Assembly (NCBI GenBank): GCA_026391675.1
Contig: JAPLDQ010000030.1
Location: forward strand, 1-64,000
From: Bacteroidota bacterium
GTDB taxonomy: Bacteria > Bacteroidota > Bacteroidia > Bacteroidales > JACABE01
DNA length: 64,000 nt
Direction: 5' to 3'
Of the stretch, positions 1 to 64,000 are shown in pieces (position 1 is the stretch's first letter; every line of letters starts with the position of its first letter). The notes under the pieces are model-generated. The model had not been told where the DNA came from. It ran no database searches and worked only from the letters and a program-made list of their open reading frames with translations. The position numbers and the translations under genes are program-made.

Positions 1-90
1 AATGCTAAAATCAAAGCGTTTAGAGCTTCTTTTAGAGGGGTAAGAAATATCTCTTTTTTCTTGTTCAGATTAGCTAATATTTTTGCCTAA
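1..90 (+). CDS. C-terminal end of a probable transposase (partial)
   Basis: The frame is open from base 1 to a TAA at 88-90 and gives 29 residues, rich in Arg and Phe (contains FRGVRNISFFLFRLANIFA). The pattern resembles the C-terminus of DDE transposases common in Bacteroidota (ISL3/ISAon1-like), but this is from memory of the family look and only the tail is present. A sequence 11 bases after the stop (101-123) recurs almost exactly at 7206-7228, which fits it being the right end of an insertion sequence. The element itself lies to the left of the window. It could also be another basic protein tail. Confidence 0.45.
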   Translation, partial: NAKIKAFRASFRGVRNISFFLFRLANIFA

Positions 91-100
91 ATAAATTAAC

Positions 101-123
101 TCCTCAACTTTTCGTCTTGATCC
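101..123. repeat. Putative insertion-sequence right end, copy 1
   Basis: This 23-base stretch matches 7206-7228 at 21 of 23 positions in the same orientation; both begin TCCTCAACTTTTCGT. It starts 10 bases after the stop codon of the transposase-like tail, where a terminal inverted repeat would be expected. The left end of the element is outside the window, so the inverted-repeat partner cannot be checked. Confidence 0.4.
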
Positions 124-179
124 GTAATTATAGATTAATATAATTGAATAATAATATCTTTAAAATAATGAAATAATAA

Positions 180-218
180 AAAAGCCTGTAATCTTTATTG
201 TCAGATATACAGGCTTTT
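180..218. terminator. Bidirectional rho-independent terminator
   Basis: An 11-bp perfect stem, AAAAGCCTGTA at 180-190 pairing with TACAGGCTTTT at 208-218, encloses a 17-base loop. The A-rich and T-rich flanks would give U tracts on both strands. It lies between a plus-strand transposase tail and the minus-strand fabI run, but nearly 400 bases past the fabI stop. Confidence 0.65.
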
Positions 219-564
219 ATCAATTGAATAAATTAATTATTCATATCTCCGTCAGGAAAAATATACAATTAAAGAATTAACTTTAATTGAAACAAAACTT
301 CATAAATTTTACTTTTTCTTGAATTAATTTAATTAGTATTAAATTTATAAATATTAAAAAACTTGTAATCTCCCGATTATAGTTTTTAGCAATTAACTTT
401 ATTCAGTTAGTAATACAAATATACATCAAAAAATCCTAATATTTATATTTTAACAAAATAATTTTCAACAAATAATTTTATTTATTTACAAACAATTGAG
501 GATAAATATAATACATTCCGGAAAGAGGTATTTTATTTTTTTAGATTAGAAAATTTCTCTTAAA

Positions 565-603
565 AGGGATTCAATAATTTAATAATTCAACAAATCACCA
601 AAT
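565..603. other. fabI 3' flank and start of its stop codon context
   Basis: Read on the fabI sense strand, the sequence just after the TAA carries only a weak two-copy AATTATTAA-like duplication further on. It is noted because six other genes in this window have clear tandem repeats at their stop codons. This one is too degenerate to count. Confidence 0.2.
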
Positions 604-1467
604 TTATTTGATAACTCCCCTGATTTTATCAGCTATATCGCAGTCGCACTCATCAAAACTCTTGTTGTACTGTAACATGGCCTGCTGGCTCATACCCATG
701 CTTGAGAAACCTCCATCGTGGTAGAGGTTTTGCATGGTTACCTTACGGGTTAAGTCTGAAAATAGGGTAATACAGAAATCAGCACATTCATCGGCAGTAC
801 CATTACCCAGTGGCGACATACGTTCTGTGAAATCCATCAGTCCGTCTATGCCTTTTACACCGCTACCGGCTGTTGTTAGGGTAGGGGATTGGGAAATGGT
901 ATTAACACGTACTTTTTTCTCGCGTCCGTAAATGTATCCAAAACTACGGGCTATTGATTCAAGAGCTGCCTTAGCATCAGCCATATCATTGTATTCGAAA
1001 AGTGTGCGCTGTGCAGCTATATAAGATAATGCCAGTACAGAACCCCATTCGTTGATGGCATCCATTTTCTTGGCAACCTGCATTACTTTGTGAAAGGAAA
1101 TTGCAGAAATATCCATTGTTTTCTGGTAATAATCATAATCCAAATTATCATAAGGAAGTTTTTTCCTTACGTTGGGTGACATTCCAATGGAGTGTAATAC
1201 AAAATCTACTTTACCACCCAATATTTCCATGGATTGTGTAAAAAGGTTTTCTATATCAGCAACACTTGTGGCATCAGCAGGAATAAGCTTTGAATTGCAT
1301 TTTACAGCCAGTTCTTCTACTTCACCCAAACGGATAGAAACAGGAGTATTGGTTAATACGAATACAGCGCCTTCATCATGCGCACGTTCAGCCACTTTCC
1401 ATGCTATTGACTTATTGTTCAATGCTCCGAAAATGATTCCTTTTTTCCCTTTTAACAGATTGTACAT
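604..1467 (-). CDS. fabI: Enoyl-[acyl-carrier-protein] reductase (FabI type)
   Basis: The 287-residue protein is a short-chain dehydrogenase-type enoyl-ACP reductase, which uses NAD(P)H for the last reduction of each fatty acid elongation round in the cytoplasm. The N-terminus has the atypical FabI nucleotide-binding pattern (GALNNKSIAW, about residues 15-24). The FabI catalytic arrangement of Tyr, six residues, then Lys is visible in EYNDMADAKAALE, and the segment LHSIGMSP is typical of the family. Length fits Bacteroidota FabI. It lies 133 bases downstream of recN on the same strand, with a tandem repeat in the gap, and no TAnnTTTG box was found directly upstream, so it may be read from the recN side. 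Confidence 0.93.
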   Translation of the reverse strand: MYNLLKGKKGIIFGALNNKSIAWKVAERAHDEGAVFVLTNTPVSIRLGEVEELAVKCNSKLIPADATSVADIENLFTQSMEILGGKVDFVLHSIGMSPNVRKKLPYDNLDYDYYQKTMDISAISFHKVMQVAKKMDAINEWGSVLALSYIAAQRTLFEYNDMADAKAALESIARSFGYIYGREKKVRVNTISQSPTLTTAGSGVKGIDGLMDFTERMSPLGNGTADECADFCITLFSDLTRKVTMQNLYHDGGFSSMGMSQQAMLQYNKSFDECDCDIADKIRGVIK

Positions 1468-1564
1468 AACTTTGATTTTTGATTTTTACTTGCTATTCAA
1501 CTATTTCAATATTTTTTCACCTCTAAGAAACAAAGACTACCAATCCTTACTATGAAAATTAACT

Positions 1565-1603
1565 TTAAGTACTCTATGTATTCTAAGTACTCCAAGTACT
1601 CTA
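1565..1603 (-). repeat. 9-bp tandem repeat starting at the recN stop codon
   Basis: On the recN sense strand the TAG stop (1601-1603) is followed by four 9-base units: AGTACTTGG, AGTACTTAG, AATACATAG and AGTACTTAA. The units themselves resemble the stop codon and its context. It belongs to the group of stop-codon-anchored tandem repeats seen at five other genes in this window (see findings). The unit length differs between loci. Confidence 0.75.
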
Positions 1604-3256
1604 ATTCCGCATTAATTCCTTAGCATTTTCCATTGCTGAAATTGTTACATTTTCATTACTCAGCATTTTGGCAATTTCTATTATTTTTTCTTCTCCGTTT
1701 AATTGTTTTATCAATGAAAGTGTTCTTTTATCGTCTGTTTGTTTTGTGACAAAATAGTGTACATCAGCTTTGGCAGCAATTTGAGGTAAATGAGTTATGG
1801 CAATCAATTGCATATCTGCAGCCATTTTTTTCATAATCAAACCGACTTTACCGGCGATGTCACCCGATACTCCACTGTCAATTTCATCAAAAATAACAGT
1901 CGGAAGCATATTTTGTTTAGAAATGATGGATTTTATTGCCAGCATCAGCCTTGATAATTCGCCACCTGATATTACTTTGGAGAGTTCTCTTAATTCCCCG
2001 CCTTTGTTTGCATTGAATAAAAATATTACATCATTGATTCCATTGGTCGAAAAAGCATCAGTTTCAGATAATGCAATCTTTAACACTGCAGTTTCCATGC
2101 CCAGATTAAACAGAATATCTTTTATTGTGGTTTCAATAGTTGGAATAATCTGTTTACGTTTTTGGCATAGTGTAGTTGAAATTTCTTTTACCTTATTATA
2201 TTGCTGCTGCAATAGTTTTTCGGTAACCAGGATTTTATCTTCAAATGAGGCTATCAGTAACAATTCATCCGAAATTTTATTGTAAATTTCAATAAGTTCT
2301 GTAACAGTATTTACACTGTGTTTCTTTTCCAGACGATAGATTAAATCGAGCCGTTGGGTGAGTTGTTCCAGCATAGCAGCATCAAAGTTGACTTTTTCTT
2401 CAATTGTTTCTGCTTCGTTACCAATATCTTTGAGTTCGATAATACAACTTTGCAAACGCACTGCTATTTCTTTTATCTGAGGGTGATAGGTCACAATTTT
2501 GCTGATTTGTGATTGTAATTCATTGAGTTGAGCCAACACATTAATTTCGGATTGTGAAATGGTTGCAATAGTTTTAAACAAAGCTGTTTTTATTTCTTCG
2601 GCATTGTTCTGCAGCTCCAGTTCTTTGGTGATTTCTTCCTCTTCTTCAGCTTTTAACGCAGCATTATCCAGTTCATCAAATAAAAATTGCAGATAATCGC
2701 GGTTGGTATTGGCAAGCTTTTCTTTTTCCTTTAAATCAGCCAATTCATGCTTTAACTCCTGATATAGCCTGAATTCCTGAGTGTATTGTTTTAACAATTC
2801 ACTGTTTCCGGCCATATTATCTACTACAGCCATCTGAAATTCAGAATTATTAAGCGTAAGCGCGTTATGCTGGGAATGGATATCAACCAATCTTTCGCCA
2901 ATTTCCTTGAGTTGCATGAGATTTACGGGAGTATCGTTTATAAAAGCCCTGGATTTGCCGTTTGGTGTAATTTCTCTTCTTAAAATACAGGGATTTTCAT
3001 TGTCCAGTTCATTGGATGCGAAAAAATCATTCAGCATAATTTTGCTGATATCGAAGCTGCCTTCGACTATACATTTTGTAGATTTATTCAGCAATACAGC
3101 TGTATCAGCCCGTTGTCCCAATATTAAAGATACTGCACCAATTATGATGGATTTCCCGGCACCTGTTTCTCCGGTAATTACCGAAAAACCTGAAGATAAG
3201 TTAATATCCAGCTTTTCTATAAGGGCATAATTTTCAATATATAAATGTGACAGCAT
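1601..3256 (-). CDS. recN: DNA repair protein RecN
   Basis: This 551-residue SMC-like ATPase acts in double-strand break repair. A Walker A motif GETGAGKS sits at residues 29-36, right after the family N-terminus (LSHLYIENYALIEKL). A long central region rich in Glu, Lys and Leu fits the coiled coil, and the C-terminal part carries the ABC signature (ISGGELSRL) and Walker B (VIFDEIDSGVSG). Length is normal for RecN. A TAnnTTTG box lies 21 bases upstream of the ATG. In the same direction upstream are porD and coaBC, the usual Bacteroidota neighbourhood. Confidence 0.96.
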   Translation of the reverse strand: MLSHLYIENYALIEKLDINLSSGFSVITGETGAGKSIIIGAVSLILGQRADTAVLLNKSTKCIVEGSFDISKIMLNDFFASNELDNENPCILRREITPNGKSRAFINDTPVNLMQLKEIGERLVDIHSQHNALTLNNSEFQMAVVDNMAGNSELLKQYTQEFRLYQELKHELADLKEKEKLANTNRDYLQFLFDELDNAALKAEEEEEITKELELQNNAEEIKTALFKTIATISQSEINVLAQLNELQSQISKIVTYHPQIKEIAVRLQSCIIELKDIGNEAETIEEKVNFDAAMLEQLTQRLDLIYRLEKKHSVNTVTELIEIYNKISDELLLIASFEDKILVTEKLLQQQYNKVKEISTTLCQKRKQIIPTIETTIKDILFNLGMETAVLKIALSETDAFSTNGINDVIFLFNANKGGELRELSKVISGGELSRLMLAIKSIISKQNMLPTVIFDEIDSGVSGDIAGKVGLIMKKMAADMQLIAITHLPQIAAKADVHYFVTKQTDDKRTLSLIKQLNGEEKIIEIAKMLSNENVTISAMENAKELMRN

Positions 3257-3277
3257 TTAATCAGATTTGATAGTACA

Positions 3278-3285
3278 CAAAGATA
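3278..3285 (-). promoter_or_regulatory. -7 promoter box for recN
   Basis: The minus strand reads TATCTTTG, a full match to the Bacteroidota -7 consensus TAnnTTTG. With the start site expected about five bases further on, the recN leader would be under 20 nucleotides. Confidence 0.6.
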
Positions 3286-3378
3286 AAAAAAGAAAATTTA
3301 AGAAGTGAAATTTTTTTATAGGATGTGGAATAATAAATTTTTACTTTTCGAATGAAATTCTCAAAAATAAAATTATAA

Positions 3379-4278
3379 CTAGTTTTTATTCAGCATTCCC
3401 TGATATTTGCTCGCATTAGCCGGGTCTACTTCAATCAGATTATTGATAACCTTTACTTTATCCTGCTGTGCTGCTTTTGAGAAGATATTAATAATTTCAT
3501 CTGATTTAGCGCCCATAAATAGCTGAATACTGTATAAACCAGGTTTTTCTCTATATGCTTTCTTGAGTAAATCAATGCTTTCAGCTATGGCTGTTCTTCC
3601 TGTTTCCAGATTATCATACATAGCATCCAGGCCTAAGCGATGATATCTGTAACTTGCCTGACGTACTGAATTATAGGCACTGTTTAATAAATTTTCAATA
3701 ATCCAATAGCGGTTTTTCTGGCTTTCAAAGGATTTCCAGCCCTTTTCAGGCGCATTTTGTGCCAGATTAACAATGTTTTGTGCTTTTTCAAAATAAGGAG
3801 AACCACCATACAATGAATAAGAATCAAAATCAATTCCCAGGAAAGTATAACAATAGAAGGCAACCACTGCAGTAAGGTTGGATGTAAATGAGTTTTCAAC
3901 AAAATCCAGGGTTTGAAATTCTGTATATTTAAACTGAAAATCATTATCTACAAAGTTGAGCATAACAGTATTATAGGAAGTATGGAAAATGGGTCGTCTG
4001 AGCTGGATGTTAATGGTGCCTTTGAATTCATCCTGACTTATTCTTTCACTAACAACAATAATGATACTGCATTCAATACGTTCTTCCGGTTTAAATGAAT
4101 AATTGGTCCATGTTCTGTTATTAATAAATTCATAAAGCGCAGTTCTTAAATTATCATAAACACTACGATCCGTTCCCTGAATCTGAGGTGCAGAAACCTG
4201 AACATTACAATTAAATTCCTGTGCAAATGTTAAAACCGGTAGTAAGAAAAGAAGTATATTAAAAATAAATTTTCTCAT
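3379..4278 (-). CDS. porD: DUF4835 / PorD-like type IX secretion accessory protein
   Basis: This 299-residue protein has an N-terminal signal peptide (MRKFIFNILLFLLPVLTFAQ) followed by the family start EFNCNVQVSAPQIQGTDRSVY. The features match DUF4835, a Bacteroidota-restricted family for which the name PorD is used in the context of the type IX secretion system. The molecular role is not settled. Its stop is 122 bases before recN and its start is 6 bases after coaBC, the conserved coaBC-porD-recN order. The symbol rests on family recognition and gene order rather than on a catalytic motif. Confidence 0.8.
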   Translation of the reverse strand: MRKFIFNILLFLLPVLTFAQEFNCNVQVSAPQIQGTDRSVYDNLRTALYEFINNRTWTNYSFKPEERIECSIIIVVSERISQDEFKGTINIQLRRPIFHTSYNTVMLNFVDNDFQFKYTEFQTLDFVENSFTSNLTAVVAFYCYTFLGIDFDSYSLYGGSPYFEKAQNIVNLAQNAPEKGWKSFESQKNRYWIIENLLNSAYNSVRQASYRYHRLGLDAMYDNLETGRTAIAESIDLLKKAYREKPGLYSIQLFMGAKSDEIINIFSKAAQQDKVKVINNLIEVDPANASKYQGMLNKN

Positions 4279-4284
4279 AATAAA

Positions 4285-5481
4285 TTATTGAATGTTAAGC
4301 ACATAATTGATAATATCCCTGGCGATTTCAGTTTTAGGTTTTTTATCAAAATGCTGTACCTTTCCTTTTTTGTCAAAAATACTAACTTTATTTGTATCAT
4401 GAGCAAAACCTGCACCTTTATCTTTCAGGGAATTTAAAACGATAAAATCAAGGTTTTTATTATGCAGCTTTTTTAATGCATTATCAGTTTCGTTATTGGT
4501 TTCGAGTGCAAACCCAATAAGTATCTGTTTTTTTGTTTTAAGTTTTCCTAATTCAGCAAGAATATCAGTGGTTGGTGTAAGTTCCAACGTAGTATTTCCT
4601 TTTGATTTTTTTATTTTTTTTTCAGCCGGTTTGCTTATGGTATAATCTGCAACAGCTGCAGCCATTATAATAATATCAGCATTTTTATAAAATTGCTTAC
4701 AGGCAAGATGCATTTCATTCGCTGTAACAATATTAATCCGTTCTATTAAGGGATTATGTGTGGAAATAGCTACGGGTCCGCAAATTAAGGTTACATGAGC
4801 ACCAAGCTCAGCTGCTGCTTCTGCCAATGCAAAGCCCATTTTACCTGAAGAATGATTCCCGATAAAACGGACAGGGTCAATTGCTTCATACGTTGGGCCT
4901 GCGGTAATCATAACATGTTTACCTCTCAGAACAGCTTTGCTTTCGAGAAAAGATTCAATGTATTTAATAATTTTTTCAGGCTCTTCCATACGACCATTGC
5001 CTTCATAACCGCAAGCAAGGTCGCCTGTAGTGGAGTTGATAAAATGTACGCCCTTGGCTTCCAGGTATGCCATATTAAGCTGAACGCTATAATGATCAAA
5101 CATTTTGGTATTCATGGCCGGAGCAATAAATATTTCTTTATTGAATGCCAGAAATGAAGTGGATAAGGCATCATCTGCTATTCCATTGGCAAATTTGCCG
5201 ATAATATTAGCAGTAGCAGGTGCAATAACAAATATATCGGCCCAGTCGGTTAAAGCAATATGTTCAGTTGAATAGTCATTCTGTTCAGCAAAAACATGAT
5301 CATAAACTTTATTTTTTGATAAGGTTTCAAGTGTAACTTTTCCAATAAACTGAAGGGCATTGGGCGTAACTACTACTTTTACTTCAGCACCGGCCTTAAC
5401 AAACATTCTGATAAGATAAGCCGATTTATAAGCGGCTATTCCTCCGCTTATTCCAAGTAGTATTTTTTTTGCATTCAGCAT
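4285..5481 (-). CDS. coaBC: Bifunctional phosphopantothenoylcysteine decarboxylase/phosphopantothenate-cysteine ligase
   Basis: This 398-residue enzyme carries out two steps of coenzyme A synthesis: it joins cysteine to 4'-phosphopantothenate, then decarboxylates the product. The N-terminal CoaC flavoprotein domain shows GISGGIAAYK, the catalytic His74, the PAMN motif (121-124) and the active-site Cys157 in GDLACGYEGNGRM. The CoaB domain begins near residue 188 with ITAGPTYEAIDPVRFI and continues with NHSSGKMG. A terminator hairpin stands between the upstream rpoZ-like gene and this one, so it may have its own promoter, but no clear box was found. Confidence 0.96.
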   Translation of the reverse strand: MLNAKKILLGISGGIAAYKSAYLIRMFVKAGAEVKVVVTPNALQFIGKVTLETLSKNKVYDHVFAEQNDYSTEHIALTDWADIFVIAPATANIIGKFANGIADDALSTSFLAFNKEIFIAPAMNTKMFDHYSVQLNMAYLEAKGVHFINSTTGDLACGYEGNGRMEEPEKIIKYIESFLESKAVLRGKHVMITAGPTYEAIDPVRFIGNHSSGKMGFALAEAAAELGAHVTLICGPVAISTHNPLIERINIVTANEMHLACKQFYKNADIIIMAAAVADYTISKPAEKKIKKSKGNTTLELTPTTDILAELGKLKTKKQILIGFALETNNETDNALKKLHNKNLDFIVLNSLKDKGAGFAHDTNKVSIFDKKGKVQHFDKKPKTEIARDIINYVLNIQ

Positions 5482-5500
5482 TTTATGAAATTGTATTAAA

Positions 5501-5543
5501 TAAAAAAAGGTATAAATTTCCTTTGCAGTTCATTTATACCTTT
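5501..5543 (-). terminator. Rho-independent terminator after the bamD-omega pair
   Basis: A 12-bp perfect stem (AAAGGTATAAAT at 5506-5517 with its complement at 5532-5543) is followed on the minus strand by a run of seven T. It sits 18 bases after the omega-like stop codon and just before coaBC, so it should end or attenuate transcripts coming from bamD. Confidence 0.75.
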
Positions 5544-5560
5544 GAATTTATGTTTTAGAA

Positions 5561-5899
5561 TTAAAATTGACTTCCTGAAGCTTCTTTAACAGGATTTCTG
5601 AAATAAATTTTATCGTTCAAAAATTCATTAATAGCCAATAAAGTCGATTTTGGCAGATGTTCATAGTATTTAGCAACTTCAATTTGTTCTCTGTTTTCGA
5701 AAATTTCCTCTAAATTGTCATTTGGAGTTGCAAACTCAAGAATTTTACTATGAAGCTCTTCTTTAATTTCAGTTGAAATTTGATTAGCTCTTTTTGATAA
5801 AATAGATAAATTCTCGTACACATTGTTTGTGTTTTTGTAAAAATCGGTTGTATTGCGTGTTACAGCAGTAGTTTCCGTTTTTATTTTTTTAAAATCCAT
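5561..5899 (-). CDS. rpoZ: RNA polymerase omega/Rpb6-type subunit, Bacteroidota form
   Basis: The 112-residue acidic protein matches the Bacteroidota omega/Rpb6-like family: a start of MDFKKIKTETTAVTRNT, a helix with SKRANQISTEIKEEL, and the segment YEHLPKSTLLAINEFL. Omega helps assemble and stabilise RNA polymerase. Placement between bamD and coaBC is the standard order for this family in the phylum. The bamD stop is 14 bases upstream, so the two are probably cotranscribed. The call relies on family appearance and context, since omega proteins have few diagnostic residues. Confidence 0.82.
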   Translation of the reverse strand: MDFKKIKTETTAVTRNTTDFYKNTNNVYENLSILSKRANQISTEIKEELHSKILEFATPNDNLEEIFENREQIEVAKYYEHLPKSTLLAINEFLNDKIYFRNPVKEASGSQF

Positions 5900-5913
5900 G
5901 GTTATATATATAA

Positions 5914-6711
5914 TTAATTGTTTACGTAAATGGCTGTAGCTTTGTTATAAAAATCAGTTGCATCATTTTTATACTTTGTTTCAGGGAAAGCATTAATCAA
6001 TGCATTGTATGCATCTATAACAGATTTATAACGTTCTTGTTGCTTTTCTTCTATACTATTTTTAGCATAGTAAAAATTTGATCTCACAACATAATACATA
6101 ATCTCCTCGCGATAGGAAGTTTCAGGGAAATCCTTTAAGATATTTGTAAAAGCAATTTGAGCTGCATTATAAGATTCAGTTTTATAATATAATTTGGCAA
6201 TTTCAAAAGCTTTTAAAATAAGTTTGGCGCGTAAATTATCGATTAATTTATTGGCTTCAGTAACTTTATCACTTTTTGGATAGGCATTGATAAATAGCTG
6301 TAATTCCTTTAATGCTTCATGTGTACTTGTCTGGTCCAGAGTATAAGCCGGTGAATCAAGATATTTGCTGTAAGCACTCATATAAAAGCATTCTTCAGCA
6401 TATTTGCTGTTAGGAAAAATTTTAGCAAAATTTTTAAAATGATAACTGGCTACAATATAATCGCTTTGACCGTAATAGCAGTAAGCATAGTAATAATGAA
6501 TCTTCTCAGCTTCTTCTTTACCCCTGTAAACGGCTATTACATTGTCAAATAATTGTAAAGCACGGTAATAGTCATGTTTTTCGTAGCATTTAATGGCCAA
6601 TTCAAGTTGTTTGGCATAATCAGAACTTTTAAGTAAGCGCTGATATTTGCTGCATGAACTAAACTGAAATAAAGCAATTACAAAAACGAAGTATAGCAGT
6701 TTTTTTATCAT
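5914..6711 (-). CDS. bamD: Outer membrane assembly lipoprotein BamD
   Basis: This 265-residue lipoprotein belongs to the BAM complex, which inserts beta-barrel proteins into the outer membrane. The signal peptide ends in a lipobox (FSSC, lipidated Cys20). The mature part is made of TPR-like helical pairs, for example YYRALQLFDNVIAVYRG and QLFINAYPKSDKVTEA, as in YfiO/BamD. Length fits. A perfect -7 box lies only five bases before the ATG, so the message may be leaderless. Confidence 0.9.
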   Translation of the reverse strand: MIKKLLYFVFVIALFQFSSCSKYQRLLKSSDYAKQLELAIKCYEKHDYYRALQLFDNVIAVYRGKEEAEKIHYYYAYCYYGQSDYIVASYHFKNFAKIFPNSKYAEECFYMSAYSKYLDSPAYTLDQTSTHEALKELQLFINAYPKSDKVTEANKLIDNLRAKLILKAFEIAKLYYKTESYNAAQIAFTNILKDFPETSYREEIMYYVVRSNFYYAKNSIEEKQQERYKSVIDAYNALINAFPETKYKNDATDFYNKATAIYVNN

Positions 6712-6715
6712 TGTG

Positions 6716-6723
6716 CAAAATTA
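6716..6723 (-). promoter_or_regulatory. -7 promoter box almost on the bamD start codon
   Basis: The minus strand reads TAATTTTG, a full TAnnTTTG match, ending five bases before the bamD ATG. If the start site is four to five bases after the box, as in Bacteroidota promoters, transcription would begin at or next to the start codon. Confidence 0.45.
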
Positions 6724-6851
6724 ATTTTTTTTACCGATATATGAAACGAATTTTCTAAAGAATTATTATTAAATGTTAAAAATGAGGGTGCAAAATTGAT
6801 TTTTACATAATAAGTGATCAATCTGAAAAGGTTAAGGTTTAATTTTTTTAT

Positions 6852-6877
6852 GTTCTTTTGTCATGAAACAAAAGAAC
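6852..6877. repeat. Inverted repeat (hairpin)
   Basis: GTTCTTTTGT at 6852-6861 pairs perfectly with ACAAAAGAAC at 6868-6877 around a six-base loop, followed by an A-rich stretch. It could be a terminator for minus-strand reading or the core of an intergenic repeat family. Only one copy is in this window. Confidence 0.55.
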
Positions 6878-7205
6878 GAAAAATTCTAGTCTGCAAATCC
6901 TTTACTTCAAATCTACGCTTTTTAAATACCAGCGCAATACAAGCCGTAGCGAAAAAAAACTTTATTGCATTTATGTTTCCTTTTAATTTCGCTATCTTCT
7001 GTATTGCTTGCGCAAGGCCACCGCTATTTAAAAAGTTTGATTTGTAGCGTAAAGTATTTGAGGACAGTCCTGCTAAGTAAAGAAAATAGTACTTGGAGTA
7101 ACTTAAATAAGGGATTTAATACCTTATCAGTAAAATCTGAGTTATGTGTGCCATTTTTAATTCGCCAAATCACTAAACCGGCATTTTTTCTTGAGAATAT
7201 TTCTA

Positions 7206-7228
7206 TCCTCAACTTTTCGTATTGATTC
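7206..7228. repeat. Putative insertion-sequence right end, copy 2 (solo)
   Basis: This is the same 23-base sequence as 101-123 with two mismatches and the same orientation, without a transposase gene next to it. It ends one base before the pabA stop codon. It may be a remnant of an excised or decayed element. Confidence 0.4.
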
Positions 7229-7229
7229 A

Positions 7230-7808
7230 TTATAAGCTGATCCAGTTTCTGATAATATCAAACCCGAATTTAGTAATATATGATTCCGGGTGAAACTGAA
7301 CACCAACTACATTAAAATGCTTATGCCTTAATGCCATGATTTGGTTTTCCTTATCAGTAGCAGTTATAATAAGGCTTTCAGGGAATTCTACACGACTTAC
7401 TATCCATGAATGATAGCGGCCAGCTACAAAGTTATTGGGGATATTTTTGAAAATATCATTATTCTCATTTGGTAATATATTTGTTTCAGTACCGATTCCA
7501 TGCATAATATCATTCATTTGAATCAATTTTGCACCAAAACATTCGGCTATGGCCTGATGTCCTAGGCATACACCGAGTATTTTTTTTGTCGGAGCAAAAT
7601 TAGCAATCAAATCGCATAATAAACCTGCTTCAGCCGGAATTCCCGGACCCGGTGACAGCAGAAAGCTGTCAAAATCAGCGGCTTCAGCAAAATTTAAGTT
7701 GTCGTTTTTTTGTATGCTATAATCACTCACACCGCATTTTTCAACCAATTGAACAAGGTTGTAGGTAAATGAATCGTAATTGTCTACTATTAATAGTCTT
7801 TTTGTCAT
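7230..7808 (-). CDS. pabA: Anthranilate/aminodeoxychorismate synthase glutamine amidotransferase subunit
   Basis: This class I glutamine amidotransferase (192 residues from the chosen ATG) supplies ammonia from glutamine to a chorismate-using partner (TrpE or PabB). The start is textbook (LLIVDNYDSFTYNLVQ), with LLSPGPGIP, the nucleophile Cys in GVCLGHQAI, and the catalytic His-Glu in GVQFHPES. TrpG and PabA cannot be told apart from sequence alone, and no trpE/pabB lies nearby, so the symbol is a choice between the two. The ATG at 7808 is preferred over 7820, because the family begins there and a promoter box overlaps the longer start. Confidence 0.85.
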   Translation of the reverse strand: MTKRLLIVDNYDSFTYNLVQLVEKCGVSDYSIQKNDNLNFAEAADFDSFLLSPGPGIPAEAGLLCDLIANFAPTKKILGVCLGHQAIAECFGAKLIQMNDIMHGIGTETNILPNENNDIFKNIPNNFVAGRYHSWIVSRVEFPESLIITATDKENQIMALRHKHFNVVGVQFHPESYITKFGFDIIRNWISL

Positions 7809-7817
7809 AGCTATCAG

Positions 7818-7825
7818 CAAACCTA
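7818..7825 (-). promoter_or_regulatory. -7 promoter box for pabA
   Basis: The minus strand reads TAGGTTTG, a full TAnnTTTG match ending ten bases before the chosen start. It covers the alternative upstream ATG, which supports the shorter protein, and predicts a leader of only a few bases. Confidence 0.5.
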
Positions 7826-7869
7826 CGTAAATTTTTATAAAATTGAATTAAAAAGTCGAAAAAAATAAT

Positions 7870-7877
7870 TAGGTTTG
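7870..7877 (+). promoter_or_regulatory. -7 promoter box for the glycosyltransferase operon
   Basis: TAGGTTTG matches TAnnTTTG and lies 16 bases before the first ATG. It sits back to back with the pabA box 45 bases away and overlaps a possible upstream TTG start, which argues for the ATG. Confidence 0.5.
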
Positions 7878-7892
7878 CTTATTATTATTCAG

Positions 7893-9083
7893 ATGATGAA
7901 TCAGCAAAAACTTCGTATATTATTTATTTCATCATGGTTTCCAAATAAGGAGCAAGCTTTGTTGGGCAATTTTGTGGAGAAGCATCTGCATGCAGTTTCG
8001 AAATACTCCAATTGTATGCTGTTACACGTTGCTTTTTCAAATTCATCTGAAAATTCACGATATCATATTGAATTTACTGAAGTAAATCAAATTCCTTATC
8101 TTTTAGTATATATAAACAGGAAAAGCTTATCAATTCCTTTCATAGGAAATATTTTAAAGTTCTGTTTTTATACAATAGCATATTTAAAAGGATATAAATA
8201 TCTTGTTAAAAAAATTGGCAAACCGGATTTAATACATGCCAATGTGTTTTATCCGGGTTCTTTTATCACATTGCTTATAAGTAAATTGTACAGCTTGCCA
8301 TACCTGTTTACCGAGCACTGGACTGCATATATGCCTGATGATCCTCATGAAATCAGTTTTTTTCAGAAATTTTTAATCAGAATAGCTGCCCGGAAAGCAA
8401 AATTTATTACTGTTGTTTCTGAGGATTTACAAAAAGCTATGATGAATGCAGGAATCTTTGGAAACTATGTAATTGTGCCAAATGTAGTTGATAAGATATT
8501 CTATAATCCCGAAAAAAATGGGAAAAATACAGATAAAACCAGTTTCATACATATATCTTCTTTGGATGATAAACAGAAAAATATAAGCGGAATTATTAAT
8601 ACGGTACATCAACTTTCTTTATTTCGCAATGATTTTGAATTGATTATTATTGGTGATGGAAATGCAGATTCCCATATAGAAATGGCTAAAACCTTAAATG
8701 TTTACAATTCATTTATACAATTCGAAGGGACTAAAACCACAGATGAAATAGCAACTTACTTACAAAAATCTGATTGTTTACTGATGTTTAGTAATTTTGA
8801 ATCATTTTCAGTTGTGATAGCTGAGGCGTTGGCGAGTGGGTTGGCTGTAATAGCTACAAAAGCCGGCGGACTGGCAAATGAGCTTAGCAATGAATACGGT
8901 ATTTTTATTGACGCAAATGATGATGAAGCTTTGTTAAAAGCTATGAATAACATGATAGACAATCACAAAAATTATAATAAAAAGCAATTAACGGAGTATG
9001 CCCTGCGTTTTTCTGAGGAAAAAGTTGGATTAGCGTTTCATACTATTTATCAAAAAATAACAGAACAAAATAGTGATAAATAA
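7893..9083 (+). CDS. Glycosyltransferase family 4
   Basis: This GT-B fold retaining glycosyltransferase (about 396 residues) transfers a sugar from an activated donor during surface polysaccharide synthesis. The N-terminal half has ILFISSWFPNKEQALLGNFVEKH, typical of GT4 enzymes; the C-terminal half carries the donor-site EX7E motif in ESFSVVIAEALASGLAVIATKAGG. ATGs at 7893 and 7896 are both possible, and a TTG at 7875 overlaps the promoter box and was not used. The flippase gene overlaps its last 11 bases, so the two are translationally close. The sugar and acceptor cannot be read from the sequence. Confidence 0.88.
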   Translation: MMNQQKLRILFISSWFPNKEQALLGNFVEKHLHAVSKYSNCMLLHVAFSNSSENSRYHIEFTEVNQIPYLLVYINRKSLSIPFIGNILKFCFYTIAYLKGYKYLVKKIGKPDLIHANVFYPGSFITLLISKLYSLPYLFTEHWTAYMPDDPHEISFFQKFLIRIAARKAKFITVVSEDLQKAMMNAGIFGNYVIVPNVVDKIFYNPEKNGKNTDKTSFIHISSLDDKQKNISGIINTVHQLSLFRNDFELIIIGDGNADSHIEMAKTLNVYNSFIQFEGTKTTDEIATYLQKSDCLLMFSNFESFSVVIAEALASGLAVIATKAGGLANELSNEYGIFIDANDDEALLKAMNNMIDNHKNYNKKQLTEYALRFSEEKVGLAFHTIYQKITEQNSDK

Positions 9084-10356
9084 AATTTTAAATACATTTT
9101 CAATAAAATTTCTTTCAGCTATTTGCAATTTACTTATAGCGGTTCTGGTTTCCCGTTATTTAGGAAAATTTGGTAAAGGAGAGCAAAGTATTGTTCTTAC
9201 AACTATTTCTTTAATTCTCATTTTTGTAAATATTGCAGGTGGTGCAACCCTCGTCTTTCTAACGCCCCGCTATAATTTGAGAAAATTAATCACACTTTCT
9301 TATATCTGGAGCCTGTTTGTAGCTTTGATTTTTTATTTTATTTTATCATTTACAAAAATTGTAAACCCTGAATTTATCGGACATATATGCTTGCTTTCAT
9401 TAATTATCTCATTTGCAGCAATTAATGCAAATATTTTATTGGGAAAGGAAAAAGTTAATACTTCTAATTTTGTAAATCTGGTGCAGCCTGTTATAACTCT
9501 ATTAGCATTGTTTTTCTTTTTTATAATTGTTGCGAAAATAGATGTTATGGCATATATAAATGCTTTGTATATGGCTTATTTATTTAGCTTTATATTAAGT
9601 ATAGTATTGCTTAAGAATGCTAAAAATAAACAATTGATAAAAAATGATAGTTGGAAAGATACATTATTTGCAATGTTTAGTCTTGGGTTTTATAATCAGA
9701 TTTCTCATATTATATCATTACTTAATGCACGGTTGAGCTATTATTTACTTGATAAATATTATGGTGCAGGCCAATTGGGTATTTATTCAAATGGAGTTTC
9801 CCTCACTGAAGCTGTTTGGATGGTTAGTGGAAGTATGGCTATGGTTCAGTATGCGCATATTGTTAACGCTACTGATAATAAGACTTCACAGCAATTAACT
9901 GCTAAATTAACCAAAATTAGTTTGTTGATAAGTCTTCTGATTATGATTTTTATGGTTTTACTACCATCGGAATTTTATAGCTTTGTTTTTGGAAAAGAGT
10001 TTGTAAATATAAATATAATTATGTTATTTTTGGCTCCTGGTGTGATATTGTGGAATTTTTTACTTCTGATAGGCCATTATTTTTCAGGAACCGGTAAGTT
10101 TTATATTGGGGTTAAAGCATCATCTGTAGGATTAATAGTAACATTATTATTAAGTTTTTGGTTAATACCTCGATTTGGTTTTTACGGAGCAGCTGTTGTT
10201 ACAAGTATTTCGTATATATTTACTTCAATGGTAGTGGTATATTATTTTAAAAAAGAAAGTGGTTTGGGCTTATATGATTTAATCCCAAATGTAAAAGATA
10301 TTAAATTGTATGTACTGAGTTTAAAGAACACTTTAATTGTTAAAAATAGTAAATAG
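9073..10356 (+). CDS. Polysaccharide flippase (Wzx/MATE-like)
   Basis: This integral membrane protein of 427 residues with about 12 hydrophobic segments starts FSIKFLSAICNLLIAVLVSRYLGKFGKGEQSIV, the usual opening of the oligosaccharide flippase (MOP exporter) superfamily. It probably moves lipid-linked sugar units across the inner membrane. The start is GTG at 9073, inside the end of the glycosyltransferase gene, which fits coupled translation. The substrate is unknown. With the neighbouring glycosyltransferase and methyltransferase it forms a small polysaccharide set rather than a complete locus. Confidence 0.87.
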   Translation: MINKILNTFSIKFLSAICNLLIAVLVSRYLGKFGKGEQSIVLTTISLILIFVNIAGGATLVFLTPRYNLRKLITLSYIWSLFVALIFYFILSFTKIVNPEFIGHICLLSLIISFAAINANILLGKEKVNTSNFVNLVQPVITLLALFFFFIIVAKIDVMAYINALYMAYLFSFILSIVLLKNAKNKQLIKNDSWKDTLFAMFSLGFYNQISHIISLLNARLSYYLLDKYYGAGQLGIYSNGVSLTEAVWMVSGSMAMVQYAHIVNATDNKTSQQLTAKLTKISLLISLLIMIFMVLLPSEFYSFVFGKEFVNINIIMLFLAPGVILWNFLLLIGHYFSGTGKFYIGVKASSVGLIVTLLLSFWLIPRFGFYGAAVVTSISYIFTSMVVVYYFKKESGLGLYDLIPNVKDIKLYVLSLKNTLIVKNSK

Positions 10357-10449
10357 ATGATAATAAAGCTGTTGAACTTAAAAATTCAGAAATCATATTT
10401 TCCATTAACTAATTTAAGAAATATTATCAGTAAAATAATCAATCAATAA
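10357..10449 (+). CDS. Possible 30-residue small protein filling the flippase-methyltransferase gap
   Basis: An ATG immediately follows the flippase TAG, and the frame runs 30 codons to a TAA two bases before the next start codon. The peptide is basic and hydrophobic (MIIKLLNLKIQKSYFPLTNL at its start). It fills the gap between two genes exactly, but it has no recognised family and may be chance or the remnant of a gene. Confidence 0.2.
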   Translation: MIIKLLNLKIQKSYFPLTNLRNIISKIINQ

Positions 10450-10451
10450 TC

Positions 10452-11267
10452 ATGAATAAATTTTCAAAAGCCATAAAAGCCTTGGGTTTGATAATCCGGT
10501 ATCCTTATTTGCTAAATCATATTATTGATAATGAAAGTGTTTGGGCGAAATATGTAAGTAAAAAATATAATTTACCAAATGGCTTACCATTGGTAGCTAT
10601 TACTGATTTGTTTCCGGATTTTAACGAAACAGTAAATCCATATGCGTATTTGGATGGTGCTACTTTACCTATTGATATTGCACTTTTGAAAGCAATTGCC
10701 TCTAAATATAAGGTTAATAATTATTTTGAGATCGGAACATGGCGTGGTGAGAGTGTGGCCAATGTCGCTGACATAGTATCCGATTGTTTTAGCCTTAATT
10801 TACCTGATAATGAAATCTATGAATTAGGTAAGAGTGATGATTATGTTAAAATGCATCGAGTTTTTTCAACCGGACTAAAAAATGTTAAGCATTTGGAAGG
10901 GAATTCCCTTTATTTTGATTTTACTGCGTATCTGCATCAATTTGATATGGTCTTTATTGATGGAGACCATCATTACGAAAGCCTGGTAAAGGATACTAAA
11001 ACTGCTTTTAAGTTGATAAAAGATGAAAGTAAAATAATAGTTTGGCATGATTATGCATTGGAACCTGAAACTGTGCGATGGAGTGTAATGGCCGGTATTT
11101 TAGATGCATGCCCCCCTGAAAAAAGGGGAAATTTATATCATATTTCCAATACCCTGTGTGCCGTTTATATCAACGAAAAAATAACATCTGAATGGCTTAA
11201 GATAGACACTAAACCTAAGCATTATTTTGAAATTATGATAAAATCGCAAAATTTTAAGTCTTCTTAA
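10452..11267 (+). CDS. Class I SAM-dependent methyltransferase
   Basis: The 271-residue protein has a Rossmann methyltransferase core: motif I FEIGTWRGESVANVADI for S-adenosylmethionine binding and a later acidic loop MVFIDGDHHYESLVKDTKTAF, as in Methyltransf_24-type enzymes found in cell-surface glycan loci. The first 90 or so residues form an extra N-terminal region. It lies 95 bases after the flippase on the same strand and ends at a bidirectional hairpin. The methyl acceptor is unknown; a polysaccharide sugar is a reasonable guess from context. Confidence 0.75.
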   Translation: MNKFSKAIKALGLIIRYPYLLNHIIDNESVWAKYVSKKYNLPNGLPLVAITDLFPDFNETVNPYAYLDGATLPIDIALLKAIASKYKVNNYFEIGTWRGESVANVADIVSDCFSLNLPDNEIYELGKSDDYVKMHRVFSTGLKNVKHLEGNSLYFDFTAYLHQFDMVFIDGDHHYESLVKDTKTAFKLIKDESKIIVWHDYALEPETVRWSVMAGILDACPPEKRGNLYHISNTLCAVYINEKITSEWLKIDTKPKHYFEIMIKSQNFKSS

Positions 11268-11305
11268 ATGATAAATTGAATGGTTTGTCTAATTCAATTT
11301 ATCAT
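11268..11305. terminator. Bidirectional terminator between convergent genes
   Basis: A 14-bp perfect stem (ATGATAAATTGAAT at 11268-11281 with its complement at 11292-11305) has a 10-base loop. It begins one base after the methyltransferase stop; its right arm encodes the last codons of cvpA on the other strand. It should serve both converging transcripts. Confidence 0.7.
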
Positions 11306-11774
11306 TATCTTTCTTAAATTCTGAGTATAAGGCAGGTGCAATTTTTTCAATGGGCTCTATTAATTTTGATTCAGCTCTGTTTTTGTCAGAAATTATCATT
11401 TTCTTACTGTCAAATTTATTGATAAAATGAAGCAGGACACTAATAAGCAAGGTAATCTTTGCAATCCCAAAAATTATTCCCCCGATTTTATTGAATAAGC
11501 CCAGAGCTGTGAGCGAAAATAACTTGTCAATAAACTTTGCCAATAATTTAATAACGATAAAAACAGAAATTAATGTAATAATGAATGCCAGTATATTTTC
11601 GTATTTACCGCTTAAGCCGATTTTATTTCCAATAAAGACTGAAAAATGAATGGATAAATAAATTCCCAGAAAAAGTGCAATGATAGTTGCCAGTTCTATG
11701 ATTAATCCATTTACAAAACCTCTGTAGGCAAACCAGATTACAGGAATAATAAAAATTATATCGATAATGTTCAT
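11289..11774 (-). CDS. CvpA family membrane protein
   Basis: The 161-residue protein has four predicted membrane helices and the CvpA start pattern IIDIIFIIPVIWFAYRGFVNGLIIELATIIALFLGIY. CvpA proteins are inner membrane proteins linked to colicin V export and envelope homeostasis in other bacteria; the mechanism is unclear. The start codon abuts the stop of the upstream mlaF-like gene with no gap, so the three genes mlaE-mlaF-cvpA are very likely one operon. The stop codon lies inside the shared terminator stem. Confidence 0.82.
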   Translation of the reverse strand: MNIIDIIFIIPVIWFAYRGFVNGLIIELATIIALFLGIYLSIHFSVFIGNKIGLSGKYENILAFIITLISVFIVIKLLAKFIDKLFSLTALGLFNKIGGIIFGIAKITLLISVLLHFINKFDSKKMIISDKNRAESKLIEPIEKIAPALYSEFKKDNDKLN

Positions 11775-12524
11775 TTATTTACCTTTTATTCTTCTGGTTA
11801 GTTCTGTTGCATAGACGAAATCATTAATTTCTTTATTGTCAGTATTTAATATTGAATTTTTATCACCTTCCCACCATAAATTTCCTTTGTAAATAAAGGC
11901 TATTTTATCACCGATTTCAATTACAGAATTCATATCGTGGGTATTGATAACGGTAGTAATCTGATATTCCTGAGTAATTTCGCTGATCAGGTTGTCAATA
12001 ACAATTGAAGTAGCAGGATCTAAGCCAGAATTAGGTTCATCACAAAATAAATATTTGGGATTGGCTGAAATGGCACGGGCAATGGCAACACGTTTTTTCA
12101 TGCCACCGCTTAATTCTGATGGAAAAAGTTTGTTTACGTTCTCCAGATTTACCCTTTTTAAACAAAAGTTAGCCCTGTCAATTTTTTCATTTATTGACAT
12201 ATCTGTAAACATTGACAAAGGAAAAATAACATTTTCTTCAACATTCATGGAGTCAAACAACGCTCCGCCCTGGAAAAGCATGCCAATTTCCTGACGGATT
12301 TTCTTTTTTTCTTCGTAAGAAATAGTAGAAAAAGAACGTCCGTCAAAATTAATAGTACCGCTATCAATAGGAAATAACCCAACAAGACATTTCATCAGAA
12401 CAGTTTTTCCGGAACCACTCTGACCGATAATTAGATTGGTTTTTCCTTTATCAAAACGAACATTGATGTTTTTCAACACCTCATGTTCACCAAATGTTTT
12501 CGATACATTAATTACATCTATCAT
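11775..12524 (-). CDS. ABC transporter ATPase, MlaF-like (lipid transport)
   Basis: This 249-residue ATPase has Walker A GQSGSGKT (about residues 34-41), the signature LSGGMKKRVAIARA and Walker B YLFCDEPNSGLDP. The MKKR after the signature is typical of MlaF/Ttg2A ATPases that power phospholipid movement between membranes with an MlaE permease and an MCE-domain protein. The upstream gene is the MlaE permease, overlapping by four bases. No MCE protein gene is in the window, so the periplasmic partner must be elsewhere. Confidence 0.88.
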   Translation of the reverse strand: MIDVINVSKTFGEHEVLKNINVRFDKGKTNLIIGQSGSGKTVLMKCLVGLFPIDSGTINFDGRSFSTISYEEKKKIRQEIGMLFQGGALFDSMNVEENVIFPLSMFTDMSINEKIDRANFCLKRVNLENVNKLFPSELSGGMKKRVAIARAISANPKYLFCDEPNSGLDPATSIVIDNLISEITQEYQITTVINTHDMNSVIEIGDKIAFIYKGNLWWEGDKNSILNTDNKEINDFVYATELTRRIKGK

Positions 12525-13261
12525 GCCAATAGTAATTGAGTGAGTATCAAATTGAACAAAATTATCATAATACTACTGTTAACTACAGCCTTTGTACTTG
12601 ATCGTCCTACTTCCAGTGCACCTCCTGAAGTAAAATATCCATAATGTCCCGAAACTGAAGCCGTAAGAAATGCAAAAACTACAGTTTTTATAAGAGCATA
12701 GGTGATATCGAACATTTTAAACTGATATTGTAAGCCATAAACATAATCACTTGATGCAACCAAACCGGTTAATACGCCTGATAACCAGCCACCGGCTAAT
12801 GCCAGAAACATACTTATCAGAATAATAAACGGATACATTAACACGCAAGCTACTATCTTTGGTAAAATCAGGAAAGAAGCTGTATTTATACCCATGATTT
12901 CCAGTGCATCTATTTGTTCCGTTACGCGCATTGTACCAATTTCAGATGCAATACGGCTACCAACCTTGCCAGCCAGAATCAGACTGACAATAGTAGGTGA
13001 AAATTCAAGTATGACGGATTTACGGGTTGCAAATCCTATGGTATAAAGTGGTATTAGCGGGCTGTCAACATTAAAAGCCATTTGTATGGTTACAACGGCA
13101 CCCATAAATACAGAAATGATAGCTACTATCCCTAATGAATCAAGTCCCAGGTTATCCATTTCAAGCAATAACTGCTTTTTATAAATGGAAGCCTTTTCAG
13201 GTTTATGAAAGACTTCTTTCATCAAAATTAAATATTTTCCAACTTCAGATAAAATCTTCAT
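12521..13261 (-). CDS. MlaE-type ABC transporter permease
   Basis: The 246-residue membrane protein matches the MlaE/YrbE family: SLGIVAIISVFMGAVVTIQMAF, a central GKVGSRIASEIGTMRVTEQIDALEIMGIN block that contacts the ATPase, and five to six membrane segments. It likely forms the inner membrane core of a lipid transporter with the ATPase encoded next. The four-base overlap (ATGA type) supports coupled translation. No clear TAnnTTTG box precedes it; a near match with the wrong spacing is present. Confidence 0.88.
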   Translation of the reverse strand: MKILSEVGKYLILMKEVFHKPEKASIYKKQLLLEMDNLGLDSLGIVAIISVFMGAVVTIQMAFNVDSPLIPLYTIGFATRKSVILEFSPTIVSLILAGKVGSRIASEIGTMRVTEQIDALEIMGINTASFLILPKIVACVLMYPFIILISMFLALAGGWLSGVLTGLVASSDYVYGLQYQFKMFDITYALIKTVVFAFLTASVSGHYGYFTSGGALEVGRSSTKAVVNSSIMIILFNLILTQLLLA

Positions 13262-13353
13262 GCTTTGATTAATATTTCGGCTAAATTAAGCAAATTTCTA
13301 TTTTAAAAAGCTATATTATGATGAAAAAATTGAAGCTGATTCCTATATTTTAT

Positions 13354-13361
13354 TAATTTTG
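13354..13361 (+). promoter_or_regulatory. -7 promoter box for the small lipoprotein and SprT-like genes
   Basis: TAATTTTG matches TAnnTTTG and lies 24 bases upstream of the ATG at 13386. A longer reading starting at 13359 would begin inside this box and is rejected. Confidence 0.6.
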
Positions 13362-13385
13362 CAATCTGCTGCAATCGATATTGTA

Positions 13386-13550
13386 ATGAAAAACATTGCT
13401 TTGATAAAAATTAGCTGTATATGTCTTTTTACTGTATTTTTCTTATGTTCCTGTGCCAGTCATAAATATAAACCACACAGGAAGAAAAAGAATTGTATGG
13501 AATGTCCTACTTTTAGTTTAAACTTTACAACAAAAAATGACAGAGCTTAA
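13386..13550 (+). CDS. Small predicted lipoprotein (54 residues)
   Basis: From the ATG at 13386 the product has a Lys-containing start, a hydrophobic stretch and a lipobox-like end (FLCSC, probable lipid site Cys23). The mature peptide is only about 31 residues, basic, with a NCMECP cluster near its end. No function is known to me. It overlaps the first 14 bases of the SprT-like gene, so the two are likely cotranscribed. It is one of several tiny Cys-rich lipoproteins typical of Bacteroidota genomes. Confidence 0.6.
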   Translation: MKNIALIKISCICLFTVFFLCSCASHKYKPHRKKKNCMECPTFSLNFTTKNDRA

Positions 13551-14142
13551 AACGGTCCTTGCAGCGCATATTCCTGAAAAGGCCTTACATCTGGTTGAAA
13601 TGTTATTTATTACCAATGATGTTCAGCTTAAAGTCAGCCGCAACCGTAAAACAAAATTAGGCGATTACCGTCCACCTCAAAGGAATTTTACTTATCACAG
13701 AATTTCAGTTAATTATAATCTGAATCAGTATGAATTCTTGGTTACATTAATTCATGAATTTGCCCATTTATTTGTCTGGAATAAACACAGGAATAGAGTT
13801 GACCCACATGGAACTGAATTTAAAACAACATATTACAGTTTATTGAATCAGTTTATAGATCAAAATGTTTTTCCTGATGATATTAAAACGGCGCTACTGA
13901 AAATTGAAGTAAAACCTGAAACTGCCAAGCTGGAGCTGGGCAGGATTTTAAAAAGTTACAACTCAACAGTTCATGATACGCAGTTTATTGAACAAATTCC
14001 AATGCATACACTTTTTAAAACTGCAGATGGCAGGACTTTTCAGAAAATTGAAAAACTCAGAAAACGATACAAATGTTTATGTTTAAATGATAAAAGGAAA
14101 TATCTTTTTCATCCCTTAGTTAATGTTGTATCAGTAGATTGA
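13537..14142 (+). CDS. SprT-like zinc metalloprotease domain protein
   Basis: The 201-residue protein carries the zinc protease motif HEFAH (His73, Glu74, His77) in LVTLIHEFAHLFVWNKH, followed by HGTEFKTTYY, which fits the SprT fold. The C-terminal part (RYKCLCLNDKRKYLF) resembles the region where SprT proteins hold a zinc ribbon, but only one CxC pair is visible, so that part looks reduced. SprT-like proteins in eukaryotes (SPRTN) act on DNA-protein crosslinks; the bacterial role is not established. The start overlaps the small lipoprotein gene. Confidence 0.8.
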   Translation: MTELKTVLAAHIPEKALHLVEMLFITNDVQLKVSRNRKTKLGDYRPPQRNFTYHRISVNYNLNQYEFLVTLIHEFAHLFVWNKHRNRVDPHGTEFKTTYYSLLNQFIDQNVFPDDIKTALLKIEVKPETAKLELGRILKSYNSTVHDTQFIEQIPMHTLFKTADGRTFQKIEKLRKRYKCLCLNDKRKYLFHPLVNVVSVD

Positions 14143-14159
14143 TTATCAAATATATTTCT

Positions 14160-14167
14160 TACTTTTG
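14160..14167 (+). promoter_or_regulatory. -7 promoter box for manC
   Basis: TACTTTTG is a full TAnnTTTG match. A TTG triplet about 18 bases further upstream fits the -33 element. It ends 15 bases before the ATG at 14183, and an alternative TTG start at 14165 falls inside it. Confidence 0.65.
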
Positions 14168-14182
14168 CAAAAATTTTTTAAA

Positions 14183-15271
14183 ATGGAAAATAATTTCTGT
14201 GTAATCATGGCCGGTGGTATAGGCGCTCGTTTTTGGCCGATGAGCAGAACAAATCAACCCAAACAATTTATTGATATTTTAGGCACAGGTGAAACCTTGA
14301 TTCAGCAAACATTTAAGCGTTTTGAAAGGGTATGCCCGAAAGAAAATATATTTATAGTTACCAATGAAATTTATCGTGATTTAGTAAAAACTCAGCTTCC
14401 AACTATAAAGGACGAGCAAATTATTTGTGAGCCGGCCCGTAGAAATACGGCACCATGCATAGCTTATGCAAATTACAGAATATTACAGATTAATCCTGAT
14501 GCCAATATCGTGGTAGCTCCATCTGATCATATAATCCTGAAAGAGGATACTTTTATTGAAGTAATCAATGCAGCGTTAAAAGCGACAAAAGAAAATGATT
14601 GGCTGTTAACACTGGGTATTAAACCAAGCCGTCCTGATACTGGTTATGGTTATATTCAGTTTAATGATCAGGTAACGTTAACTACTGATGTCCGCATAAA
14701 AAAAGTAAAAACTTTTACCGAAAAACCTGTCCTGGAAATGGCAGAATCATTTTTGCAAAGTGGTGATTTTTTATGGAATGCAGGTATTTTTGTGTGGTCA
14801 TTAAAAAGCATAATGCAAGCATTTGAAAATTTCTTACCGGAAATTGATTTGATTTTTAAAGATGGGATTAAATATTACAATACCCGTAATGAAGAAAATT
14901 TTATAAAAAATGCCTATACTATTTGCAAAAACATTTCTATTGATTATGGTGTAATGGAAAAAGCAGATAATGTGTATGTATTGTCATCTGAATTTGGCTG
15001 GTCTGATCTTGGAACATGGGGTTCGCTTTATGAAACAAGAGAAAAAGACGATAATGCAAATACTATTGTTGGTAAAAATGTTATGACTTATGATACCAAA
15101 AATTGTATTATTAATATGCCGAAAGAGAAGTTGGTTGTTTTACAGGGGCTGGATGATTATATTGTAGCAGAAGATGATAATATTTTGCTGGTCTGTAAAA
15201 AGTCAGAAGAACAGCAGATAAGGCAATTTGTAAATGATGTCATGAGCGAAAAAGGTGAAAAATACGTTTAA
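14183..15271 (+). CDS. manC: Mannose-1-phosphate guanylyltransferase
   Basis: This 362-residue enzyme makes GDP-mannose from mannose-1-phosphate and GTP, feeding surface polysaccharides and GDP-fucose. The nucleotidyltransferase signature MAGGIGARFWPMSRTNQPKQF follows the start, and later motifs include EPARRNTAPCIAYA, VAPSDHI and FTEKP, all typical of the ManC type. It lacks the C-terminal isomerase domain of bifunctional forms, so it is the short version. It has its own promoter and a terminator 23 bases after the stop. A distant link to the GT4/flippase locus is possible but not shown. Confidence 0.93.
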   Translation: MENNFCVIMAGGIGARFWPMSRTNQPKQFIDILGTGETLIQQTFKRFERVCPKENIFIVTNEIYRDLVKTQLPTIKDEQIICEPARRNTAPCIAYANYRILQINPDANIVVAPSDHIILKEDTFIEVINAALKATKENDWLLTLGIKPSRPDTGYGYIQFNDQVTLTTDVRIKKVKTFTEKPVLEMAESFLQSGDFLWNAGIFVWSLKSIMQAFENFLPEIDLIFKDGIKYYNTRNEENFIKNAYTICKNISIDYGVMEKADNVYVLSSEFGWSDLGTWGSLYETREKDDNANTIVGKNVMTYDTKNCIINMPKEKLVVLQGLDDYIVAEDDNILLVCKKSEEQQIRQFVNDVMSEKGEKYV

Positions 15272-15293
15272 TTAATTTATTCCCAACATAAAT

Positions 15294-15327
15294 AAAGCCC
15301 GGAAAATTTAAAATTCTCCGGGCTTTT
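15294..15327 (+). terminator. Rho-independent terminator of manC
   Basis: AAAGCCCGGA at 15294-15303 pairs with TCCGGGCTTT at 15317-15326, followed by T. The A run before the stem would also serve transcription from the other side, though the tandem repeat and pgk stop lie between. Confidence 0.85.
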
Positions 15328-15335
15328 ACTTTATC

Positions 15336-15412
15336 AACCTAATAACCTAATAACCTAATAACCTAATAACCTATTAACTTAATAACTTAATAACTTAATA
15401 ACTTAATAACTA
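15336..15412 (-). repeat. 8-bp tandem repeat starting at the pgk stop codon
   Basis: Nine 8-base units run without interruption into the pgk stop codon. On the plus strand they are four AACCTAAT, one AACCTATT and four AACTTAAT. On the pgk sense strand the TAG stop is followed directly by TTATTAAG units. Because 8 is not a multiple of 3, the array places stops in every frame behind the gene. Confidence 0.9.
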
Positions 15413-16603
15413 TTTATCTAAAATAGCTTTTACCCCTGGTAACTCTTTACCTTCCAGATATTCCAGCATTGCACCGCCACCGGTAGAAACATAGCTGATT
15501 TGGTCACCTAAGTTATATTGATTCAGCGCTGCTACGGAATCTCCGCCACCTACAGCAGAAAAAGCACCGCTGATAGTTGCACTTGCCACTGCAATAGCCA
15601 TTGATTTGGTGCCTTGTTTAAATCTGTCCAGTTCGAAAACACCCATAGGACCATTCCATAAAATAGTCTGGGAATTGTTAATGATTTCAGCAAACCTTTT
15701 GCAACTTTTAGGTCCGATATCCAATCCCATCATATTATCTTTAATATGATCAGCAGGTACTACATGAATATGACCGTCATTAGAGAAAGTATCTGATACA
15801 ATGGCATCTGTTGGAAGGTATAAATTAACACCTTTAAGCATCATTTCCTGCACCATTTCACGGGCAACCTGAATTTTATCTTCTTCTATCAATGATTCAC
15901 CGACTTTACCACCCAATGCTTTAATAAATGTAAATGCCATACCGCCTCCAATAATCATATTATCCACTTTAGGAATTAAGTTTTTTATAATGTCAATCTT
16001 GGAAGAAACTTTTGCACCACCTATAATGGCAGTAAATGGTTCTTTTGAATTATTAAGCAGTTTTTCAAGGTTTTCTATTTCATTTTCAAGCAATAAACCA
16101 AAATATTTAGCTTTTGGGAAAAATCTGGCTATAGTTGCTGTTGATGCATGCTCACGGTGAGAAGTACCAAATGCATCATTTATATATGCATCACCTAAAC
16201 TTGCCAGTTTTTTGGCAAATTCAACATCACCGGCAATTTCTTCAGGATAAAAACGAAGGTTTTCCATCAGAATAATTTCACCCGGTTTTAATTTTGCAGC
16301 ATATTCAAATGTTTTAGGGCCGAACAGATCACGGGTAAATATAATATTGCTGTTCAATAATTTTGATAAATGAGGAACGATAGGAGTAAGTGAGTAGTCT
16401 TCCTCAAAACCACCTTTAGGACGGCCAAGGTGAGACATTAAAATTACAGATGCACCATCATTCAATACTTTCTTAATGGTTGGTAATGATTCAACTATAC
16501 GTGTATCATCGGTTATCTGACGGTTATGATTAAGCGGTACATTAAAGTCAACACGGATTAATACCTTTTTCCCTTTAAAATTTACATCTTTTATTTTTGT
16601 CAT
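15410..16603 (-). CDS. pgk: Phosphoglycerate kinase
   Basis: The 397-residue glycolytic enzyme transfers phosphate between 1,3-bisphosphoglycerate and ADP. It shows the substrate-binding N-terminus KKVLIRVDFNVPLNHNRQITDDTRI, SHLGRPKG, the hinge and nucleotide region AIIGGAKVSSKIDII, and the C-terminal GGGDSVAALNQY. Length is normal. A TAnnTTTG box lies 26 bases upstream. Its stop codon TAG is the first element of an 8-bp tandem array. Confidence 0.97.
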   Translation of the reverse strand: MTKIKDVNFKGKKVLIRVDFNVPLNHNRQITDDTRIVESLPTIKKVLNDGASVILMSHLGRPKGGFEEDYSLTPIVPHLSKLLNSNIIFTRDLFGPKTFEYAAKLKPGEIILMENLRFYPEEIAGDVEFAKKLASLGDAYINDAFGTSHREHASTATIARFFPKAKYFGLLLENEIENLEKLLNNSKEPFTAIIGGAKVSSKIDIIKNLIPKVDNMIIGGGMAFTFIKALGGKVGESLIEEDKIQVAREMVQEMMLKGVNLYLPTDAIVSDTFSNDGHIHVVPADHIKDNMMGLDIGPKSCKRFAEIINNSQTILWNGPMGVFELDRFKQGTKSMAIAVASATISGAFSAVGGGDSVAALNQYNLGDQISYVSTGGGAMLEYLEGKELPGVKAILDK

Positions 16604-16628
16604 AGCAGTAGCGTTTTCAATTATGAGT

Positions 16629-16636
16629 CAAAAATA
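16629..16636 (-). promoter_or_regulatory. -7 promoter box for pgk
   Basis: The minus strand reads TATTTTTG, a full TAnnTTTG match, giving a predicted leader of about 20 bases. Confidence 0.6.
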
Positions 16637-16780
16637 ATAAAAAAACTATTATAACAAAAATAATAATAAAAATTACCTAAAAATTTAGCTTTAAAAGGAT
16701 AGTATTATTAAAGTAAAAAGTGATGTCTCATAGGTTATTTTTACTAACTTATCAACCTCTGTGACTCTCTGTGACTTCTC

Positions 16781-16840
16781 ATTAATTCTCTGTGTAATAA
16801 ATATTTAATGATTTGCACAGAGTTACACAGAGAAAATTAA
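16781..16840. repeat. Imperfect inverted repeat with CTCTGTGT arms
   Basis: ATTAATTCTCTGTGTAA (16781-16797) faces TTACACAGAGAAAATTAA (16823-16840), complementary except for a two-base bulge. The left flank also carries repeats of CTCTGTGACT. It lies after the stop of the DUF4139 gene and upstream of pgk, and looks like a dispersed intergenic repeat more than a terminator. Confidence 0.6.
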
Positions 16841-16896
16841 GAGGTTCACAAAGACTTTTTTGACAGCCACTTCCTATAAATCTAAATTTTAAAGCA

Positions 16897-18567
16897 TTAT
16901 TTTAAAATTAAACTTTTATCACTGTCATATTTAATGGAATAGGTAAAACTGACTGTTTTTGTTTCTTTCGGTTTTAATTTTAAATTCCAACTCAATAAAC
17001 CTGTAGTTTCATTCAGTTTTCCGGTAAAGTCATCGGCAATAAAATTCACTTTTATGTCTTTATCATTGGCAATTGGAATCTGATCTTCCAGACTTAAATC
17101 AATACTTGCATTTTTATTGTTTTTAACGGTAATTTCCATGGTAATAGTTTTTAATCTTGAATTTCCAATTATCTGATCTTTTTCTTTGTCCCTGAGCTTT
17201 TTACGTTGTATTGAAATACTCTTGTCCCTGCCTAAAGACAATTCAAGCGTATCAGTAATTGTTGTAGGGTCAATAGTTGTTTCACCTACATAAGAGCCTT
17301 CGAAATAAATATTTGCTTTAGCAGCCAATAGGTTCAATTCTTCCCATCCGCTCAGTTTTGCTATTAAAAAGGCATCCTTGTCAATTTTAGGTGCAGCATA
17401 ATAATTGTAACGGGTAATAATATTTTCATTCTGCTGAACATAAACCAGATGAGGTTTTCCGTCATCAGGTATTGAATAGGGTAAATCGATATTGTATTCA
17501 ATTGCTGTAAGGCTTTGAGATTGTGTTATATATTTATAGGATCTTTCTGCTGCAGGCAGTTTAGCATCATCATAATTGCCCTGAGCACTTTGAGGAGCTT
17601 CTGCTTTTGAACTTTTCATAACAATATTGGATGTATAGCCTGTCACCGGCATAAAGTAATTCAATAACCATGAAGATAAGTAAGGTTTAATATTATTGAC
17701 AGTTGGGTTATTGGTGGATAATTTCAGTTTTACATTTTCCCAGTTTTCACCGGTATTCTGATATACATTTGCCTTTAAAGCCAATTCAAGCGGGGCATTT
17801 ATATCGTTTACACGTATATCATAGGATGCCGACCATCCGGCATTTGAAGTAAGATAGGAAACCGTGAGACTTCCAGTAACAGCTTCCCTGGCTGAAACAC
17901 TTACAATAATCTGATATCTGGGCGAATCGCTGCCAGTTTTTTCAGTGATAATTCTGTTTTTATAATCGTTCAGATCATTTAAACGTTTTTGCAATTGCGT
18001 TTTTTTAGTTAAAATTTTAGCTTCATCCCGTTTAATTTTTTGTAATTCCGTATTAATATTGCTCATTTTTGTATTGTAAAAATCCATGGCAGCCATCAGT
18101 ACAGGGAGAGAATCACTTTTCCCCCCACCGCGCATTAAAGGATTGTTATATAACATATCTTTCTGCTTATTATAAAGATCCTTTTTATCCTTGATTGCAT
18201 CAAAATCAAAATTAATTTCATTCAGTGTATCCTGAGTGGCATTGATTTTATGTTGCAAACTGGCCGGTATTAAAGACTCGGGATTTTCAGCCGGTTCAGA
18301 ATATTTAATGTTATGGCGGGTATCGAGGATAATAAAATTTCCTTTGCCTGATGATTGAATGCTTGAAACATTTGCATAAGGCGAAATCCCATCAAATACC
18401 AGTTCACTTACACCTGCCGGGATATTAATATTTGCACTTCTCTGGATTTGTGCGCCTGAAGTAAATACACAGACTTCTTTTACAGAAGATTTAAGTGTTT
18501 TTTGATTTTGTGCTATTACTGACAAATTCAATGTAAGCAAAAGCAAAACAATGCTGAATTTTTTCAT
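16897..18567 (-). CDS. DUF4139 (mucoidy inhibitor MuiA-like) secreted protein
   Basis: The 556-residue protein has a signal peptide (KKFSIVLLLLTLNLSVIAQ), an N-terminal DUF4140-type domain (VKEVCVFTSGAQIQRSANI), a central coiled coil around residues 110-215, and a C-terminal DUF4139 beta-rich domain ending in SFTYSIKYDSDKSL. This matches the MuiA-like family, whose role is unknown beyond the name given to a Bacillus/Thermus-type domain pair. It is likely periplasmic or outer-membrane associated. No TAnnTTTG box was found directly upstream. Confidence 0.85.
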   Translation of the reverse strand: MKKFSIVLLLLTLNLSVIAQNQKTLKSSVKEVCVFTSGAQIQRSANINIPAGVSELVFDGISPYANVSSIQSSGKGNFIILDTRHNIKYSEPAENPESLIPASLQHKINATQDTLNEINFDFDAIKDKKDLYNKQKDMLYNNPLMRGGGKSDSLPVLMAAMDFYNTKMSNINTELQKIKRDEAKILTKKTQLQKRLNDLNDYKNRIITEKTGSDSPRYQIIVSVSAREAVTGSLTVSYLTSNAGWSASYDIRVNDINAPLELALKANVYQNTGENWENVKLKLSTNNPTVNNIKPYLSSWLLNYFMPVTGYTSNIVMKSSKAEAPQSAQGNYDDAKLPAAERSYKYITQSQSLTAIEYNIDLPYSIPDDGKPHLVYVQQNENIITRYNYYAAPKIDKDAFLIAKLSGWEELNLLAAKANIYFEGSYVGETTIDPTTITDTLELSLGRDKSISIQRKKLRDKEKDQIIGNSRLKTITMEITVKNNKNASIDLSLEDQIPIANDKDIKVNFIADDFTGKLNETTGLLSWNLKLKPKETKTVSFTYSIKYDSDKSLILK

Positions 18568-18648
18568 GATACATCTGATTTTTTTGATAAATTAACAAAT
18601 TGATTTAGAAAAAAACTTACAAATTATATGCCACAATTAATTTTTAAT

Positions 18649-18656
18649 TATTTTTG
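18649..18656 (+). promoter_or_regulatory. -7 promoter box for the secreted unknown
   Basis: TATTTTTG matches TAnnTTTG and ends 24 bases before the ATG at 18681. A TTG reading at 18654 would overlap it. Confidence 0.6.
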
Positions 18657-18680
18657 TGCAGAATCGTTATATTTAAAATT

Positions 18681-19163
18681 ATGGAAATGAAAAATAAAAT
18701 GAAATTTGCTTTAGCTTTTATCCTTGTTTTGTTTACTTTCAAATCACTGGAATCAAAGGAATATCAGAGCCCTAAATTTATTATTGTATGTGAGATCAAT
18801 AATTACAGCAATATGATAGTTACTTCAGAAAAATTAATAAAATTCCTGATTGAGAATGACCTGGTTAATTATATCAAAAATGCAGATACAAAATTTACGA
18901 ATTTTAAAGTCATTAAAAAAGAGAACAAGCATTACAAAGCCAAGGATGTTTATTATTTGTTTGCAAGAGATAATCAGGGCTCAAAAACCTATGCATTTGA
19001 GCTTACTACAAGGGTAAATAAATTAATATTTAATTCAACCTCAATGATAAATATTTGCGAATGCAAGCAAAAGGATGAAACCGCATTTACTTTCGATACT
19101 TCAGGAATTATTACCGGATGTGTTGAAGGAAATCATACAATTACCAAACAAGAAGAAAATTAA
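18681..19163 (+). CDS. Unknown secreted protein (about 160 residues)
   Basis: I do not recognise this family. From ATG 18681 (or 18687) the protein has a signal peptide (MKFALAFILVLFTFKSLES) and then a Lys-rich mixed alpha/beta body of about 135 residues with two close Cys (ICECKQ) and a third near the end. It has its own promoter. The gap of 133 bases to the PqqD-like gene contains another, weaker promoter-like box, so membership of that operon is uncertain. Confidence 0.65.
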   Translation: MEMKNKMKFALAFILVLFTFKSLESKEYQSPKFIIVCEINNYSNMIVTSEKLIKFLIENDLVNYIKNADTKFTNFKVIKKENKHYKAKDVYYLFARDNQGSKTYAFELTTRVNKLIFNSTSMINICECKQKDETAFTFDTSGIITGCVEGNHTITKQEEN

Positions 19164-19261
19164 TAAAATTTATTGTATTGATAACCAGTAGAATATAAGC
19201 GTTTATCTAATTTTATAACTTTTTTAGTAAATTTTATAACAGCTATGCTTGTTGTAAGTAC

Positions 19262-19269
19262 TAATATTG
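19262..19269 (+). promoter_or_regulatory. Possible -7 box for the PqqD-like operon
   Basis: TAATATTG differs from TAnnTTTG at one base. It lies 27 bases before the PqqD-like ATG, the same distance as confirmed-looking boxes elsewhere in the window. Confidence 0.4.
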
Positions 19270-19296
19270 CATCTTCAATTTTTAAAATAAAACTAC

Positions 19297-19545
19297 ATGA
19301 AAATAAATAAAAATATTGCAATCAGTGATACCGGATTTGTTTTTAATCCGATCAATGGCGAATCATACTCAGTAAATCCAATTGGTGTGGAAATCGTTAA
19401 TTTTTTAAAAGAAGACAGACCTTTTGAAGAAATTTTAAAAACAATGCTGAATAAATATAGTGTTGACGAAGCTACATTTGAAAAAGATTACGCTGATTTT
19501 GTCAATATCCTGAAACATCATAATTTAATCGAAACGAATGAATAA
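19297..19545 (+). CDS. PqqD-like (RiPP recognition element) protein
   Basis: The 82-residue protein matches the PqqD fold family from end to end: a short beta start, the core YSVNPIGVEIVNFLKEDRPF (residues 24-43), then helices EEILKTMLNKYSVDEATFEKDYADFVNIL and a final HNLIE. PqqD domains bind leader peptides of ribosomally made peptides and present them to the modifying enzyme. It overlaps the ATP-grasp gene by eight bases and is the first gene of a three-gene operon closed by a terminator. No precursor peptide gene is visible nearby, so the ligand is unknown. The nearest candidate is the N-terminus of the decarboxylase two genes on. Confidence 0.82.
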   Translation: MKINKNIAISDTGFVFNPINGESYSVNPIGVEIVNFLKEDRPFEEILKTMLNKYSVDEATFEKDYADFVNILKHHNLIETNE

Positions 19546-20584
19546 ACGTAAAGTATGCATTGCTGTCAGTGGATTGAATGCTATTGACAGCCCTGGTCCC
19601 GGCGTGGCAGTTATCAGAGGTTTACGTGAGGCAAAGAGTCTGGATGTTAAGATAATAGGTTTATCTTATGAATCACTCGAACCGGGAATATATATGCACG
19701 ATATTATAGATAAAACCTATCATATTCCCTATCCGACAGCCGGTACTGATGCCTTGCTTGCACGTCTGGATTATATTAACAGTATTGAGAAAATTGATGT
19801 TATTATTCCAAACTTCGATGCTGAACTCTATTCTTTTATGAAGCTGGAAGATGCACTGAAAGCCATGAATATTCACATGTTTTTACCCTCTATTGAGCAG
19901 TTTGAAGAACGTCATAAAGTTAATTTGCCTGAATTTGGGAAAAAATACGATATAAAAGTCCCGTTTAGTAAATCAATTTTCAGTACCCACGAAATTTATA
20001 GTCTGACCGACGATTTTGAATTTCCCATGGTAATAAAAGGGAAATATTATGATGCCAGTATTGCGTATAATAGTGAACAGGCAAAAAGCTATTTTAATAA
20101 AATCAGCGCCAAATGGGGACTGCCTATTGTTGTTCAGCAATTTATACATGGAACTGAATATAACATAACAGGTCTTGGTGATGGCAAGGGAAATACGATA
20201 GCAGCTGTGCCTATGCGTAAGCAATATATTACGGATAAAGGCAAAGCCTGGGGTGGTATATCTATAGAAGATAAAAAAATGATAGCCCTGACTCATAAAT
20301 TTGTAAGCCAAACCAAGTGGCGTGGTGGATTTGAGTTAGAACTGATGAAAGGACAGGATAATGAATTCTATTTACTGGAAATCAATCCCCGTATTCCTGC
20401 ATGGATTTATCTTGCAGTAGGTGTTGGCCAGAATATCCCGGAAGCACTCGTAAAACTTGCTCTTGGTGAGGAAGTTGAAGTAATGACAGAATATGCTGTG
20501 GGTAAAATGTTTATCCGGTATGCCTGGGATATGATAGTGAGCATTGAAGAATTTCAGCAAATCTCAACAGTAGGTGAATTATAA
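19538..20584 (+). CDS. ATP-grasp ligase
   Basis: The 348-residue protein belongs to the ATP-grasp superfamily, which uses ATP to activate a carboxylate as acyl phosphate for attack by an amine or other nucleophile. Visible elements are an N-terminal Rossmann-like pre-domain (VIIPNFDAELYSF near residue 90), a lysine in PMVIKGKYYDASIAY (Lys167), a glutamate in FIHGTEYNI, and the metal-binding FYLLEINPRIPAW (Glu281, Asn283). It most resembles the carbamoyl-phosphate-synthase-like ATP-grasp proteins. The substrate cannot be read. The eight-base overlap with the PqqD-like gene implies they are made together. Confidence 0.82.
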   Translation: MNKRKVCIAVSGLNAIDSPGPGVAVIRGLREAKSLDVKIIGLSYESLEPGIYMHDIIDKTYHIPYPTAGTDALLARLDYINSIEKIDVIIPNFDAELYSFMKLEDALKAMNIHMFLPSIEQFEERHKVNLPEFGKKYDIKVPFSKSIFSTHEIYSLTDDFEFPMVIKGKYYDASIAYNSEQAKSYFNKISAKWGLPIVVQQFIHGTEYNITGLGDGKGNTIAAVPMRKQYITDKGKAWGGISIEDKKMIALTHKFVSQTKWRGGFELELMKGQDNEFYLLEINPRIPAWIYLAVGVGQNIPEALVKLALGEEVEVMTEYAVGKMFIRYAWDMIVSIEEFQQISTVGEL

Positions 20585-20611
20585 TATTAAAAATAAAATT
20601 AAAGATAAGAA

Positions 20612-21970
20612 ATGGAAAAATTAAGATATGAAAGACCGGTAATTAAAAAACTTGAAGCCGGTATGCCCAATAAATTTGGTCTCAGAACAGAATATATCCC
20701 CATGACACACATTGATGGTGTGGCTGTAAAAGATCTGGTAAAAGAATACGGATCTCCTTTATATGTGATATCAGAAGAAACTATACGTTCAACAATTAAA
20801 AAAGCAAAAAAAGCATTTACAACCAGGTATCCTAAGGTTCAGTTTGCATGGAGCTATAAAACCAACTATATTGATGCGGTTTGTAATGTATTTCATCAGG
20901 AAGGCAGCTGGGCTGAGGTTGTTTCTGGCTTTGAATATGATAAAGCTATGCGTAATGGTGTAGATGGTAAAAAAATTATTTTCAACGGACCCGATAAGAG
21001 TGAAGCTGATTTGCGTAAAGCTATTGAAAATGAATCTTTAATACACATCGACCATTTGGATGAGTTGTATACCATACTGGAACTTACTGATATAATTAAT
21101 AAACGTCCAAAAGTAGCTATCCGTATAAATATGGATACAGGTATTTATCCAATCTGGGACCGTTTTGGTTTTAATTATGAGAACGGACAAGCCTGGGATG
21201 CGTTAAATAAAATAATGCGTTCAGGTAAACTTGATCTGGTTGGTTTGCATTGTCACATCGGTACTTTTATGTTAGCTGCCAGTGCTTATGCCATTGCTGC
21301 AGGTAAATTGGCCGATCTGGCTATTGGTATTGAACAGAAATACAATCATTCCATCAAATACATTGATTTAGGCGGTGGATTTGCTTCTAAAAACACACTG
21401 AAAGGATCTTATTTACCGGGTTCAGATACCAATCCTACATTTGATGATTTTGCTGAAGCCATAACCACTACTTTGCTGAACAGTAATTTTAAGAATAACG
21501 AATTACCAACCCTTATTCTGGAAACGGGCCGGGCTTTAATTGATGATGCAGGATATCTGATTGGAAGTGTAATTGCAAACAAACGTACTTCAACAGGTAA
21601 ACGTACGACCATTATTGATATTGGTGTGAATTTGCTCTTTACCGCTTTCTGGTACGAACATAAAATAACACCGGCACAGCCTTTTACACATTATACAGAA
21701 ACTACCCAGGTATTCGGACCTTTATGTATGAATATTGATGTTGTTCGTGAAAATATTGATTTACCTTTGCTTAATAAAGGTGATCATCTGGTAATTTCAA
21801 CTATAGGTGCATATAATATGACACAATGGATGCAGTTTATTACACTCCGGCCAAATGTTGTGATGATTGATACCAATGAAAAGGTACATCTCATCCGTGA
21901 AGCTGAAAAATTAGACAGTATCACCAGTCATGAAAAAATGCCTGAACATTTGAAAAAATTTGAATTATAG
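20612..21970 (+). CDS. PLP-dependent decarboxylase, diaminopimelate/ornithine decarboxylase-like (fold type III)
   Basis: The 452-residue protein has the full residue set of fold type III decarboxylases: PLP lysine Lys83 in FAWSYKTNY, GLHCHIG (His213/His215), the phosphate-binding DLGGGF (252-257), ETGRAL (304-309, usual EPGR), the catalytic Cys372 in GPLCMNID, and Tyr401 in GAYNM. It should decarboxylate an amino acid-like substrate. About 30 extra residues precede the normal family start; they contain YERPVIKKL, which looks like the YxxPxL motif of lasso-peptide leaders read by PqqD-type domains. It lies 27 bases after the ATP-grasp gene and before a strong terminator. Ordinary LysA activity for lysine synthesis is an alternative. 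Confidence 0.85.
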   Translation: MEKLRYERPVIKKLEAGMPNKFGLRTEYIPMTHIDGVAVKDLVKEYGSPLYVISEETIRSTIKKAKKAFTTRYPKVQFAWSYKTNYIDAVCNVFHQEGSWAEVVSGFEYDKAMRNGVDGKKIIFNGPDKSEADLRKAIENESLIHIDHLDELYTILELTDIINKRPKVAIRINMDTGIYPIWDRFGFNYENGQAWDALNKIMRSGKLDLVGLHCHIGTFMLAASAYAIAAGKLADLAIGIEQKYNHSIKYIDLGGGFASKNTLKGSYLPGSDTNPTFDDFAEAITTTLLNSNFKNNELPTLILETGRALIDDAGYLIGSVIANKRTSTGKRTTIIDIGVNLLFTAFWYEHKITPAQPFTHYTETTQVFGPLCMNIDVVRENIDLPLLNKGDHLVISTIGAYNMTQWMQFITLRPNVVMIDTNEKVHLIREAEKLDSITSHEKMPEHLKKFEL

Positions 21971-22034
21971 TTTAGCTTACGCTCCATGGGATTCCGGGCG
22001 CTGAGCGGTGTCGAAGCGCAGTTGATATCAGCTT

Positions 22035-22070
22035 AAAGCCGGCAGGATTTATTTTCTGCCGGCTTTTTTT
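22035..22070 (+). terminator. Strong rho-independent terminator of the PqqD-like operon
   Basis: AAAGCCGGCAG at 22035-22045 pairs perfectly with CTGCCGGCTTT at 22056-22066 and is followed by T to 22070. It closes the operon 64 bases after the decarboxylase stop and lies just outside the left end of the insertion sequence. Confidence 0.9.
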
Positions 22071-22084
22071 GGTTAGGCATTAGG

Positions 22085-23516
22085 TGATAAGTTTCATAAG
22101 TTCGTTTACAAATTTGTTTCACAAGTTCGTTTACATTTAATTATCAAAACTGTGTCACAAGTTCGTTTACAAAACTAGAAAAGTTCTTTGAAATAATGCG
22201 TTTAATTGTCTATAAATAATTTATTATGGACAATGAAGAAATTCTTAGACAAGAAGCTGTTCGTCTTTTTACAAAAGGCATTTCAGCTAAAAAGATTAGC
22301 GAACAATTAAGTCGTACCCGGCAATGGGTTTATAAATGGGTGGATAAATTTCAAAAATCCCAAAATAAAGAATGGAGTAAAACACGTTCTAATGCTCCTC
22401 GAACAATTTTAAACAAAACGTCTATTTCATTAGAAAATACTGTTATTGAAATACGTAAACGATTGTCGAAAAATCCTTATGCACAAAAAGGAGCAATAAG
22501 TATTCTTTATGAGTTTGAACGATTAGGTATAACGCCACCTTCACTTTCAACCATTAATAGGATACTTAAACGCCAACATTTGATTGATGAAAGTTATGTG
22601 AAACAAATCAAAGAAAAGGAATATCCTGATTATTACTTTGGTGTTCAGCAAATGGATCTTATAGGTCCAAAATATTTAAAAGGAGGTTTTAAATTTTACT
22701 TCTATTGTATTATTGATACCGAGTCACATTATGCATGGATTTACCCAATTACAAATAAATCAGCTGAATGCATAACACCTTGTTTAATTGATTTTTGGAC
22801 AAATTATCGTTTACCTGATTTTCTACAGATGGATAATGAATTATCATTTAGGGGAAGCAATAGGTATCCTCGTGGATTAGGACTAATTTTAAGAATCGCT
22901 ATTTCAAACGGAGTAGCTCCTATCTTCATACCACCAGCAGAACCATGGCGAAATGGGATTGTAGAAAAGTTTAATGGAAACGTTTTAAAATACTTTTACA
23001 ACACTCAAACTTTCTATACATTTGAAGAATTGAAAGAGAAATCAAAACAATTTTGTGTTTTTCACAATGAAAATCACAGATATTCAAGTCAATCAAACAG
23101 AACTCCAAATCAAATGGTTAAGCAAAGTTTAAATGATATTAAATTGAAAAAAGATATTGATTTAAGTCCTAAAATTATCATTGAAGAAGGAAAGTTAATT
23201 TTCATCCGATTCGTTAGGAGTGACCAGAAATTGTCTATCTTAAATACCACTTTCATACTAAAAAAAGAATTAATATACAGTTATGTTGTAGCACAAATCA
23301 TTATAGAAAAACATATATTGATTGTTCTGCAAAATAATACTGTGCATCACATTTACCCATTTATTATGCCTCTGTCTTAAAAATTTCTTAACGCAATATG
23401 TCAATGAACTACTGATATTTTAATCGCCTTAGAAGCGAAATCCCTAGGGATTTGTAAACGAACTTATGAAACGAATTAGGTTCTTTAGAATGTAAACGAA
23501 CTTATGATATGTAACA
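22085..23516 (+). mobile_element. Insertion sequence, IS481/IS21-like, with reiterated ends
   Basis: A single transposase gene is bounded by inverted repeats. A 19-base motif (TTCATAAGTTCGTTTACA type) occurs three times in direct orientation on the left (22092-22110, 22117-22135, 22153-22171) and twice inverted on the right (23453-23471, 23491-23509). The outermost copies can be extended to TG...CA ends at 22085 and 23516, giving about 1432 bp. No target-site duplication is obvious. Repeated end motifs and TG/CA ends recall IS21, but there is no istB-like ATPase gene. The exact ends are inferred. Confidence 0.78.
22226..23380 (+). CDS. DDE transposase (retroviral integrase core)
   Basis: The 384-residue protein starts with a helix-turn-helix (residues about 5-40: RQEAVRLFTKGISAKKISEQ then SRTRQWVYKWVDKF), a second DNA-binding region to about residue 125, and an rve integrase core. 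The catalytic triad appears to be Asp144 (QQMDLIGP), Asp203 (LQMDNEL) and Glu247 (RNGIVEKFN). The frame is intact, so the element may be active. It resembles IS481-type single-gene transposases; the IstA of IS21 is the alternative, but istB is absent. Confidence 0.88.
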   Translation: MDNEEILRQEAVRLFTKGISAKKISEQLSRTRQWVYKWVDKFQKSQNKEWSKTRSNAPRTILNKTSISLENTVIEIRKRLSKNPYAQKGAISILYEFERLGITPPSLSTINRILKRQHLIDESYVKQIKEKEYPDYYFGVQQMDLIGPKYLKGGFKFYFYCIIDTESHYAWIYPITNKSAECITPCLIDFWTNYRLPDFLQMDNELSFRGSNRYPRGLGLILRIAISNGVAPIFIPPAEPWRNGIVEKFNGNVLKYFYNTQTFYTFEELKEKSKQFCVFHNENHRYSSQSNRTPNQMVKQSLNDIKLKKDIDLSPKIIIEEGKLIFIRFVRSDQKLSILNTTFILKKELIYSYVVAQIIIEKHILIVLQNNTVHHIYPFIMPLS

Positions 23517-23517
23517 G

Positions 23518-25683
23518 CTAATTACTAAATGAAACCTTCGTCTTAACTCTGATATCTTCCGACGAACTTCCCGCTTCAATACGGTAATCCCCCTTCTCTA
23601 TTTTGTATTGCTTGTCCTTTACATCCCAGTATGCCAGTAATGAAGCAGGGATTTTAATCACTATATTGGTGGATTCTCCTTTTTTTAGCGATATACGTTG
23701 GAAGCCGATTAATGTTTTCAGGGGATGGCTTATTTTACTGATTTCTTTGGCTGCATAAAGTTGTACAACTTCATCACCGTCGTAGTTTCCGCTGTTTTTT
23801 ACTGTTAAGCTAATGGCTATGCTGTCGGTTTTCTTCGGATTTGTGATTTTTGCCAGCAGCTGGCTGTATTCAAACTGTGTATAACTCAAACCAAAGCCAA
23901 AAGGAAACTGGGCTTTGCCTTCGAAATAACGGTAGGTTCTGCCTTTCATGGCATAATTGTCGAAATCGGGTAAATCTTTTTCAGATGCATAAAATGTCAG
24001 GGGTAATTTGCCCGAAGGATTCTGCTTACCAAAGATAATATCAGCCACAGCATTGCCGCCTTTTTCGCCGGGATACCAGGCAAAGAGAACTGCATCGGCA
24101 ATGTCGAGTACTGCTTTTAATTCTATGGCACTGCCACCTGTAATTACCGCTATTATAGGTTTCTTTGGTGCTGCTTCCCTGATCTTTTTCAGCAATGTCA
24201 ACTGGTTTTCGGGCAGGCTGAGACTTACCCTGTCGCCACCATTATCATTCAGCATGGCATCACCGTCTTCACCCTCAAACAAGCGGCTGATACCCAATAC
24301 CACTACTGTGGCATCCGCACCGTCTGCTTCCCAGTAGCCGTGGAATTTCTCCTTGTTGTCGAGTATGCAGCCGATATTGTAATTAACTACAGTACCTGCA
24401 TCCACATCCTGTATGATGCCTTCGAGTATGGTGGCCATGGAGCCGCTGAAGCCGTTGTAATTGCCCAGCAAAGCATTGATTTCAGCTGCCATGGGGCCGG
24501 TAACATATAAATGTTTCAGTGTTTTGGTATTTAAGGGCAAAACATTGTTATTTTTCAATAAAACCACAGATTTTGCAGCCACTTCATAGGCTATTGCCTG
24601 GTGTTTCTCACAGTTTACCAAACTTTCATCCAATTTTGAGTAAGGATTCAGGGCATCGGGATCAAATAAACCCAGTTTAAACCGTGTGCGCAGCATGGGT
24701 TTGATGGCATTGTCCACATCTTTTTCAGTAATCAGGCCTTTTTCAACGGCTTCGGGCAAAAACTTGTATATATAGCCGCAATTGAGGTTAACACCTGCCT
24801 TGGCAGCCATGGCTGCAGCTTCAGCCTGGGTTGGTACTACCTTATGCCGCAGCCAGATGTCGTCAAGGGCCCAGCAATCAGTAACAATATGGCCTTTAAA
24901 GCCCCATTCCTTGCGTAAGATGTCTGATAACAGCGGACTGCTGCCACAACATGGCTGGTCGTACAAGCGGTTGTAAGCACACATAACGGCTTCCACACCT
25001 GCATCCGACAATGCTTTAAAAGCAGGCAGATAGGTTTCCCTGAAATCGCGCTCTTCGGGAATGGCATTGAAAGTATGCCGGGTTTTTTCAGGACCGCTGT
25101 GCACTGCAAAATGCTTGGCGCAGGCTGCTACTTTCAGATAGTGGCTGTCGCTGCCCTGGAGGCCTTTTACAAAAGCCACGCCCATCCTTGAAGTGAGCAA
25201 AGGGTCTTCGCCATAGGTTTCCTGTCCTCTTCCCCAGCGTGGGTCGCGGAAGATGTTGATATTGGGTGTCCAGAAACTGAGCCCCATGTATTGTGTACGG
25301 TTGTCCTTTTTGATGGCGGCATTGTATTTGGCCCTTGCTTCGTCAGAAATGGCGGTTGCCACGCGGAAAGCGAGTTCGGGGTCAAAGGTGGCGGCCAGGC
25401 CTATGGTTTGGGGGAATACTGTTGCTTTTCCTGCTCTGGCAATACCGTGGAGGCATTCGTTCCACCAGTTGTATTCCTTGATGTTCAGCCTGTCGATGGC
25501 CGGACTGTTGTACAGCATCAGCGTCGACTTCTCCTTAAGCGTCAGGCGTGATACCAGGTCATTGATTCGCTCTTCCATAGTCAGCTTGCTGTTCTGGAAT
25601 GGAAATTCCGTAGTTTGCGACTGCAATTTTATAAAGCTGCTAATGATAAGCAGTACTATTGCAAATAATTTTATTGTTTTCAT
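23518..25683 (-). CDS. Glycoside hydrolase family 3 (beta-glucosidase/beta-xylosidase)
   Basis: The 721-residue enzyme has a signal peptide (KTIKLFAIVLLIISSFIKLQSQ), a TIM-barrel with CAYNRLYDQPCCG and the nucleophile Asp269 in HIVTDCWALDD, then the alpha/beta sandwich (KKPIIAVITGGSA, AWYPGEKGGNAVADIIFGKQNPSGKLPLTFY split by family motifs) and a C-terminal fibronectin III-like domain. It hydrolyses terminal beta-linked sugars of plant or microbial glycans, probably in the periplasm. The CCG pattern is typical of the xylosidase-like branch. The ATG at 25683 is chosen over 25704 because the longer start overlaps the promoter box. The gene is visibly more GC-rich than its neighbours. Confidence 0.92.
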   Translation of the reverse strand: MKTIKLFAIVLLIISSFIKLQSQTTEFPFQNSKLTMEERINDLVSRLTLKEKSTLMLYNSPAIDRLNIKEYNWWNECLHGIARAGKATVFPQTIGLAATFDPELAFRVATAISDEARAKYNAAIKKDNRTQYMGLSFWTPNINIFRDPRWGRGQETYGEDPLLTSRMGVAFVKGLQGSDSHYLKVAACAKHFAVHSGPEKTRHTFNAIPEERDFRETYLPAFKALSDAGVEAVMCAYNRLYDQPCCGSSPLLSDILRKEWGFKGHIVTDCWALDDIWLRHKVVPTQAEAAAMAAKAGVNLNCGYIYKFLPEAVEKGLITEKDVDNAIKPMLRTRFKLGLFDPDALNPYSKLDESLVNCEKHQAIAYEVAAKSVVLLKNNNVLPLNTKTLKHLYVTGPMAAEINALLGNYNGFSGSMATILEGIIQDVDAGTVVNYNIGCILDNKEKFHGYWEADGADATVVVLGISRLFEGEDGDAMLNDNGGDRVSLSLPENQLTLLKKIREAAPKKPIIAVITGGSAIELKAVLDIADAVLFAWYPGEKGGNAVADIIFGKQNPSGKLPLTFYASEKDLPDFDNYAMKGRTYRYFEGKAQFPFGFGLSYTQFEYSQLLAKITNPKKTDSIAISLTVKNSGNYDGDEVVQLYAAKEISKISHPLKTLIGFQRISLKKGESTNIVIKIPASLLAYWDVKDKQYKIEKGDYRIEAGSSSEDIRVKTKVSFSN

Positions 25684-25701
25684 AGGACTGGGATTGAGTA
25701 G

Positions 25702-25709
25702 CAAAGATA
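25702..25709 (-). promoter_or_regulatory. -7 promoter box for the GH3 gene
   Basis: The minus strand reads TATCTTTG (full TAnnTTTG match), 18 bases before the ATG at 25683. The alternative ATG at 25704 lies within the box. Confidence 0.6.
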
Positions 25710-25893
25710 AGAATAAGTTTATAATGTTTGAAAGTGGGAAGTTTTTTTAGGCTGTTAGGCTGTTAGGCTGTATGTATTTAGGCTTTTGACTTTTGCTGTT
25801 CGAATATTGGCTTTTGGAATTAACACTAATATCGCCTGACACTGAGAGGAGCCGAAGTATTCTCTCAGATTGCTGAAGAATTCCATTTTCCGG

Positions 25894-25918
25894 ACCTGTC
25901 AGCGTGCTTGCACCTGAC
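25894..25918. repeat. Hairpin-forming inverted repeat
   Basis: CTGTCAG at 25894-25900 pairs with CTGACAG at 25912-25918, and inside it GTGC pairs with GCAC with one bulged C. There is no T run, so it is not a convincing terminator. Confidence 0.5.
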
Positions 25919-25976
25919 AGCGTCAAATTTAAAAAACTTCTGACTTTAACCGTTAAAAAAATAACAACAAATGTAA

Positions 25977-25984
25977 TATTTTTG
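25977..25984 (+). promoter_or_regulatory. -7 promoter box for the thioredoxin-fold gene
   Basis: TATTTTTG matches TAnnTTTG. It lies 51 bases before the ATG, a longer leader than most others here. Confidence 0.6.
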
Positions 25985-26035
25985 CGTTTCCAGGATTTTA
26001 AATATATACTTTTGGATTAATTTAAAATTAAAAAT

Positions 26036-27304
26036 ATGAAGAAATGTATTTTAAGTATCGTTTTTTGCCTGGTATTTACTATAACTTTTGCACAAACTCC
26101 TAAAGAATTAATCGGCAAAATGAAGCAAAGTTTAATTAAACTAAAAACACTGGATTGTGAGATAAATGAGCATAGCTTATATTATCCTGACAAAAAATTT
26201 ATTTATAAAAAGAATGTTATCATCGTTTTCGATACCATTTGCCTTAAAAAACCTCTTATTAAGAAAGCCAGACTTTCTAGTTTATTATATAAAACTGATA
26301 CATTGAAGTCCGCTAAACATATTTTAAGCGGGAATAAAAGCATTGAAATAAATGATTTTACCAAAGAAATCAATTTGGAAAATGTTGACAGTAATAATAT
26401 TAATGATATAATTTCTGATATTAACAGTAATATTTTTCCTTATTTTAACAGCTTATCACTGAATTATCTTGATTCTTTGCTTAATCCTGATTATCAAAGT
26501 GATGATATGGATATGAAAAAAGTTAAATATGAAGTGCTGAATGATACTGCTTGTTTAAGCGGGGATTGTTATTTAGTGAAAATATCTGCACCATCATTAA
26601 TGGGAACAGAAATAAAAAGTGAAAACAAAGATTCTAATATAATTATTAATTTTAAGATGGAAAATCACTTTTTCTGGATCAATAAACATAGCTATTTGCC
26701 TGAAAGATACCGTAAAGAATGGACATTGGAAGATAATAAATTTGCCTTGATTAATGATTACAGGTTTACAAAAATTAAAAGCGATATAAAAATCAATAAT
26801 GCTGTTTTTATATTTAAAAAGGCAGAATATAAGGATTACCGTATTGGAGAAGTTACGGCCAAAGGCTTTCGGATAATTCAGGAAGCATTTAGAAAAGCTC
26901 CTGATATCAGAGGGCTTAATCAGTATGGAGATAGTATAGGTTTATACGAAGAAAAGGCAAGACTTTATATAATTGATTTTTGGTTTGCTAATTGTCCGCC
27001 ATGTATGGCTGCAAAGCAATTTATTGAAAAGGAAATTATTCCTGAATACCAGAATAAAGGGCTTTATGTATTAGGTGTAAATCCTGTTGATGACTCATTT
27101 GAATCCATAAATAAGGCCCTGGGAGCTGAAGTGCCTCATTATCCATTTATTCTGAATAAACAGGCTGCACATCTGTACCATTTGTCATCCTATCCGGGGA
27201 TTTACATACTTAACAGTAAATTTGAAGTAATAAAATCCTTTAGCTCTATCAAAGATAATGCTAAGAATGAAATAAAGAAACTGCTGGAAATCTATTTGAA
27301 ATAA
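26036..27304 (+). CDS. Secreted TlpA-like thioredoxin-fold protein with LolA-like N-terminal domain
   Basis: The 422-residue protein has a signal peptide (KKCILSIVFCLVFTITFAQ), a beta-rich region to about residue 290 that looks like a LolA/outer-membrane lipoprotein carrier-type domain (TPKELIGKMKQSLIKLKTLDCEI), and a C-terminal thioredoxin domain with the redox pair Cys320-Pro-Pro-Cys323 in WFANCPPCMAA. Such proteins reduce or oxidise partners in the periplasm. Ser/Pro features after the CxxC (YPFI and SSYPGIYIL) fit the TlpA fold. It has its own promoter and stands between two glycosidases on the other strand. The partner is unknown. Confidence 0.78.
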   Translation: MKKCILSIVFCLVFTITFAQTPKELIGKMKQSLIKLKTLDCEINEHSLYYPDKKFIYKKNVIIVFDTICLKKPLIKKARLSSLLYKTDTLKSAKHILSGNKSIEINDFTKEINLENVDSNNINDIISDINSNIFPYFNSLSLNYLDSLLNPDYQSDDMDMKKVKYEVLNDTACLSGDCYLVKISAPSLMGTEIKSENKDSNIIINFKMENHFFWINKHSYLPERYRKEWTLEDNKFALINDYRFTKIKSDIKINNAVFIFKKAEYKDYRIGEVTAKGFRIIQEAFRKAPDIRGLNQYGDSIGLYEEKARLYIIDFWFANCPPCMAAKQFIEKEIIPEYQNKGLYVLGVNPVDDSFESINKALGAEVPHYPFILNKQAAHLYHLSSYPGIYILNSKFEVIKSFSSIKDNAKNEIKKLLEIYLK

Positions 27305-27376
27305 AATTATAGTATTAAACCCCAGGGATTTCAATTAAAAAGTGAGTTAAAACGGTCAACGCTATTCAGGCATGAA

Positions 27377-27418
27377 CAACTCACAACTCATAACTCACAA
27401 CTCATAACTCATAACTCA
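27377..27418 (-). repeat. 7-bp tandem repeat starting at the GH29 stop codon
   Basis: On the GH29 sense strand the TGA stop (27416-27418) is followed by about five 7-base units, GTTATGA or GTTGTGA type, making stops in all frames. On the plus strand it reads AACTCATAACTCACAACTCA. Confidence 0.85.
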
Positions 27419-28840
27419 ATACACCTTAAACACCCACGCATGCCTGCAAGGTGGTTTATTCCTTTGTTTTGCAGTTGGGTTAAGTGTAATTGTATTTGCT
27501 GTTATTGTTGTATTTACTGTTTCATCACCCAGCAATACTACTTTAGCGTTGGCTTTAGCTGCATAATTGTTTATTTTTATTTCAGAAGGCATGGCTTCAC
27601 TGGCATCAGCCAGATAAATCATATAAACAGCTCCATTGCTGCCTTGCGTAAAGCAGGTTTTGCCGTCTTTAAATGGTGCAATTGGATTGGTATTGTAGAT
27701 GGCTTCGCTGTTAATCTTCATCCATTCGCCTATTTCCTTAAGTCTTGCATAAGCGGTATCGTCCAGCTCGCCTGTGGGGCCGGGAGCTATGTTCAGCAAG
27801 AAATTACCGCCTTTGGAAACAATGTCAACCAGCATATGAATGATTTTATTTGTAGGTTTATAGGTATCATTATACACCCACGACCAGCTGGTGGCCATTG
27901 TCATGCAGGTTTCCCACGGATAGGAGAGGGGTTTCTCAGGAATTTCCTGCTCCGGTGTAAAATAGTTTTCGAATTTATTATGAACAGAGCGGTCAACAAC
28001 GAGTATGCCCGGCTGGTTTTTGCGTGCCATAGCTGTTATAGCCGGCATATTGATGTCCTGATTGATGGCTTTGTGTTTCAACCAACCTCTTGATTCAGTG
28101 GTTTGTTCAGCCAGACTGCGTACCCAGCCACCGTCGAACCATAAAATATCAACTTTGCCATAATTGGTTGTAAGCTCGTTAATCTGATTAAAGGTAAAGT
28201 CCTGAAAGCTTTTCCAGCGTTCGGGGTACTTTTCGGTATCGTAATTTACATTGCGGTCGATGGGAGGGAAATTATGCCACCAGTAATCCTGGCTGTGCCA
28301 GTCGGGTTTGCTGAAATAAGCACCAATGCCGAAACCCTGATTTCTGAATGCATTGAAGATTTCTTTGGTGACATCAGACTTTGGATTCCTGGAAAAAGGA
28401 CAGTCCTTGCCGGTGATTTTATAATCGGTTTGTTTGGTGTCAAACATGCAGAATCCATCGTGGTGCTTGGTAGTGAATACCACATATTTCATACCGGCAT
28501 CCTTTGCCGCTGCAGCCCATTTTTCAGGATTGAAGCGGGTAGGGTTAAAGCTGTATTGCAGGGCTTCATAGCGTTTAACATATTCGTTATAATCAGGCAG
28601 TTTGCGTCTGCACCAGCCTTCATCTTCGGGGCATATCGACCATGATTCAACAACTCCCCACTGACTGTAAGCTCCCCAGTGCATCAGCAGTCCGAATTTA
28701 ATGCCATGCCACCAGTTTAATTTCTGGATAACATCAGTTTCTGTAGGTGCAATATATTCATCGCTTTTGGTTTGGCTAAAGCCCGTTTTTACTGCTAAAA
28801 ACAGCAATGTTACCAGAAGTACAACGTATAATTTCTTCAT
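27416..28840 (-). CDS. Alpha-L-fucosidase (glycoside hydrolase family 29)
   Basis: The 474-residue enzyme has a signal peptide (KKLYVVLLVTLLFLAVKTGFSQ) and the GH29 signatures: LNWWHGIKFGLLMHWGAYSQWG, TTKHHDGFCMFDTKQTDY and the probable nucleophile Asp in DILWFDGGW. A short C-terminal beta domain follows. It removes terminal alpha-fucose from glycans outside the inner membrane. A full -7 box stands 20 bases upstream. Together with the GH3 gene it suggests fucosylated glycan use, though no SusC/SusD pair is in the window, so this is not a classical polysaccharide utilisation locus. Confidence 0.92.
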   Translation of the reverse strand: MKKLYVVLLVTLLFLAVKTGFSQTKSDEYIAPTETDVIQKLNWWHGIKFGLLMHWGAYSQWGVVESWSICPEDEGWCRRKLPDYNEYVKRYEALQYSFNPTRFNPEKWAAAAKDAGMKYVVFTTKHHDGFCMFDTKQTDYKITGKDCPFSRNPKSDVTKEIFNAFRNQGFGIGAYFSKPDWHSQDYWWHNFPPIDRNVNYDTEKYPERWKSFQDFTFNQINELTTNYGKVDILWFDGGWVRSLAEQTTESRGWLKHKAINQDINMPAITAMARKNQPGILVVDRSVHNKFENYFTPEQEIPEKPLSYPWETCMTMATSWSWVYNDTYKPTNKIIHMLVDIVSKGGNFLLNIAPGPTGELDDTAYARLKEIGEWMKINSEAIYNTNPIAPFKDGKTCFTQGSNGAVYMIYLADASEAMPSEIKINNYAAKANAKVVLLGDETVNTTITANTITLNPTAKQRNKPPCRHAWVFKVY

Positions 28841-28859
28841 AATTTAAAATTTTGATTCA

Positions 28860-28867
28860 CAAAAATA
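28860..28867 (-). promoter_or_regulatory. -7 promoter box for the GH29 gene
   Basis: The minus strand reads TATTTTTG, a full TAnnTTTG match, 20 bases before the ATG. Confidence 0.6.
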
Positions 28868-28924
28868 AAGAATTCTGTTGAATTATGGCAGATGTTGAAA
28901 GAAATATTGAAAGATTGCAACGCA

Positions 28925-28985
28925 TCATTTCGACTCCGCTCAATGAACAGCAAAGTTTCCAGGTGATTGAGCGAAGTCGAAATCA
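28925..28985. repeat. Inverted repeat with TTTCGACTCCGCTCA arms
   Basis: TCATTTCGACTCCGCTCAAT (from 28925) faces TGATTGAGCGAAGTCGAAAT (from 28964), complementary with about three mismatches over 22 bases and separated by 17 bases. A half-copy (CTGAGCGGTGTCGAAG) lies at 22001-22016 and a diverged one near 25840. It looks like a dispersed intergenic palindrome. Confidence 0.65.
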
Positions 28986-29090
28986 CATGCAGCCACTTTT
29001 CGCTTTTCGCTTAATCACTTAATAACTCAATAACTCAATAACCATAAACACATTACCGCATCACCGTATTACCGCATTAACAAATTTTAT

Positions 29091-29098
29091 TACATTTG
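29091..29098 (+). promoter_or_regulatory. -7 promoter box for the Gate-domain protein
   Basis: TACATTTG matches TAnnTTTG, 19 bases before the ATG at 29118. Confidence 0.55.
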
Positions 29099-29117
29099 CA
29101 GAAACTTTTAAAATACG

Positions 29118-30038
29118 ATGTTCACCCAACTCAAAGAAATACTCCATACTGCTTTGCCCAAGGCATTTAAGACTGCAATCTGGTTGTTGAGCCTTATGGT
29201 ACCGATTTCTCTGGGTGTGACCTTATTGCAATACATTGGCGTAATCAGCTGGGCTGCCGGATTATTAAACCCCTTATTTCATTACCTTGGATTGTCAGGG
29301 CAGTGTGCTTTTGTTTTTCTAACCAGTATCTTTCTGAATATTTATTCTGCCATTGCTGTAATATCAAGTCTTCCGCTTACAATAAGGGAAATAACCATAG
29401 TAGCGTTGATGTGTCTGATTTCCCACAATATGATCATAGAAACCATAATTCAGGGGAAAACAGGTTCATCTAAAATCAAAATGGTTTTTATCAGACTGCT
29501 TTCCAGTATTATCAGTGCGTTGTTGCTGAATTATCTGTTACCAGCTGAAACTGTAAAAACTGTTGTACAGCAGGTTTCCGAACAGCAGCCAACTTTATGG
29601 TTTGTGTTGGAAGACTGGGCTATTAAAATGTCAATTCTTGCCATAAAAGTCGTTGTTTTTGTTTCATCTTTGATGGTATTGCAGCAAATACTCGAAAAAT
29701 CGGGAATTATCGAAATTATCTCCAAAGTACTGGCTCCATTATTAAAATTAATGGGATTACCGCGAAGAACTTCCTTTTTATGGATAGTTGCCAATGTGCT
29801 GGGATTGGCTTACGGAGCAGCCATCATGATAGAAGAACTGGAAAAAGAAAAATTAAACCTTGAAGAAAGCGATTTATTAAATCATCATATTGCCGTTTCC
29901 CATTCCCTGCTTGAAGATACGCTGTTGTTTATGACCATAGGTGTTGCCGCTTTCTGGATTACCATACCCCGTATACTTTTAGCTGTTGCTGTGGTATGGA
30001 TGTACAGGCTTTCTAAAATGATTTTCAGGAAAGTTTAA
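29118..30038 (+). CDS. Nucleoside recognition (Gate) domain membrane protein
   Basis: This 306-residue integral membrane protein has two Gate-type halves (KTAIWLLSLMVPISLGVTLLQY and IKMSILAIKVVVFVSSLMVL), as in spore maturation proteins SpmA/SpmB and nucleoside recognition proteins. The repeated motif SHNMIIET / SHSLLEDT is typical. The transported or sensed molecule is unknown, and the spore-related name is historical. It stands 135 bases upstream of hmgA on the same strand; a functional link to tyrosine breakdown is not evident. Confidence 0.78.
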   Translation: MFTQLKEILHTALPKAFKTAIWLLSLMVPISLGVTLLQYIGVISWAAGLLNPLFHYLGLSGQCAFVFLTSIFLNIYSAIAVISSLPLTIREITIVALMCLISHNMIIETIIQGKTGSSKIKMVFIRLLSSIISALLLNYLLPAETVKTVVQQVSEQQPTLWFVLEDWAIKMSILAIKVVVFVSSLMVLQQILEKSGIIEIISKVLAPLLKLMGLPRRTSFLWIVANVLGLAYGAAIMIEELEKEKLNLEESDLLNHHIAVSHSLLEDTLLFMTIGVAAFWITIPRILLAVAVVWMYRLSKMIFRKV

Positions 30039-30173
30039 AATTCCTTATTAATTTTCCTTCCCAAAATGAACTATTTTTTATAATTGAGGTTATAATATTT
30101 ATCAAAATATATTGCTAATCTTCTGAATTACTTTAATGTATTTCAGACTTTAGAAAATTTAACACCGCAGATT

Positions 30174-31331
30174 ATGCCTCATTATACAAAGCTGGGAGAA
30201 ATCCCCCATAAAAGACATACTCAGTTCCGTAAACCGGATGGTAATTTATATGCCGAACAATTGGTCAGTACTGAAGGATTTTCTGATGTTTATTCATTAT
30301 TGTATCACAATTATCCGCCAACTTTAGTAAAGGAAATCGGCAAAGCCATTAATGTTGCACCACAGATTGCTGTAGATCAGAATATACAAAACCGCAGTTT
30401 TCTCGGTTTTAAGGTAAATCCTAAGGATGATTATCTGGAAAGCCGTGTTCCGGTTCTGGTTAATCAGGATGTATGTATTTATCTGGCAGCACCAAAGCAA
30501 AGTATGAAATCTTATTTTTATAAGAATGCCGGTGCTGATGAAATGATATTTATACATGAAGGAAGCGGAAAGTTGAAAACGTCTTATGGAAGTATATCAT
30601 TTTCTTATGGCGACCACTTGGTTATTCCCCGTGGTAGCATTTATCAGCTTGAATTTGATACAACAGCAAACAGACTTTTTATAGTAGAATCCTATCATCC
30701 GATAAGATATCCAAAACGCTACACCAATCATATGGGGCAATTGCTTGAGCATGCACCTTATTGCGAAAGAGATATCAGAGGACCTGAAAAGCTTGAAACC
30801 TTTGATCAGAAAGGTGAATTTAAGATATTTATAAAGCGGAAGGATCATCTTTTCCCCTTTGTTTATGGAAGTCATCCTTTTGATGTTATAGGATGGGATG
30901 GATATCATTATCCCTATGCCTTTTCCATTCATGATTTTGAACCGATAACCGGCAGGGTGCATCAACCACCACCTGTTCATCAGACATTTGAAACGCCACA
31001 GTTTGTGATCTGCGCTTTTGTTCCTCGTTTGTACGATTATCATCCGCAATCCATTCCAGCACCCTATAATCACAGCAATGTGGATTCTGATGAGGTATTG
31101 TATTATGTGGATGGCGATTTTATGAGTCGCAAATCGGTGGAAAAAGGACAGATTACCCTGCATCCTCTGGGCATTCCTCATGGTCCGCATCCGGGAGCTG
31201 TTGAAAAAAGTATAGGTAAAGCAGCAACCAACGAATTAGCCGTAATGGTTGATACATTTAAGCCTTTGCAGATTACCACACAGGCTATGGAACTGGAAGA
31301 TCCCGGGTATTTTCTGTCATGGCTGGACTAA
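30174..31331 (+). CDS. hmgA: Homogentisate 1,2-dioxygenase
   Basis: The 385-residue iron dioxygenase opens the ring of homogentisate with O2 to maleylacetoacetate. The family start (HYTKLGEIPHKRHTQFR) and a cupin fold are seen, and the likely Fe(II) ligands are His300 and Glu307 (in NHSNVDSDEVLYY) and His336 (in GIPHGPHPG). It is the compact form found in Bacteroidota. hpd and fahA follow directly on the same strand, giving three consecutive steps of tyrosine catabolism. No strict TAnnTTTG box was seen upstream. Confidence 0.93.
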   Translation: MPHYTKLGEIPHKRHTQFRKPDGNLYAEQLVSTEGFSDVYSLLYHNYPPTLVKEIGKAINVAPQIAVDQNIQNRSFLGFKVNPKDDYLESRVPVLVNQDVCIYLAAPKQSMKSYFYKNAGADEMIFIHEGSGKLKTSYGSISFSYGDHLVIPRGSIYQLEFDTTANRLFIVESYHPIRYPKRYTNHMGQLLEHAPYCERDIRGPEKLETFDQKGEFKIFIKRKDHLFPFVYGSHPFDVIGWDGYHYPYAFSIHDFEPITGRVHQPPPVHQTFETPQFVICAFVPRLYDYHPQSIPAPYNHSNVDSDEVLYYVDGDFMSRKSVEKGQITLHPLGIPHGPHPGAVEKSIGKAATNELAVMVDTFKPLQITTQAMELEDPGYFLSWLD

Positions 31332-31399
31332 GATATTTATTGATAATTTTCAGGATTTTATTAACTAAACATTTTATTTGAATTAAATTTTTGAACAAT

Positions 31400-32497
31400 A
31401 TGACAACAAATGATTTTTTACCCATTAATGGAACTGATTATGTTGAGTTTTACGTAGGCAATGCCAAACAGGCTGCTTATTTTTATCAGGCTGCCTTTGG
31501 TTTTCAGCCACTTGCTTACAGCGGACTTGAAACCGGAAATAAGGAAAAAACATCCTATGTAGTGCAACAGGGCAAAATCCGTCTGGTTTTTACCACTTCA
31601 TTGGAACCTGATTCAGAAATAGCAAAACATTGCAATAAACATGGCGATGGCGTAAAGGTTACTGCACTCTGGGTTCCTGATGCCCGCAAAGCTTATGAAG
31701 AAACCACCAAAAGAGGTGCTAAATCCTATATGCAGCCTCAGTCATTTTCGGATGCTGATGGCGAAGTAGTATGTTCAGGTATTTATACTTATGGTGAAAC
31801 CGTTCATATTTTTGTTGAAAGAGATAACTATAAAGGTCCGTTTTTACCGGGTTTTGTAGCATGGAATCCTGAATTCAGAAGCAAGGAAGCAGGTTTGCTC
31901 TACATTGACCATATGGTCGGTAATGTGGGCTGGGGCGAAATGAATACCTGGGCAGAGTTTTACAATAAAGTGATGGGCTTTACCCAGTTGATTTCATTTG
32001 ATGATAATGATATTTCAACCGAATATACTGCTTTAATGAGTAAAGTAATGGCCAATGACAATGGCCGTATAAAATTCCCTCTGAATGAACCTGCTCATGG
32101 TAAGAAAAAATCACAGATTGAAGAGTATATTGATTTTTATAAAGGTCCCGGAGTGCAGCATCTGGCACTTGCAACCAATAATATTGTTGAAACTGTGGCT
32201 GAATTAAGAAAACGCGGTGTCGAATTCCTTACCGTTCCTCAGTCTTATTACGATACCGTACTTGAACGGGTTGGTCATATCGATGAAGAACTAAAAATTT
32301 TACAGGATTTAAATATTCTGATTGACAGGGATGATGAAGGCTATTTGTTGCAGATATTCAGCAAACCGGTAGAAGACCGTCCAACGGTATTTTATGAAAT
32401 TATTCAAAGAAAAGGTGCAAAATCATTTGGAAAAGGTAACTTTAAAGCCTTGTTTGAATCTATTGAAAGAGAGCAGGAAAGAAGAGGGACATTATAA
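31400..32497 (+). CDS. hpd: 4-hydroxyphenylpyruvate dioxygenase
   Basis: This 365-residue enzyme converts 4-hydroxyphenylpyruvate to homogentisate with O2. Two vicinal-oxygen-chelate domains are present; the Fe(II) ligands appear as His171 (IDHMVGN), His254 (VQHLALAT) and Glu333 (FYEIIQRKG). The C-terminal FGKGNFKALFESIEREQ is typical. The ATG at 31400 is preferred over an in-frame TTG nine bases upstream. The gene lies between hmgA and fahA. Confidence 0.95.
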   Translation: MTTNDFLPINGTDYVEFYVGNAKQAAYFYQAAFGFQPLAYSGLETGNKEKTSYVVQQGKIRLVFTTSLEPDSEIAKHCNKHGDGVKVTALWVPDARKAYEETTKRGAKSYMQPQSFSDADGEVVCSGIYTYGETVHIFVERDNYKGPFLPGFVAWNPEFRSKEAGLLYIDHMVGNVGWGEMNTWAEFYNKVMGFTQLISFDDNDISTEYTALMSKVMANDNGRIKFPLNEPAHGKKKSQIEEYIDFYKGPGVQHLALATNNIVETVAELRKRGVEFLTVPQSYYDTVLERVGHIDEELKILQDLNILIDRDDEGYLLQIFSKPVEDRPTVFYEIIQRKGAKSFGKGNFKALFESIEREQERRGTL

Positions 32498-32530
32498 TAT
32501 CTTTATATAAATTATTTTTTATAATATAAA

Positions 32531-33793
32531 ATGAACGAAACAACTAAATCATGGCTGAATACAGCTGAAGATTCTGATTTTCCGATACAGAATATTCCAT
32601 TCGGGATGGCAGTTTTACCTGATTTTCAATTAGCTGCTGTGAGCAGAATAGGAGACTGGGTTATAGATCTCGATAAATTGAATCAATTGGGCTTTTTCAG
32701 ACATACAGCAGTTGATGATACCTCTGTTTTCAGGCAAAACAACCTTAATGATTTTATTGCATTGGGCAGAAAAAAAACAGCCGGGGTCAGAAACAGAATA
32801 GCTGAAATTTTTGATATAAATAATAATGAATTGCAGAATCAGTTAAAATTACATGACGATATCATATTTTCAGTTAATGATGTTAAAATGCTGATGCCAA
32901 TAGCTCCAGGCGATTATACCGATTTCTATTCCAGCATCGAACATGCCACTAATGTTGGCAAAATGTTCAGAGACCCTGCCAATGCTTTACTGCCAAACTG
33001 GAGACATTTGCCTGTAGGTTATCACGGAAGGGCATCTTCAATAGTAGTTTCAGGAACACCATTGCACAGACCAAAAGGACAGATAAAAACAGAAGACAAT
33101 CCAAATCCTTTATTCAGTCCTACCAAAGAGCTTGATTTCGAACTCGAAATGGCTTTTATTACCTGTGGCAGAACCAATCTCGGTGACAATATTACAGTAG
33201 AACAGGCTGAAGATTATATTTTTGGTATGGTATTGTTTAACGATATGTCTGCCAGGGATATTCAGCGATGGGAATATGTTCCTTTAGGACCTTTCCTGTC
33301 AAAAAGTTTTGGTTCAGTTATTTCACCCTGGATAGTTACCATGGATGCACTGGATTATTTCCGGACAACTGGTCCTGAACAGGAACCAAAAGTTTTACCA
33401 TATTTGCAATTTGAAGGTAAAAGGAATTTTGATATTCAGCTTGAAGCAGCAATAAAACCTCAAAATACTGAAGAAACGGTGGTGAGTAAGACGAATTTTA
33501 AATATATGTACTGGAATATAGCACAACAACTGGCTCATCAGACCATTAACGGTTGTAACATAAACCCCTGCGATATTTATGCATCCGGTACCATCAGTGG
33601 TCCTGAGTCCGGTTCATACGGTTCTTTACTGGAAATCTGCTGGAAAGGGACCAATCCTATTCAATTGTCAGACGGTACTTCACGTGTTTTTCTCGAAGAT
33701 AGTGACAGCATGATTATCCGTGGATTTGCAAAGAAAAATAATATCAGAATCGGTTTTGGTGAAGTAATTACTAAAGTTTTACCGGCAAAATAA
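32531..33793 (+). CDS. fahA: Fumarylacetoacetase
   Basis: The 420-residue hydrolase cleaves fumarylacetoacetate to fumarate and acetoacetate, the last step of tyrosine breakdown. The protein shows the N-terminal SH3-like part (FGMAVLPDFQLAAVSRIGDWV) and the catalytic domain with HLPVGYHGRASSIV, FELEMAFITCGRTNLGD, FNDMSARDIQRWEYVPLGPFLSK and the closing RGFAKKNNIRIGFGEV. The maleylacetoacetate isomerase step has no gene in the window. It begins 33 bases after hpd. Confidence 0.96.
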   Translation: MNETTKSWLNTAEDSDFPIQNIPFGMAVLPDFQLAAVSRIGDWVIDLDKLNQLGFFRHTAVDDTSVFRQNNLNDFIALGRKKTAGVRNRIAEIFDINNNELQNQLKLHDDIIFSVNDVKMLMPIAPGDYTDFYSSIEHATNVGKMFRDPANALLPNWRHLPVGYHGRASSIVVSGTPLHRPKGQIKTEDNPNPLFSPTKELDFELEMAFITCGRTNLGDNITVEQAEDYIFGMVLFNDMSARDIQRWEYVPLGPFLSKSFGSVISPWIVTMDALDYFRTTGPEQEPKVLPYLQFEGKRNFDIQLEAAIKPQNTEETVVSKTNFKYMYWNIAQQLAHQTINGCNINPCDIYASGTISGPESGSYGSLLEICWKGTNPIQLSDGTSRVFLEDSDSMIIRGFAKKNNIRIGFGEVITKVLPAK

Positions 33794-33835
33794 AAATTAG
33801 GAATCAAAGGCAAAAATTTGTAATTTTACGACTAA

Positions 33836-34723
33836 ATGAAATCATATACACCGGGACAAACTCCCCTCAGAGAGATAGCTGGTATTTTGCAGGGTGCTGT
33901 GGCTCCAAGACCTATAGCATTGGTAAGCACTATTGATGAAGACGGGAATCCTAACCTTTCACCTTTCAGCTTTTTTAATATTTTTGGTGTCAATCCACCT
34001 ATTTTTGTTTTTTCACCATCAAGAAGGGCAAGGGATAATACTACCAAACATACATATTACAATATTAAAGCAGTTCCTCAGGTAGTGATAAATCTGGTAA
34101 ACTATGATATGGTACATCAGATTAATCTCGCCAGTGCTGAATTTGGGAAAGGCGTAAACGAATTTATCAAGGCTGGTTTCACCATGCTTAAGAGTGATCT
34201 GGTAAAACCATTCAGAGTAAAGGAATCACTTGTGCAGATTGAATGCATTGTCCGTCAGGTAATAGAAACAGCCGATACTCCGGGAGCCGGTAATCTGGTT
34301 ATTTGCGAAGGGATTAAAATACATGTTGATGAAACCATACTTAAAGAAAATGGTGGCATAGATCAGCAAAAAACCAGATGGATAGGCCGTTTGGGAGAGA
34401 ATTTTTATACGCTTGCAAGCGGAGATGCATTGTTTGAAGTACCAAAACCCCTCGACATGGCTTCTTATGGAATAGACAGTTTGCCGGAATCTATCAGAAA
34501 CAGTACTGTCTTTACCGGAAACGACCTTGGTTTGATGGGAAATATTATTGCCTTTCCTTCAATGGAAGTAATATTGGAAATGCAGAATGATGAGACTTTT
34601 ATGCATATTCTGCAAACAGAGAACGACAAAATAAAAAGAAGAGAAAAACTTCATCTTTATGCCAAAGAATTATTAAAAAAAGATGAAGTAATTAAAGCGA
34701 TTGCTATTTGTATTGAAAAATAA
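33836..34723 (+). CDS. Flavin reductase family protein (flavin-binding split barrel)
   Basis: The 295-residue protein has the flavin reductase-like FMN-binding split barrel at its N-terminus (LQGAVAPRPIALVSTIDEDGNPNLSPFSFFNIF), with a helical C-terminal extension of about 90 residues. Family members reduce flavin with NAD(P)H for partner oxygenases or carry FMN themselves. It lies 42 bases after fahA, a placement I associate with this pathway in Bacteroidota. A role in supplying or tuning the aromatic pathway is a guess. Confidence 0.82.
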   Translation: MKSYTPGQTPLREIAGILQGAVAPRPIALVSTIDEDGNPNLSPFSFFNIFGVNPPIFVFSPSRRARDNTTKHTYYNIKAVPQVVINLVNYDMVHQINLASAEFGKGVNEFIKAGFTMLKSDLVKPFRVKESLVQIECIVRQVIETADTPGAGNLVICEGIKIHVDETILKENGGIDQQKTRWIGRLGENFYTLASGDALFEVPKPLDMASYGIDSLPESIRNSTVFTGNDLGLMGNIIAFPSMEVILEMQNDETFMHILQTENDKIKRREKLHLYAKELLKKDEVIKAIAICIEK

Positions 34724-34742
34724 ATTTTAATATACATTATTT

Positions 34743-35387
34743 ATGAAGGCTTTAATTATTGGTGCAAGCGGACTTATTGGAAGCCATCTCTTAAGTGTGC
34801 TGGAGCAGAGTTATTTTTTTGATGAAGTCGAAATCTGGCTGAGAAAACCCATTCCTGTTTTAAGTTCAAAAATTAAAATCAAAATTGTTGATTTTGAAAA
34901 TCTGAATGAATGCATAGATGCACAATATGTTTATTGTTGTGTGGGTTCTACCATAAAAAAAGCAAAAACCTGGGAAACGTATTATAAAATTGATTACGAT
35001 ATACCTGTAAAAATTGCACACCTATGTCAACAGCCAGAAGTTAAACAATATATTGTTATTTCGTCTTTAGGTGCTAACAAACTATCCTCAAATAAATACC
35101 TTAAAATGAAAGGTGAAATGGAAGAGGTTGTTTTGAATAATGATATTCCTTGTGTAATTGTCCTGCGTCCTTCTCTTTTATTGGGTAATCGTGATGAATC
35201 CAGAACCGGAGAAAAGCTTGGTAAATTTTTTATGCAATTACTTGGATTTTTATTTGTTGGAAAAATGAAAAGATACAGGGGAATTGAAGCTTTAACGGTT
35301 GCCAATGCCATGCTTCATCTTGCCAAAGAAAATCCTTGCGGGAAATTGATTTATGAATCAGATGCAATTCAGAAAATGGGAAGCTAA
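34743..35387 (+). CDS. NAD(P)-binding Rossmann protein (atypical SDR, HTATIP2-like)
   Basis: The 214-residue protein begins with a dinucleotide-binding motif, MKALIIGASGLIGSHLL, and continues with IVISSLGANKLSSNKYLKMKGEMEE and VLRPSLLLGNRDESR, the pattern of small NAD(P)-binding proteins such as HTATIP2/YwnB-type. The substrate is unknown. It is 19 bases downstream of the flavin reductase and is probably the last gene of the operon starting at hmgA. Confidence 0.8.
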   Translation: MKALIIGASGLIGSHLLSVLEQSYFFDEVEIWLRKPIPVLSSKIKIKIVDFENLNECIDAQYVYCCVGSTIKKAKTWETYYKIDYDIPVKIAHLCQQPEVKQYIVISSLGANKLSSNKYLKMKGEMEEVVLNNDIPCVIVLRPSLLLGNRDESRTGEKLGKFFMQLLGFLFVGKMKRYRGIEALTVANAMLHLAKENPCGKLIYESDAIQKMGS

Positions 35388-35409
35388 TTTAAAGGTAGAA
35401 TTCAGAATT

Positions 35410-35445
35410 CATAACTCATAACTCATAACTCATAACTCATAACTA
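35410..35445 (-). repeat. 7-bp tandem repeat starting at the TPR-gene stop codon
   Basis: On the TPR gene's sense strand, TAG (35443-35445) is followed by TTATGAG units (four to five copies). On the plus strand it reads ATAACTC repeated. It fills the gap between two converging genes. Confidence 0.9.
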
Positions 35446-37389
35446 TTTACAATACCTGTATAATAAGCTATACGCTTCACTCACCCCCAATTCTCCTGCT
35501 TTACTGAAATCTTTGCAGGCACTTTCGATATCTCCGGACAAAACATATAACAAACCCCTGTTATAATAGGCATCTGTAAAATTTTTGTCAAAATAAATAC
35601 AGCTGCTGTAATCAATAATCGCACCACTGATATCATTAATCAATGTTTTAGCATAAGCCCTGTTGTAATAAGAATAGGTAAATTTACTGTTTGCATTGAT
35701 AGAAGCTGATAGTGCTTCAATTGCCAGTTGATAATTTTTATTAATTCCGGTATTGACTTTATTTTCAATAAAAGGGCTGTTAAATTCAGTATTTTCTTCC
35801 TGTTCTCCTATCTTGAGATAAAAGTTAGCTTTCAGAAAGGATGACAAATAGCCAAAATCAGTACTGTCAGGTATTTTTGAGGCAGATTTCAGCGCTTCAC
35901 CATAATTTTTAAGCATACCGTCAAGTATGGCATCCCAGAGCAGATTACTTTCTTTCATTTTAGGCTGTTTTGACGAGAGAGAATCCAGCAATGTCTTGCT
36001 TTCTGCTATATTTTCGTAGGACAATTTACTGTCCTTGTTGTCAATCCTTAATTTCAGATAAATGGCCTTATTCCTGTTCAGTACTTCAATTTGCTCATTA
36101 TAGCTGCTGTATGAACGGCTTTCATTGTCTGGAATTAAAGAATAATAATGCTTTTGCATCACATTGATGGTTTTAAACTGCACATGTCCCTGATTGGTAT
36201 CCAGCGCCTGATATTCTGAACGGAAATCGAGCAGCGGCATAAGATAAGCCGAGTCTGATGAGAAAAAACTCAGACTGTCTTTCGTGGCTTTTGAAAGGTA
36301 ATTGGCTGTATTTTTATCAGCTTCAGCAGCTTTGTAATTTTTAAGCTGAATGTTCACATTGGACCGCAAAACATAAGCTTTCAGAAATTTAGGGTAAAGC
36401 TCGATAACTTTGCTTAAATCCGCCACAGCACCGGTAAAATCGGAAATATATTGTTTAACTATTGCCCTGTTAAAATAAGCGTAAATATTCACCGGATTTA
36501 AGCTTATGACGTGATTGTAATCTTCAATAGCTTCCACATACCTTTCTTTTTCTGCAAAAAGTGCTGCTCTGTTGTAGAAACACTCAGCATGGAATGGATT
36601 CAGTGATACAACTTTATTATAATTTGCAAGAGCCTTTTCGAAGTTTTTCTGACCATGATACACCAGGGCAAGGTTGTAATAAGCCAGAATTTGAGTTGAA
36701 TCTTTTGTAATTACAAATTCATAGTCGTTTTTAGCTGCAATAGAATCTTTCTTGCTTAATTCTATATAAGCCCTGATAATAAAGGCTGTCATGTAATATG
36801 GCGAAATTGAAATTGCTTTATTTATGTTTTCAAATGCTTTGTCATACTGTTTCATGTCCAGTTCAAGCAAACTTTTATTTAAATAGGCATTACTGTTTTC
36901 TCCATATAAAAAGATAGCGGTATTATAGTCGTGCAGGGCATTGGTCGTATCTTTAAGTATGTTGTATAAATAACCACGGGCAACATAATAATCAGAATTG
37001 GTAACATTGTAGCTTATGGCTTTGTTTAAATCAGTAAGCGCACTATAATAATCCTTAAAATCTATTTTTTGTATGCTTCTGAAATAATAAGCTTTGCTAA
37101 AGCCCGGATGGAGATTGATGGTAGTTGTGAAATCTGCATAAGCACCGATCTGGTCACCTAATTCCTTTTTGGCAAAACCTCTCAAAAAATAGGAAAGATG
37201 GTTTTCGGGATTTTTAGCAATTGCTTCATTCAATATAGGCAATGCACCGGTATAATTACTTTTCAGAATTTCCTCTTCTGCTTTCTGAACCAGATTATCC
37301 TTGCTTTGCTGGGCATTCACATTGGTGCATAGCATCAATATAATCAGTAAAATTGAATAAAATTTAAGATAAATTTTTTTAATACGCAT
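35443..37389 (-). CDS. Secreted tetratricopeptide repeat protein
   Basis: From the ATG at 37389 (an upstream ATG at 37413 precedes a better signal peptide) the protein has about 648 residues. The signal peptide is KKIYLKFYSILLIILMLCTNVNAQ. The body is a chain of TPR units with repeats such as AYADFTTTINLHPGFSKAYY, ALANYNKVVSLNPFHAECFYNRAALFAE and YAYFNRAIVKQYISDFTGAVAD. At residues about 375-470 an insert without TPRs is seen, and three more TPRs close the protein. It should be a periplasmic scaffold. The binding partner is unknown. Confidence 0.8.
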   Translation of the reverse strand: MRIKKIYLKFYSILLIILMLCTNVNAQQSKDNLVQKAEEEILKSNYTGALPILNEAIAKNPENHLSYFLRGFAKKELGDQIGAYADFTTTINLHPGFSKAYYFRSIQKIDFKDYYSALTDLNKAISYNVTNSDYYVARGYLYNILKDTTNALHDYNTAIFLYGENSNAYLNKSLLELDMKQYDKAFENINKAISISPYYMTAFIIRAYIELSKKDSIAAKNDYEFVITKDSTQILAYYNLALVYHGQKNFEKALANYNKVVSLNPFHAECFYNRAALFAEKERYVEAIEDYNHVISLNPVNIYAYFNRAIVKQYISDFTGAVADLSKVIELYPKFLKAYVLRSNVNIQLKNYKAAEADKNTANYLSKATKDSLSFFSSDSAYLMPLLDFRSEYQALDTNQGHVQFKTINVMQKHYYSLIPDNESRSYSSYNEQIEVLNRNKAIYLKLRIDNKDSKLSYENIAESKTLLDSLSSKQPKMKESNLLWDAILDGMLKNYGEALKSASKIPDSTDFGYLSSFLKANFYLKIGEQEENTEFNSPFIENKVNTGINKNYQLAIEALSASINANSKFTYSYYNRAYAKTLINDISGAIIDYSSCIYFDKNFTDAYYNRGLLYVLSGDIESACKDFSKAGELGVSEAYSLLYRYCK

Positions 37390-37480
37390 CTGAATCTGAA
37401 AATGGAATAACAAAAATTGAGATAAATTATTGTTCAGGAATTATTTTTTTCAAATTAACTGATTACTTGTAACCTACCAT

Positions 37481-37513
37481 CATAACTCATAACTCATAAC
37501 TCATAACTCATAA
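37481..37513. repeat. 7-bp tandem repeat (ATAACTC)
   Basis: ATAACTC-type units repeat about 4.5 times. They lie 58 bases beyond the recR stop codon and so are not fused to it, unlike the six stop-anchored arrays, although the orientation to recR is the same. Confidence 0.85.
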
Positions 37514-37570
37514 CCCTCATCCTAAACACCTACAGTTTACAGTCTAAAGTCTAAAAGCCTGATTCCAGCT

Positions 37571-38185
37571 TTATGAACTCATAGAATAAGGTGTTCTGTT
37601 AATGATAGACCTTCCTAAGGTAATTTCATCGGTATATTCCAGATCATCACCAACTGCAATTCCTCTGGCTATAGTTGTAACAGTTATATCAAAAGCCTTC
37701 AGCTTTTTGTACAGATAGAAAATAGTAGTATCTCCTTCAATGGTTGCCGGCAATGCCATAATTATTTCAGTAATATTTCCTGATCCAACTTTTGCAACCA
37801 GACTGTCGATGTTTAAATCAGAAGGACTTATCCCTTCCATTGGCGATATGATACCTCCCAGCACATGATAAATGCCGTTAAACTGTGATGTATTCTCAAT
37901 TGCCATTACATCCCTCACATCTTCCACTACACATATAAAGGAATGATTGCGTTTTTGATTGTTGCAGATTTCACATATATCGTTATCGGAAATATTATGA
38001 CAACTAACGCAGAATTTACATTCTTTTCGCATCCTGATTACTGCATTGCCAAAATTCTCCACTTCATTTTCTTCCTGCTTTAATAAATGTAAAGCCAGTC
38101 GTAAAGCAGTCTTTTTGCCAATACCGGGTAATCGTGAAAGTTCATTCACTGCATTCTCAACCAGTTTTGAAGGGAAATTATCCAT
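37571..38185 (-). CDS. recR: Recombination protein RecR
   Basis: The 204-residue protein works with RecO and RecF to load RecA at gaps. It has the N-terminal helix-hairpin-helix (LVENAVNELSRLPGIGKKTALRLALHLL), a four-Cys zinc finger (CKFCVSCHNIS and CEIC), and a Toprim domain starting FICVVEDVRDVMAIE. The length is normal. A -7 box on the minus strand lies 136 bases upstream, back to back with the symporter promoter. Confidence 0.96.
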   Translation of the reverse strand: MDNFPSKLVENAVNELSRLPGIGKKTALRLALHLLKQEENEVENFGNAVIRMRKECKFCVSCHNISDNDICEICNNQKRNHSFICVVEDVRDVMAIENTSQFNGIYHVLGGIISPMEGISPSDLNIDSLVAKVGSGNITEIIMALPATIEGDTTIFYLYKKLKAFDITVTTIARGIAVGDDLEYTDEITLGRSIINRTPYSMSS

Positions 38186-38306
38186 AGGATTAAATTATGA
38201 ATTATGAGTTATGAATTATATTTCTGCTTTCGGGTCATTGTCGGACTAAGTTGGAAACTCTGCCCAATAACTATTAACCAATAACCAATAACTAAATTTC
38301 TTTTTT

Positions 38307-38314
38307 TATCTTTG
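38307..38314 (+). promoter_or_regulatory. -7 promoter box for the sodium:solute symporter
   Basis: TATCTTTG is a full TAnnTTTG match, 41 bases before the TTG start. Its neighbour at 38321-38328 is the mirror copy for the other strand. Confidence 0.6.
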
Positions 38315-38320
38315 CTTTCG

Positions 38321-38328
38321 CAAAAGTA
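38321..38328 (-). promoter_or_regulatory. Opposing -7 box, probably for recR
   Basis: The minus strand reads TACTTTTG. The two boxes form an inverted repeat separated by six bases (CTTTCG), so the two predicted start sites nearly coincide. The recR leader would be about 130 bases. Confidence 0.4.
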
Positions 38329-38355
38329 CAATTTTTAACACTAAAAACCCACAAA

Positions 38356-39804
38356 TTGACACCTCAATTAATACTTTTCAGTTTTCTTGCCTACACTTTA
38401 TTGCTGTTTTTTATTACCTGGTTAACCGCCCGCAAAGCCAATAACCGCGATTTTTATATCGGTAACAAGGTGTCGCCCTGGTATGTGGTGGCTTATGGTA
38501 TGATTGGTGCTTCCTTATCAGGTGTTACGTTTATGTCGGTACCGGGCTGGGTTAAGGATACGCAGTTTACTTATATGATGGTTGTTTTTGGGTATTTTGT
38601 GGGCTACCTGATTATTGCAAATGTTTTAATGCCCATGTATTACAGGCTGAATCTTACATCCATTTATTCTTATCTTGAGCAGCGTTTTGGATTCTGGTCG
38701 TATAAGACCGGTGCTTTCTTTTTTATTTTGTCAAGGGTAATTGGTGCATCATTCCGTATGTTTTTAGTGGTGAATATGCTGCAGGTCTTTATTTTTGATG
38801 CATGGAACATTCCCTTTGGCTTTACAGTAAGCATATTTATACTGCTGATTATTCTCTATACCTTTAAAGGCGGTATAAAAACCATCATCTGGACTGATAC
38901 ACTTCAGACTACCTTTATGCTTACTGCGCTGGTGTTGACCATCGTATTTATTTTAAAAGACCTTCATGTTGGTTTCGGTGATATGTTGCAGCGTGTGTTT
39001 CAGGCTGATTATTCCAAAGTGATTGAAACCGACTGGACGAGCAAACGGCATTTTATCAAGCAGTTTTTTAGCGGTATGTTTATTACCATTGTTATGACTG
39101 GTCTTGATCAGGAAATGATGCAGAAAAACCTGAGTTGCCGTAATATTAAAGAAGCAAAGAAAAACATGATCAGCTTCAGTATGGTGCTGGTTTTTGTAAA
39201 TATGCTGTTTTTATTTCTGGGTGCAATTCTTTTGATTTATGCGAACAATAAGGGCATTGCAATGCCTGATCGTACAGATGACTTGTTTTCGGTAATTTCT
39301 ATCAAATACCTGGGTCCAATTGCCGGACTGGTATTTGTTATTGGATTGATATCAGCTGCTTATCCCAGTGCCGACGGAGCTTTGACTTCTTTAACCACAT
39401 CCTTCTGTATCGATTTTCTGGGATTGGATAAGAATAAAGTAATGGGTGAAAACCAAAAGACAAATACCCGTTATTTGGTCCACATCGGTTTTGCCATTGT
39501 CTTATTAATCGTAATTGTCGTATTCAGGGCGATTAACGACAGAGCTGTTATAGATAAACTATTCACTGTTGCCGGATATACTTATGGACCACTGCTTGGT
39601 CTGTATTCCTTTGGATTGTTTACTAAACTGAAAGTAAAAGATAATTGGGTGCCGGTAATAGCCATCATTTCTCCGGTTATTTCCTTTATTATCAGCGAAA
39701 ACAGCATGAAATGGATGAATGGCTATAAATTTGGTTTCGAACTGCTTATAGTTAACGGCTTAATAACTTTTATCGGACTCTGGCTGGCAAGGAGGAAAAC
39801 TTAA
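38356..39804 (+). CDS. Sodium:solute symporter family protein
   Basis: This 482-residue transporter has about 13 membrane helices and the SSS family pattern: ITWLTARKANNRDFYIGNKVSPWYVVAYGMIGASLSGVTF, GGIKTIIWTDTLQTTFML and GLISAAYPSADGALTSLTTSF. It imports a solute with sodium; the substrate cannot be told. The start is TTG at 38356, in line with the family N-terminus, and no nearby in-frame ATG fits. The gene is flanked by its own promoter and, on the 3' side, by a GCCACGAAGG-type repeat. Confidence 0.9.
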   Translation: MTPQLILFSFLAYTLLLFFITWLTARKANNRDFYIGNKVSPWYVVAYGMIGASLSGVTFMSVPGWVKDTQFTYMMVVFGYFVGYLIIANVLMPMYYRLNLTSIYSYLEQRFGFWSYKTGAFFFILSRVIGASFRMFLVVNMLQVFIFDAWNIPFGFTVSIFILLIILYTFKGGIKTIIWTDTLQTTFMLTALVLTIVFILKDLHVGFGDMLQRVFQADYSKVIETDWTSKRHFIKQFFSGMFITIVMTGLDQEMMQKNLSCRNIKEAKKNMISFSMVLVFVNMLFLFLGAILLIYANNKGIAMPDRTDDLFSVISIKYLGPIAGLVFVIGLISAAYPSADGALTSLTTSFCIDFLGLDKNKVMGENQKTNTRYLVHIGFAIVLLIVIVVFRAINDRAVIDKLFTVAGYTYGPLLGLYSFGLFTKLKVKDNWVPVIAIISPVISFIISENSMKWMNGYKFGFELLIVNGLITFIGLWLARRKT

Positions 39805-39808
39805 GATT

Positions 39809-40020
39809 GCCACGAAGGTACAAAGACACAAAGGTTTAAAATCAAGGTACAATGCAAATCCTTCGTGCTTTCATGTTTATATGGCAAAAAACAGTAAATG
39901 TTACGATTGTACAATTACTCCAAAAAGAATAAAATTAAATGACCAAGTTATATTACAAATTCTTTGTGCTTTTGTGTCTTTGTGGCAAAAAAATTCTTCG
40001 TTTCTTATAGTCTTTGTGGC
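39809..40020. repeat. Dispersed repeat with GCCACGAAGG / CTTTGTGGC elements
   Basis: GCCACGAAGGTACAAAGACA begins at 39809; near-complements (TTTGTGTCTTTGTGGC at about 39972-39987, CTTTGTGGC near 40011-40019 and CTTCGTGC near 39861) follow in inverted orientation. The pair could fold into a long imperfect hairpin. This looks like a dispersed intergenic repeat widespread in AT-rich Bacteroidota and other environmental genomes. Confidence 0.65.
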
Positions 40021-40051
40021 AAAAAAATAAAGCATTTGTATAAATTTATCT

Positions 40052-40059
40052 TACTTTTG
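40052..40059 (+). promoter_or_regulatory. -7 promoter box for the DUF4831 lipoprotein
   Basis: TACTTTTG matches TAnnTTTG and lies 34 bases before the ATG. Confidence 0.6.
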
Positions 40060-40093
40060 TAAAAGATTTAAAATCATTAATTATCATTGTAAT

Positions 40094-41257
40094 ATGTTAG
40101 CTATCAGAAAAATATTATTTATTTCTGCATTATCAGTTCTGCTGTTTTCCTGCAAAAGCAGTTATCAGGTTGTGCATGTTAACAAAGATGCTGTTCCAAC
40201 TGCTAAATGTGGATTTTATTATGCATTGCCAAAAACTTTTATTAAAGTTTCCATTACTGTAAACCAACAGGATAACTTTAAAGGACCTTATTGTGATTAT
40301 GCCAAAAAGTATTTTGGTTTGAATAATATCATTACTCAGAATTCTACAACGTATCAGATTTCGGATATTAAAGTTGATACCTATTCAGAACCTGATTCTT
40401 CCCAGTTTTATTTTGTTGAAAGCAATGATTCAAGATTAACGGTTAAACTAAGCAATCTGGGTGTGATAGAAGCGGTAAATCCGGGACGACAACAGTCAAA
40501 AACGATAGAAAAAAGAATAATGATTGATTCATCTTATGCAACTCCAAAAAATGAATTTCCTGAGTTGTTTAAGCTCTTTACAGATATGAATCTATACGAA
40601 AAAACAGATACCATTTACGAAAGGGTTAAAGGCGATACATCCTATGTCTTTGAGAAAAAGCTCAAGACATTTATGGTGGAAAAACCCACCGAACAAAAGG
40701 TAAAGGAAACCGTTGATCTGATTGCTAAATTAAAGGAAAACCGTTTTAATTTACTGAACGGTGATATTGAAGTAAATGACAAAAACATTTCGTTTATGTA
40801 TCATGAACTGGAAAATCTCGAAAGAGATTATATGAAACTCTTTACCGGAATTACACTAAATCGTTCTCACACCTATACTTTTGCCTATTTGCCCGAAAAG
40901 GATACAAATACCAATACATTGAAGACTGTTTTATGTAAATTTTCGCCTTCTGCAGGCATAGTGGATAAAACTTCAAATACCGGTGAAAATATTTTGCTGC
41001 AAATACAGGATAAAGGTCAGATTACACCGCTAATCCAGCATAACAAAGCAAAAACAAAAATACAAAAGGGCAAACACGGTTTTTATTACCGTATGCCTGT
41101 TAATGCCGATATCAGTATATACCAGCAAAATAAAGAAATATTGACAGTTAAAAAGTTGATAGCCCAGTTAGGTGTTGTTTTGTCATTACCAAATAAAAAA
41201 TCTTCATTAACCTTTGATAAAAAAACAGGCGGAATAAATACTATCAGTGTTTATTAA
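40094..41257 (+). CDS. DUF4831 family lipoprotein
   Basis: The 387-residue protein starts with a lipoprotein signal (AIRKILFISALSVLLFSC, lipid site Cys20) and the DUF4831 opening GFYYALPKTFIKVSITVNQQDNFKGPYCDYAKKYFG in which the second half repeats as HGFYYRMPVNADI near residue 330. The family is restricted to Bacteroidota and has no assigned function. It is probably attached to the outer membrane. It has its own promoter and its neighbours suggest no pathway. Confidence 0.82.
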   Translation: MLAIRKILFISALSVLLFSCKSSYQVVHVNKDAVPTAKCGFYYALPKTFIKVSITVNQQDNFKGPYCDYAKKYFGLNNIITQNSTTYQISDIKVDTYSEPDSSQFYFVESNDSRLTVKLSNLGVIEAVNPGRQQSKTIEKRIMIDSSYATPKNEFPELFKLFTDMNLYEKTDTIYERVKGDTSYVFEKKLKTFMVEKPTEQKVKETVDLIAKLKENRFNLLNGDIEVNDKNISFMYHELENLERDYMKLFTGITLNRSHTYTFAYLPEKDTNTNTLKTVLCKFSPSAGIVDKTSNTGENILLQIQDKGQITPLIQHNKAKTKIQKGKHGFYYRMPVNADISIYQQNKEILTVKKLIAQLGVVLSLPNKKSSLTFDKKTGGINTISVY

Positions 41258-41320
41258 AAATATTTTTGAATTAAATAAAAGCAAGTTCAGTTATAACATA
41301 ATATTGCTAATTCATAATTT

Positions 41321-41341
41321 ATAACTCATAACTCATAACTA
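41321..41341 (-). repeat. 7-bp tandem repeat starting at the kdsA stop codon
   Basis: On the kdsA sense strand TAG (41339-41341) is followed by TTATGAG TTATGAG TTATAAA. The array is shorter than at other loci but has the same unit and orientation. Confidence 0.85.
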
Positions 41342-42160
41342 ATTAACCGCTTTCCTTATTTTTACCAAAACCATCATTAAGCTTTCCAGTTCGTGTAGTG
41401 GCAGCATATTGGCTCCATCAGATTTAGCCATGGCAGGATTTGGATGGGTTTCTACAAAAATTCCGTCAGCACCTGTGGCAATGGCTGCTTTGGCAATAGT
41501 GGCGATCATTCCCGGCTGGCCACCGGTAACACCGCTTGCCTGATTTGGTTGTTGTAATGAATGTGTAACATCAACAATAACCGGCACTTTATTTTTCTGC
41601 ATCTCTGCAATACTACGGAAATCAACAATCAGATCCTGATAACCAAACATACTTCCTCGCTCAGTTAGCATAATGTTATTATTGCCTGCGGATTTCACCT
41701 TATCTACGGCAAATTTCATAGATTCAGCGGATAAAAATTGCCCTTTTTTAATATTTACAAATTTGCCGGTATTGGCAGCAGCCAGCAGTAAATCGGTTTG
41801 TCTGCAAAGGAAAGCCGGAATCTGAAGAATATCAACATATTGAGCAGCTATTTCAGCTTCTTCTGCTGTGTGAATATCAGTTATAACAGGAATATCGTAT
41901 TTTTTGCCAATATCTTTAAGTATTTCAAGTCCTGTTATATCGCCAATACCGGTAAAAGCATCTCCTTTTGATCGGTTTGCTTTACGGTAAGAAGCTTTGA
42001 AAACGAAAGGAATCTCAAATTTCTCTGAAATCCTGAGTATGCGTTCTGCTATTTCATAAGGCATTTTGTCGTTTTCAATCACACACGGACCGGCAATTAA
42101 TAAGAAATTGCCTGATTTACAATGTTTTATTTTTGGAATTTGATTAATACTTATCAACAT
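41339..42160 (-). CDS. kdsA: 3-deoxy-8-phosphooctulonate synthase (KDO-8-phosphate synthase)
   Basis: The 273-residue aldolase joins phosphoenolpyruvate and arabinose-5-phosphate to make the precursor of Kdo in lipopolysaccharide. It shows FLLIAGPCVIEND, FKASYRKANRSKGDAFTG, PVITDIHTAEEAE, IPAFLCRQTDLL and VDVTHSLQQPNQASGVTGGQ. Length and motifs are standard. Its presence supports an outer membrane with Kdo-containing lipopolysaccharide. The stop codon opens a 7-bp tandem array. Confidence 0.96.
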   Translation of the reverse strand: MLISINQIPKIKHCKSGNFLLIAGPCVIENDKMPYEIAERILRISEKFEIPFVFKASYRKANRSKGDAFTGIGDITGLEILKDIGKKYDIPVITDIHTAEEAEIAAQYVDILQIPAFLCRQTDLLLAAANTGKFVNIKKGQFLSAESMKFAVDKVKSAGNNNIMLTERGSMFGYQDLIVDFRSIAEMQKNKVPVIVDVTHSLQQPNQASGVTGGQPGMIATIAKAAIATGADGIFVETHPNPAMAKSDGANMLPLHELESLMMVLVKIRKAVN

Positions 42161-42214
42161 CTTAATTGTGAATTAAATTCTCTGTAAAAATACAATTTGT
42201 TTTTAAAATAGAAT

Positions 42215-42222
42215 TACATTTG
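42215..42222 (+). promoter_or_regulatory. -7 promoter box for the 84-residue basic protein
   Basis: TACATTTG matches TAnnTTTG and lies 46 bases before the ATG. Confidence 0.55.
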
Positions 42223-42268
42223 ATAAACAATTATGCTCATCTTGTTGTCAACATAATACATTGTAATT

Positions 42269-42523
42269 ATGGCTGTAGCGAAAAAGAAAAAAGCTAAACG
42301 CAAAAAAATCAAATATTTTAAATTTGAGTTAAAGCTATCAAAACCTGAGAAGGAAAAAATATTATATTTCTGCGAGGTTAAAAAGATTACGCCTAACAAA
42401 ATGATAAAGAATGCTATACGCGATTATATGAAACGTCATGGCAGTAATCTGAAACGACAGGAGCCCGTCAGCGAAAAACAAATCAATATTTTTGATGTAA
42501 TTGAGCAAACAATTGAATGTTAG
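42269..42523 (+). CDS. Small basic protein, possible ribbon-helix-helix
   Basis: The 84-residue protein has a very basic start (AVAKKKKAKRKKIKYFKFE) and then a beta-strand/helix/helix pattern, FELKLSKPEKEKILYFCEVKKITPNKMIKNAIRDYMKRH, that resembles the ribbon-helix-helix fold of small DNA-binding proteins. The last residue is Cys. I do not know a named family; a DNA- or RNA-binding role is an inference from charge and fold pattern. It has its own promoter and no operon partner. Confidence 0.65.
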   Translation: MAVAKKKKAKRKKIKYFKFELKLSKPEKEKILYFCEVKKITPNKMIKNAIRDYMKRHGSNLKRQEPVSEKQINIFDVIEQTIEC

Positions 42524-42580
42524 TTGGTTGGTTATTTAGTTATTTAGTTATTTAGTTATTTAGTTATTAAGTTATTAAGT
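42521..42580 (+). repeat. 8-bp tandem repeat starting at the stop codon of the 84-residue gene
   Basis: TAG (42521-42523) is followed by TTGGTTGG and then TTATTTAG four times and TTATTAAG twice. The unit contains the stop codon itself. This is the only plus-strand example and keeps the orientation seen at the other genes. Confidence 0.9.
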
Positions 42581-42736
42581 GGCAAGCGACAAGTAATCTA
42601 GCGAATTCCAGCTACGTTCATATACAATTGCTCAATCACTTCAACTTCCGTCTTCGCTCTTCCAACTTATAACTCATAATTCATAACTTTTTCAAAATTC
42701 TTCTCCCAATTAGTTTGATTGTTTTTTAAATAGTGA

Positions 42737-42744
42737 TAACTTTG
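42737..42744 (+). promoter_or_regulatory. -7 promoter box for the alpha-oxoamine synthase
   Basis: TAACTTTG matches TAnnTTTG and lies 23 bases before the GTG start. Confidence 0.6.
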
Positions 42745-42767
42745 CAAAAAAATCAAAACTATACATT

Positions 42768-44018
42768 GTGGATATTTTCAGTAAAATCAAGAAGAATTTT
42801 GGCCCTTTAGGTCAGTATGCAAAGCAGGCACATGGATATTATATGTTTCCTAAGCTGGAAGGTGAAATTTCGACAAGAATGCATTTTCATGGCAAAGAAA
42901 GATTAATCTGGAGTTTGAACAATTACCTGGGATTAGCCAATTTGCCTGAAGTCAGAGCAGTAGATGCACAGGCTGCCAAAGACTGGGGTCTGGCTTCACC
43001 AATGGGTGCCCGTATGATGTCTGGTCAAACCAAATACCATGAGCAGTTGGAGCGTGAATTAGCTGATTTTGTCAGTAAAGAAGCTGCCTATTTGTTGAAT
43101 TTCGGTTATCAGGGTATGGTTTCCATTATTGATTCACTGGTTGACCGTAATGATGCCATAGTGTATGATTCCGAAGCACATGCATGTATTATCGATGGCA
43201 TGCGTTTACATATCGGTAAACGTTTTGTTTTTCCGCATAATAATATGGAAAGCTGCGAAAAACAGTTGGAAAGGGCAAGCAAACATGTAAAAGCCACAGG
43301 TGGTGGTATACTGGTTATTACAGAAGGCGTTTTTGGTATGAGTGGCGATATGGGTAATCTGAAAGCCATTGTAGAGTTGAAAAAGAAATTTAATTTCCGC
43401 TTGCTGGTAGATGATGCACATGGTTTTGGTACTATGGGTAAAACAGGTGCTGGTACCGGCGAAGAGCAGGGTGTTCAGGATGGAATAGATGTTTATTTTG
43501 GAACTTTTGCAAAAGCAATGGCTGGAATTGGTGCATTTGTTGCTGCTGAAGAGGAAATAATCAGGTATCTGATGTATAACCTGCGTTCGCAGATTTATGC
43601 CAAATCCTTACCTATGCCTATGGTAATTGGATCATTAAAAAGACTGGAATTAATCCGCATCAGACCGGAATTAAAAGATAAACTCTGGATTATAGTCAGA
43701 GCACTACAAAATGGCTTAAAAGAAAGAGGTTTTAATATTGGAAATACCCAATCACCTGTTACACCGGTATTTTTATCTGGAAGTGTACCGGAAGCCACAC
43801 AACTTACTTACGATTTACGCGAGAATTTTAATATTTTCTGTTCCATAGTTGCTTATCCCGTAATTCCAAAGGGAAGCATTATGATTCGTCTGATTCCTAC
43901 AGCAGTGCATACACTGGAAGATGTAAAATACACACTGGATGCCTTTGAAAAAATCAAGCATAAATTAGATTCAGGTGAATATGCAAGAGGCGGTATGGTA
44001 GATATTTCAGAAGCTTAA
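42768..44018 (+). CDS. Alpha-oxoamine synthase (serine palmitoyltransferase/cysteate acyltransferase-like)
   Basis: This 416-residue PLP enzyme of fold type I condenses an amino acid with an acyl thioester. It has the family order LNNYLGLANLPEVRAVDAQA, GARMMSGQTKYHEQLERELADF, LLVDDAHGFGTMGKTGAG and the PLP lysine Lys249 in GTFAKAMAGIGAF. In Bacteroidota such enzymes make the long-chain base of sphingolipids or the capnine-type base of sulfonolipids; 8-amino-7-oxononanoate synthase (biotin) is the third option. The N-terminus (FGPLGQYAKQAHGYYMFPKLEGE) is longer than in BioF. The start is GTG, set by promoter spacing and frame. Confidence 0.82.
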   Translation: MDIFSKIKKNFGPLGQYAKQAHGYYMFPKLEGEISTRMHFHGKERLIWSLNNYLGLANLPEVRAVDAQAAKDWGLASPMGARMMSGQTKYHEQLERELADFVSKEAAYLLNFGYQGMVSIIDSLVDRNDAIVYDSEAHACIIDGMRLHIGKRFVFPHNNMESCEKQLERASKHVKATGGGILVITEGVFGMSGDMGNLKAIVELKKKFNFRLLVDDAHGFGTMGKTGAGTGEEQGVQDGIDVYFGTFAKAMAGIGAFVAAEEEIIRYLMYNLRSQIYAKSLPMPMVIGSLKRLELIRIRPELKDKLWIIVRALQNGLKERGFNIGNTQSPVTPVFLSGSVPEATQLTYDLRENFNIFCSIVAYPVIPKGSIMIRLIPTAVHTLEDVKYTLDAFEKIKHKLDSGEYARGGMVDISEA

Positions 44019-44020
44019 TT

Positions 44021-45388
44021 TTAAAGCATTTTACTGAAATAACTGATCAATTCTGCGGATTGAAGGATCACTTCATTTCCGGAATTCATATCTTTTATTT
44101 TCAGGCTATCGTTTTTCATTTCTTCCTCACCAATAATAATTACAAAGGGGATTTTTTTTGCATCAGCATAGGAAAATTGCTTTTTCAGTTTGGCAGCTTC
44201 CGGATAAATTTCTGTTGAAATACCATTATTACGCAATGAAGTTGCCAGAGGAAGGCAATAACTGATTTCTTTTTCACTGAAATTAATAAAAAGAACTTTT
44301 GTAGCTGTTTCAACCTCTTTAGGGAAAAGTTGTAATTCAGCCATCACATCATAAATTCTGTCGGCACCAAAGGATATTCCAACGCCTGAAGTGTCAGGCA
44401 TGCCAAAAATACCGCATAAATCATCATAACGACCGCCACCGCAAATGCTGCCGATCTGAACATCTTTTGCTTTTACTTCAAATATGGCACCGGTATAATA
44501 ATTTAAGCCACGGGCCAGTGTTAAATCTAATTCTACTTCTGCTTTAATATCAATGCTTTCGATGTATTCAAAAACAGTTGTTATTTCTTCAATTCCTTTT
44601 ATGCCAATAGCAGAGCTATTTAAAAAATTCCGGATAATATCTGTTTTTTCGGCATTATTACCCTTTAACTGTAAAATTGGCTGTAATATTTCAATTGCCT
44701 TTGCTGTTAGTCCTTTTTCCATTAATTCGGTATTTACTTTTTCAAGCCCGATTTTATCCATTTTATCAATAGCAATGCATATATCAATAATTTTTTCAGG
44801 AAAGCCGATTACTTCAGCAATTCCTGCTAAAATTTTTCTATTGTTTATTTTAATAATAGTGAGGATGCCAAGTTTATTGAAGATAACATCAGTAACTTTA
44901 ACCAGTTCAGCTTCATTAAGCAGCGAATTACTGCCGATTACATCCACATCACACTGATAAAACTCTCTGTAACGGCCTTTTTGTGGCTTGTCAGCCCTCC
45001 AGACCGGCTGGATCTGATAACGCTTAAAAGGAAATACAATCTCATTACGGTTCATTACAATATACCTGGCAAAAGGAACTGTCAGATCGTAGCGTAATCC
45101 TTTTTCTGAAATTACAGATGTAAGCTTTTTATAATCAAGATAACTTTCTTCGGTAGCTTTCTCAATATAATTTCCCGAATTGAGGACTTTAAATAAAAGT
45201 TTGTCGCCTTCCTCACCATATTTTCCCATCAGAGTGCTGAGGTTTTCCATACTGGGTGTTTCAATAGGCTGATAACCATATAATTGAAACACTGAACGTA
45301 TGCTGTCAAAAATATAATTGCGGCGTTGCATTTCTAAAGGTCCGAAATCGCGCATTCCTCTTGGTATGGAAGGTTTTTGTGCTGCCAT
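44021..45388 (-). CDS. hisS: Histidine-tRNA ligase
   Basis: The 455-residue class II synthetase charges tRNA-His. It has motif 1 and 2 regions ([46 protein letters not shown]), the histidine-specific loops [15 protein letters not shown] and [13 protein letters not shown], and the C-terminal anticodon-binding domain. Length is normal. Its stop is two bases from the converging alpha-oxoamine synthase stop. A -7 box lies 89 bases upstream, and two 9-base TTTATAAAG direct repeats stand right before the start. Confidence 0.97.
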
Positions 45389-45476
45389 GTGAGTTGAAAG
45401 TTTATAAAGTTTATAAAGTTGTAATTTAAAATTATCTAAGATTATTTTAAATAATCAAATATAATTTTACAACTTG

Positions 45477-45484
45477 CAAAAATA
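45477..45484 (-). promoter_or_regulatory. -7 promoter box for hisS
   Basis: The minus strand reads TATTTTTG, a full match, in the 98-base gap between the WbuC-like gene and hisS. Direct repeats TTTATAAAG lie between it and the start codon (about 45401-45420). Confidence 0.5.
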
Positions 45485-45486
45485 AA

Positions 45487-45972
45487 TTAAAAACTTGAGA
45501 TTTTCAGGTTTAACTTTTGTAAGATTCCATCGATATAGGCTTTGCATTGCTCATCACCTTCTTTAGGAGCCCAAGTGGCAAATATCTTATCATTAGATGG
45601 CATATAAGGTCCATCTTTTATTTCAATAGCAATTGATCCACTTTCTAATGAGAAAATTGAATGGTATATTTTTTCGGGTATTTCTATTGCAAATTTATCT
45701 TTTCCGGCATCTAAAATAAAATGATCTGCAATATTACCATTGTCATCAAAGCTAACAACAAGCATTTTGCCCTTTATTATGATAAATATTTCGCGTTTAT
45801 CAGGATTTTCATGTTTATGTGGCTGGACATAAGAATAGGGTTCAATTGCATTGACAAAACGTTGTAATTTATCATCATAACTTTTATGCAAATTAAAGGA
45901 TGCCCTTTTCCTTTCACTTAATTTTGCATTTTCTGCAATTACTTCAACAAATGCGCTGTCAATTTTAATCAT
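45487..45972 (-). CDS. WbuC family cupin-fold metalloprotein
   Basis: The 161-residue protein matches the WbuC cupin family: the SERKRASFNLHKSYDDKLQRFVNAIEPYSYV opening, a metal-binding PHKHENPDKREIF motif and a late HSIFSLESGSIAIEIKDGPY. WbuC genes often occur near O-antigen or envelope genes, but the activity is not known. The gene overlaps ispF by four bases and is probably transcribed from the porV promoter side as the third gene. Confidence 0.82.
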   Translation of the reverse strand: MIKIDSAFVEVIAENAKLSERKRASFNLHKSYDDKLQRFVNAIEPYSYVQPHKHENPDKREIFIIIKGKMLVVSFDDNGNIADHFILDAGKDKFAIEIPEKIYHSIFSLESGSIAIEIKDGPYMPSNDKIFATWAPKEGDEQCKAYIDGILQKLNLKISSF

Positions 45973-46454
45973 GAATTAATTTGTTGAATTAATACAACCG
46001 CATAGGCTGATACTCCTTCTTCACGTCCTTCAAAGCCTAATTTTTCGGTTGTTGTAGCTTTAATTGAAATATCATCTGTATCAATATTAAGGACTTTTGC
46101 CAGGCATTGCTGCATTTCAGGGATAAATGCTGAGATTTTAGGTTGTTGCAGGCAAATGGTACAATCAATATTTGATATACTATAGTTTTTTGCTGTAATT
46201 AAATCAAAACAGCGTTTAAGTAAAATTTTGCTGTCAATGCCTTTAAATTCAGGTGATTTATCAGAAAAATGATAGCCGATATCGCGTAGATTGGCAGCAC
46301 CGAGCAGTGCATCACAAATGGCATGTATCAGAACATCTGCATCAGAATGTCCGACGGCACCTTTATAATGAGGGATTTCGATACCCCCAAGAAAAAAAGG
46401 CTTTGCTTCTTTTAATTGATGAACATCGAAACCAAATCCTACCCTAATCTTCAT
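45969..46454 (-). CDS. ispF: 2-C-methyl-D-erythritol 2,4-cyclodiphosphate synthase
   Basis: This 161-residue enzyme forms the cyclic diphosphate in the MEP pathway of isoprenoid synthesis. The metal ligands Asp10, His12 and His44 are visible in GFDVHQL and GHSDADVLIHAICDALLGAANLRDIG, followed by FKGIDSKILL and the C-terminal TTTEKLGFEGREEGVSAYAV. Length is normal. The gene starts next to the porV stop codon with no gap, so ispF is likely cotranscribed with porV. Confidence 0.96.
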   Translation of the reverse strand: MKIRVGFGFDVHQLKEAKPFFLGGIEIPHYKGAVGHSDADVLIHAICDALLGAANLRDIGYHFSDKSPEFKGIDSKILLKRCFDLITAKNYSISNIDCTICLQQPKISAFIPEMQQCLAKVLNIDTDDISIKATTTEKLGFEGREEGVSAYAVVLIQQINS

Positions 46455-47696
46455 TTATTTTGGAGCTTTGTTTTGATCTTTAAATGCATCAAAATCAAAA
46501 GTAAGGGTAAACCTTAAAGTGTTGGCTAACGGATTGCGTTGTTCAGTAGGGATTAAATATGCAAAGTCAAGTCCGAAAACATTATACCGTAAGCCTGCAC
46601 CTAAAGTAAAAAATTGTCTGTTTCCTTTCCACATACTTTCGTGGAAATAACCTGCCCGTATTGCAAATTGATTATCGTACCAGTATTCTGTACCAATTGA
46701 ATAGGTGATTTCTTGTATCTCTTCTCTTAAACCATTAGGAGCATCGGTAAATGATTGAAATAAACCTGTAACTATTCCAACATTTGGATCTTTACCTGAT
46801 AATATTTGTTTTTGACCATTTATAACACTATCTCCATTACCTGTATAATTGGGTCGATAAATTGGAGGTGTTGGTACCAGTAATTTGTTAAAATCAACCA
46901 TAAATGATAGTTTATTAAACTCATCGATGTTTAATGTAACGCAAGTACCTAAACGTAAATTTGTTGGTAAAAAATCTCTTTCTGTAGTTTCTGTATATGA
47001 AATTTTAGCGCCTAGATTTGAAATATTGGCTCCAAAAGCTATTGTTCCTTTTAATCCCTGACCAAAATTCATGGGTTTCTGATAAAAAACCGCAATGTCA
47101 GCTGCAACAGATTGTCCGGCATGAGATTCTTGTCCGTTTACACTTTGCCCTTGTGTTAAATTAGAGTTGATATACCTTGCTGCAATAGCACCTGAAAAAT
47201 TATCTGATAGTTTACGTGAATAACAGGCATCAAGTGCGAATTCACTGGGTCTGTAATTTCCGAGAGAATTTCCTACTACATCTGTAAATGTAATATCACC
47301 TAATGAAAAATACAATAATGAAACACCAAATGTACTCATCTTGTCGATTCTCTTGTAACCGGATAAATAAGCAAGGTTGATATCATTTACCAATTCTCTC
47401 AACCATGGACTATAAGAAATAGCTATGCTGAAATCTTTTTCTGCAAAAGCATATTTTGCAGGATTCCAGTGCATTGAAGAAGCATCCGGAGATGAAGCAA
47501 CACCAGCATCACCCATTGCGCCGGAACGGGAATCGGGAGCAATCAGTAAAAGTGGAACTGCAGTGGTAATTACCCTTCCTCCATCCTGTCCAATTAATTT
47601 TGAAATAAGATCATTGTATGTAAATTGGGCAAATGTATTTTGAACTAAAGCAAAAATAACAAAAGCAAAAAGTAAATTCTTGATTATAAATTTCAT
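46455..47696 (-). CDS. porV: Type IX secretion outer membrane protein PorV
   Basis: The 413-residue protein has a signal peptide and a FadL-like beta-barrel. The start VITTAVPLLLIAPDSRSGAMGDAGVASSPDASSMHWNPAKYA is diagnostic of PorV (LptO), the outer membrane shuttle that carries T9SS cargo to the attachment complex. porU follows upstream in the transcription order 57 bases away with its own promoter, and porV has a clear -7 box. The porU/porV/gldJ neighbourhood matches that of gliding Bacteroidota. Confidence 0.93.
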   Translation of the reverse strand: MKFIIKNLLFAFVIFALVQNTFAQFTYNDLISKLIGQDGGRVITTAVPLLLIAPDSRSGAMGDAGVASSPDASSMHWNPAKYAFAEKDFSIAISYSPWLRELVNDINLAYLSGYKRIDKMSTFGVSLLYFSLGDITFTDVVGNSLGNYRPSEFALDACYSRKLSDNFSGAIAARYINSNLTQGQSVNGQESHAGQSVAADIAVFYQKPMNFGQGLKGTIAFGANISNLGAKISYTETTERDFLPTNLRLGTCVTLNIDEFNKLSFMVDFNKLLVPTPPIYRPNYTGNGDSVINGQKQILSGKDPNVGIVTGLFQSFTDAPNGLREEIQEITYSIGTEYWYDNQFAIRAGYFHESMWKGNRQFFTLGAGLRYNVFGLDFAYLIPTEQRNPLANTLRFTLTFDFDAFKDQNKAPK

Positions 47697-47721
47697 AGTT
47701 GTTAAAAAAAATTAAAGTTTG

Positions 47722-47729
47722 CAAAGATA
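47722..47729 (-). promoter_or_regulatory. -7 promoter box for porV
   Basis: The minus strand reads TATCTTTG, a full match, in the short gap between porU and porV. It is 25 bases before the ATG, so porV can be expressed apart from porU. Confidence 0.6.
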
Positions 47730-47753
47730 ACGAATTATTATAAAATATATTGC

Positions 47754-50700
47754 TTATCGTAAAAAAACTAATTTATTAGTTTTTTCATTCTGATTTCCAG
47801 CAGGATTACGAACAATTAAACGATATATGTATAATCCTTTTCCGATTTTTTCTCCTGAATCCGTTGATCCATCCCATTCTATAGGACTTATTTTATATGA
47901 ATCAGTATTTATATTTGTTTTTATTGTTTTTATTAATTTACCATTAATGTTATATATCTGTATTTGAATATCCAGATCGGTATTAACCTGATTGTGTTCA
48001 AAGATAAAACTGGTTTTATCACTAAAAGGATTAGGGTAGTTTAATACATTAGTCAACGCAATATTTGCTGATTGTGCAACGATAAATTCAATATTGGCTT
48101 CTGCAGAATTATTAAAAACATCCCAGGCTTTTAATTTTAAGGTATGTAATCCATCAGTAAGCTTTGAAAAAGGATAATAAACCTGGCCTTTTTCAAAATT
48201 ATTCAAATCAGAAATATAATAATCATTTAAAAGTATAGGATTATTGTTATCATTATCAAGATATGCAACTATATCATGACCAATACCGTTGCCAACGGTA
48301 TTTATTCCGTTCGGGTCTTTTATTAATGCTAATAGCGTAGGATTTTGATCAGTAATACCTCCGGAAATAAAATTGGTATCATTCATAAACAACCTTATCT
48401 CTGGTCCTGTAATATCAGGTATCACTGTAGTATTAAAACCTCCGACTATAATATTATTAAAATATCCACAGGCATCGCTGGTGTCGTTTTTTGCATAATA
48501 GCTTATTTTACCATATCCATAATTATAGGCTATATCTTTTGGGACTACAAATGAAAATTCAAAGTTCCCATTAACAATACTTGCTTTTCCTTTGTATAAA
48601 ATTGCTTTTGGTAGTTCAAAAGTTCTTACTGGAAGACTTCCCGGATCATTCCCCAAAGATGTTACTTTTAATGGCTTATCAAAAATAGTCGGATATAAAA
48701 CGCCATTATAATTTGTTATTTTATTATTGTTTTCATCCGTAATTATTCCTTTAATGGTAATGGTTGACATTGCATTCAAGGTATCAATAGTTAAATTGGA
48801 GGGAATACCGTTAATTTCAGTTGTAACAACATTGTATTCGGGGTATGCCGGCTTTAATGCAGGATCTCCAAGTAAAACAAAATTTCTGACCAATGCGTCA
48901 TTTGAACCTTCATTTTTTGCGATTCTCATTAAATCACCAAAACTCAGGTACTCTCCATTTACTTTTTTGTATATTTTATTAAAGAAATTATTATTTAATG
49001 TTTGATTATTCCCCTGATAAGCTACTCTTGTAGTGGTAAATAATGCAATACTACCTCCGTTAGCAGATAATAAAACGAGTTCTCCTGCAGAATTTATTAA
49101 TGTATCGTCAAATGGGCTAAAATCGCAGGTTGCAGTGAAAAATATGGGTAAATTATCAGTGTTTTTCCATTTTAAGATATCTGAGATTTCAAGTACTCTT
49201 TCATGTGCCCATCCTAACTTACCACCATGTCCCATATAATTGATGATTAATGCACCTCTTTCAACACGTTGATTTATCGCATTGTTTACTTCCGGATATC
49301 TTGCTCCTCCCGAATTGGAAACCTGAACGTAAGCATCCAGGTATATTTTATCAACATTAATAATAGGATTGTTGGTTTTAATTATATTTGATAAAAATTC
49401 AGTACCGTCTAAATAGGCATTTCCATCTTCATCATCAGCAACAAAGCATATTGTATTTTTCCAGTCTGCATAATTTGAAACAACGTTTTGGGAATTAGGA
49501 GCTAAATCGTATTTGCTGGTATATCTGAATACTTTATCAACTAAAATTTTAGCTTCATCTAATGATTTTACAGGAAACCTGCCGATGCCAATATCCATTG
49601 CATCACCAAAATTGGTACCGGATTCACTATTATCTAAAAAGCCATAATAATCATCGGTTACATATGAAAACCAACCGCTGAATGAATCATCAGACTGATA
49701 GGTAACAATGAAATTTGTATTTGTAGGTCTGTTTCTTTTATTATCATAAGAACCGTCCCCGAAAAGTAATAAATATTTTGGCGCATCTGTTGAACTACTG
49801 GCTCTGTCGTAAAACATCTTCATAAAACTTCTGATTGCTGTAGGATCCTGAGCACCGGAAGAAAATTCGTTATAAATCTGTTCAGGGCTAACTACAACTA
49901 CTTTTAAATTATCATGTGTTCTGTGAAAATCTGCTAAACGATTGGCTTCACTTAAAAACAGCGGATGAGATACAATTACATAATCCTGTTGAGTTAAGCC
50001 ATGCAAATCCTGATTTGCCATTTTCCCGACAAATTGGGCCGAAAAAAATGAAGAACCATCAAAGGCAATAAATTCCTTTAATGTATCAGTAGCAATTTTG
50101 AAATTTAGATTTGTACCTGATACATATGTAGTTAAAAAACTAGCATTAAGCGGATCTGTTATGTCAATCACTTTTATTGAAGAAGATGCATTACTGATAT
50201 TAAACTGGCTGATATTGCCTGATCCGATACTTTCAATACTGCGAAAACTTATTTGATTTCCACTGAATCTAAGGTTTCTGTATGCATTAATTTCTATGTA
50301 ATTTAAATATCCTTCAGAACTGGTTAAAGGATAATTGTATAACAGATTAACATTTATAACCGGACTGCCTGATTTTAAGGTCATCGTATCAGCAATGTAT
50401 GAAGCTAAAGTATTGGTAGAACTTCCTGTAATTGAGCTTAATATGTAGTTTTTGCTTAAGCCGTTAATATTAATAATGAATTGGCTATTAGCTGTTGATC
50501 TGGCATACAGACTGTATTTTACATTAATGTTTGAATCAGCGATGATATCAGGAAAATTGAATGGGAAAATATAATTATTTATTCTAAAACTAAATAACTC
50601 ACCTAACCAGATTTTACCTGAACTTGCCAGATTAAATAATTCTCTGTGATGACAAGCGTAGTCATTAAAGCTAGTTATTGTTTTATTTGCAGGTGTAACA

Positions 50701-51608
50701 GGCTCTGTGGCTGTTGTCATTCTCTTTTTACTACCAATACCTGCAGTTGTTGTTATATAATAATAGGTATTATCGCTATAATAGTTGATTTGATGTTCAA
50801 ATTCACCGGAGATATTGTTATATTTCCAGTTTACAGGTGAATGTCCATAGAAAAGGATATAATCACCGGCTCCAAATACTCCGTCGTTACCACCTTCAAT
50901 ATATATTGGGATTTCCTGAAGGTCATCATACCTGAAGGCTGAATTTAATTCAGGAAGCATGCCCTGCCCGTTACCAAAAACAGAGATATTGGCAGGATTC
51001 AAGGTTGCAACATTAATTCCCATTGCAACCAGGTCGTTATATGTAATTTTATAAATACCTGTATTTTGAACTGCTAATTTGTACCAATTACCGATTGAGA
51101 GCACAGAATGCGCAGCATAAGATTTTTTTTCGCTATTTACTGCAGTTCTTAAAATAGCATTTGTAATTAATTGATAATTAAATGCAATAAGTTTTTCAAG
51201 CTTTCCTGTTAAAGGATTTATTCTGAACGGATTTAATTTTAGAATTGCAAATGCCTTATTTTTATCCTGTGAAATAAAAACTTGTTTTTTTAATTCAGTC
51301 TGTTGAATGTCAGCATCTTTTAAAAATAAAATTTCATCAGGTGTAAGCTCATCAAATATCATATCGGATATTTCAAAATCAGCTTGTACATTATTGTTTT
51401 CCAGTTCAGTACGTAAAGTAAAAAAAGCAATGTTTTTCTCGTAAAATGCACCTTCAAAATCGAAAAAGCTACGGGATGAAACTTCATCAATTTTTTCTGA
51501 ATGAACACCACGCCATTTTAATTCTACCCAATTTTTTTTGGTTTGAGCAAGGAGCAATGTGTTTGAAATGAGCAAATAAACTATTAAATTACTAACGAAT
51601 TTTTTCAC
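47754..51608 (-). CDS. porU: Type IX secretion sortase PorU (C25 gingipain-like)
   Basis: The 1284-residue surface protease removes the C-terminal signal of T9SS cargo and links it to the cell surface. A signal peptide (KKFVSNLIVYLLISNTLLLAQ) is followed by a long beta-rich N-terminal part and the C25 peptidase core. The catalytic His is in INYMGHGGKLGWAHE (about residue 790) and the catalytic Cys in TATCDFSPFDD (about residue 825). The C-terminus shows YPNPFSDKTSFIFEHNQ and GKGLYIYRLIVR, a T9SS sorting-like domain. Length and order fit PorU. Confidence 0.93.
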   Translation of the reverse strand: MKKFVSNLIVYLLISNTLLLAQTKKNWVELKWRGVHSEKIDEVSSRSFFDFEGAFYEKNIAFFTLRTELENNNVQADFEISDMIFDELTPDEILFLKDADIQQTELKKQVFISQDKNKAFAILKLNPFRINPLTGKLEKLIAFNYQLITNAILRTAVNSEKKSYAAHSVLSIGNWYKLAVQNTGIYKITYNDLVAMGINVATLNPANISVFGNGQGMLPELNSAFRYDDLQEIPIYIEGGNDGVFGAGDYILFYGHSPVNWKYNNISGEFEHQINYYSDNTYYYITTTAGIGSKKRMTTATEPVTPANKTITSFNDYACHHRELFNLASSGKIWLGELFSFRINNYIFPFNFPDIIADSNINVKYSLYARSTANSQFIININGLSKNYILSSITGSSTNTLASYIADTMTLKSGSPVINVNLLYNYPLTSSEGYLNYIEINAYRNLRFSGNQISFRSIESIGSGNISQFNISNASSSIKVIDITDPLNASFLTTYVSGTNLNFKIATDTLKEFIAFDGSSFFSAQFVGKMANQDLHGLTQQDYVIVSHPLFLSEANRLADFHRTHDNLKVVVVSPEQIYNEFSSGAQDPTAIRSFMKMFYDRASSSTDAPKYLLLFGDGSYDNKRNRPTNTNFIVTYQSDDSFSGWFSYVTDDYYGFLDNSESGTNFGDAMDIGIGRFPVKSLDEAKILVDKVFRYTSKYDLAPNSQNVVSNYADWKNTICFVADDEDGNAYLDGTEFLSNIIKTNNPIINVDKIYLDAYVQVSNSGGARYPEVNNAINQRVERGALIINYMGHGGKLGWAHERVLEISDILKWKNTDNLPIFFTATCDFSPFDDTLINSAGELVLLSANGGSIALFTTTRVAYQGNNQTLNNNFFNKIYKKVNGEYLSFGDLMRIAKNEGSNDALVRNFVLLGDPALKPAYPEYNVVTTEINGIPSNLTIDTLNAMSTITIKGIITDENNNKITNYNGVLYPTIFDKPLKVTSLGNDPGSLPVRTFELPKAILYKGKASIVNGNFEFSFVVPKDIAYNYGYGKISYYAKNDTSDACGYFNNIIVGGFNTTVIPDITGPEIRLFMNDTNFISGGITDQNPTLLALIKDPNGINTVGNGIGHDIVAYLDNDNNNPILLNDYYISDLNNFEKGQVYYPFSKLTDGLHTLKLKAWDVFNNSAEANIEFIVAQSANIALTNVLNYPNPFSDKTSFIFEHNQVNTDLDIQIQIYNINGKLIKTIKTNINTDSYKISPIEWDGSTDSGEKIGKGLYIYRLIVRNPAGNQNEKTNKLVFLR

Positions 51609-51638
51609 AAGCTTTTATTTATAAATACTATTAATAAA

Positions 51639-51646
51639 CAAAATTA
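51639..51646 (-). promoter_or_regulatory. -7 promoter box for porU
   Basis: The minus strand reads TAATTTTG, a full match, 31 bases before the ATG. Confidence 0.6.
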
Positions 51647-51780
51647 GAATAAAAATATTGCATTCTAAATTATAATTTAGCTTAAAATGATTAAATTCAT
51701 ACATAATAAAGCGATAATATGCACGTTTACAATGAATAAAATAAGTTTAAAATAAAAAACAAAATAAGTCTTATTTTTAT

Positions 51781-51788
51781 TATTTTTG
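51781..51788 (+). promoter_or_regulatory. -7 promoter box for the porP/sprF-gldJ operon
   Basis: TATTTTTG is a full match, but it lies about 165 bases before the ATG at 51954, so the leader would be long. A near match with wrong spacing (TATAATTTG) at about 51885-51893 is an alternative. Confidence 0.4.
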
Positions 51789-51953
51789 TAACATATTGTA
51801 AAAAAAAAGGTATAACAAAAAGACTTAAAAATTAAGTTCAAAATTTTAAATAAACATTGAATTATTTTTTTCTGTTAAAAATTTTATAATTTGGCAAAAA
51901 ATATAATTTTATTTAAAAAAAAATTTGTAATATTGTATTCAAATTATTTCAGT

Positions 51954-52958
51954 ATGACAAAGATTTCGTCTTCTCACCTCAAGAAGTTGATTTTCTGCAT
52001 TATTACATTAGTTTTTGCATCTAAATTAACAGTTGCTCAAGATCCTGCATTCTCGCAATTTTATGCAAATCCGTTGTATTTGAATCCTGCTTTTGCCGGT
52101 TCGGCAGTTTGCCCAAGGATAATAATGAATTACAGAGATCAGTGGCCATCAATTTCAGGAACATTTGTTACCTATAATGCTTCCTACGACCAACATATTG
52201 ATAAATTATCAGGTGGGATAGGCATTTTAGTTAATGCTGACAGAGCCGGAGAAGGAACAATATCGACTTCTTCATTTAGTGGAATTTATTCTTACCGTTT
52301 GGAAGTCAGCCGTACATTTTCGATTAAAGCTGCTTTACAGGCTACTTATGTTGACAGAAGAATCGCATGGGAAAAGTTAACCTTTGGCGACCAGATTGAT
52401 CCTAAATACGGATTTGTTAATCAAACAAGACAACCAGAACCAGGAAACACATCAAAAAATTATATGGACTTTTCTACCGGGATTATAGGTTATACTGAAA
52501 CTTTTTATGCCGGCGTTGCCATAAGTCACCTTACTCAACCTGAAGAAGGTATTATTACTATTCATAAATTACCTATGAAATTTACAGCTCATGCCGGAGC
52601 AGTAATCGACTTACGACAAAGAAAACACAAATCAAGAAGTTTTGAAGATTTAACCATTTCACCCAATATTTTATACCAGCAACAATTACATTTTAACCAA
52701 TTAAACTACGGTTTTTATGTTAACTGGTCACCTTTTGTCAGCGGTATCTGGTATCGTCAGAATTTTCAGAATTCCGATGCTATCATTTTCCTGGCCGGTA
52801 TACAACAGAATACGTTTAAAATTGGATACAGCTACGATTTAACTGTATCAAAACTTACAAATATAACTGGTGGAGCACACGAAATTTCAGTTGCGTTAAT
52901 GTTACCTTGTCCTGCAAAAAAGAAAAAGATAAGAACAATAAACTGCCCCTCATTTTAG
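51954..52958 (+). CDS. PorP/SprF family type IX secretion membrane protein
   Basis: The 334-residue outer membrane protein has a signal peptide (SSHLKKLIFCIITLVFASKLTVAQ) followed directly by the family opening DPAFSQFYANPLYLNPAFAGSAVCPRIIMNYRDQWPSI, then a beta-barrel body. PorP/SprF paralogues connect T9SS cargo or adhesins to the gliding/secretion machine. Here it stands between porU and gldJ rather than ahead of porK, so it is an additional paralogue. The ATG at 51954 is chosen over the TTG at 51891. It starts an operon with gldJ 37 bases later. Confidence 0.9.
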   Translation: MTKISSSHLKKLIFCIITLVFASKLTVAQDPAFSQFYANPLYLNPAFAGSAVCPRIIMNYRDQWPSISGTFVTYNASYDQHIDKLSGGIGILVNADRAGEGTISTSSFSGIYSYRLEVSRTFSIKAALQATYVDRRIAWEKLTFGDQIDPKYGFVNQTRQPEPGNTSKNYMDFSTGIIGYTETFYAGVAISHLTQPEEGIITIHKLPMKFTAHAGAVIDLRQRKHKSRSFEDLTISPNILYQQQLHFNQLNYGFYVNWSPFVSGIWYRQNFQNSDAIIFLAGIQQNTFKIGYSYDLTVSKLTNITGGAHEISVALMLPCPAKKKKIRTINCPSF

Positions 52959-52995
52959 TTATTAATTTTTTAGAAATAATCACAATTAAACAGAT

Positions 52996-54483
52996 ATGAT
53001 TAAGCACAAAAAACACATCATCAACAGAATAAGTAAATTTGCTATTTTATTACTACTGCTATCAGCATGTAGTAAGAAATTTGAGCAATCTTCAACTACC
53101 GGTTGGGATTATAATAATCCGGCAAATGGTGGATTTGAAGTTACCCATAATACAGAACAGGAAACAGGTCCTGGCCTTGTATTTATTGAAGGTGGTACTT
53201 TTGTTATGGGACGTACAGAACAGGACGTTATGATGGATTGGAACAATATTCCAAGAAGAGTAACCGTCAGTTCTTTTTATATGGACGAAACTGAAGTCCG
53301 TAATCTTGATTATTTAGAATATTTATATTGGTTAGGCAGGGTTTATGGTACTGATAATCCCGAAGTTGTTAAAAAAGCCCAACCAGACCAGTTAGTATGG
53401 CGTAATGAACTTTCTTATAATGAAGAACAAGCTGAATTTTATTTACATCATCCTTCTTTTCAGAATTATCCTGTAGTTGGTGTAAGCTGGATGCAGGCCA
53501 ACGATTACTGCGCATGGCGTACAGACAGAGTTAATGAAAATATTCTGATTCAAATGGGTATTTTAGAGGTAAATCCGGATCAGACCAACGAGAATAATTT
53601 CAATACAGATGCATACTTAGCCGGTCAATATGAAGGTATTGTAAGAGAAGATTTACAGGATTTAAATCCTTCTGGTAACGGAACACGTAAAGTAAGAATG
53701 GAAGACAATATTTTATTGCCGAGATACAGGCTCCCAACCGAAGCTGAATGGGAATTTGCCGCATTGGGTCTTATTGGCAATACATTGTATGAAAGAGTTA
53801 TTGAAAGAAGAATTTATCCATGGAATGGTCATATTACCCGTACTGATGATAAAAATGCCTATGGTGAATTTGTAGCCAATTTCAAAAGAGGAAGAGGTGA
53901 CTATATGGGTGTTGCCGGTAACTTAAATGATGGTGCCGACAGAACTGCTCCTGTATTTGCTTACTGGCCTAATGATTATGGTTTATATAATATGGCAGGT
54001 AATGTTTCTGAATGGGTAATGGATGTATACCGTCCTTTATCACATGAAGATATGACAGACTTAAATCCATACAGAGGTAATGTATTTAAAAAGAAAAAAC
54101 TGGATTCTGATGGCATGATTCAGGAAAAAGACAGTTTAGGTCATGTCGTATATGAAAATGTTACTGTTGAAGAAAATGTTGGCAGAAGAAACTATCGTAA
54201 AGCTAATAATATCAATCATCTGGATGGTGACTATTCTACGGTTTTAGTTAATGACTGGACTGCAGAACAAGGTAACGAAAACACAACCAAACTTATGTAT
54301 GAATATGGCGTTTCTTCTCTTATTAATGATGAAACCAGAGTATTTAAAGGTGGTTCATGGAGAGATAAAGCATATTATCTAAGCCCTGGAGCCAGAAGAT
54401 TCCTGGAACAGGATAAATCTACTGATGATATTGGATTCAGATGTGCAATGACAAGAGTTGGGGCACCATTTCAAGCTAAATAA
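52996..54483 (+). CDS. gldJ: Gliding motility/T9SS lipoprotein GldJ
   Basis: The 495-residue lipoprotein (lipid site Cys25 in LLSACSKK) has an FGE-sulfatase-type fold: GLVFIEGGTFVMGRTEQDVM, FYMDETEVRNLDYLEYLYWL, RYRLPTEAEWEFAALG, YGLYNMAGNVSEWVMDVYRP and a closing VFKGGSWRDKAYYLSPGARR. This pattern and the closeness to porU/porV and murF fit GldJ rather than its relative GldK/PorK. GldJ is needed for gliding and stabilises the T9SS motor lipoprotein ring in Flavobacterium. A terminator hairpin follows, so murF is likely separate. Confidence 0.9.
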   Translation: MIKHKKHIINRISKFAILLLLLSACSKKFEQSSTTGWDYNNPANGGFEVTHNTEQETGPGLVFIEGGTFVMGRTEQDVMMDWNNIPRRVTVSSFYMDETEVRNLDYLEYLYWLGRVYGTDNPEVVKKAQPDQLVWRNELSYNEEQAEFYLHHPSFQNYPVVGVSWMQANDYCAWRTDRVNENILIQMGILEVNPDQTNENNFNTDAYLAGQYEGIVREDLQDLNPSGNGTRKVRMEDNILLPRYRLPTEAEWEFAALGLIGNTLYERVIERRIYPWNGHITRTDDKNAYGEFVANFKRGRGDYMGVAGNLNDGADRTAPVFAYWPNDYGLYNMAGNVSEWVMDVYRPLSHEDMTDLNPYRGNVFKKKKLDSDGMIQEKDSLGHVVYENVTVEENVGRRNYRKANNINHLDGDYSTVLVNDWTAEQGNENTTKLMYEYGVSSLINDETRVFKGGSWRDKAYYLSPGARRFLEQDKSTDDIGFRCAMTRVGAPFQAK

Positions 54484-54501
54484 GCTATTTAAAATATAAA
54501 G

Positions 54502-54534
54502 AAACCCCATTTACAGCAATGTAGATGGGGTTTT
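54502..54534 (+). terminator. Rho-independent terminator of gldJ
   Basis: AACCCCAT at 54503-54510 pairs with ATGGGGTT at 54525-54532 around a loop with further partial pairing (TAC/GTA), followed by T. It lies 18 bases after the gldJ stop. Confidence 0.75.
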
Positions 54535-54555
54535 CAATTTATAAAGACTCACATA

Positions 54556-55845
54556 ATGACAATCAGCGAAATATATAAAATTTTTCAGTTACATCCGGTC
54601 ATTTCAACTGACTCCAGAAAAATACTTCCCGGTTCTTTATTTTTTGCACTGAAAGGTGAAAATTTTAATGCAAATGTATTTGCTGAACAAGCTATTCATG
54701 ATGGAGCTGCTTATGCAGTTATCGATGAAATTCAATTTCAGAAAAGTGATAAATTTATTTTAGTTGATGATGTATTAAAATGCCTGCAGGAATTGGCAGC
54801 ATATCATCGCAGTACATTAAAATTTCCGGTTATTGGCATTACGGGTACCAATGGAAAAACAACGACTAAAGAACTGATCAATGCCGTTCTTTCAGAAAAG
54901 TACTTAACACTGGCTACAGCAGGTAATCTGAATAATCATATTGGTGTTCCTCTAAGCTTGCTCTCGATAAATGAAAAACATGAAATTGCAATAATTGAAA
55001 TGGGAGCCAATCATATTGGTGAAATTGCTGAATTATGTGCTATTGCTCAGCCTGATTTTGGGATTATTACTAATATTGGTAAAGCCCACCTTGAAGGATT
55101 TGGTGGTATTGAGGGTGTTATTGAGACAAAAAAAGCCTTGTATGAAGCAATATTGAAAAAGAAAGGCAAGGTCTTTATAAATAGCGATAATGCATTATTA
55201 ATGGAGCTGGCTGATGGAATAGATAAAATAACATTTGCAAATAATAAACCTGCTTATTGCCAGGGAAGTATAGTTGATGCTGATCCTTTTGTTAAAATCA
55301 GCTATCAGCATAAGGATTTTACTGACGAGATACAAACTCAATTGGTAGGTGCTTATAATTTTGAAAATATTATGGCTGCTATAACAGTTGGTCATTATTT
55401 TGGTATTGAAGCTTCAGTCATTAAAAAAGCACTTACCGGATATCAACCCAGTAACAGCCGCTCTCAGGTTTTAAAAATAAGCTCAAACACCATCATTCAG
55501 GATGCTTATAATGCAAATCCTACAAGTCTGGAAGCTGCAATACTGAATTTTTCCCTGATAAAGGCGAATGAAAAAGTACTGATTATTGGTGATATGCTGG
55601 AGCTAGGTGAATTCAGCAAACCTGAACACAGCAGAATTATTGAGATTATTAATGAAAATAATTTTCAGCAAGTAATTCTCGTTGGTCCTGAATTTTCTGC
55701 TGTATCTGTTAATCCTGACTGGCACGTATTCATGAATGCTGAAGTGGCAAAAGAATGGTTGATGCAACATCGTATAACAAATTCTTACATTCTCTTAAAA
55801 GCTTCAAGGGGGATAAAACTGGAAAAACTAATAGATGCTTTATAA
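54556..55845 (+). CDS. murF: UDP-N-acetylmuramoyl-tripeptide--D-alanyl-D-alanine ligase
   Basis: The 429-residue Mur ligase adds D-Ala-D-Ala to the muropeptide precursor. It has the N-terminal DSRKILPGSLFFALKGENFNAN domain, the ATP-binding GITGTNGKTTT (94-104), the central EMGANHIGEIAELC and the C-terminal QDAYNANPTSLEAA and IIGDMLELGEFSKPEH. Length is a little below average but complete. It lies 71 bases after gldJ, behind a terminator, and 8 bases before anmK, so murF and anmK are probably cotranscribed. The gldJ-murF order is known in Flavobacterium. Confidence 0.95.
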   Translation: MTISEIYKIFQLHPVISTDSRKILPGSLFFALKGENFNANVFAEQAIHDGAAYAVIDEIQFQKSDKFILVDDVLKCLQELAAYHRSTLKFPVIGITGTNGKTTTKELINAVLSEKYLTLATAGNLNNHIGVPLSLLSINEKHEIAIIEMGANHIGEIAELCAIAQPDFGIITNIGKAHLEGFGGIEGVIETKKALYEAILKKKGKVFINSDNALLMELADGIDKITFANNKPAYCQGSIVDADPFVKISYQHKDFTDEIQTQLVGAYNFENIMAAITVGHYFGIEASVIKKALTGYQPSNSRSQVLKISSNTIIQDAYNANPTSLEAAILNFSLIKANEKVLIIGDMLELGEFSKPEHSRIIEIINENNFQQVILVGPEFSAVSVNPDWHVFMNAEVAKEWLMQHRITNSYILLKASRGIKLEKLIDAL

Positions 55846-55853
55846 TAAATAAT

Positions 55854-56939
55854 ATGGACTCAGTTTATAATGTAATCGGACTCATGTCGGGTACTTCGCT
55901 GGATGGTCTGGATATTGCCTTATGCAGATTTAAAAAGGAAGTCAATAAATGGTCGTTTGAAATATTAAAAGCTGAAACTGTTGCATATACCGAAAAATGG
56001 ATTAAACTTCTTTCCCATGCCAATGAGCTAACTGCTTATGATTTTATAGCATTACATAATGAATACGGCTATTTTATTGGTAAAGAAGTAAAGCGGTTTA
56101 TTACAACAAATAATTTAGAAGTTGACTTTATTGCATCACATGGTCACACAGTTTTTCATCAACCGGCAAAGAAAATAACTTTTCAGATTGGCAATGGTGA
56201 TTGTATAGCTGCTGAAACAGGTATAAGTGTTATTAGTGACTTCAGAACAATGGATGTTGCAATGGGCGGACAGGGTGCACCTTTAGTACCGATTGGTGAT
56301 CAATATTTATTTGCAGCCTACGATTTCTGTATCAATTTAGGAGGCTTTGCCAATCTGTCATTTGAACAGGATAACAAACGTATAGCTTATGATATTTGCC
56401 CTTTTAATCTGGTTCTAAATCAATTATCCAATAAATTGGGTTTCCCCTATGATGATAAGGGATTGCTGGCTTCTCAGGGGGTTGTTCAGCAAGAGCTGCT
56501 GAATGAACTGAATGCATTGAATTTTTATAAGCTTAATCATCCGAAATCATTAGGAAGGGAATGGCTGATAAGTGATTTTTTGCCTGTATTATCTAAATAT
56601 AATATTTCTATATATGATAAAATAAGAACAGCAGCTGAACATATTGTTTTGCAGCTTATAAAAGCCTGTGAGAATAAACCGGACGGAAGTATACTGTTTA
56701 CAGGAGGCGGAGCATATAACAATTTTATTATTAAACGTTTCAAATCATTAACTAAACATAAAATACTTATTCCTGATAAAACAGTCATAGATTTTAAAGA
56801 AGCCCTCATTTTTGCCTTTTTAGGTGTTTTGAGATTCAGAAATGAAATTAATTGTCTCCAATCTGTAACAGGAGCATCCGGGGATAATATCGGAGGAAAA
56901 ATTTCCTTACTCAAAAATGATAAGAAAACTCAGGTATGA
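55854..56939 (+). CDS. anmK: Anhydro-N-acetylmuramic acid kinase
   Basis: From the ATG at 55854 (an upstream in-frame start overlaps murF) the protein has 361 residues. It phosphorylates 1,6-anhydroMurNAc released from the cell wall so that it can be reused. Motifs are VIGLMSGTSLDGLDIAL, SDFRTMDVAMGGQGAPLVPIGD and ILFTGGGAYNNFI, as in AnmK of the ASKHA fold. murF precedes it by 8 bases, giving a cell-wall synthesis and recycling pair. The next gene overlaps by four bases. Confidence 0.94.
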   Translation: MDSVYNVIGLMSGTSLDGLDIALCRFKKEVNKWSFEILKAETVAYTEKWIKLLSHANELTAYDFIALHNEYGYFIGKEVKRFITTNNLEVDFIASHGHTVFHQPAKKITFQIGNGDCIAAETGISVISDFRTMDVAMGGQGAPLVPIGDQYLFAAYDFCINLGGFANLSFEQDNKRIAYDICPFNLVLNQLSNKLGFPYDDKGLLASQGVVQQELLNELNALNFYKLNHPKSLGREWLISDFLPVLSKYNISIYDKIRTAAEHIVLQLIKACENKPDGSILFTGGGAYNNFIIKRFKSLTKHKILIPDKTVIDFKEALIFAFLGVLRFRNEINCLQSVTGASGDNIGGKISLLKNDKKTQV

Positions 56940-58279
56940 AAAAACATTTTATTATAAAAATAGTTACGGCTATTTTTGCTTTGTTTTTAATTCCGCTATT
57001 ATCAGTTGCTCAATCCACAGCTAATGTAATACCCTCTCTAGCAGGTATCAGAATTGAATTTGTTCTGTTTGCACTAACATTGGTAGGCGTAGCTGTTTTT
57101 CACAATAAAACAATGTATGTAGCTTTATGCGGATTGTTTGCAATCCTGATCTTTAAATTTAGCTTTGACGGGAGTTTTAATCTGGCTGAACATATAATTG
57201 GTACTAAAGATACTAGTAGTGGATTAATGATAAAAGAAGGAGAATGGCGCACGCTAATTAACTTAATGGGACTTTTATTTGGGTTTGCCTTATTGGCAAG
57301 GCATTTTGAAGACTCAGGGATACCAGATATATTGCCGAAATTTTTACCGGACGACTGGAAAGGTGGTTTTGTTTTGCTGTTTTTAATAATGTTTATTTCC
57401 TCATTTCTGGATAATATTGCTGCAGCTATGATAGGTGGGGCTATTGCCTTGATTGTTTTTAAAGGTAAGGTTCATTTGGGATTTCTTGCAGCAATTGTAG
57501 CAGCCAGCAATGCAGGAGGTGCCGGCAGTGTTTTGGGAGATACTACTACTACACTGATGTGGATAGACGGTGTAAATCCTGTTGATGTTTTACATGCTTT
57601 TGTTGCATCCATTGTTGCCTTCTTTATTTTTGGTTTTTTTGCATCCAAACAGCAGCATGAGTATCAGCCTATAGAAGCTGACCCAAGGGAAGGGATAGTA
57701 ATAGACTATAAAAAAGTTTTTATTGTATTACTGATATTAATAAGTGCAATCATAACAAATATCATGTTTGATTTCCCTGCTCTTGGTGTGTGGATTGCGA
57801 TTATTATCGGTTCTTTCTTTTCAAAAACACCATGGAATGAGCTTAAAAATGCATGGCAGGGAAGTATCTTCCTTATGGCACTGGTATTGTGTGCATCATT
57901 AATGCCTGTAAATGAATTACCTCCTGCTTCTATAATGTCAGCTTTTATTTTAGGCTTTGTTTCTGCAGTATTTGATAATATTCCTTTAACAAAACTTTGT
58001 CTTGAACAAGGTGGTTACGACTGGGGTGTACTGGCTTATGCTGTTGGTTTTGGTGGTTCCATGATATGGTTTGGTTCATCTGCCGGTGTTGCCCTTTCAA
58101 ATATGTATCCCGAAGCAAAAGATACCTTAAAATATATTTCTAAAGGCTGGCATGTCATTCTAGCTTATATCGTTGCTTTCTATGTTATGATAGCAGTTGT
58201 AGGCTGGCATCCGCATAAACCACATAAGAAACATGATATTGCGTCTGAAAAAATTGAAATGTCTTTAAACGTTAAATAA
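56936..58279 (+). CDS. nhaD: NhaD-type Na+/H+ antiporter (ArsB/NhaD superfamily)
   Basis: The 447-residue protein has a signal-like first segment and about 12 membrane helices. Paired core motifs SSFLDNIAAAMIGGAIALIV and FVSAVFDNIPLTKLCLEQGG, with GSVLGDTTTTLMWIDGV, fit the NhaD branch of the ion transporter superfamily, which exports Na+ (or Li+) in exchange for protons. A citrate or other anion transporter of the same fold is the alternative. Start and anmK stop share an ATGA overlap, so it ends the murF-anmK-nhaD transcript. It converges with the formate dehydrogenase gene. Confidence 0.82.
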   Translation: MKKHFIIKIVTAIFALFLIPLLSVAQSTANVIPSLAGIRIEFVLFALTLVGVAVFHNKTMYVALCGLFAILIFKFSFDGSFNLAEHIIGTKDTSSGLMIKEGEWRTLINLMGLLFGFALLARHFEDSGIPDILPKFLPDDWKGGFVLLFLIMFISSFLDNIAAAMIGGAIALIVFKGKVHLGFLAAIVAASNAGGAGSVLGDTTTTLMWIDGVNPVDVLHAFVASIVAFFIFGFFASKQQHEYQPIEADPREGIVIDYKKVFIVLLILISAIITNIMFDFPALGVWIAIIIGSFFSKTPWNELKNAWQGSIFLMALVLCASLMPVNELPPASIMSAFILGFVSAVFDNIPLTKLCLEQGGYDWGVLAYAVGFGGSMIWFGSSAGVALSNMYPEAKDTLKYISKGWHVILAYIVAFYVMIAVVGWHPHKPHKKHDIASEKIEMSLNVK

Positions 58280-58302
58280 GTAATAAAAGCTAAAAGTTAT
58301 TA

Positions 58303-60981
58303 TTATAAAATCTTTTCAATCTTTACAGCACAAACCTTGGTTTCAGGAATCTTGGCAACAGGATCCACTTCACAAATAGTTAGTTCATTGGTTGGCGTTT
58401 CAAAGAAATGAAAGGTCATGGAAACCACTCCTTTCTGGCATATGTCTGTAATATGTGTTTTGACGCTTACTTCACCTCTTCTGGATAATACTTTTACCAT
58501 TTCACCGTCTTTAATATGAAAATGTCTGGCATCGTGCGGATTGATCTTCAATAATTCTTCTTTATCAAGTTCTCTTAAACCTTCCACTTTGCGGGTCATA
58601 GTGCTGGTATGGTAATGATAGAGGCTCCTGTCGGTAGTAAGGAGTAAAGGATATTCATCATCGGGCAATTCTTTGGACAGTTTATAGGTCAGTGGCATAA
58701 ATTTAGCTTTACCTGATGGTGTTGCAAATTTTTCTTTATGTAAATATTTAGTACCGGCATGTTCAGGAGTAGGGCAGGGCCATTGCAGGCCTTCATTTTC
58801 AATCCTGTCATAAGAAATACCGACATAGCTCGGTGTAAGGGCAAAAGCTTCTTTTGCTATTTCCTCTGCATTGCTGAATTCAAAACCTTTAGCCTGCATA
58901 CGCTTGGCTATTTCACAGCAAATCCACCAGTCGGGTTTGGAATCGCCAATAGGCTCTATGACTTTTCTTATGCGTTGTACTCTTCTTTCTGTATTTGTAA
59001 AAGTCCCGTCTTTTTCGGCAAAAGATGCGGCAGGTAAAACTACATCAGCATATTGTGCGGTTTCTGTCATGAAAATATCCTGTACCACAAAAAAATCAAG
59101 TTTATCGAGTGCTTTTTTTACATGATTGGCATCAGCTTCACTGATAACAGGATTTTCGCCAACCTGATACAAGGATTTTATATTTCCGTGTTCAATTTCG
59201 CTGATAATCTCCGTATGTGTAATGCCAATATTATTATCGAGTTTTACACTCCATGCTTTTTCAAATTTCTCCTGCGCAACAGGATTATTAACTTTCTGAT
59301 ATCCCGGGTATACATCAGGTAAAGCACCCATATCACAGGCTCCCTGAACATTATTTTGTCCACGTAATGGGTTAACTCCGGCTGATTCCTTTCCGATATT
59401 TCCGGTAAGGAGTGCAAGATTGCTTATAGCCAGCACATTATCTGTTCCATGGCTGTGTTGAGTGATACCCATTGCATAAAAAATTGCAGAAGGTGTGTTG
59501 GTGGCATACATCTTAGCCGCTTTTGCAATTTTAGCCGCAGGAACGCCGGTGATTTTCTCTACTTCTTCCAGAGAAAAATCTTCCAATGACTGTGTAAAAG
59601 TATCATAATCTTCACATCTTTCATTAATAAAATTCTTGTCAACCAAATTCTCATCAATAATATACCTTATCATGCCCAATAACAGGGCTACATCTGTGCC
59701 GGGATATTGTTGCAGAAATATGTCAGCATAATTACAAAGGTCAATTTCCTTGGGATTGGCAACAATAATTTTAGCTCCATTTCTTTTTGCTTCTTTCAGA
59801 TGAAGGGCAACAATAGGATGAGCAGCAGTAGTATTAGAACCTATAGCGAATATTGTTTTGGTATGAAGAAATTCATCAATGGAATTGGTCATTGCGCCAC
59901 TGCCAAAAGTTTGAACCAGTCCTGAAACAGTAGGAGCGTGGCATAAACGGGCACAATGGTCAATATTATTAGTACCCATGACAGCTCTTGTAAATTTCTG
60001 GATGATATAGTTATCTTCGTTGGTAACCCTGGCTGAAGAAAAGGCTGCAAATTTTTCTTTTTTACTGCTGCTAAATTTAGAAGCAACTAAATCCAGGGCT
60101 TCATCCCAGCTGGCTTCGACAAATACGCCATCTTTTTTTATTAAAGGTTGTTTCAATCTTTCAGGATGATTGATAAATTCATAACCAAAGCGGCCTTTAA
60201 CACATAACCTGCCTTTGTTTACAATGCTGTTTCTGTCGCCTCTTGAACTAATAATTTTATTTCCCCTGACACCCAAAAATATATTACAGCCAACGCCGCA
60301 ATAAGTACATACTGTTTTAACCTCTCTGGAAGGAATCTGCATGTTTTTAGGATAGAGTGCTCCAACCGGACACCTGACAACACATTCACCACAGGATTCA
60401 CAGTCAGAATCTTTTATTTGCCTGTTATCATATGAACTTATAATGGTATAAAATCCTCTTTTGCCGTAATCCAGCGCGTTAACGCCCTGAATTTCATCAC
60501 AGGTCCTTACACAGATACCGCATATAATACATTTGTTGTGATCAAGATTAAAGAAAGGATTAGAATCATCAATTTCAATATAATCCTTGATTTTACGCAT
60601 TCTTTCGAAGCGTTTTTGATTGATTCCAACATAAGCTGTAACTTTTTGCAGCTGGCAATAACTGTTTTTCATACAATTATTACAATCCTGGGTATGATTG
60701 CAGTGGATTAACTCAAGTGTAGTCTGCCGGATGTTGGTAATATCAGGGCTGTCAATAATTACATTAATACCTTCAGTTACAATGGTCTTGCAGGCTATAA
60801 TCTGACCCCGTTGTCCTTCAATTTCAACCATGCACATGCGGCAAACACCCGAAGGTTTTAAATCTTCGTGATGACAAAGATTGGGAATATATATATTGTT
60901 TTCGATGGCAGCTTCAAGTATGGTTTTACCAGCATCAGTAATTATTTTTCTTCCGTCTATTGTTAAATTTACTTTAGTCAT
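58303..60981 (-). CDS. fdhA: NAD-linked formate dehydrogenase, catalytic subunit (Mo/W, Cys form)
   Basis: The 892-residue protein holds a 2Fe-2S domain (Cys36, 47, 50, 64), an NADH-dehydrogenase G-type His/Cys cluster (His96, Cys100, 103, 109), two ferredoxin-type 4Fe-4S sites (CIICGICVRTC at 151 and CESCGECVVRCP at 194), a 4Fe-4S site (CTYCGVGC from 225, plus Cys260) and the molybdopterin domains. The metal ligand is Cys347 in ARLCHAPTV, so no selenocysteine is used. It oxidises formate to CO2, or runs in reverse, passing electrons to the NuoF/NuoE-like partners encoded upstream. Confidence 0.92.
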   Translation of the reverse strand: MTKVNLTIDGRKIITDAGKTILEAAIENNIYIPNLCHHEDLKPSGVCRMCMVEIEGQRGQIIACKTIVTEGINVIIDSPDITNIRQTTLELIHCNHTQDCNNCMKNSYCQLQKVTAYVGINQKRFERMRKIKDYIEIDDSNPFFNLDHNKCIICGICVRTCDEIQGVNALDYGKRGFYTIISSYDNRQIKDSDCESCGECVVRCPVGALYPKNMQIPSREVKTVCTYCGVGCNIFLGVRGNKIISSRGDRNSIVNKGRLCVKGRFGYEFINHPERLKQPLIKKDGVFVEASWDEALDLVASKFSSSKKEKFAAFSSARVTNEDNYIIQKFTRAVMGTNNIDHCARLCHAPTVSGLVQTFGSGAMTNSIDEFLHTKTIFAIGSNTTAAHPIVALHLKEAKRNGAKIIVANPKEIDLCNYADIFLQQYPGTDVALLLGMIRYIIDENLVDKNFINERCEDYDTFTQSLEDFSLEEVEKITGVPAAKIAKAAKMYATNTPSAIFYAMGITQHSHGTDNVLAISNLALLTGNIGKESAGVNPLRGQNNVQGACDMGALPDVYPGYQKVNNPVAQEKFEKAWSVKLDNNIGITHTEIISEIEHGNIKSLYQVGENPVISEADANHVKKALDKLDFFVVQDIFMTETAQYADVVLPAASFAEKDGTFTNTERRVQRIRKVIEPIGDSKPDWWICCEIAKRMQAKGFEFSNAEEIAKEAFALTPSYVGISYDRIENEGLQWPCPTPEHAGTKYLHKEKFATPSGKAKFMPLTYKLSKELPDDEYPLLLTTDRSLYHYHTSTMTRKVEGLRELDKEELLKINPHDARHFHIKDGEMVKVLSRRGEVSVKTHITDICQKGVVSMTFHFFETPTNELTICEVDPVAKIPETKVCAVKIEKIL

Positions 60982-61032
60982 GTATCTATTGTAATTAATA
61001 TCAAATCATTATTCTATAACCTACAGCTCAGC

Positions 61033-62919
61033 CTAAATGCCTTCTTTATTCCCGGCATTGCATTCTATTGCAGCAAATTTTACCGGACATTTTTCAAAGC
61101 ACATTCCGCACTTTATGCATAATTTCTGGTCAATCACATGAATTTCTTTGGGATTTCCGGTAATTGCATTAACAGGACAGGCTTTAAAACAAATATGACA
61201 GCCAGTACACTTATCATCTAAAATATCGTAATATTTTAATTCCCGGCAAACTTTTGCTGTACATTTTTTATGTATGATGTGATCTTCATATTCGTTTCTG
61301 AAATATCTTAATGTTGTTAATACAGGATTAGGTGCTGTTTGACCTAAACCACAAAGAGAGCCTTTTTTTATTCCTTCACCCAAACTTTCAAGTAGTTCTA
61401 TGTCTTCGATGTTACCTTTGCCGGAAGTAATATCTTCAAGGATATCCAGCATTTGTTTGGTCCCCATTCTGCAGGGAATACACTCACCGCAGGATTCTTT
61501 TTGTGCAAAGTCAAGGAAATAGCGGGCTACATCAACCATACAGGTATCTTCATCCATTACAACCAATCCCCCGGAGCCCATAATGCTTCCTGCCTTTGAC
61601 AGAGAATCATAGTCCATTGAAATATCCAGTAATTCAGCAGGAATACAGCCTCCAGAAGGACCTCCGGTTTGAACAGCCTTAAACTTTTTATTATTTGGAA
61701 CGCCACCACCTATATTAAAAATAATTTCTCTGAGCGAAATCCCTAAAGGAACTTCAATAAGCCCTGTGTTTTTGACTTTACCAACAAGGGCAAAGGTTTT
61801 AGTGCCTTTACTGTTTTCAATACCGTATTTTCCAAACCATTCAGCATTATTCTGCATTATTCTTGCAACAGAAGCCAGCGTTTCTACATTATTGATAATA
61901 GTTGGTTTTTGCCACAAACCGGAAATAGCCGGAAATGGAGGTCTTGGTCGTGGCATACCGCGGCTTCCCTCTATGGATGCTATCAAAGCGGTTTCTTCAC
62001 CACAAACAAAAGCACCTGCTCCTTCTTTGATTTTAATATGAAAACTAAATTTTGAACCTAAAATGTGATCACCCAATAAATTCTTTTCTTCAGCCTGTTT
62101 GATTGCAATGCGTAATCTGATTAAAGCCAGAGGGTATTCAGCCCTGCAATATATATAGCCATTAGTTGCACCAATAGCATATGCCGCAATTATCATTCCT
62201 TCAATTAATGAATGCGGATCGCCTTCAAGTAATGACCTGTTCATAAAAGCTCCGGGATCACCTTCATCGGCATTGCATATCAGATATTTTTTATCCCCTT
62301 TTGCTTCTCTGCAAAAAGTCCATTTACGCCAGGTTGGAAATCCGGCACCACCTCTGCCTCTCAAACCTGATTTTTTAATCTCTTCAATAACTTCTTCAGG
62401 CTTAATTTGAATGATTTTCTGAACTCCTGAATAACCTTTATTAGCAATGTAATGATTGAGGTTATTTGGATCAATAATGCCACAATTCTGGAGTACCAGC
62501 CTTTTCTGTGGTTTCATTACTTCGGTTTCACTAAAAACAGTAAAATCAGATTGCATCTCATTCCCCATTATTCCAATCAGCTTGTCTTTGTTAATGGTAT
62601 TATTGATAATATGAGACTGAACGAGTTCAGCTGCCTCATTGACACCTATTTTAGCATAACAAGCCAGTGGAGTATCAGGTTTGTAAACAATTACAATAGG
62701 TTCTAAATAACACATGCCAATACAGCCAACTTCTATTACATTACAATTCAGATTTTCCTTTTCCAGTTTATTTTTAAAAGCATCAATAACATCCATTGAG
62801 CCTGCAGAACGTGCACAAGTAGCATTCCCGACAAAAATAGCAGGGGTGTCACCATTCATCAATGCTGTCCACTCTTTTGTTGCATCACTTATTAATTGAT
62901 TTATATCCATTTTATCCAT
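61033..62919 (-). CDS. NuoF-like flavoprotein subunit of the formate dehydrogenase complex
   Basis: The 628-residue protein has an N-terminal thioredoxin-like 2Fe-2S domain (VGNATCARSAG, GCIGMCYLEP), the NAD/FMN core (SGLRGRGGAGFPTWRKW, ICNADEGDPGAFMNRSLLEG), an SLBB region, a 4Fe-4S site (ESCGECIPCRMG with SLCGLGQTAPNP), and a C-terminal pair of 4Fe-4S sites (CTGCHICFKACP, CIKCGMCFEKCP). This layout is that of HydB/HndC/FdhB-type subunits of bifurcating hydrogenases and formate dehydrogenases. It gives the complex its NAD(P)H site. A second ATG lies three codons downstream. Confidence 0.92.
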   Translation of the reverse strand: MDKMDINQLISDATKEWTALMNGDTPAIFVGNATCARSAGSMDVIDAFKNKLEKENLNCNVIEVGCIGMCYLEPIVIVYKPDTPLACYAKIGVNEAAELVQSHIINNTINKDKLIGIMGNEMQSDFTVFSETEVMKPQKRLVLQNCGIIDPNNLNHYIANKGYSGVQKIIQIKPEEVIEEIKKSGLRGRGGAGFPTWRKWTFCREAKGDKKYLICNADEGDPGAFMNRSLLEGDPHSLIEGMIIAAYAIGATNGYIYCRAEYPLALIRLRIAIKQAEEKNLLGDHILGSKFSFHIKIKEGAGAFVCGEETALIASIEGSRGMPRPRPPFPAISGLWQKPTIINNVETLASVARIMQNNAEWFGKYGIENSKGTKTFALVGKVKNTGLIEVPLGISLREIIFNIGGGVPNNKKFKAVQTGGPSGGCIPAELLDISMDYDSLSKAGSIMGSGGLVVMDEDTCMVDVARYFLDFAQKESCGECIPCRMGTKQMLDILEDITSGKGNIEDIELLESLGEGIKKGSLCGLGQTAPNPVLTTLRYFRNEYEDHIIHKKCTAKVCRELKYYDILDDKCTGCHICFKACPVNAITGNPKEIHVIDQKLCIKCGMCFEKCPVKFAAIECNAGNKEGI

Positions 62920-62967
62920 GCTAATTTTGTCAATTGTTAAATTGAATTCGTTTTAAACTCACACACT

Positions 62968-63429
62968 TTATTTTTTATCCGATTTTTTCTTTTTGAAAAG
63001 ATCTTCTATCTTTTGAGGAGTAAGGTCAGCATGGACTTTATCATTTACTGTAATACATGGTGCAAGGCTGCACGCTCCGATACAGGCAACGCTTTCGATT
63101 GAATGTTCCAGATCTTCAGATGTTTCGCCTTCTTTAATCCCTAAATTATTTTCAATTTCTTCCAGTATTCTGGGTGCACCTTTTACATGGCAGGCGGTTC
63201 CACGACAAAGCATGATATGTTTTTTCCCTTTAGGTTTAAACCTGAACTGAGCATAAAACGTCGCAACACCATATACTTTACTACGGGGTATCCGAAGAAA
63301 TCTGGAAATTTCATGCATAGCATTAACTGATAAATATCCTGCTTCTTCCTGTACTTTCTGTAAAATAGGTATCAGTTCTTCTTCACTTCCCTTGAAGTTT
63401 TCAAAAATATGGTTCAAATATTCACTCAT
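62968..63429 (-). CDS. NuoE-like 2Fe-2S subunit of the formate dehydrogenase complex
   Basis: The 153-residue thioredoxin-like ferredoxin subunit has ILQKVQEEAGYLSVNAMHEI, GVATFYAQFRFKP, and four cluster cysteines in two pairs, CRGTAC and CIGAC. It is the small subunit typical of NuoEF-type diaphorase modules and should sit with the NuoF-like protein. The first gene of the operon, it has a -7 box about 80 bases upstream. The C-terminus is Lys-rich. Confidence 0.92.
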   Translation of the reverse strand: MSEYLNHIFENFKGSEEELIPILQKVQEEAGYLSVNAMHEISRFLRIPRSKVYGVATFYAQFRFKPKGKKHIMLCRGTACHVKGAPRILEEIENNLGIKEGETSEDLEHSIESVACIGACSLAPCITVNDKVHADLTPQKIEDLFKKKKSDKK

Positions 63430-63511
63430 ATTAATAATTTATTTTGTAACTTTAATTCGTTAAAATTAATTTTTTTTTATTAATTTTAATTAAAATTTAT
63501 GTATTTAAATA

Positions 63512-63519
63512 CAAATTTA
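63512..63519 (-). promoter_or_regulatory. -7 promoter box for the formate dehydrogenase operon
   Basis: The minus strand reads TAAATTTG, a full TAnnTTTG match, in the 263-base divergent gap. No equally good box was seen for the plus-strand fhs. Confidence 0.5.
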
Positions 63520-63692
63520 ATATATTTACAAAAAAAATAAAAACTAAATTTTTATAATTATAAAATGCTCATGTTTATATTACAATATAGATATGAATAC
63601 ATCATAAGCATTCCATGTACTAAAATGTAAATATTAATTAGAAATAAATCATATAACATAAACGAAATCAATAATTTAAAAAAAGTAAACAA

Positions 63693-64000
63693 ATGAAATC
63701 TGATATTGAAATTGCTCAGGCAGTAAAACTTAAACCTATTAAAAAAATTGCTGCAGAACTTGGAATTGAAGAAGACCATCTTGAATTATATGGAAAATAT
63801 AAAGCAAAAATTCCATTGAATTTAATTGATGAAGACAAAGTCAAAAATGGCAAACTAATTTTAGTAACTGCTATTACACCAACTCCTGCCGGTGAAGGTA
63901 AAACTACAACTTCTATTGGTTTAACCGAAGGATTAAACAAAATAGGTAAAAAAACTGTAGTGGTATTGCGCGAACCAAGTTTAGGTCCTGTTTTTGGTAT
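63693..64000 (+). CDS. fhs: Formate--tetrahydrofolate ligase (partial, runs off the window)
   Basis: An ATG at 63693 opens a frame that runs to the window end (about 102 residues). It has the family start [28 protein letters not shown], the P-loop [16 protein letters not shown] and [10 protein letters not shown]. The enzyme makes 10-formyl-tetrahydrofolate from formate and ATP. Its divergent placement next to the formate dehydrogenase suggests linked formate use. The rest of the gene lies to the right of the window. Confidence 0.95.

Follow-up and report, generated by a model that had tools for sequence, protein, structure and literature searches.

An RRE domain is taken as the mark of a gene cluster for a peptide natural product. 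Such domains normally serve small precursor peptides, and discrete RREs are able to act in trans. What, then, does such a domain recognise in an operon that holds two enzyme genes and no precursor gene? This question is raised by three adjacent genes in the window, by which we mean the whole stretch of 64,000 nucleotides of a Bacteroidota contig analysed here. The preliminary description of this stretch reported a PqqD-fold protein, an ATP-grasp enzyme and a PLP-dependent decarboxylase followed by a strong terminator, and our examination of the open reading frames against Pfam and NCBIfam models bears out the trio, its boundaries and the terminator. The features discussed below are as follows.

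19297–19545, + strand: PqqD-fold protein, a discrete YxxP-type RRE, 82 aa (PF05402, E = 5e-11)
19538–20584, + strand: ATP-grasp ligase, 348 aa (PF15632/PF02655)
20612–21970, + strand: PLP fold type III (alanine-racemase fold) decarboxylase, 452 aa, with a GPLCMNID motif
20612–20680, + strand: leader-like N-terminal tag of the decarboxylase, residues 1–23, MEKLRYERPVIKKLEAGMPNKFG
22035–22066, + strand: intrinsic terminator, 13-bp stem and T tail
22226–23380, + strand: IS481-type transposase, a neighbour outside the system (NF033577, 4e-35, under its cut-off)

The first two reading frames overlap by 8 bases, a gap of 27 bases precedes the decarboxylase, and the terminator lies 65 bases beyond the decarboxylase stop codon. 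The trio is a widespread, uncharacterised Bacteroidota gene set whose products, judged from their sequences, are a protein for binding peptides, one for forming amide bonds and a decarboxylase; our literature searches, which covered subscription journals thinly, found no paper on it. As set out below, the missing precursor is likely answered by a leader built into the front end of the decarboxylase.

Conservation of the gene trio

Across an even, phylum-wide sample of 395 Bacteroidota genomes, strong matches to the ATP-grasp enzyme occur in 34 (about 9%) and strong matches to the decarboxylase in the identical 34, the decarboxylase scores dropping from 565 to 185 bits at the next-best matches. 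The system is present in 73 of 395 sampled genomes of the class and in 150 of 393 sampled genomes of the window's order (38%). The same arrangement recurs in smaller samples: 20 strong PqqD matches in 198 genomes sit directly upstream of an ATP-grasp gene, and a close decarboxylase, found in 28 of 59 genomes drawn mostly from the window's order, almost always comes immediately after PqqD and ATP-grasp. Gene order is identical in the best 80 named GTDB loci, which come nearly all from Bacteroidota metagenome-assembled genomes, with a few Ignavibacteriota and oddly titled bins. The search for co-occurrence of the three proteins suggested in the preliminary description has, in these genome samples of Bacteroidota, returned strong conservation, and the refuting outcome named there, of relatives that do not keep the three genes together, is not what is seen: they remain adjacent. 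One genome (G030) splits the set between contigs, with PqqD and ATP-grasp on one and the decarboxylase, its tag kept, on another. No relatives of the ATP-grasp enzyme were found on plasmids.

Several irregular loci were also encountered. The system occurs twice with identical scores at both ends of one contig (G182:C1, 2577–5192 and 3733993–3736608), most likely because the assembled ends of a circular chromosome overlap. Genome G004 encodes PqqD twice: the additional copy (L032, 8545–8790) lies some 5 kb upstream of the trio and has neither an ATP-grasp nor a tagged protein of its own in the vicinity. In G051 (L045, 2011–4803) the ATP-grasp gene is apparently broken, with extra open reading frames between its remnants and the tagged decarboxylase.

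A lasso-type RRE and a leader-like tag

The PqqD-fold protein scores 43.1 bits against PF05402 (gathering score 23.4) and 14.4 against the PQQ-biosynthesis PqqD model TIGR03859, below the cut-off of 46. Searched against the PDB, its profile best matches TbiB1 (4e-13), then TfuB1 and PbaB1, all of which were solved with YxxP or WxxP leaders (PMC13381572). With these proteins (TbiB1, TfuB1/FusB1 and PbaB1) and LppB it shares the PqqD fold, hydrophobic residues at the pocket positions (129 homologues) and an Asn and Asp suited to a Tyr-Pro leader. Ungapped alignments to 9x90 and 9x8z, whose chains both carry 18 extra residues and whose offsets agree, equate Asn27 (codon 19375–19377) with LppB N33 and PbaB1 G42, and Asp64 (codon 19486–19488) with LppB D70 and PbaB1 Q79. 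Asn27 is invariant (246/246), and Asp64 is found in 190 of 246 homologues and in 189 of the 200 pairs with a Tyr tag. These are positions of demonstrated importance: LppB Asp70 bonds the leader Tyr in the LppA complex, binding is weaker in D70A and almost lost in N33A, and PbaB1 gains binding of a Tyr leader through G42N/Q79D (PMC13381572).

The candidate ligand is found at the N-terminus of the decarboxylase, as the pattern KxxYERPxIKKLxxGMPNKFG. Its YERPxI portion fits the motif [Y/W]xxPx[L/V/I/F/A] that discrete lasso RREs bind in leaders (PMC13381572), and the family's ligand motif may be written YxxPx[I/L/V]. Across 246 non-redundant homologues, Tyr or Phe at position 6 (Tyr6, codon 20627–20629), Pro9, Ile, Leu or Val at position 11 and Lys21 (codon 20672–20674) are each present in 245 of 245, Glu7 in 238 and Gly23 in 242, so that the tag is among the best-conserved parts of the decarboxylase, its pattern persisting at 47% overall identity. 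Conservation extends to the GMPNKFG half, beyond the RRE-binding half. AlphaFold2 assigns residues 1–24 a pLDDT below 50 and the core mostly 85–97. Matches to relatives outside the decarboxylase family start near residues 27–35, and LysA-like paralogues, whose matches start near residue 33, lack the tag.

The preliminary description saw no precursor. It was right that there is no separate short leader-like gene: its proposed look for conserved small genes beside homologous loci yields none, whether as a cluster of small ORFs across 24 loci or in the gaps and upstream stretches of 80, and the tag-like motif was not found in other open reading frames. We accordingly reject a separate precursor peptide. 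What it overlooked is that the N-terminus of the decarboxylase is itself leader-like, so a recognition sequence is present, fused to an enzyme. In the window's genome a single PqqD protein exceeds the cut-off and the tag occurs once, both of them in the trio operon. In lasso peptide systems, by contrast, the leader is carried by a small precursor rather than by a 450-residue PLP enzyme, and a B2 protease and an asparagine-synthetase-like cyclase accompany the RRE; the trio operon has neither, its conserved neighbours being the ATP-grasp enzyme, the decarboxylase, a urea-transporter/M23-peptidase protein and TPR proteins. The separate short precursor gene of an RRE-dependent RiPP cluster is likewise not conserved here.

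Covariation between the RRE and the tag

For each of 246 loci (Neff 164) the three proteins were paired, and mutual information with average-product correction was used to rank 128,772 column pairs between proteins. The highest score went to ATP-grasp 286 with tag 19, the second to RRE 64 with tag 6 and the third to RRE 53 with tag 4. The tag is involved in eight of the top ten pairs, against a share of roughly 5% for tag pairs among all pairs in a first run on 129 loci, in which the leading two pairs were the same. The second pair is the equivalent of the proven Asp–Tyr contact in the LppB–LppA complex. Where tag 6 is Tyr, RRE 64 is Asp in 189 loci, Asn in 9 and His in 2; where it is Phe, RRE 64 is Tyr (27), Ser (13), Ala (4) or His (1) and never Asp or Asn, as expected from the loss of the Tyr hydroxyl. 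RRE 53 of the third pair is the counterpart of PbaB1 D68, an anchor for the residues preceding the motif (PMC13381572), and ATP-grasp 286 of the first belongs to the ExNPR-x-PAW motif.

Phylogeny limits how far such covariation can be read. On a tree built without the tested columns, Tyr/Phe at tag 6 changed nine times. The supported independent pairs number six, of which about 4.8 point in the same direction and none in the opposite; the sign test gives about 0.06 and, with so few pairs, is unable to reach 0.05. The score of ATP-grasp 286 with tag 19 rests on 2–4 changes, and this link is treated as a hint and not as proof. AlphaFold2 left the tag undocked, with pLDDT below 50, in a natural read-through chain of PqqD, ATP-grasp and decarboxylase residues 1–60 (from locus L039, stop codons read as Gly), run as a single chain with four RRE rows, a setup too thin to predict a complex fairly, though its outcome lends no support. 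Taken together, the motif, the pocket residues and their covariation with the tag argue strongly that the RRE binds the decarboxylase tag.

Chemistry suggested by the two enzymes

The ATP-grasp enzyme carries an invariant ExNPR-x-PAW motif (residues 281–289), and its closest fold matches are 2pn1 (Z 28.9), the L-amino acid ligase 3vot (Z 26.7) and PylC (4ffr, Z 26.3). With PylC and the L-amino acid ligases it has in common the fold of an amide-bond-forming ligase, although identity is about 12–14%.

For the decarboxylase, the best match both by sequence and by predicted structure is 7kh2 (Z 42.7 over 399 residues, 2.2 Å), the FigC/FslC N-citrylornithine decarboxylase of rhizoferrin biosynthesis (PMC7857480). 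The substrate-site motif of the family, CM[N/Q]xD (CMNxD in the window), is that of FigC, an enzyme that likewise acts after a ligase. FigC/FslC, however, lack the N-terminal tag and are partnered by an NIS synthetase where the trio has an ATP-grasp enzyme, and the decarboxylase scores 244 bits against the FslC model NF041039, half its cut-off of 500. The branch of FigC in the tree is very long, and its exact placement beside the decarboxylase family is unsure. FigC belongs to a group with SbnH, AcsE, MccE and BtrK that decarboxylate amino acids joined to citrate, to a peptide-nucleotide or to a carrier protein (PMC7857480). The decarboxylase's position near FigC is no more than suggestive of activity on conjugated amino acids; since the group acts on such substrates, ligation followed by decarboxylation would be the natural reading. 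The proposal in the preliminary description that the trio ligates and decarboxylates a joined amino acid fits these nearest relatives, FigC/FslC, BtrK and MccE (PMC7857480).

Docking and its alternatives

The account that we favour, and consider probable as a whole, is that the RRE docks the ATP-grasp enzyme onto the leader-like tail of the decarboxylase for ligate-then-decarboxylate chemistry. The lasso-type RRE would bind the tail with Tyr6, Pro9 and Ile11 occupying two hydrophobic pockets, Tyr6 hydrogen-bonding Asp64 and Asn27 holding the kink at Pro9. The ATP-grasp enzyme, brought by the RRE to the decarboxylase, would conjugate an amino acid through an amide or similar bond, and the decarboxylase would then remove the alpha-carboxyl from the conjugated amino acid, in what we infer to be the order of events. 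The second half of the tail, GMPNKFG with Lys21, may act at the ATP-grasp enzyme, as a positioning element or as an acceptor. The product might, at a guess, be handled by the urea-transporter/M23 and TPR/barrel proteins that most relatives encode next in the same operon. Docking alone is sufficient for the data.

It is possible that the chemistry is carried out on the tail, which would make the tail a carrier, and this is the strongest competitor to docking, if a rather unlikely one. The tag would then comprise leader and core: the RRE would present Lys21 to the ATP-grasp enzyme, the side-chain carboxyl of an amino acid would be linked to the lysine amine, and the decarboxylase would act on its own or its partner's charged tail. 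Such an arrangement would resemble BtrI/BtrJ/BtrK of the butirosin system, in which BtrJ is the ATP-grasp ligase, except that carrier and enzyme would be one protein. BtrK, an alanine-racemase-fold decarboxylase as here, acts on glutamate held by the carrier protein BtrI (PMC7857480). The invariance of Lys21 within a tail predicted to be disordered, the conserved GMPNKFG half and the leading covariation of tag 19 with a residue adjoining the catalytic ExNPR motif all fit this reading. Yet that covariation comes from few evolutionary changes, Lys21 is possibly a contact residue, and an enzyme to free the product into the cytoplasm is not evident. The trio also differs from the butirosin system in having an RRE and a tag in place of an acyl carrier protein, and no conserved small carrier gene was found in the operon.

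Two further readings have very little probability. The RRE might serve a small peptide encoded elsewhere in the genome, the tag being unrelated, as the usual clients of RREs and their action in trans would allow; the single occurrence of the tag motif in the genome, on the decarboxylase, the lack of a conserved small ORF near the operon and the covariation at a proven RRE–leader contact make this scarcely credible. Nor is it at all likely that the decarboxylase is simply a paralogue of LysA at work in lysine or polyamine metabolism, its neighbours being incidental: the two share a fold (Z 42.0 to M. jannaschii LysA over 406 residues, 2.1 Å, tied with 7kh2) and the lysA model TIGR01048 gives 227 bits, but this lies below the cut-off of 297.9, a separate LysA in the genome reaches 390 bits, the tree splits the families with support of 100/100, all readable LysA rows carry CE[ST]xD at the substrate site, and the decarboxylase strictly co-occurs with the ATP-grasp enzyme. 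Score, separate LysA, tree and motif rule out LysA identity itself, and the tight grouping with LysA that the preliminary description had allowed for is seen neither in the scores nor in the tree.

If the favoured docking account is right, an RRE here apparently recognises a leader built into a metabolic enzyme, without a precursor peptide. The roles of RREs would widen to enzyme–enzyme docking or carrier chemistry, some orphan RREs that genome mining has left unplaced would be explained, and the trio would point to an unknown small molecule, made by these bacteria at the frequencies given above for the phylum and for the window's order. Were the tail instead a carrier, RiPP recognition machinery would have been repurposed as carrier-protein metabolism, with leader plus core fused to an enzyme.

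The wider operon and neighbouring genes

The relatives' operon is longer than the preliminary description recognised, by two or three conserved genes. In most relatives the trio heads a six-gene operon with a fusion of urea transporter and M23 peptidase (about 730 residues), a TPR protein (about 206 residues) and usually a TPR/beta-barrel protein (about 450 residues). In more divergent members the barrel gene varies, while the transporter/peptidase is retained and so, for the most part, is the small TPR protein. By eye, the M23 domain seems to have intact catalytic His/Asp motifs. The window's genome carries these three genes away from the trio, on contig C27 (L059, 4737–8933), and directly behind the trio's terminator is the IS481-type transposase.

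At locus L064 an open reading frame of 305 residues (10375–11292), resembling eIF2B-type proteins by eye, sits between the decarboxylase and the urea transporter, and similar frames occur in about six loci. In a sister species (genome G003, L031, about 9800–18001) the trio is followed by short-stretch repeats on the opposite strand, whose translations contain LFIRCQRYNLKANHN, and the region also holds frames resembling, by eye, Cas2, Cas1 and a large Cas9-like protein; it is probably a CRISPR-Cas locus.
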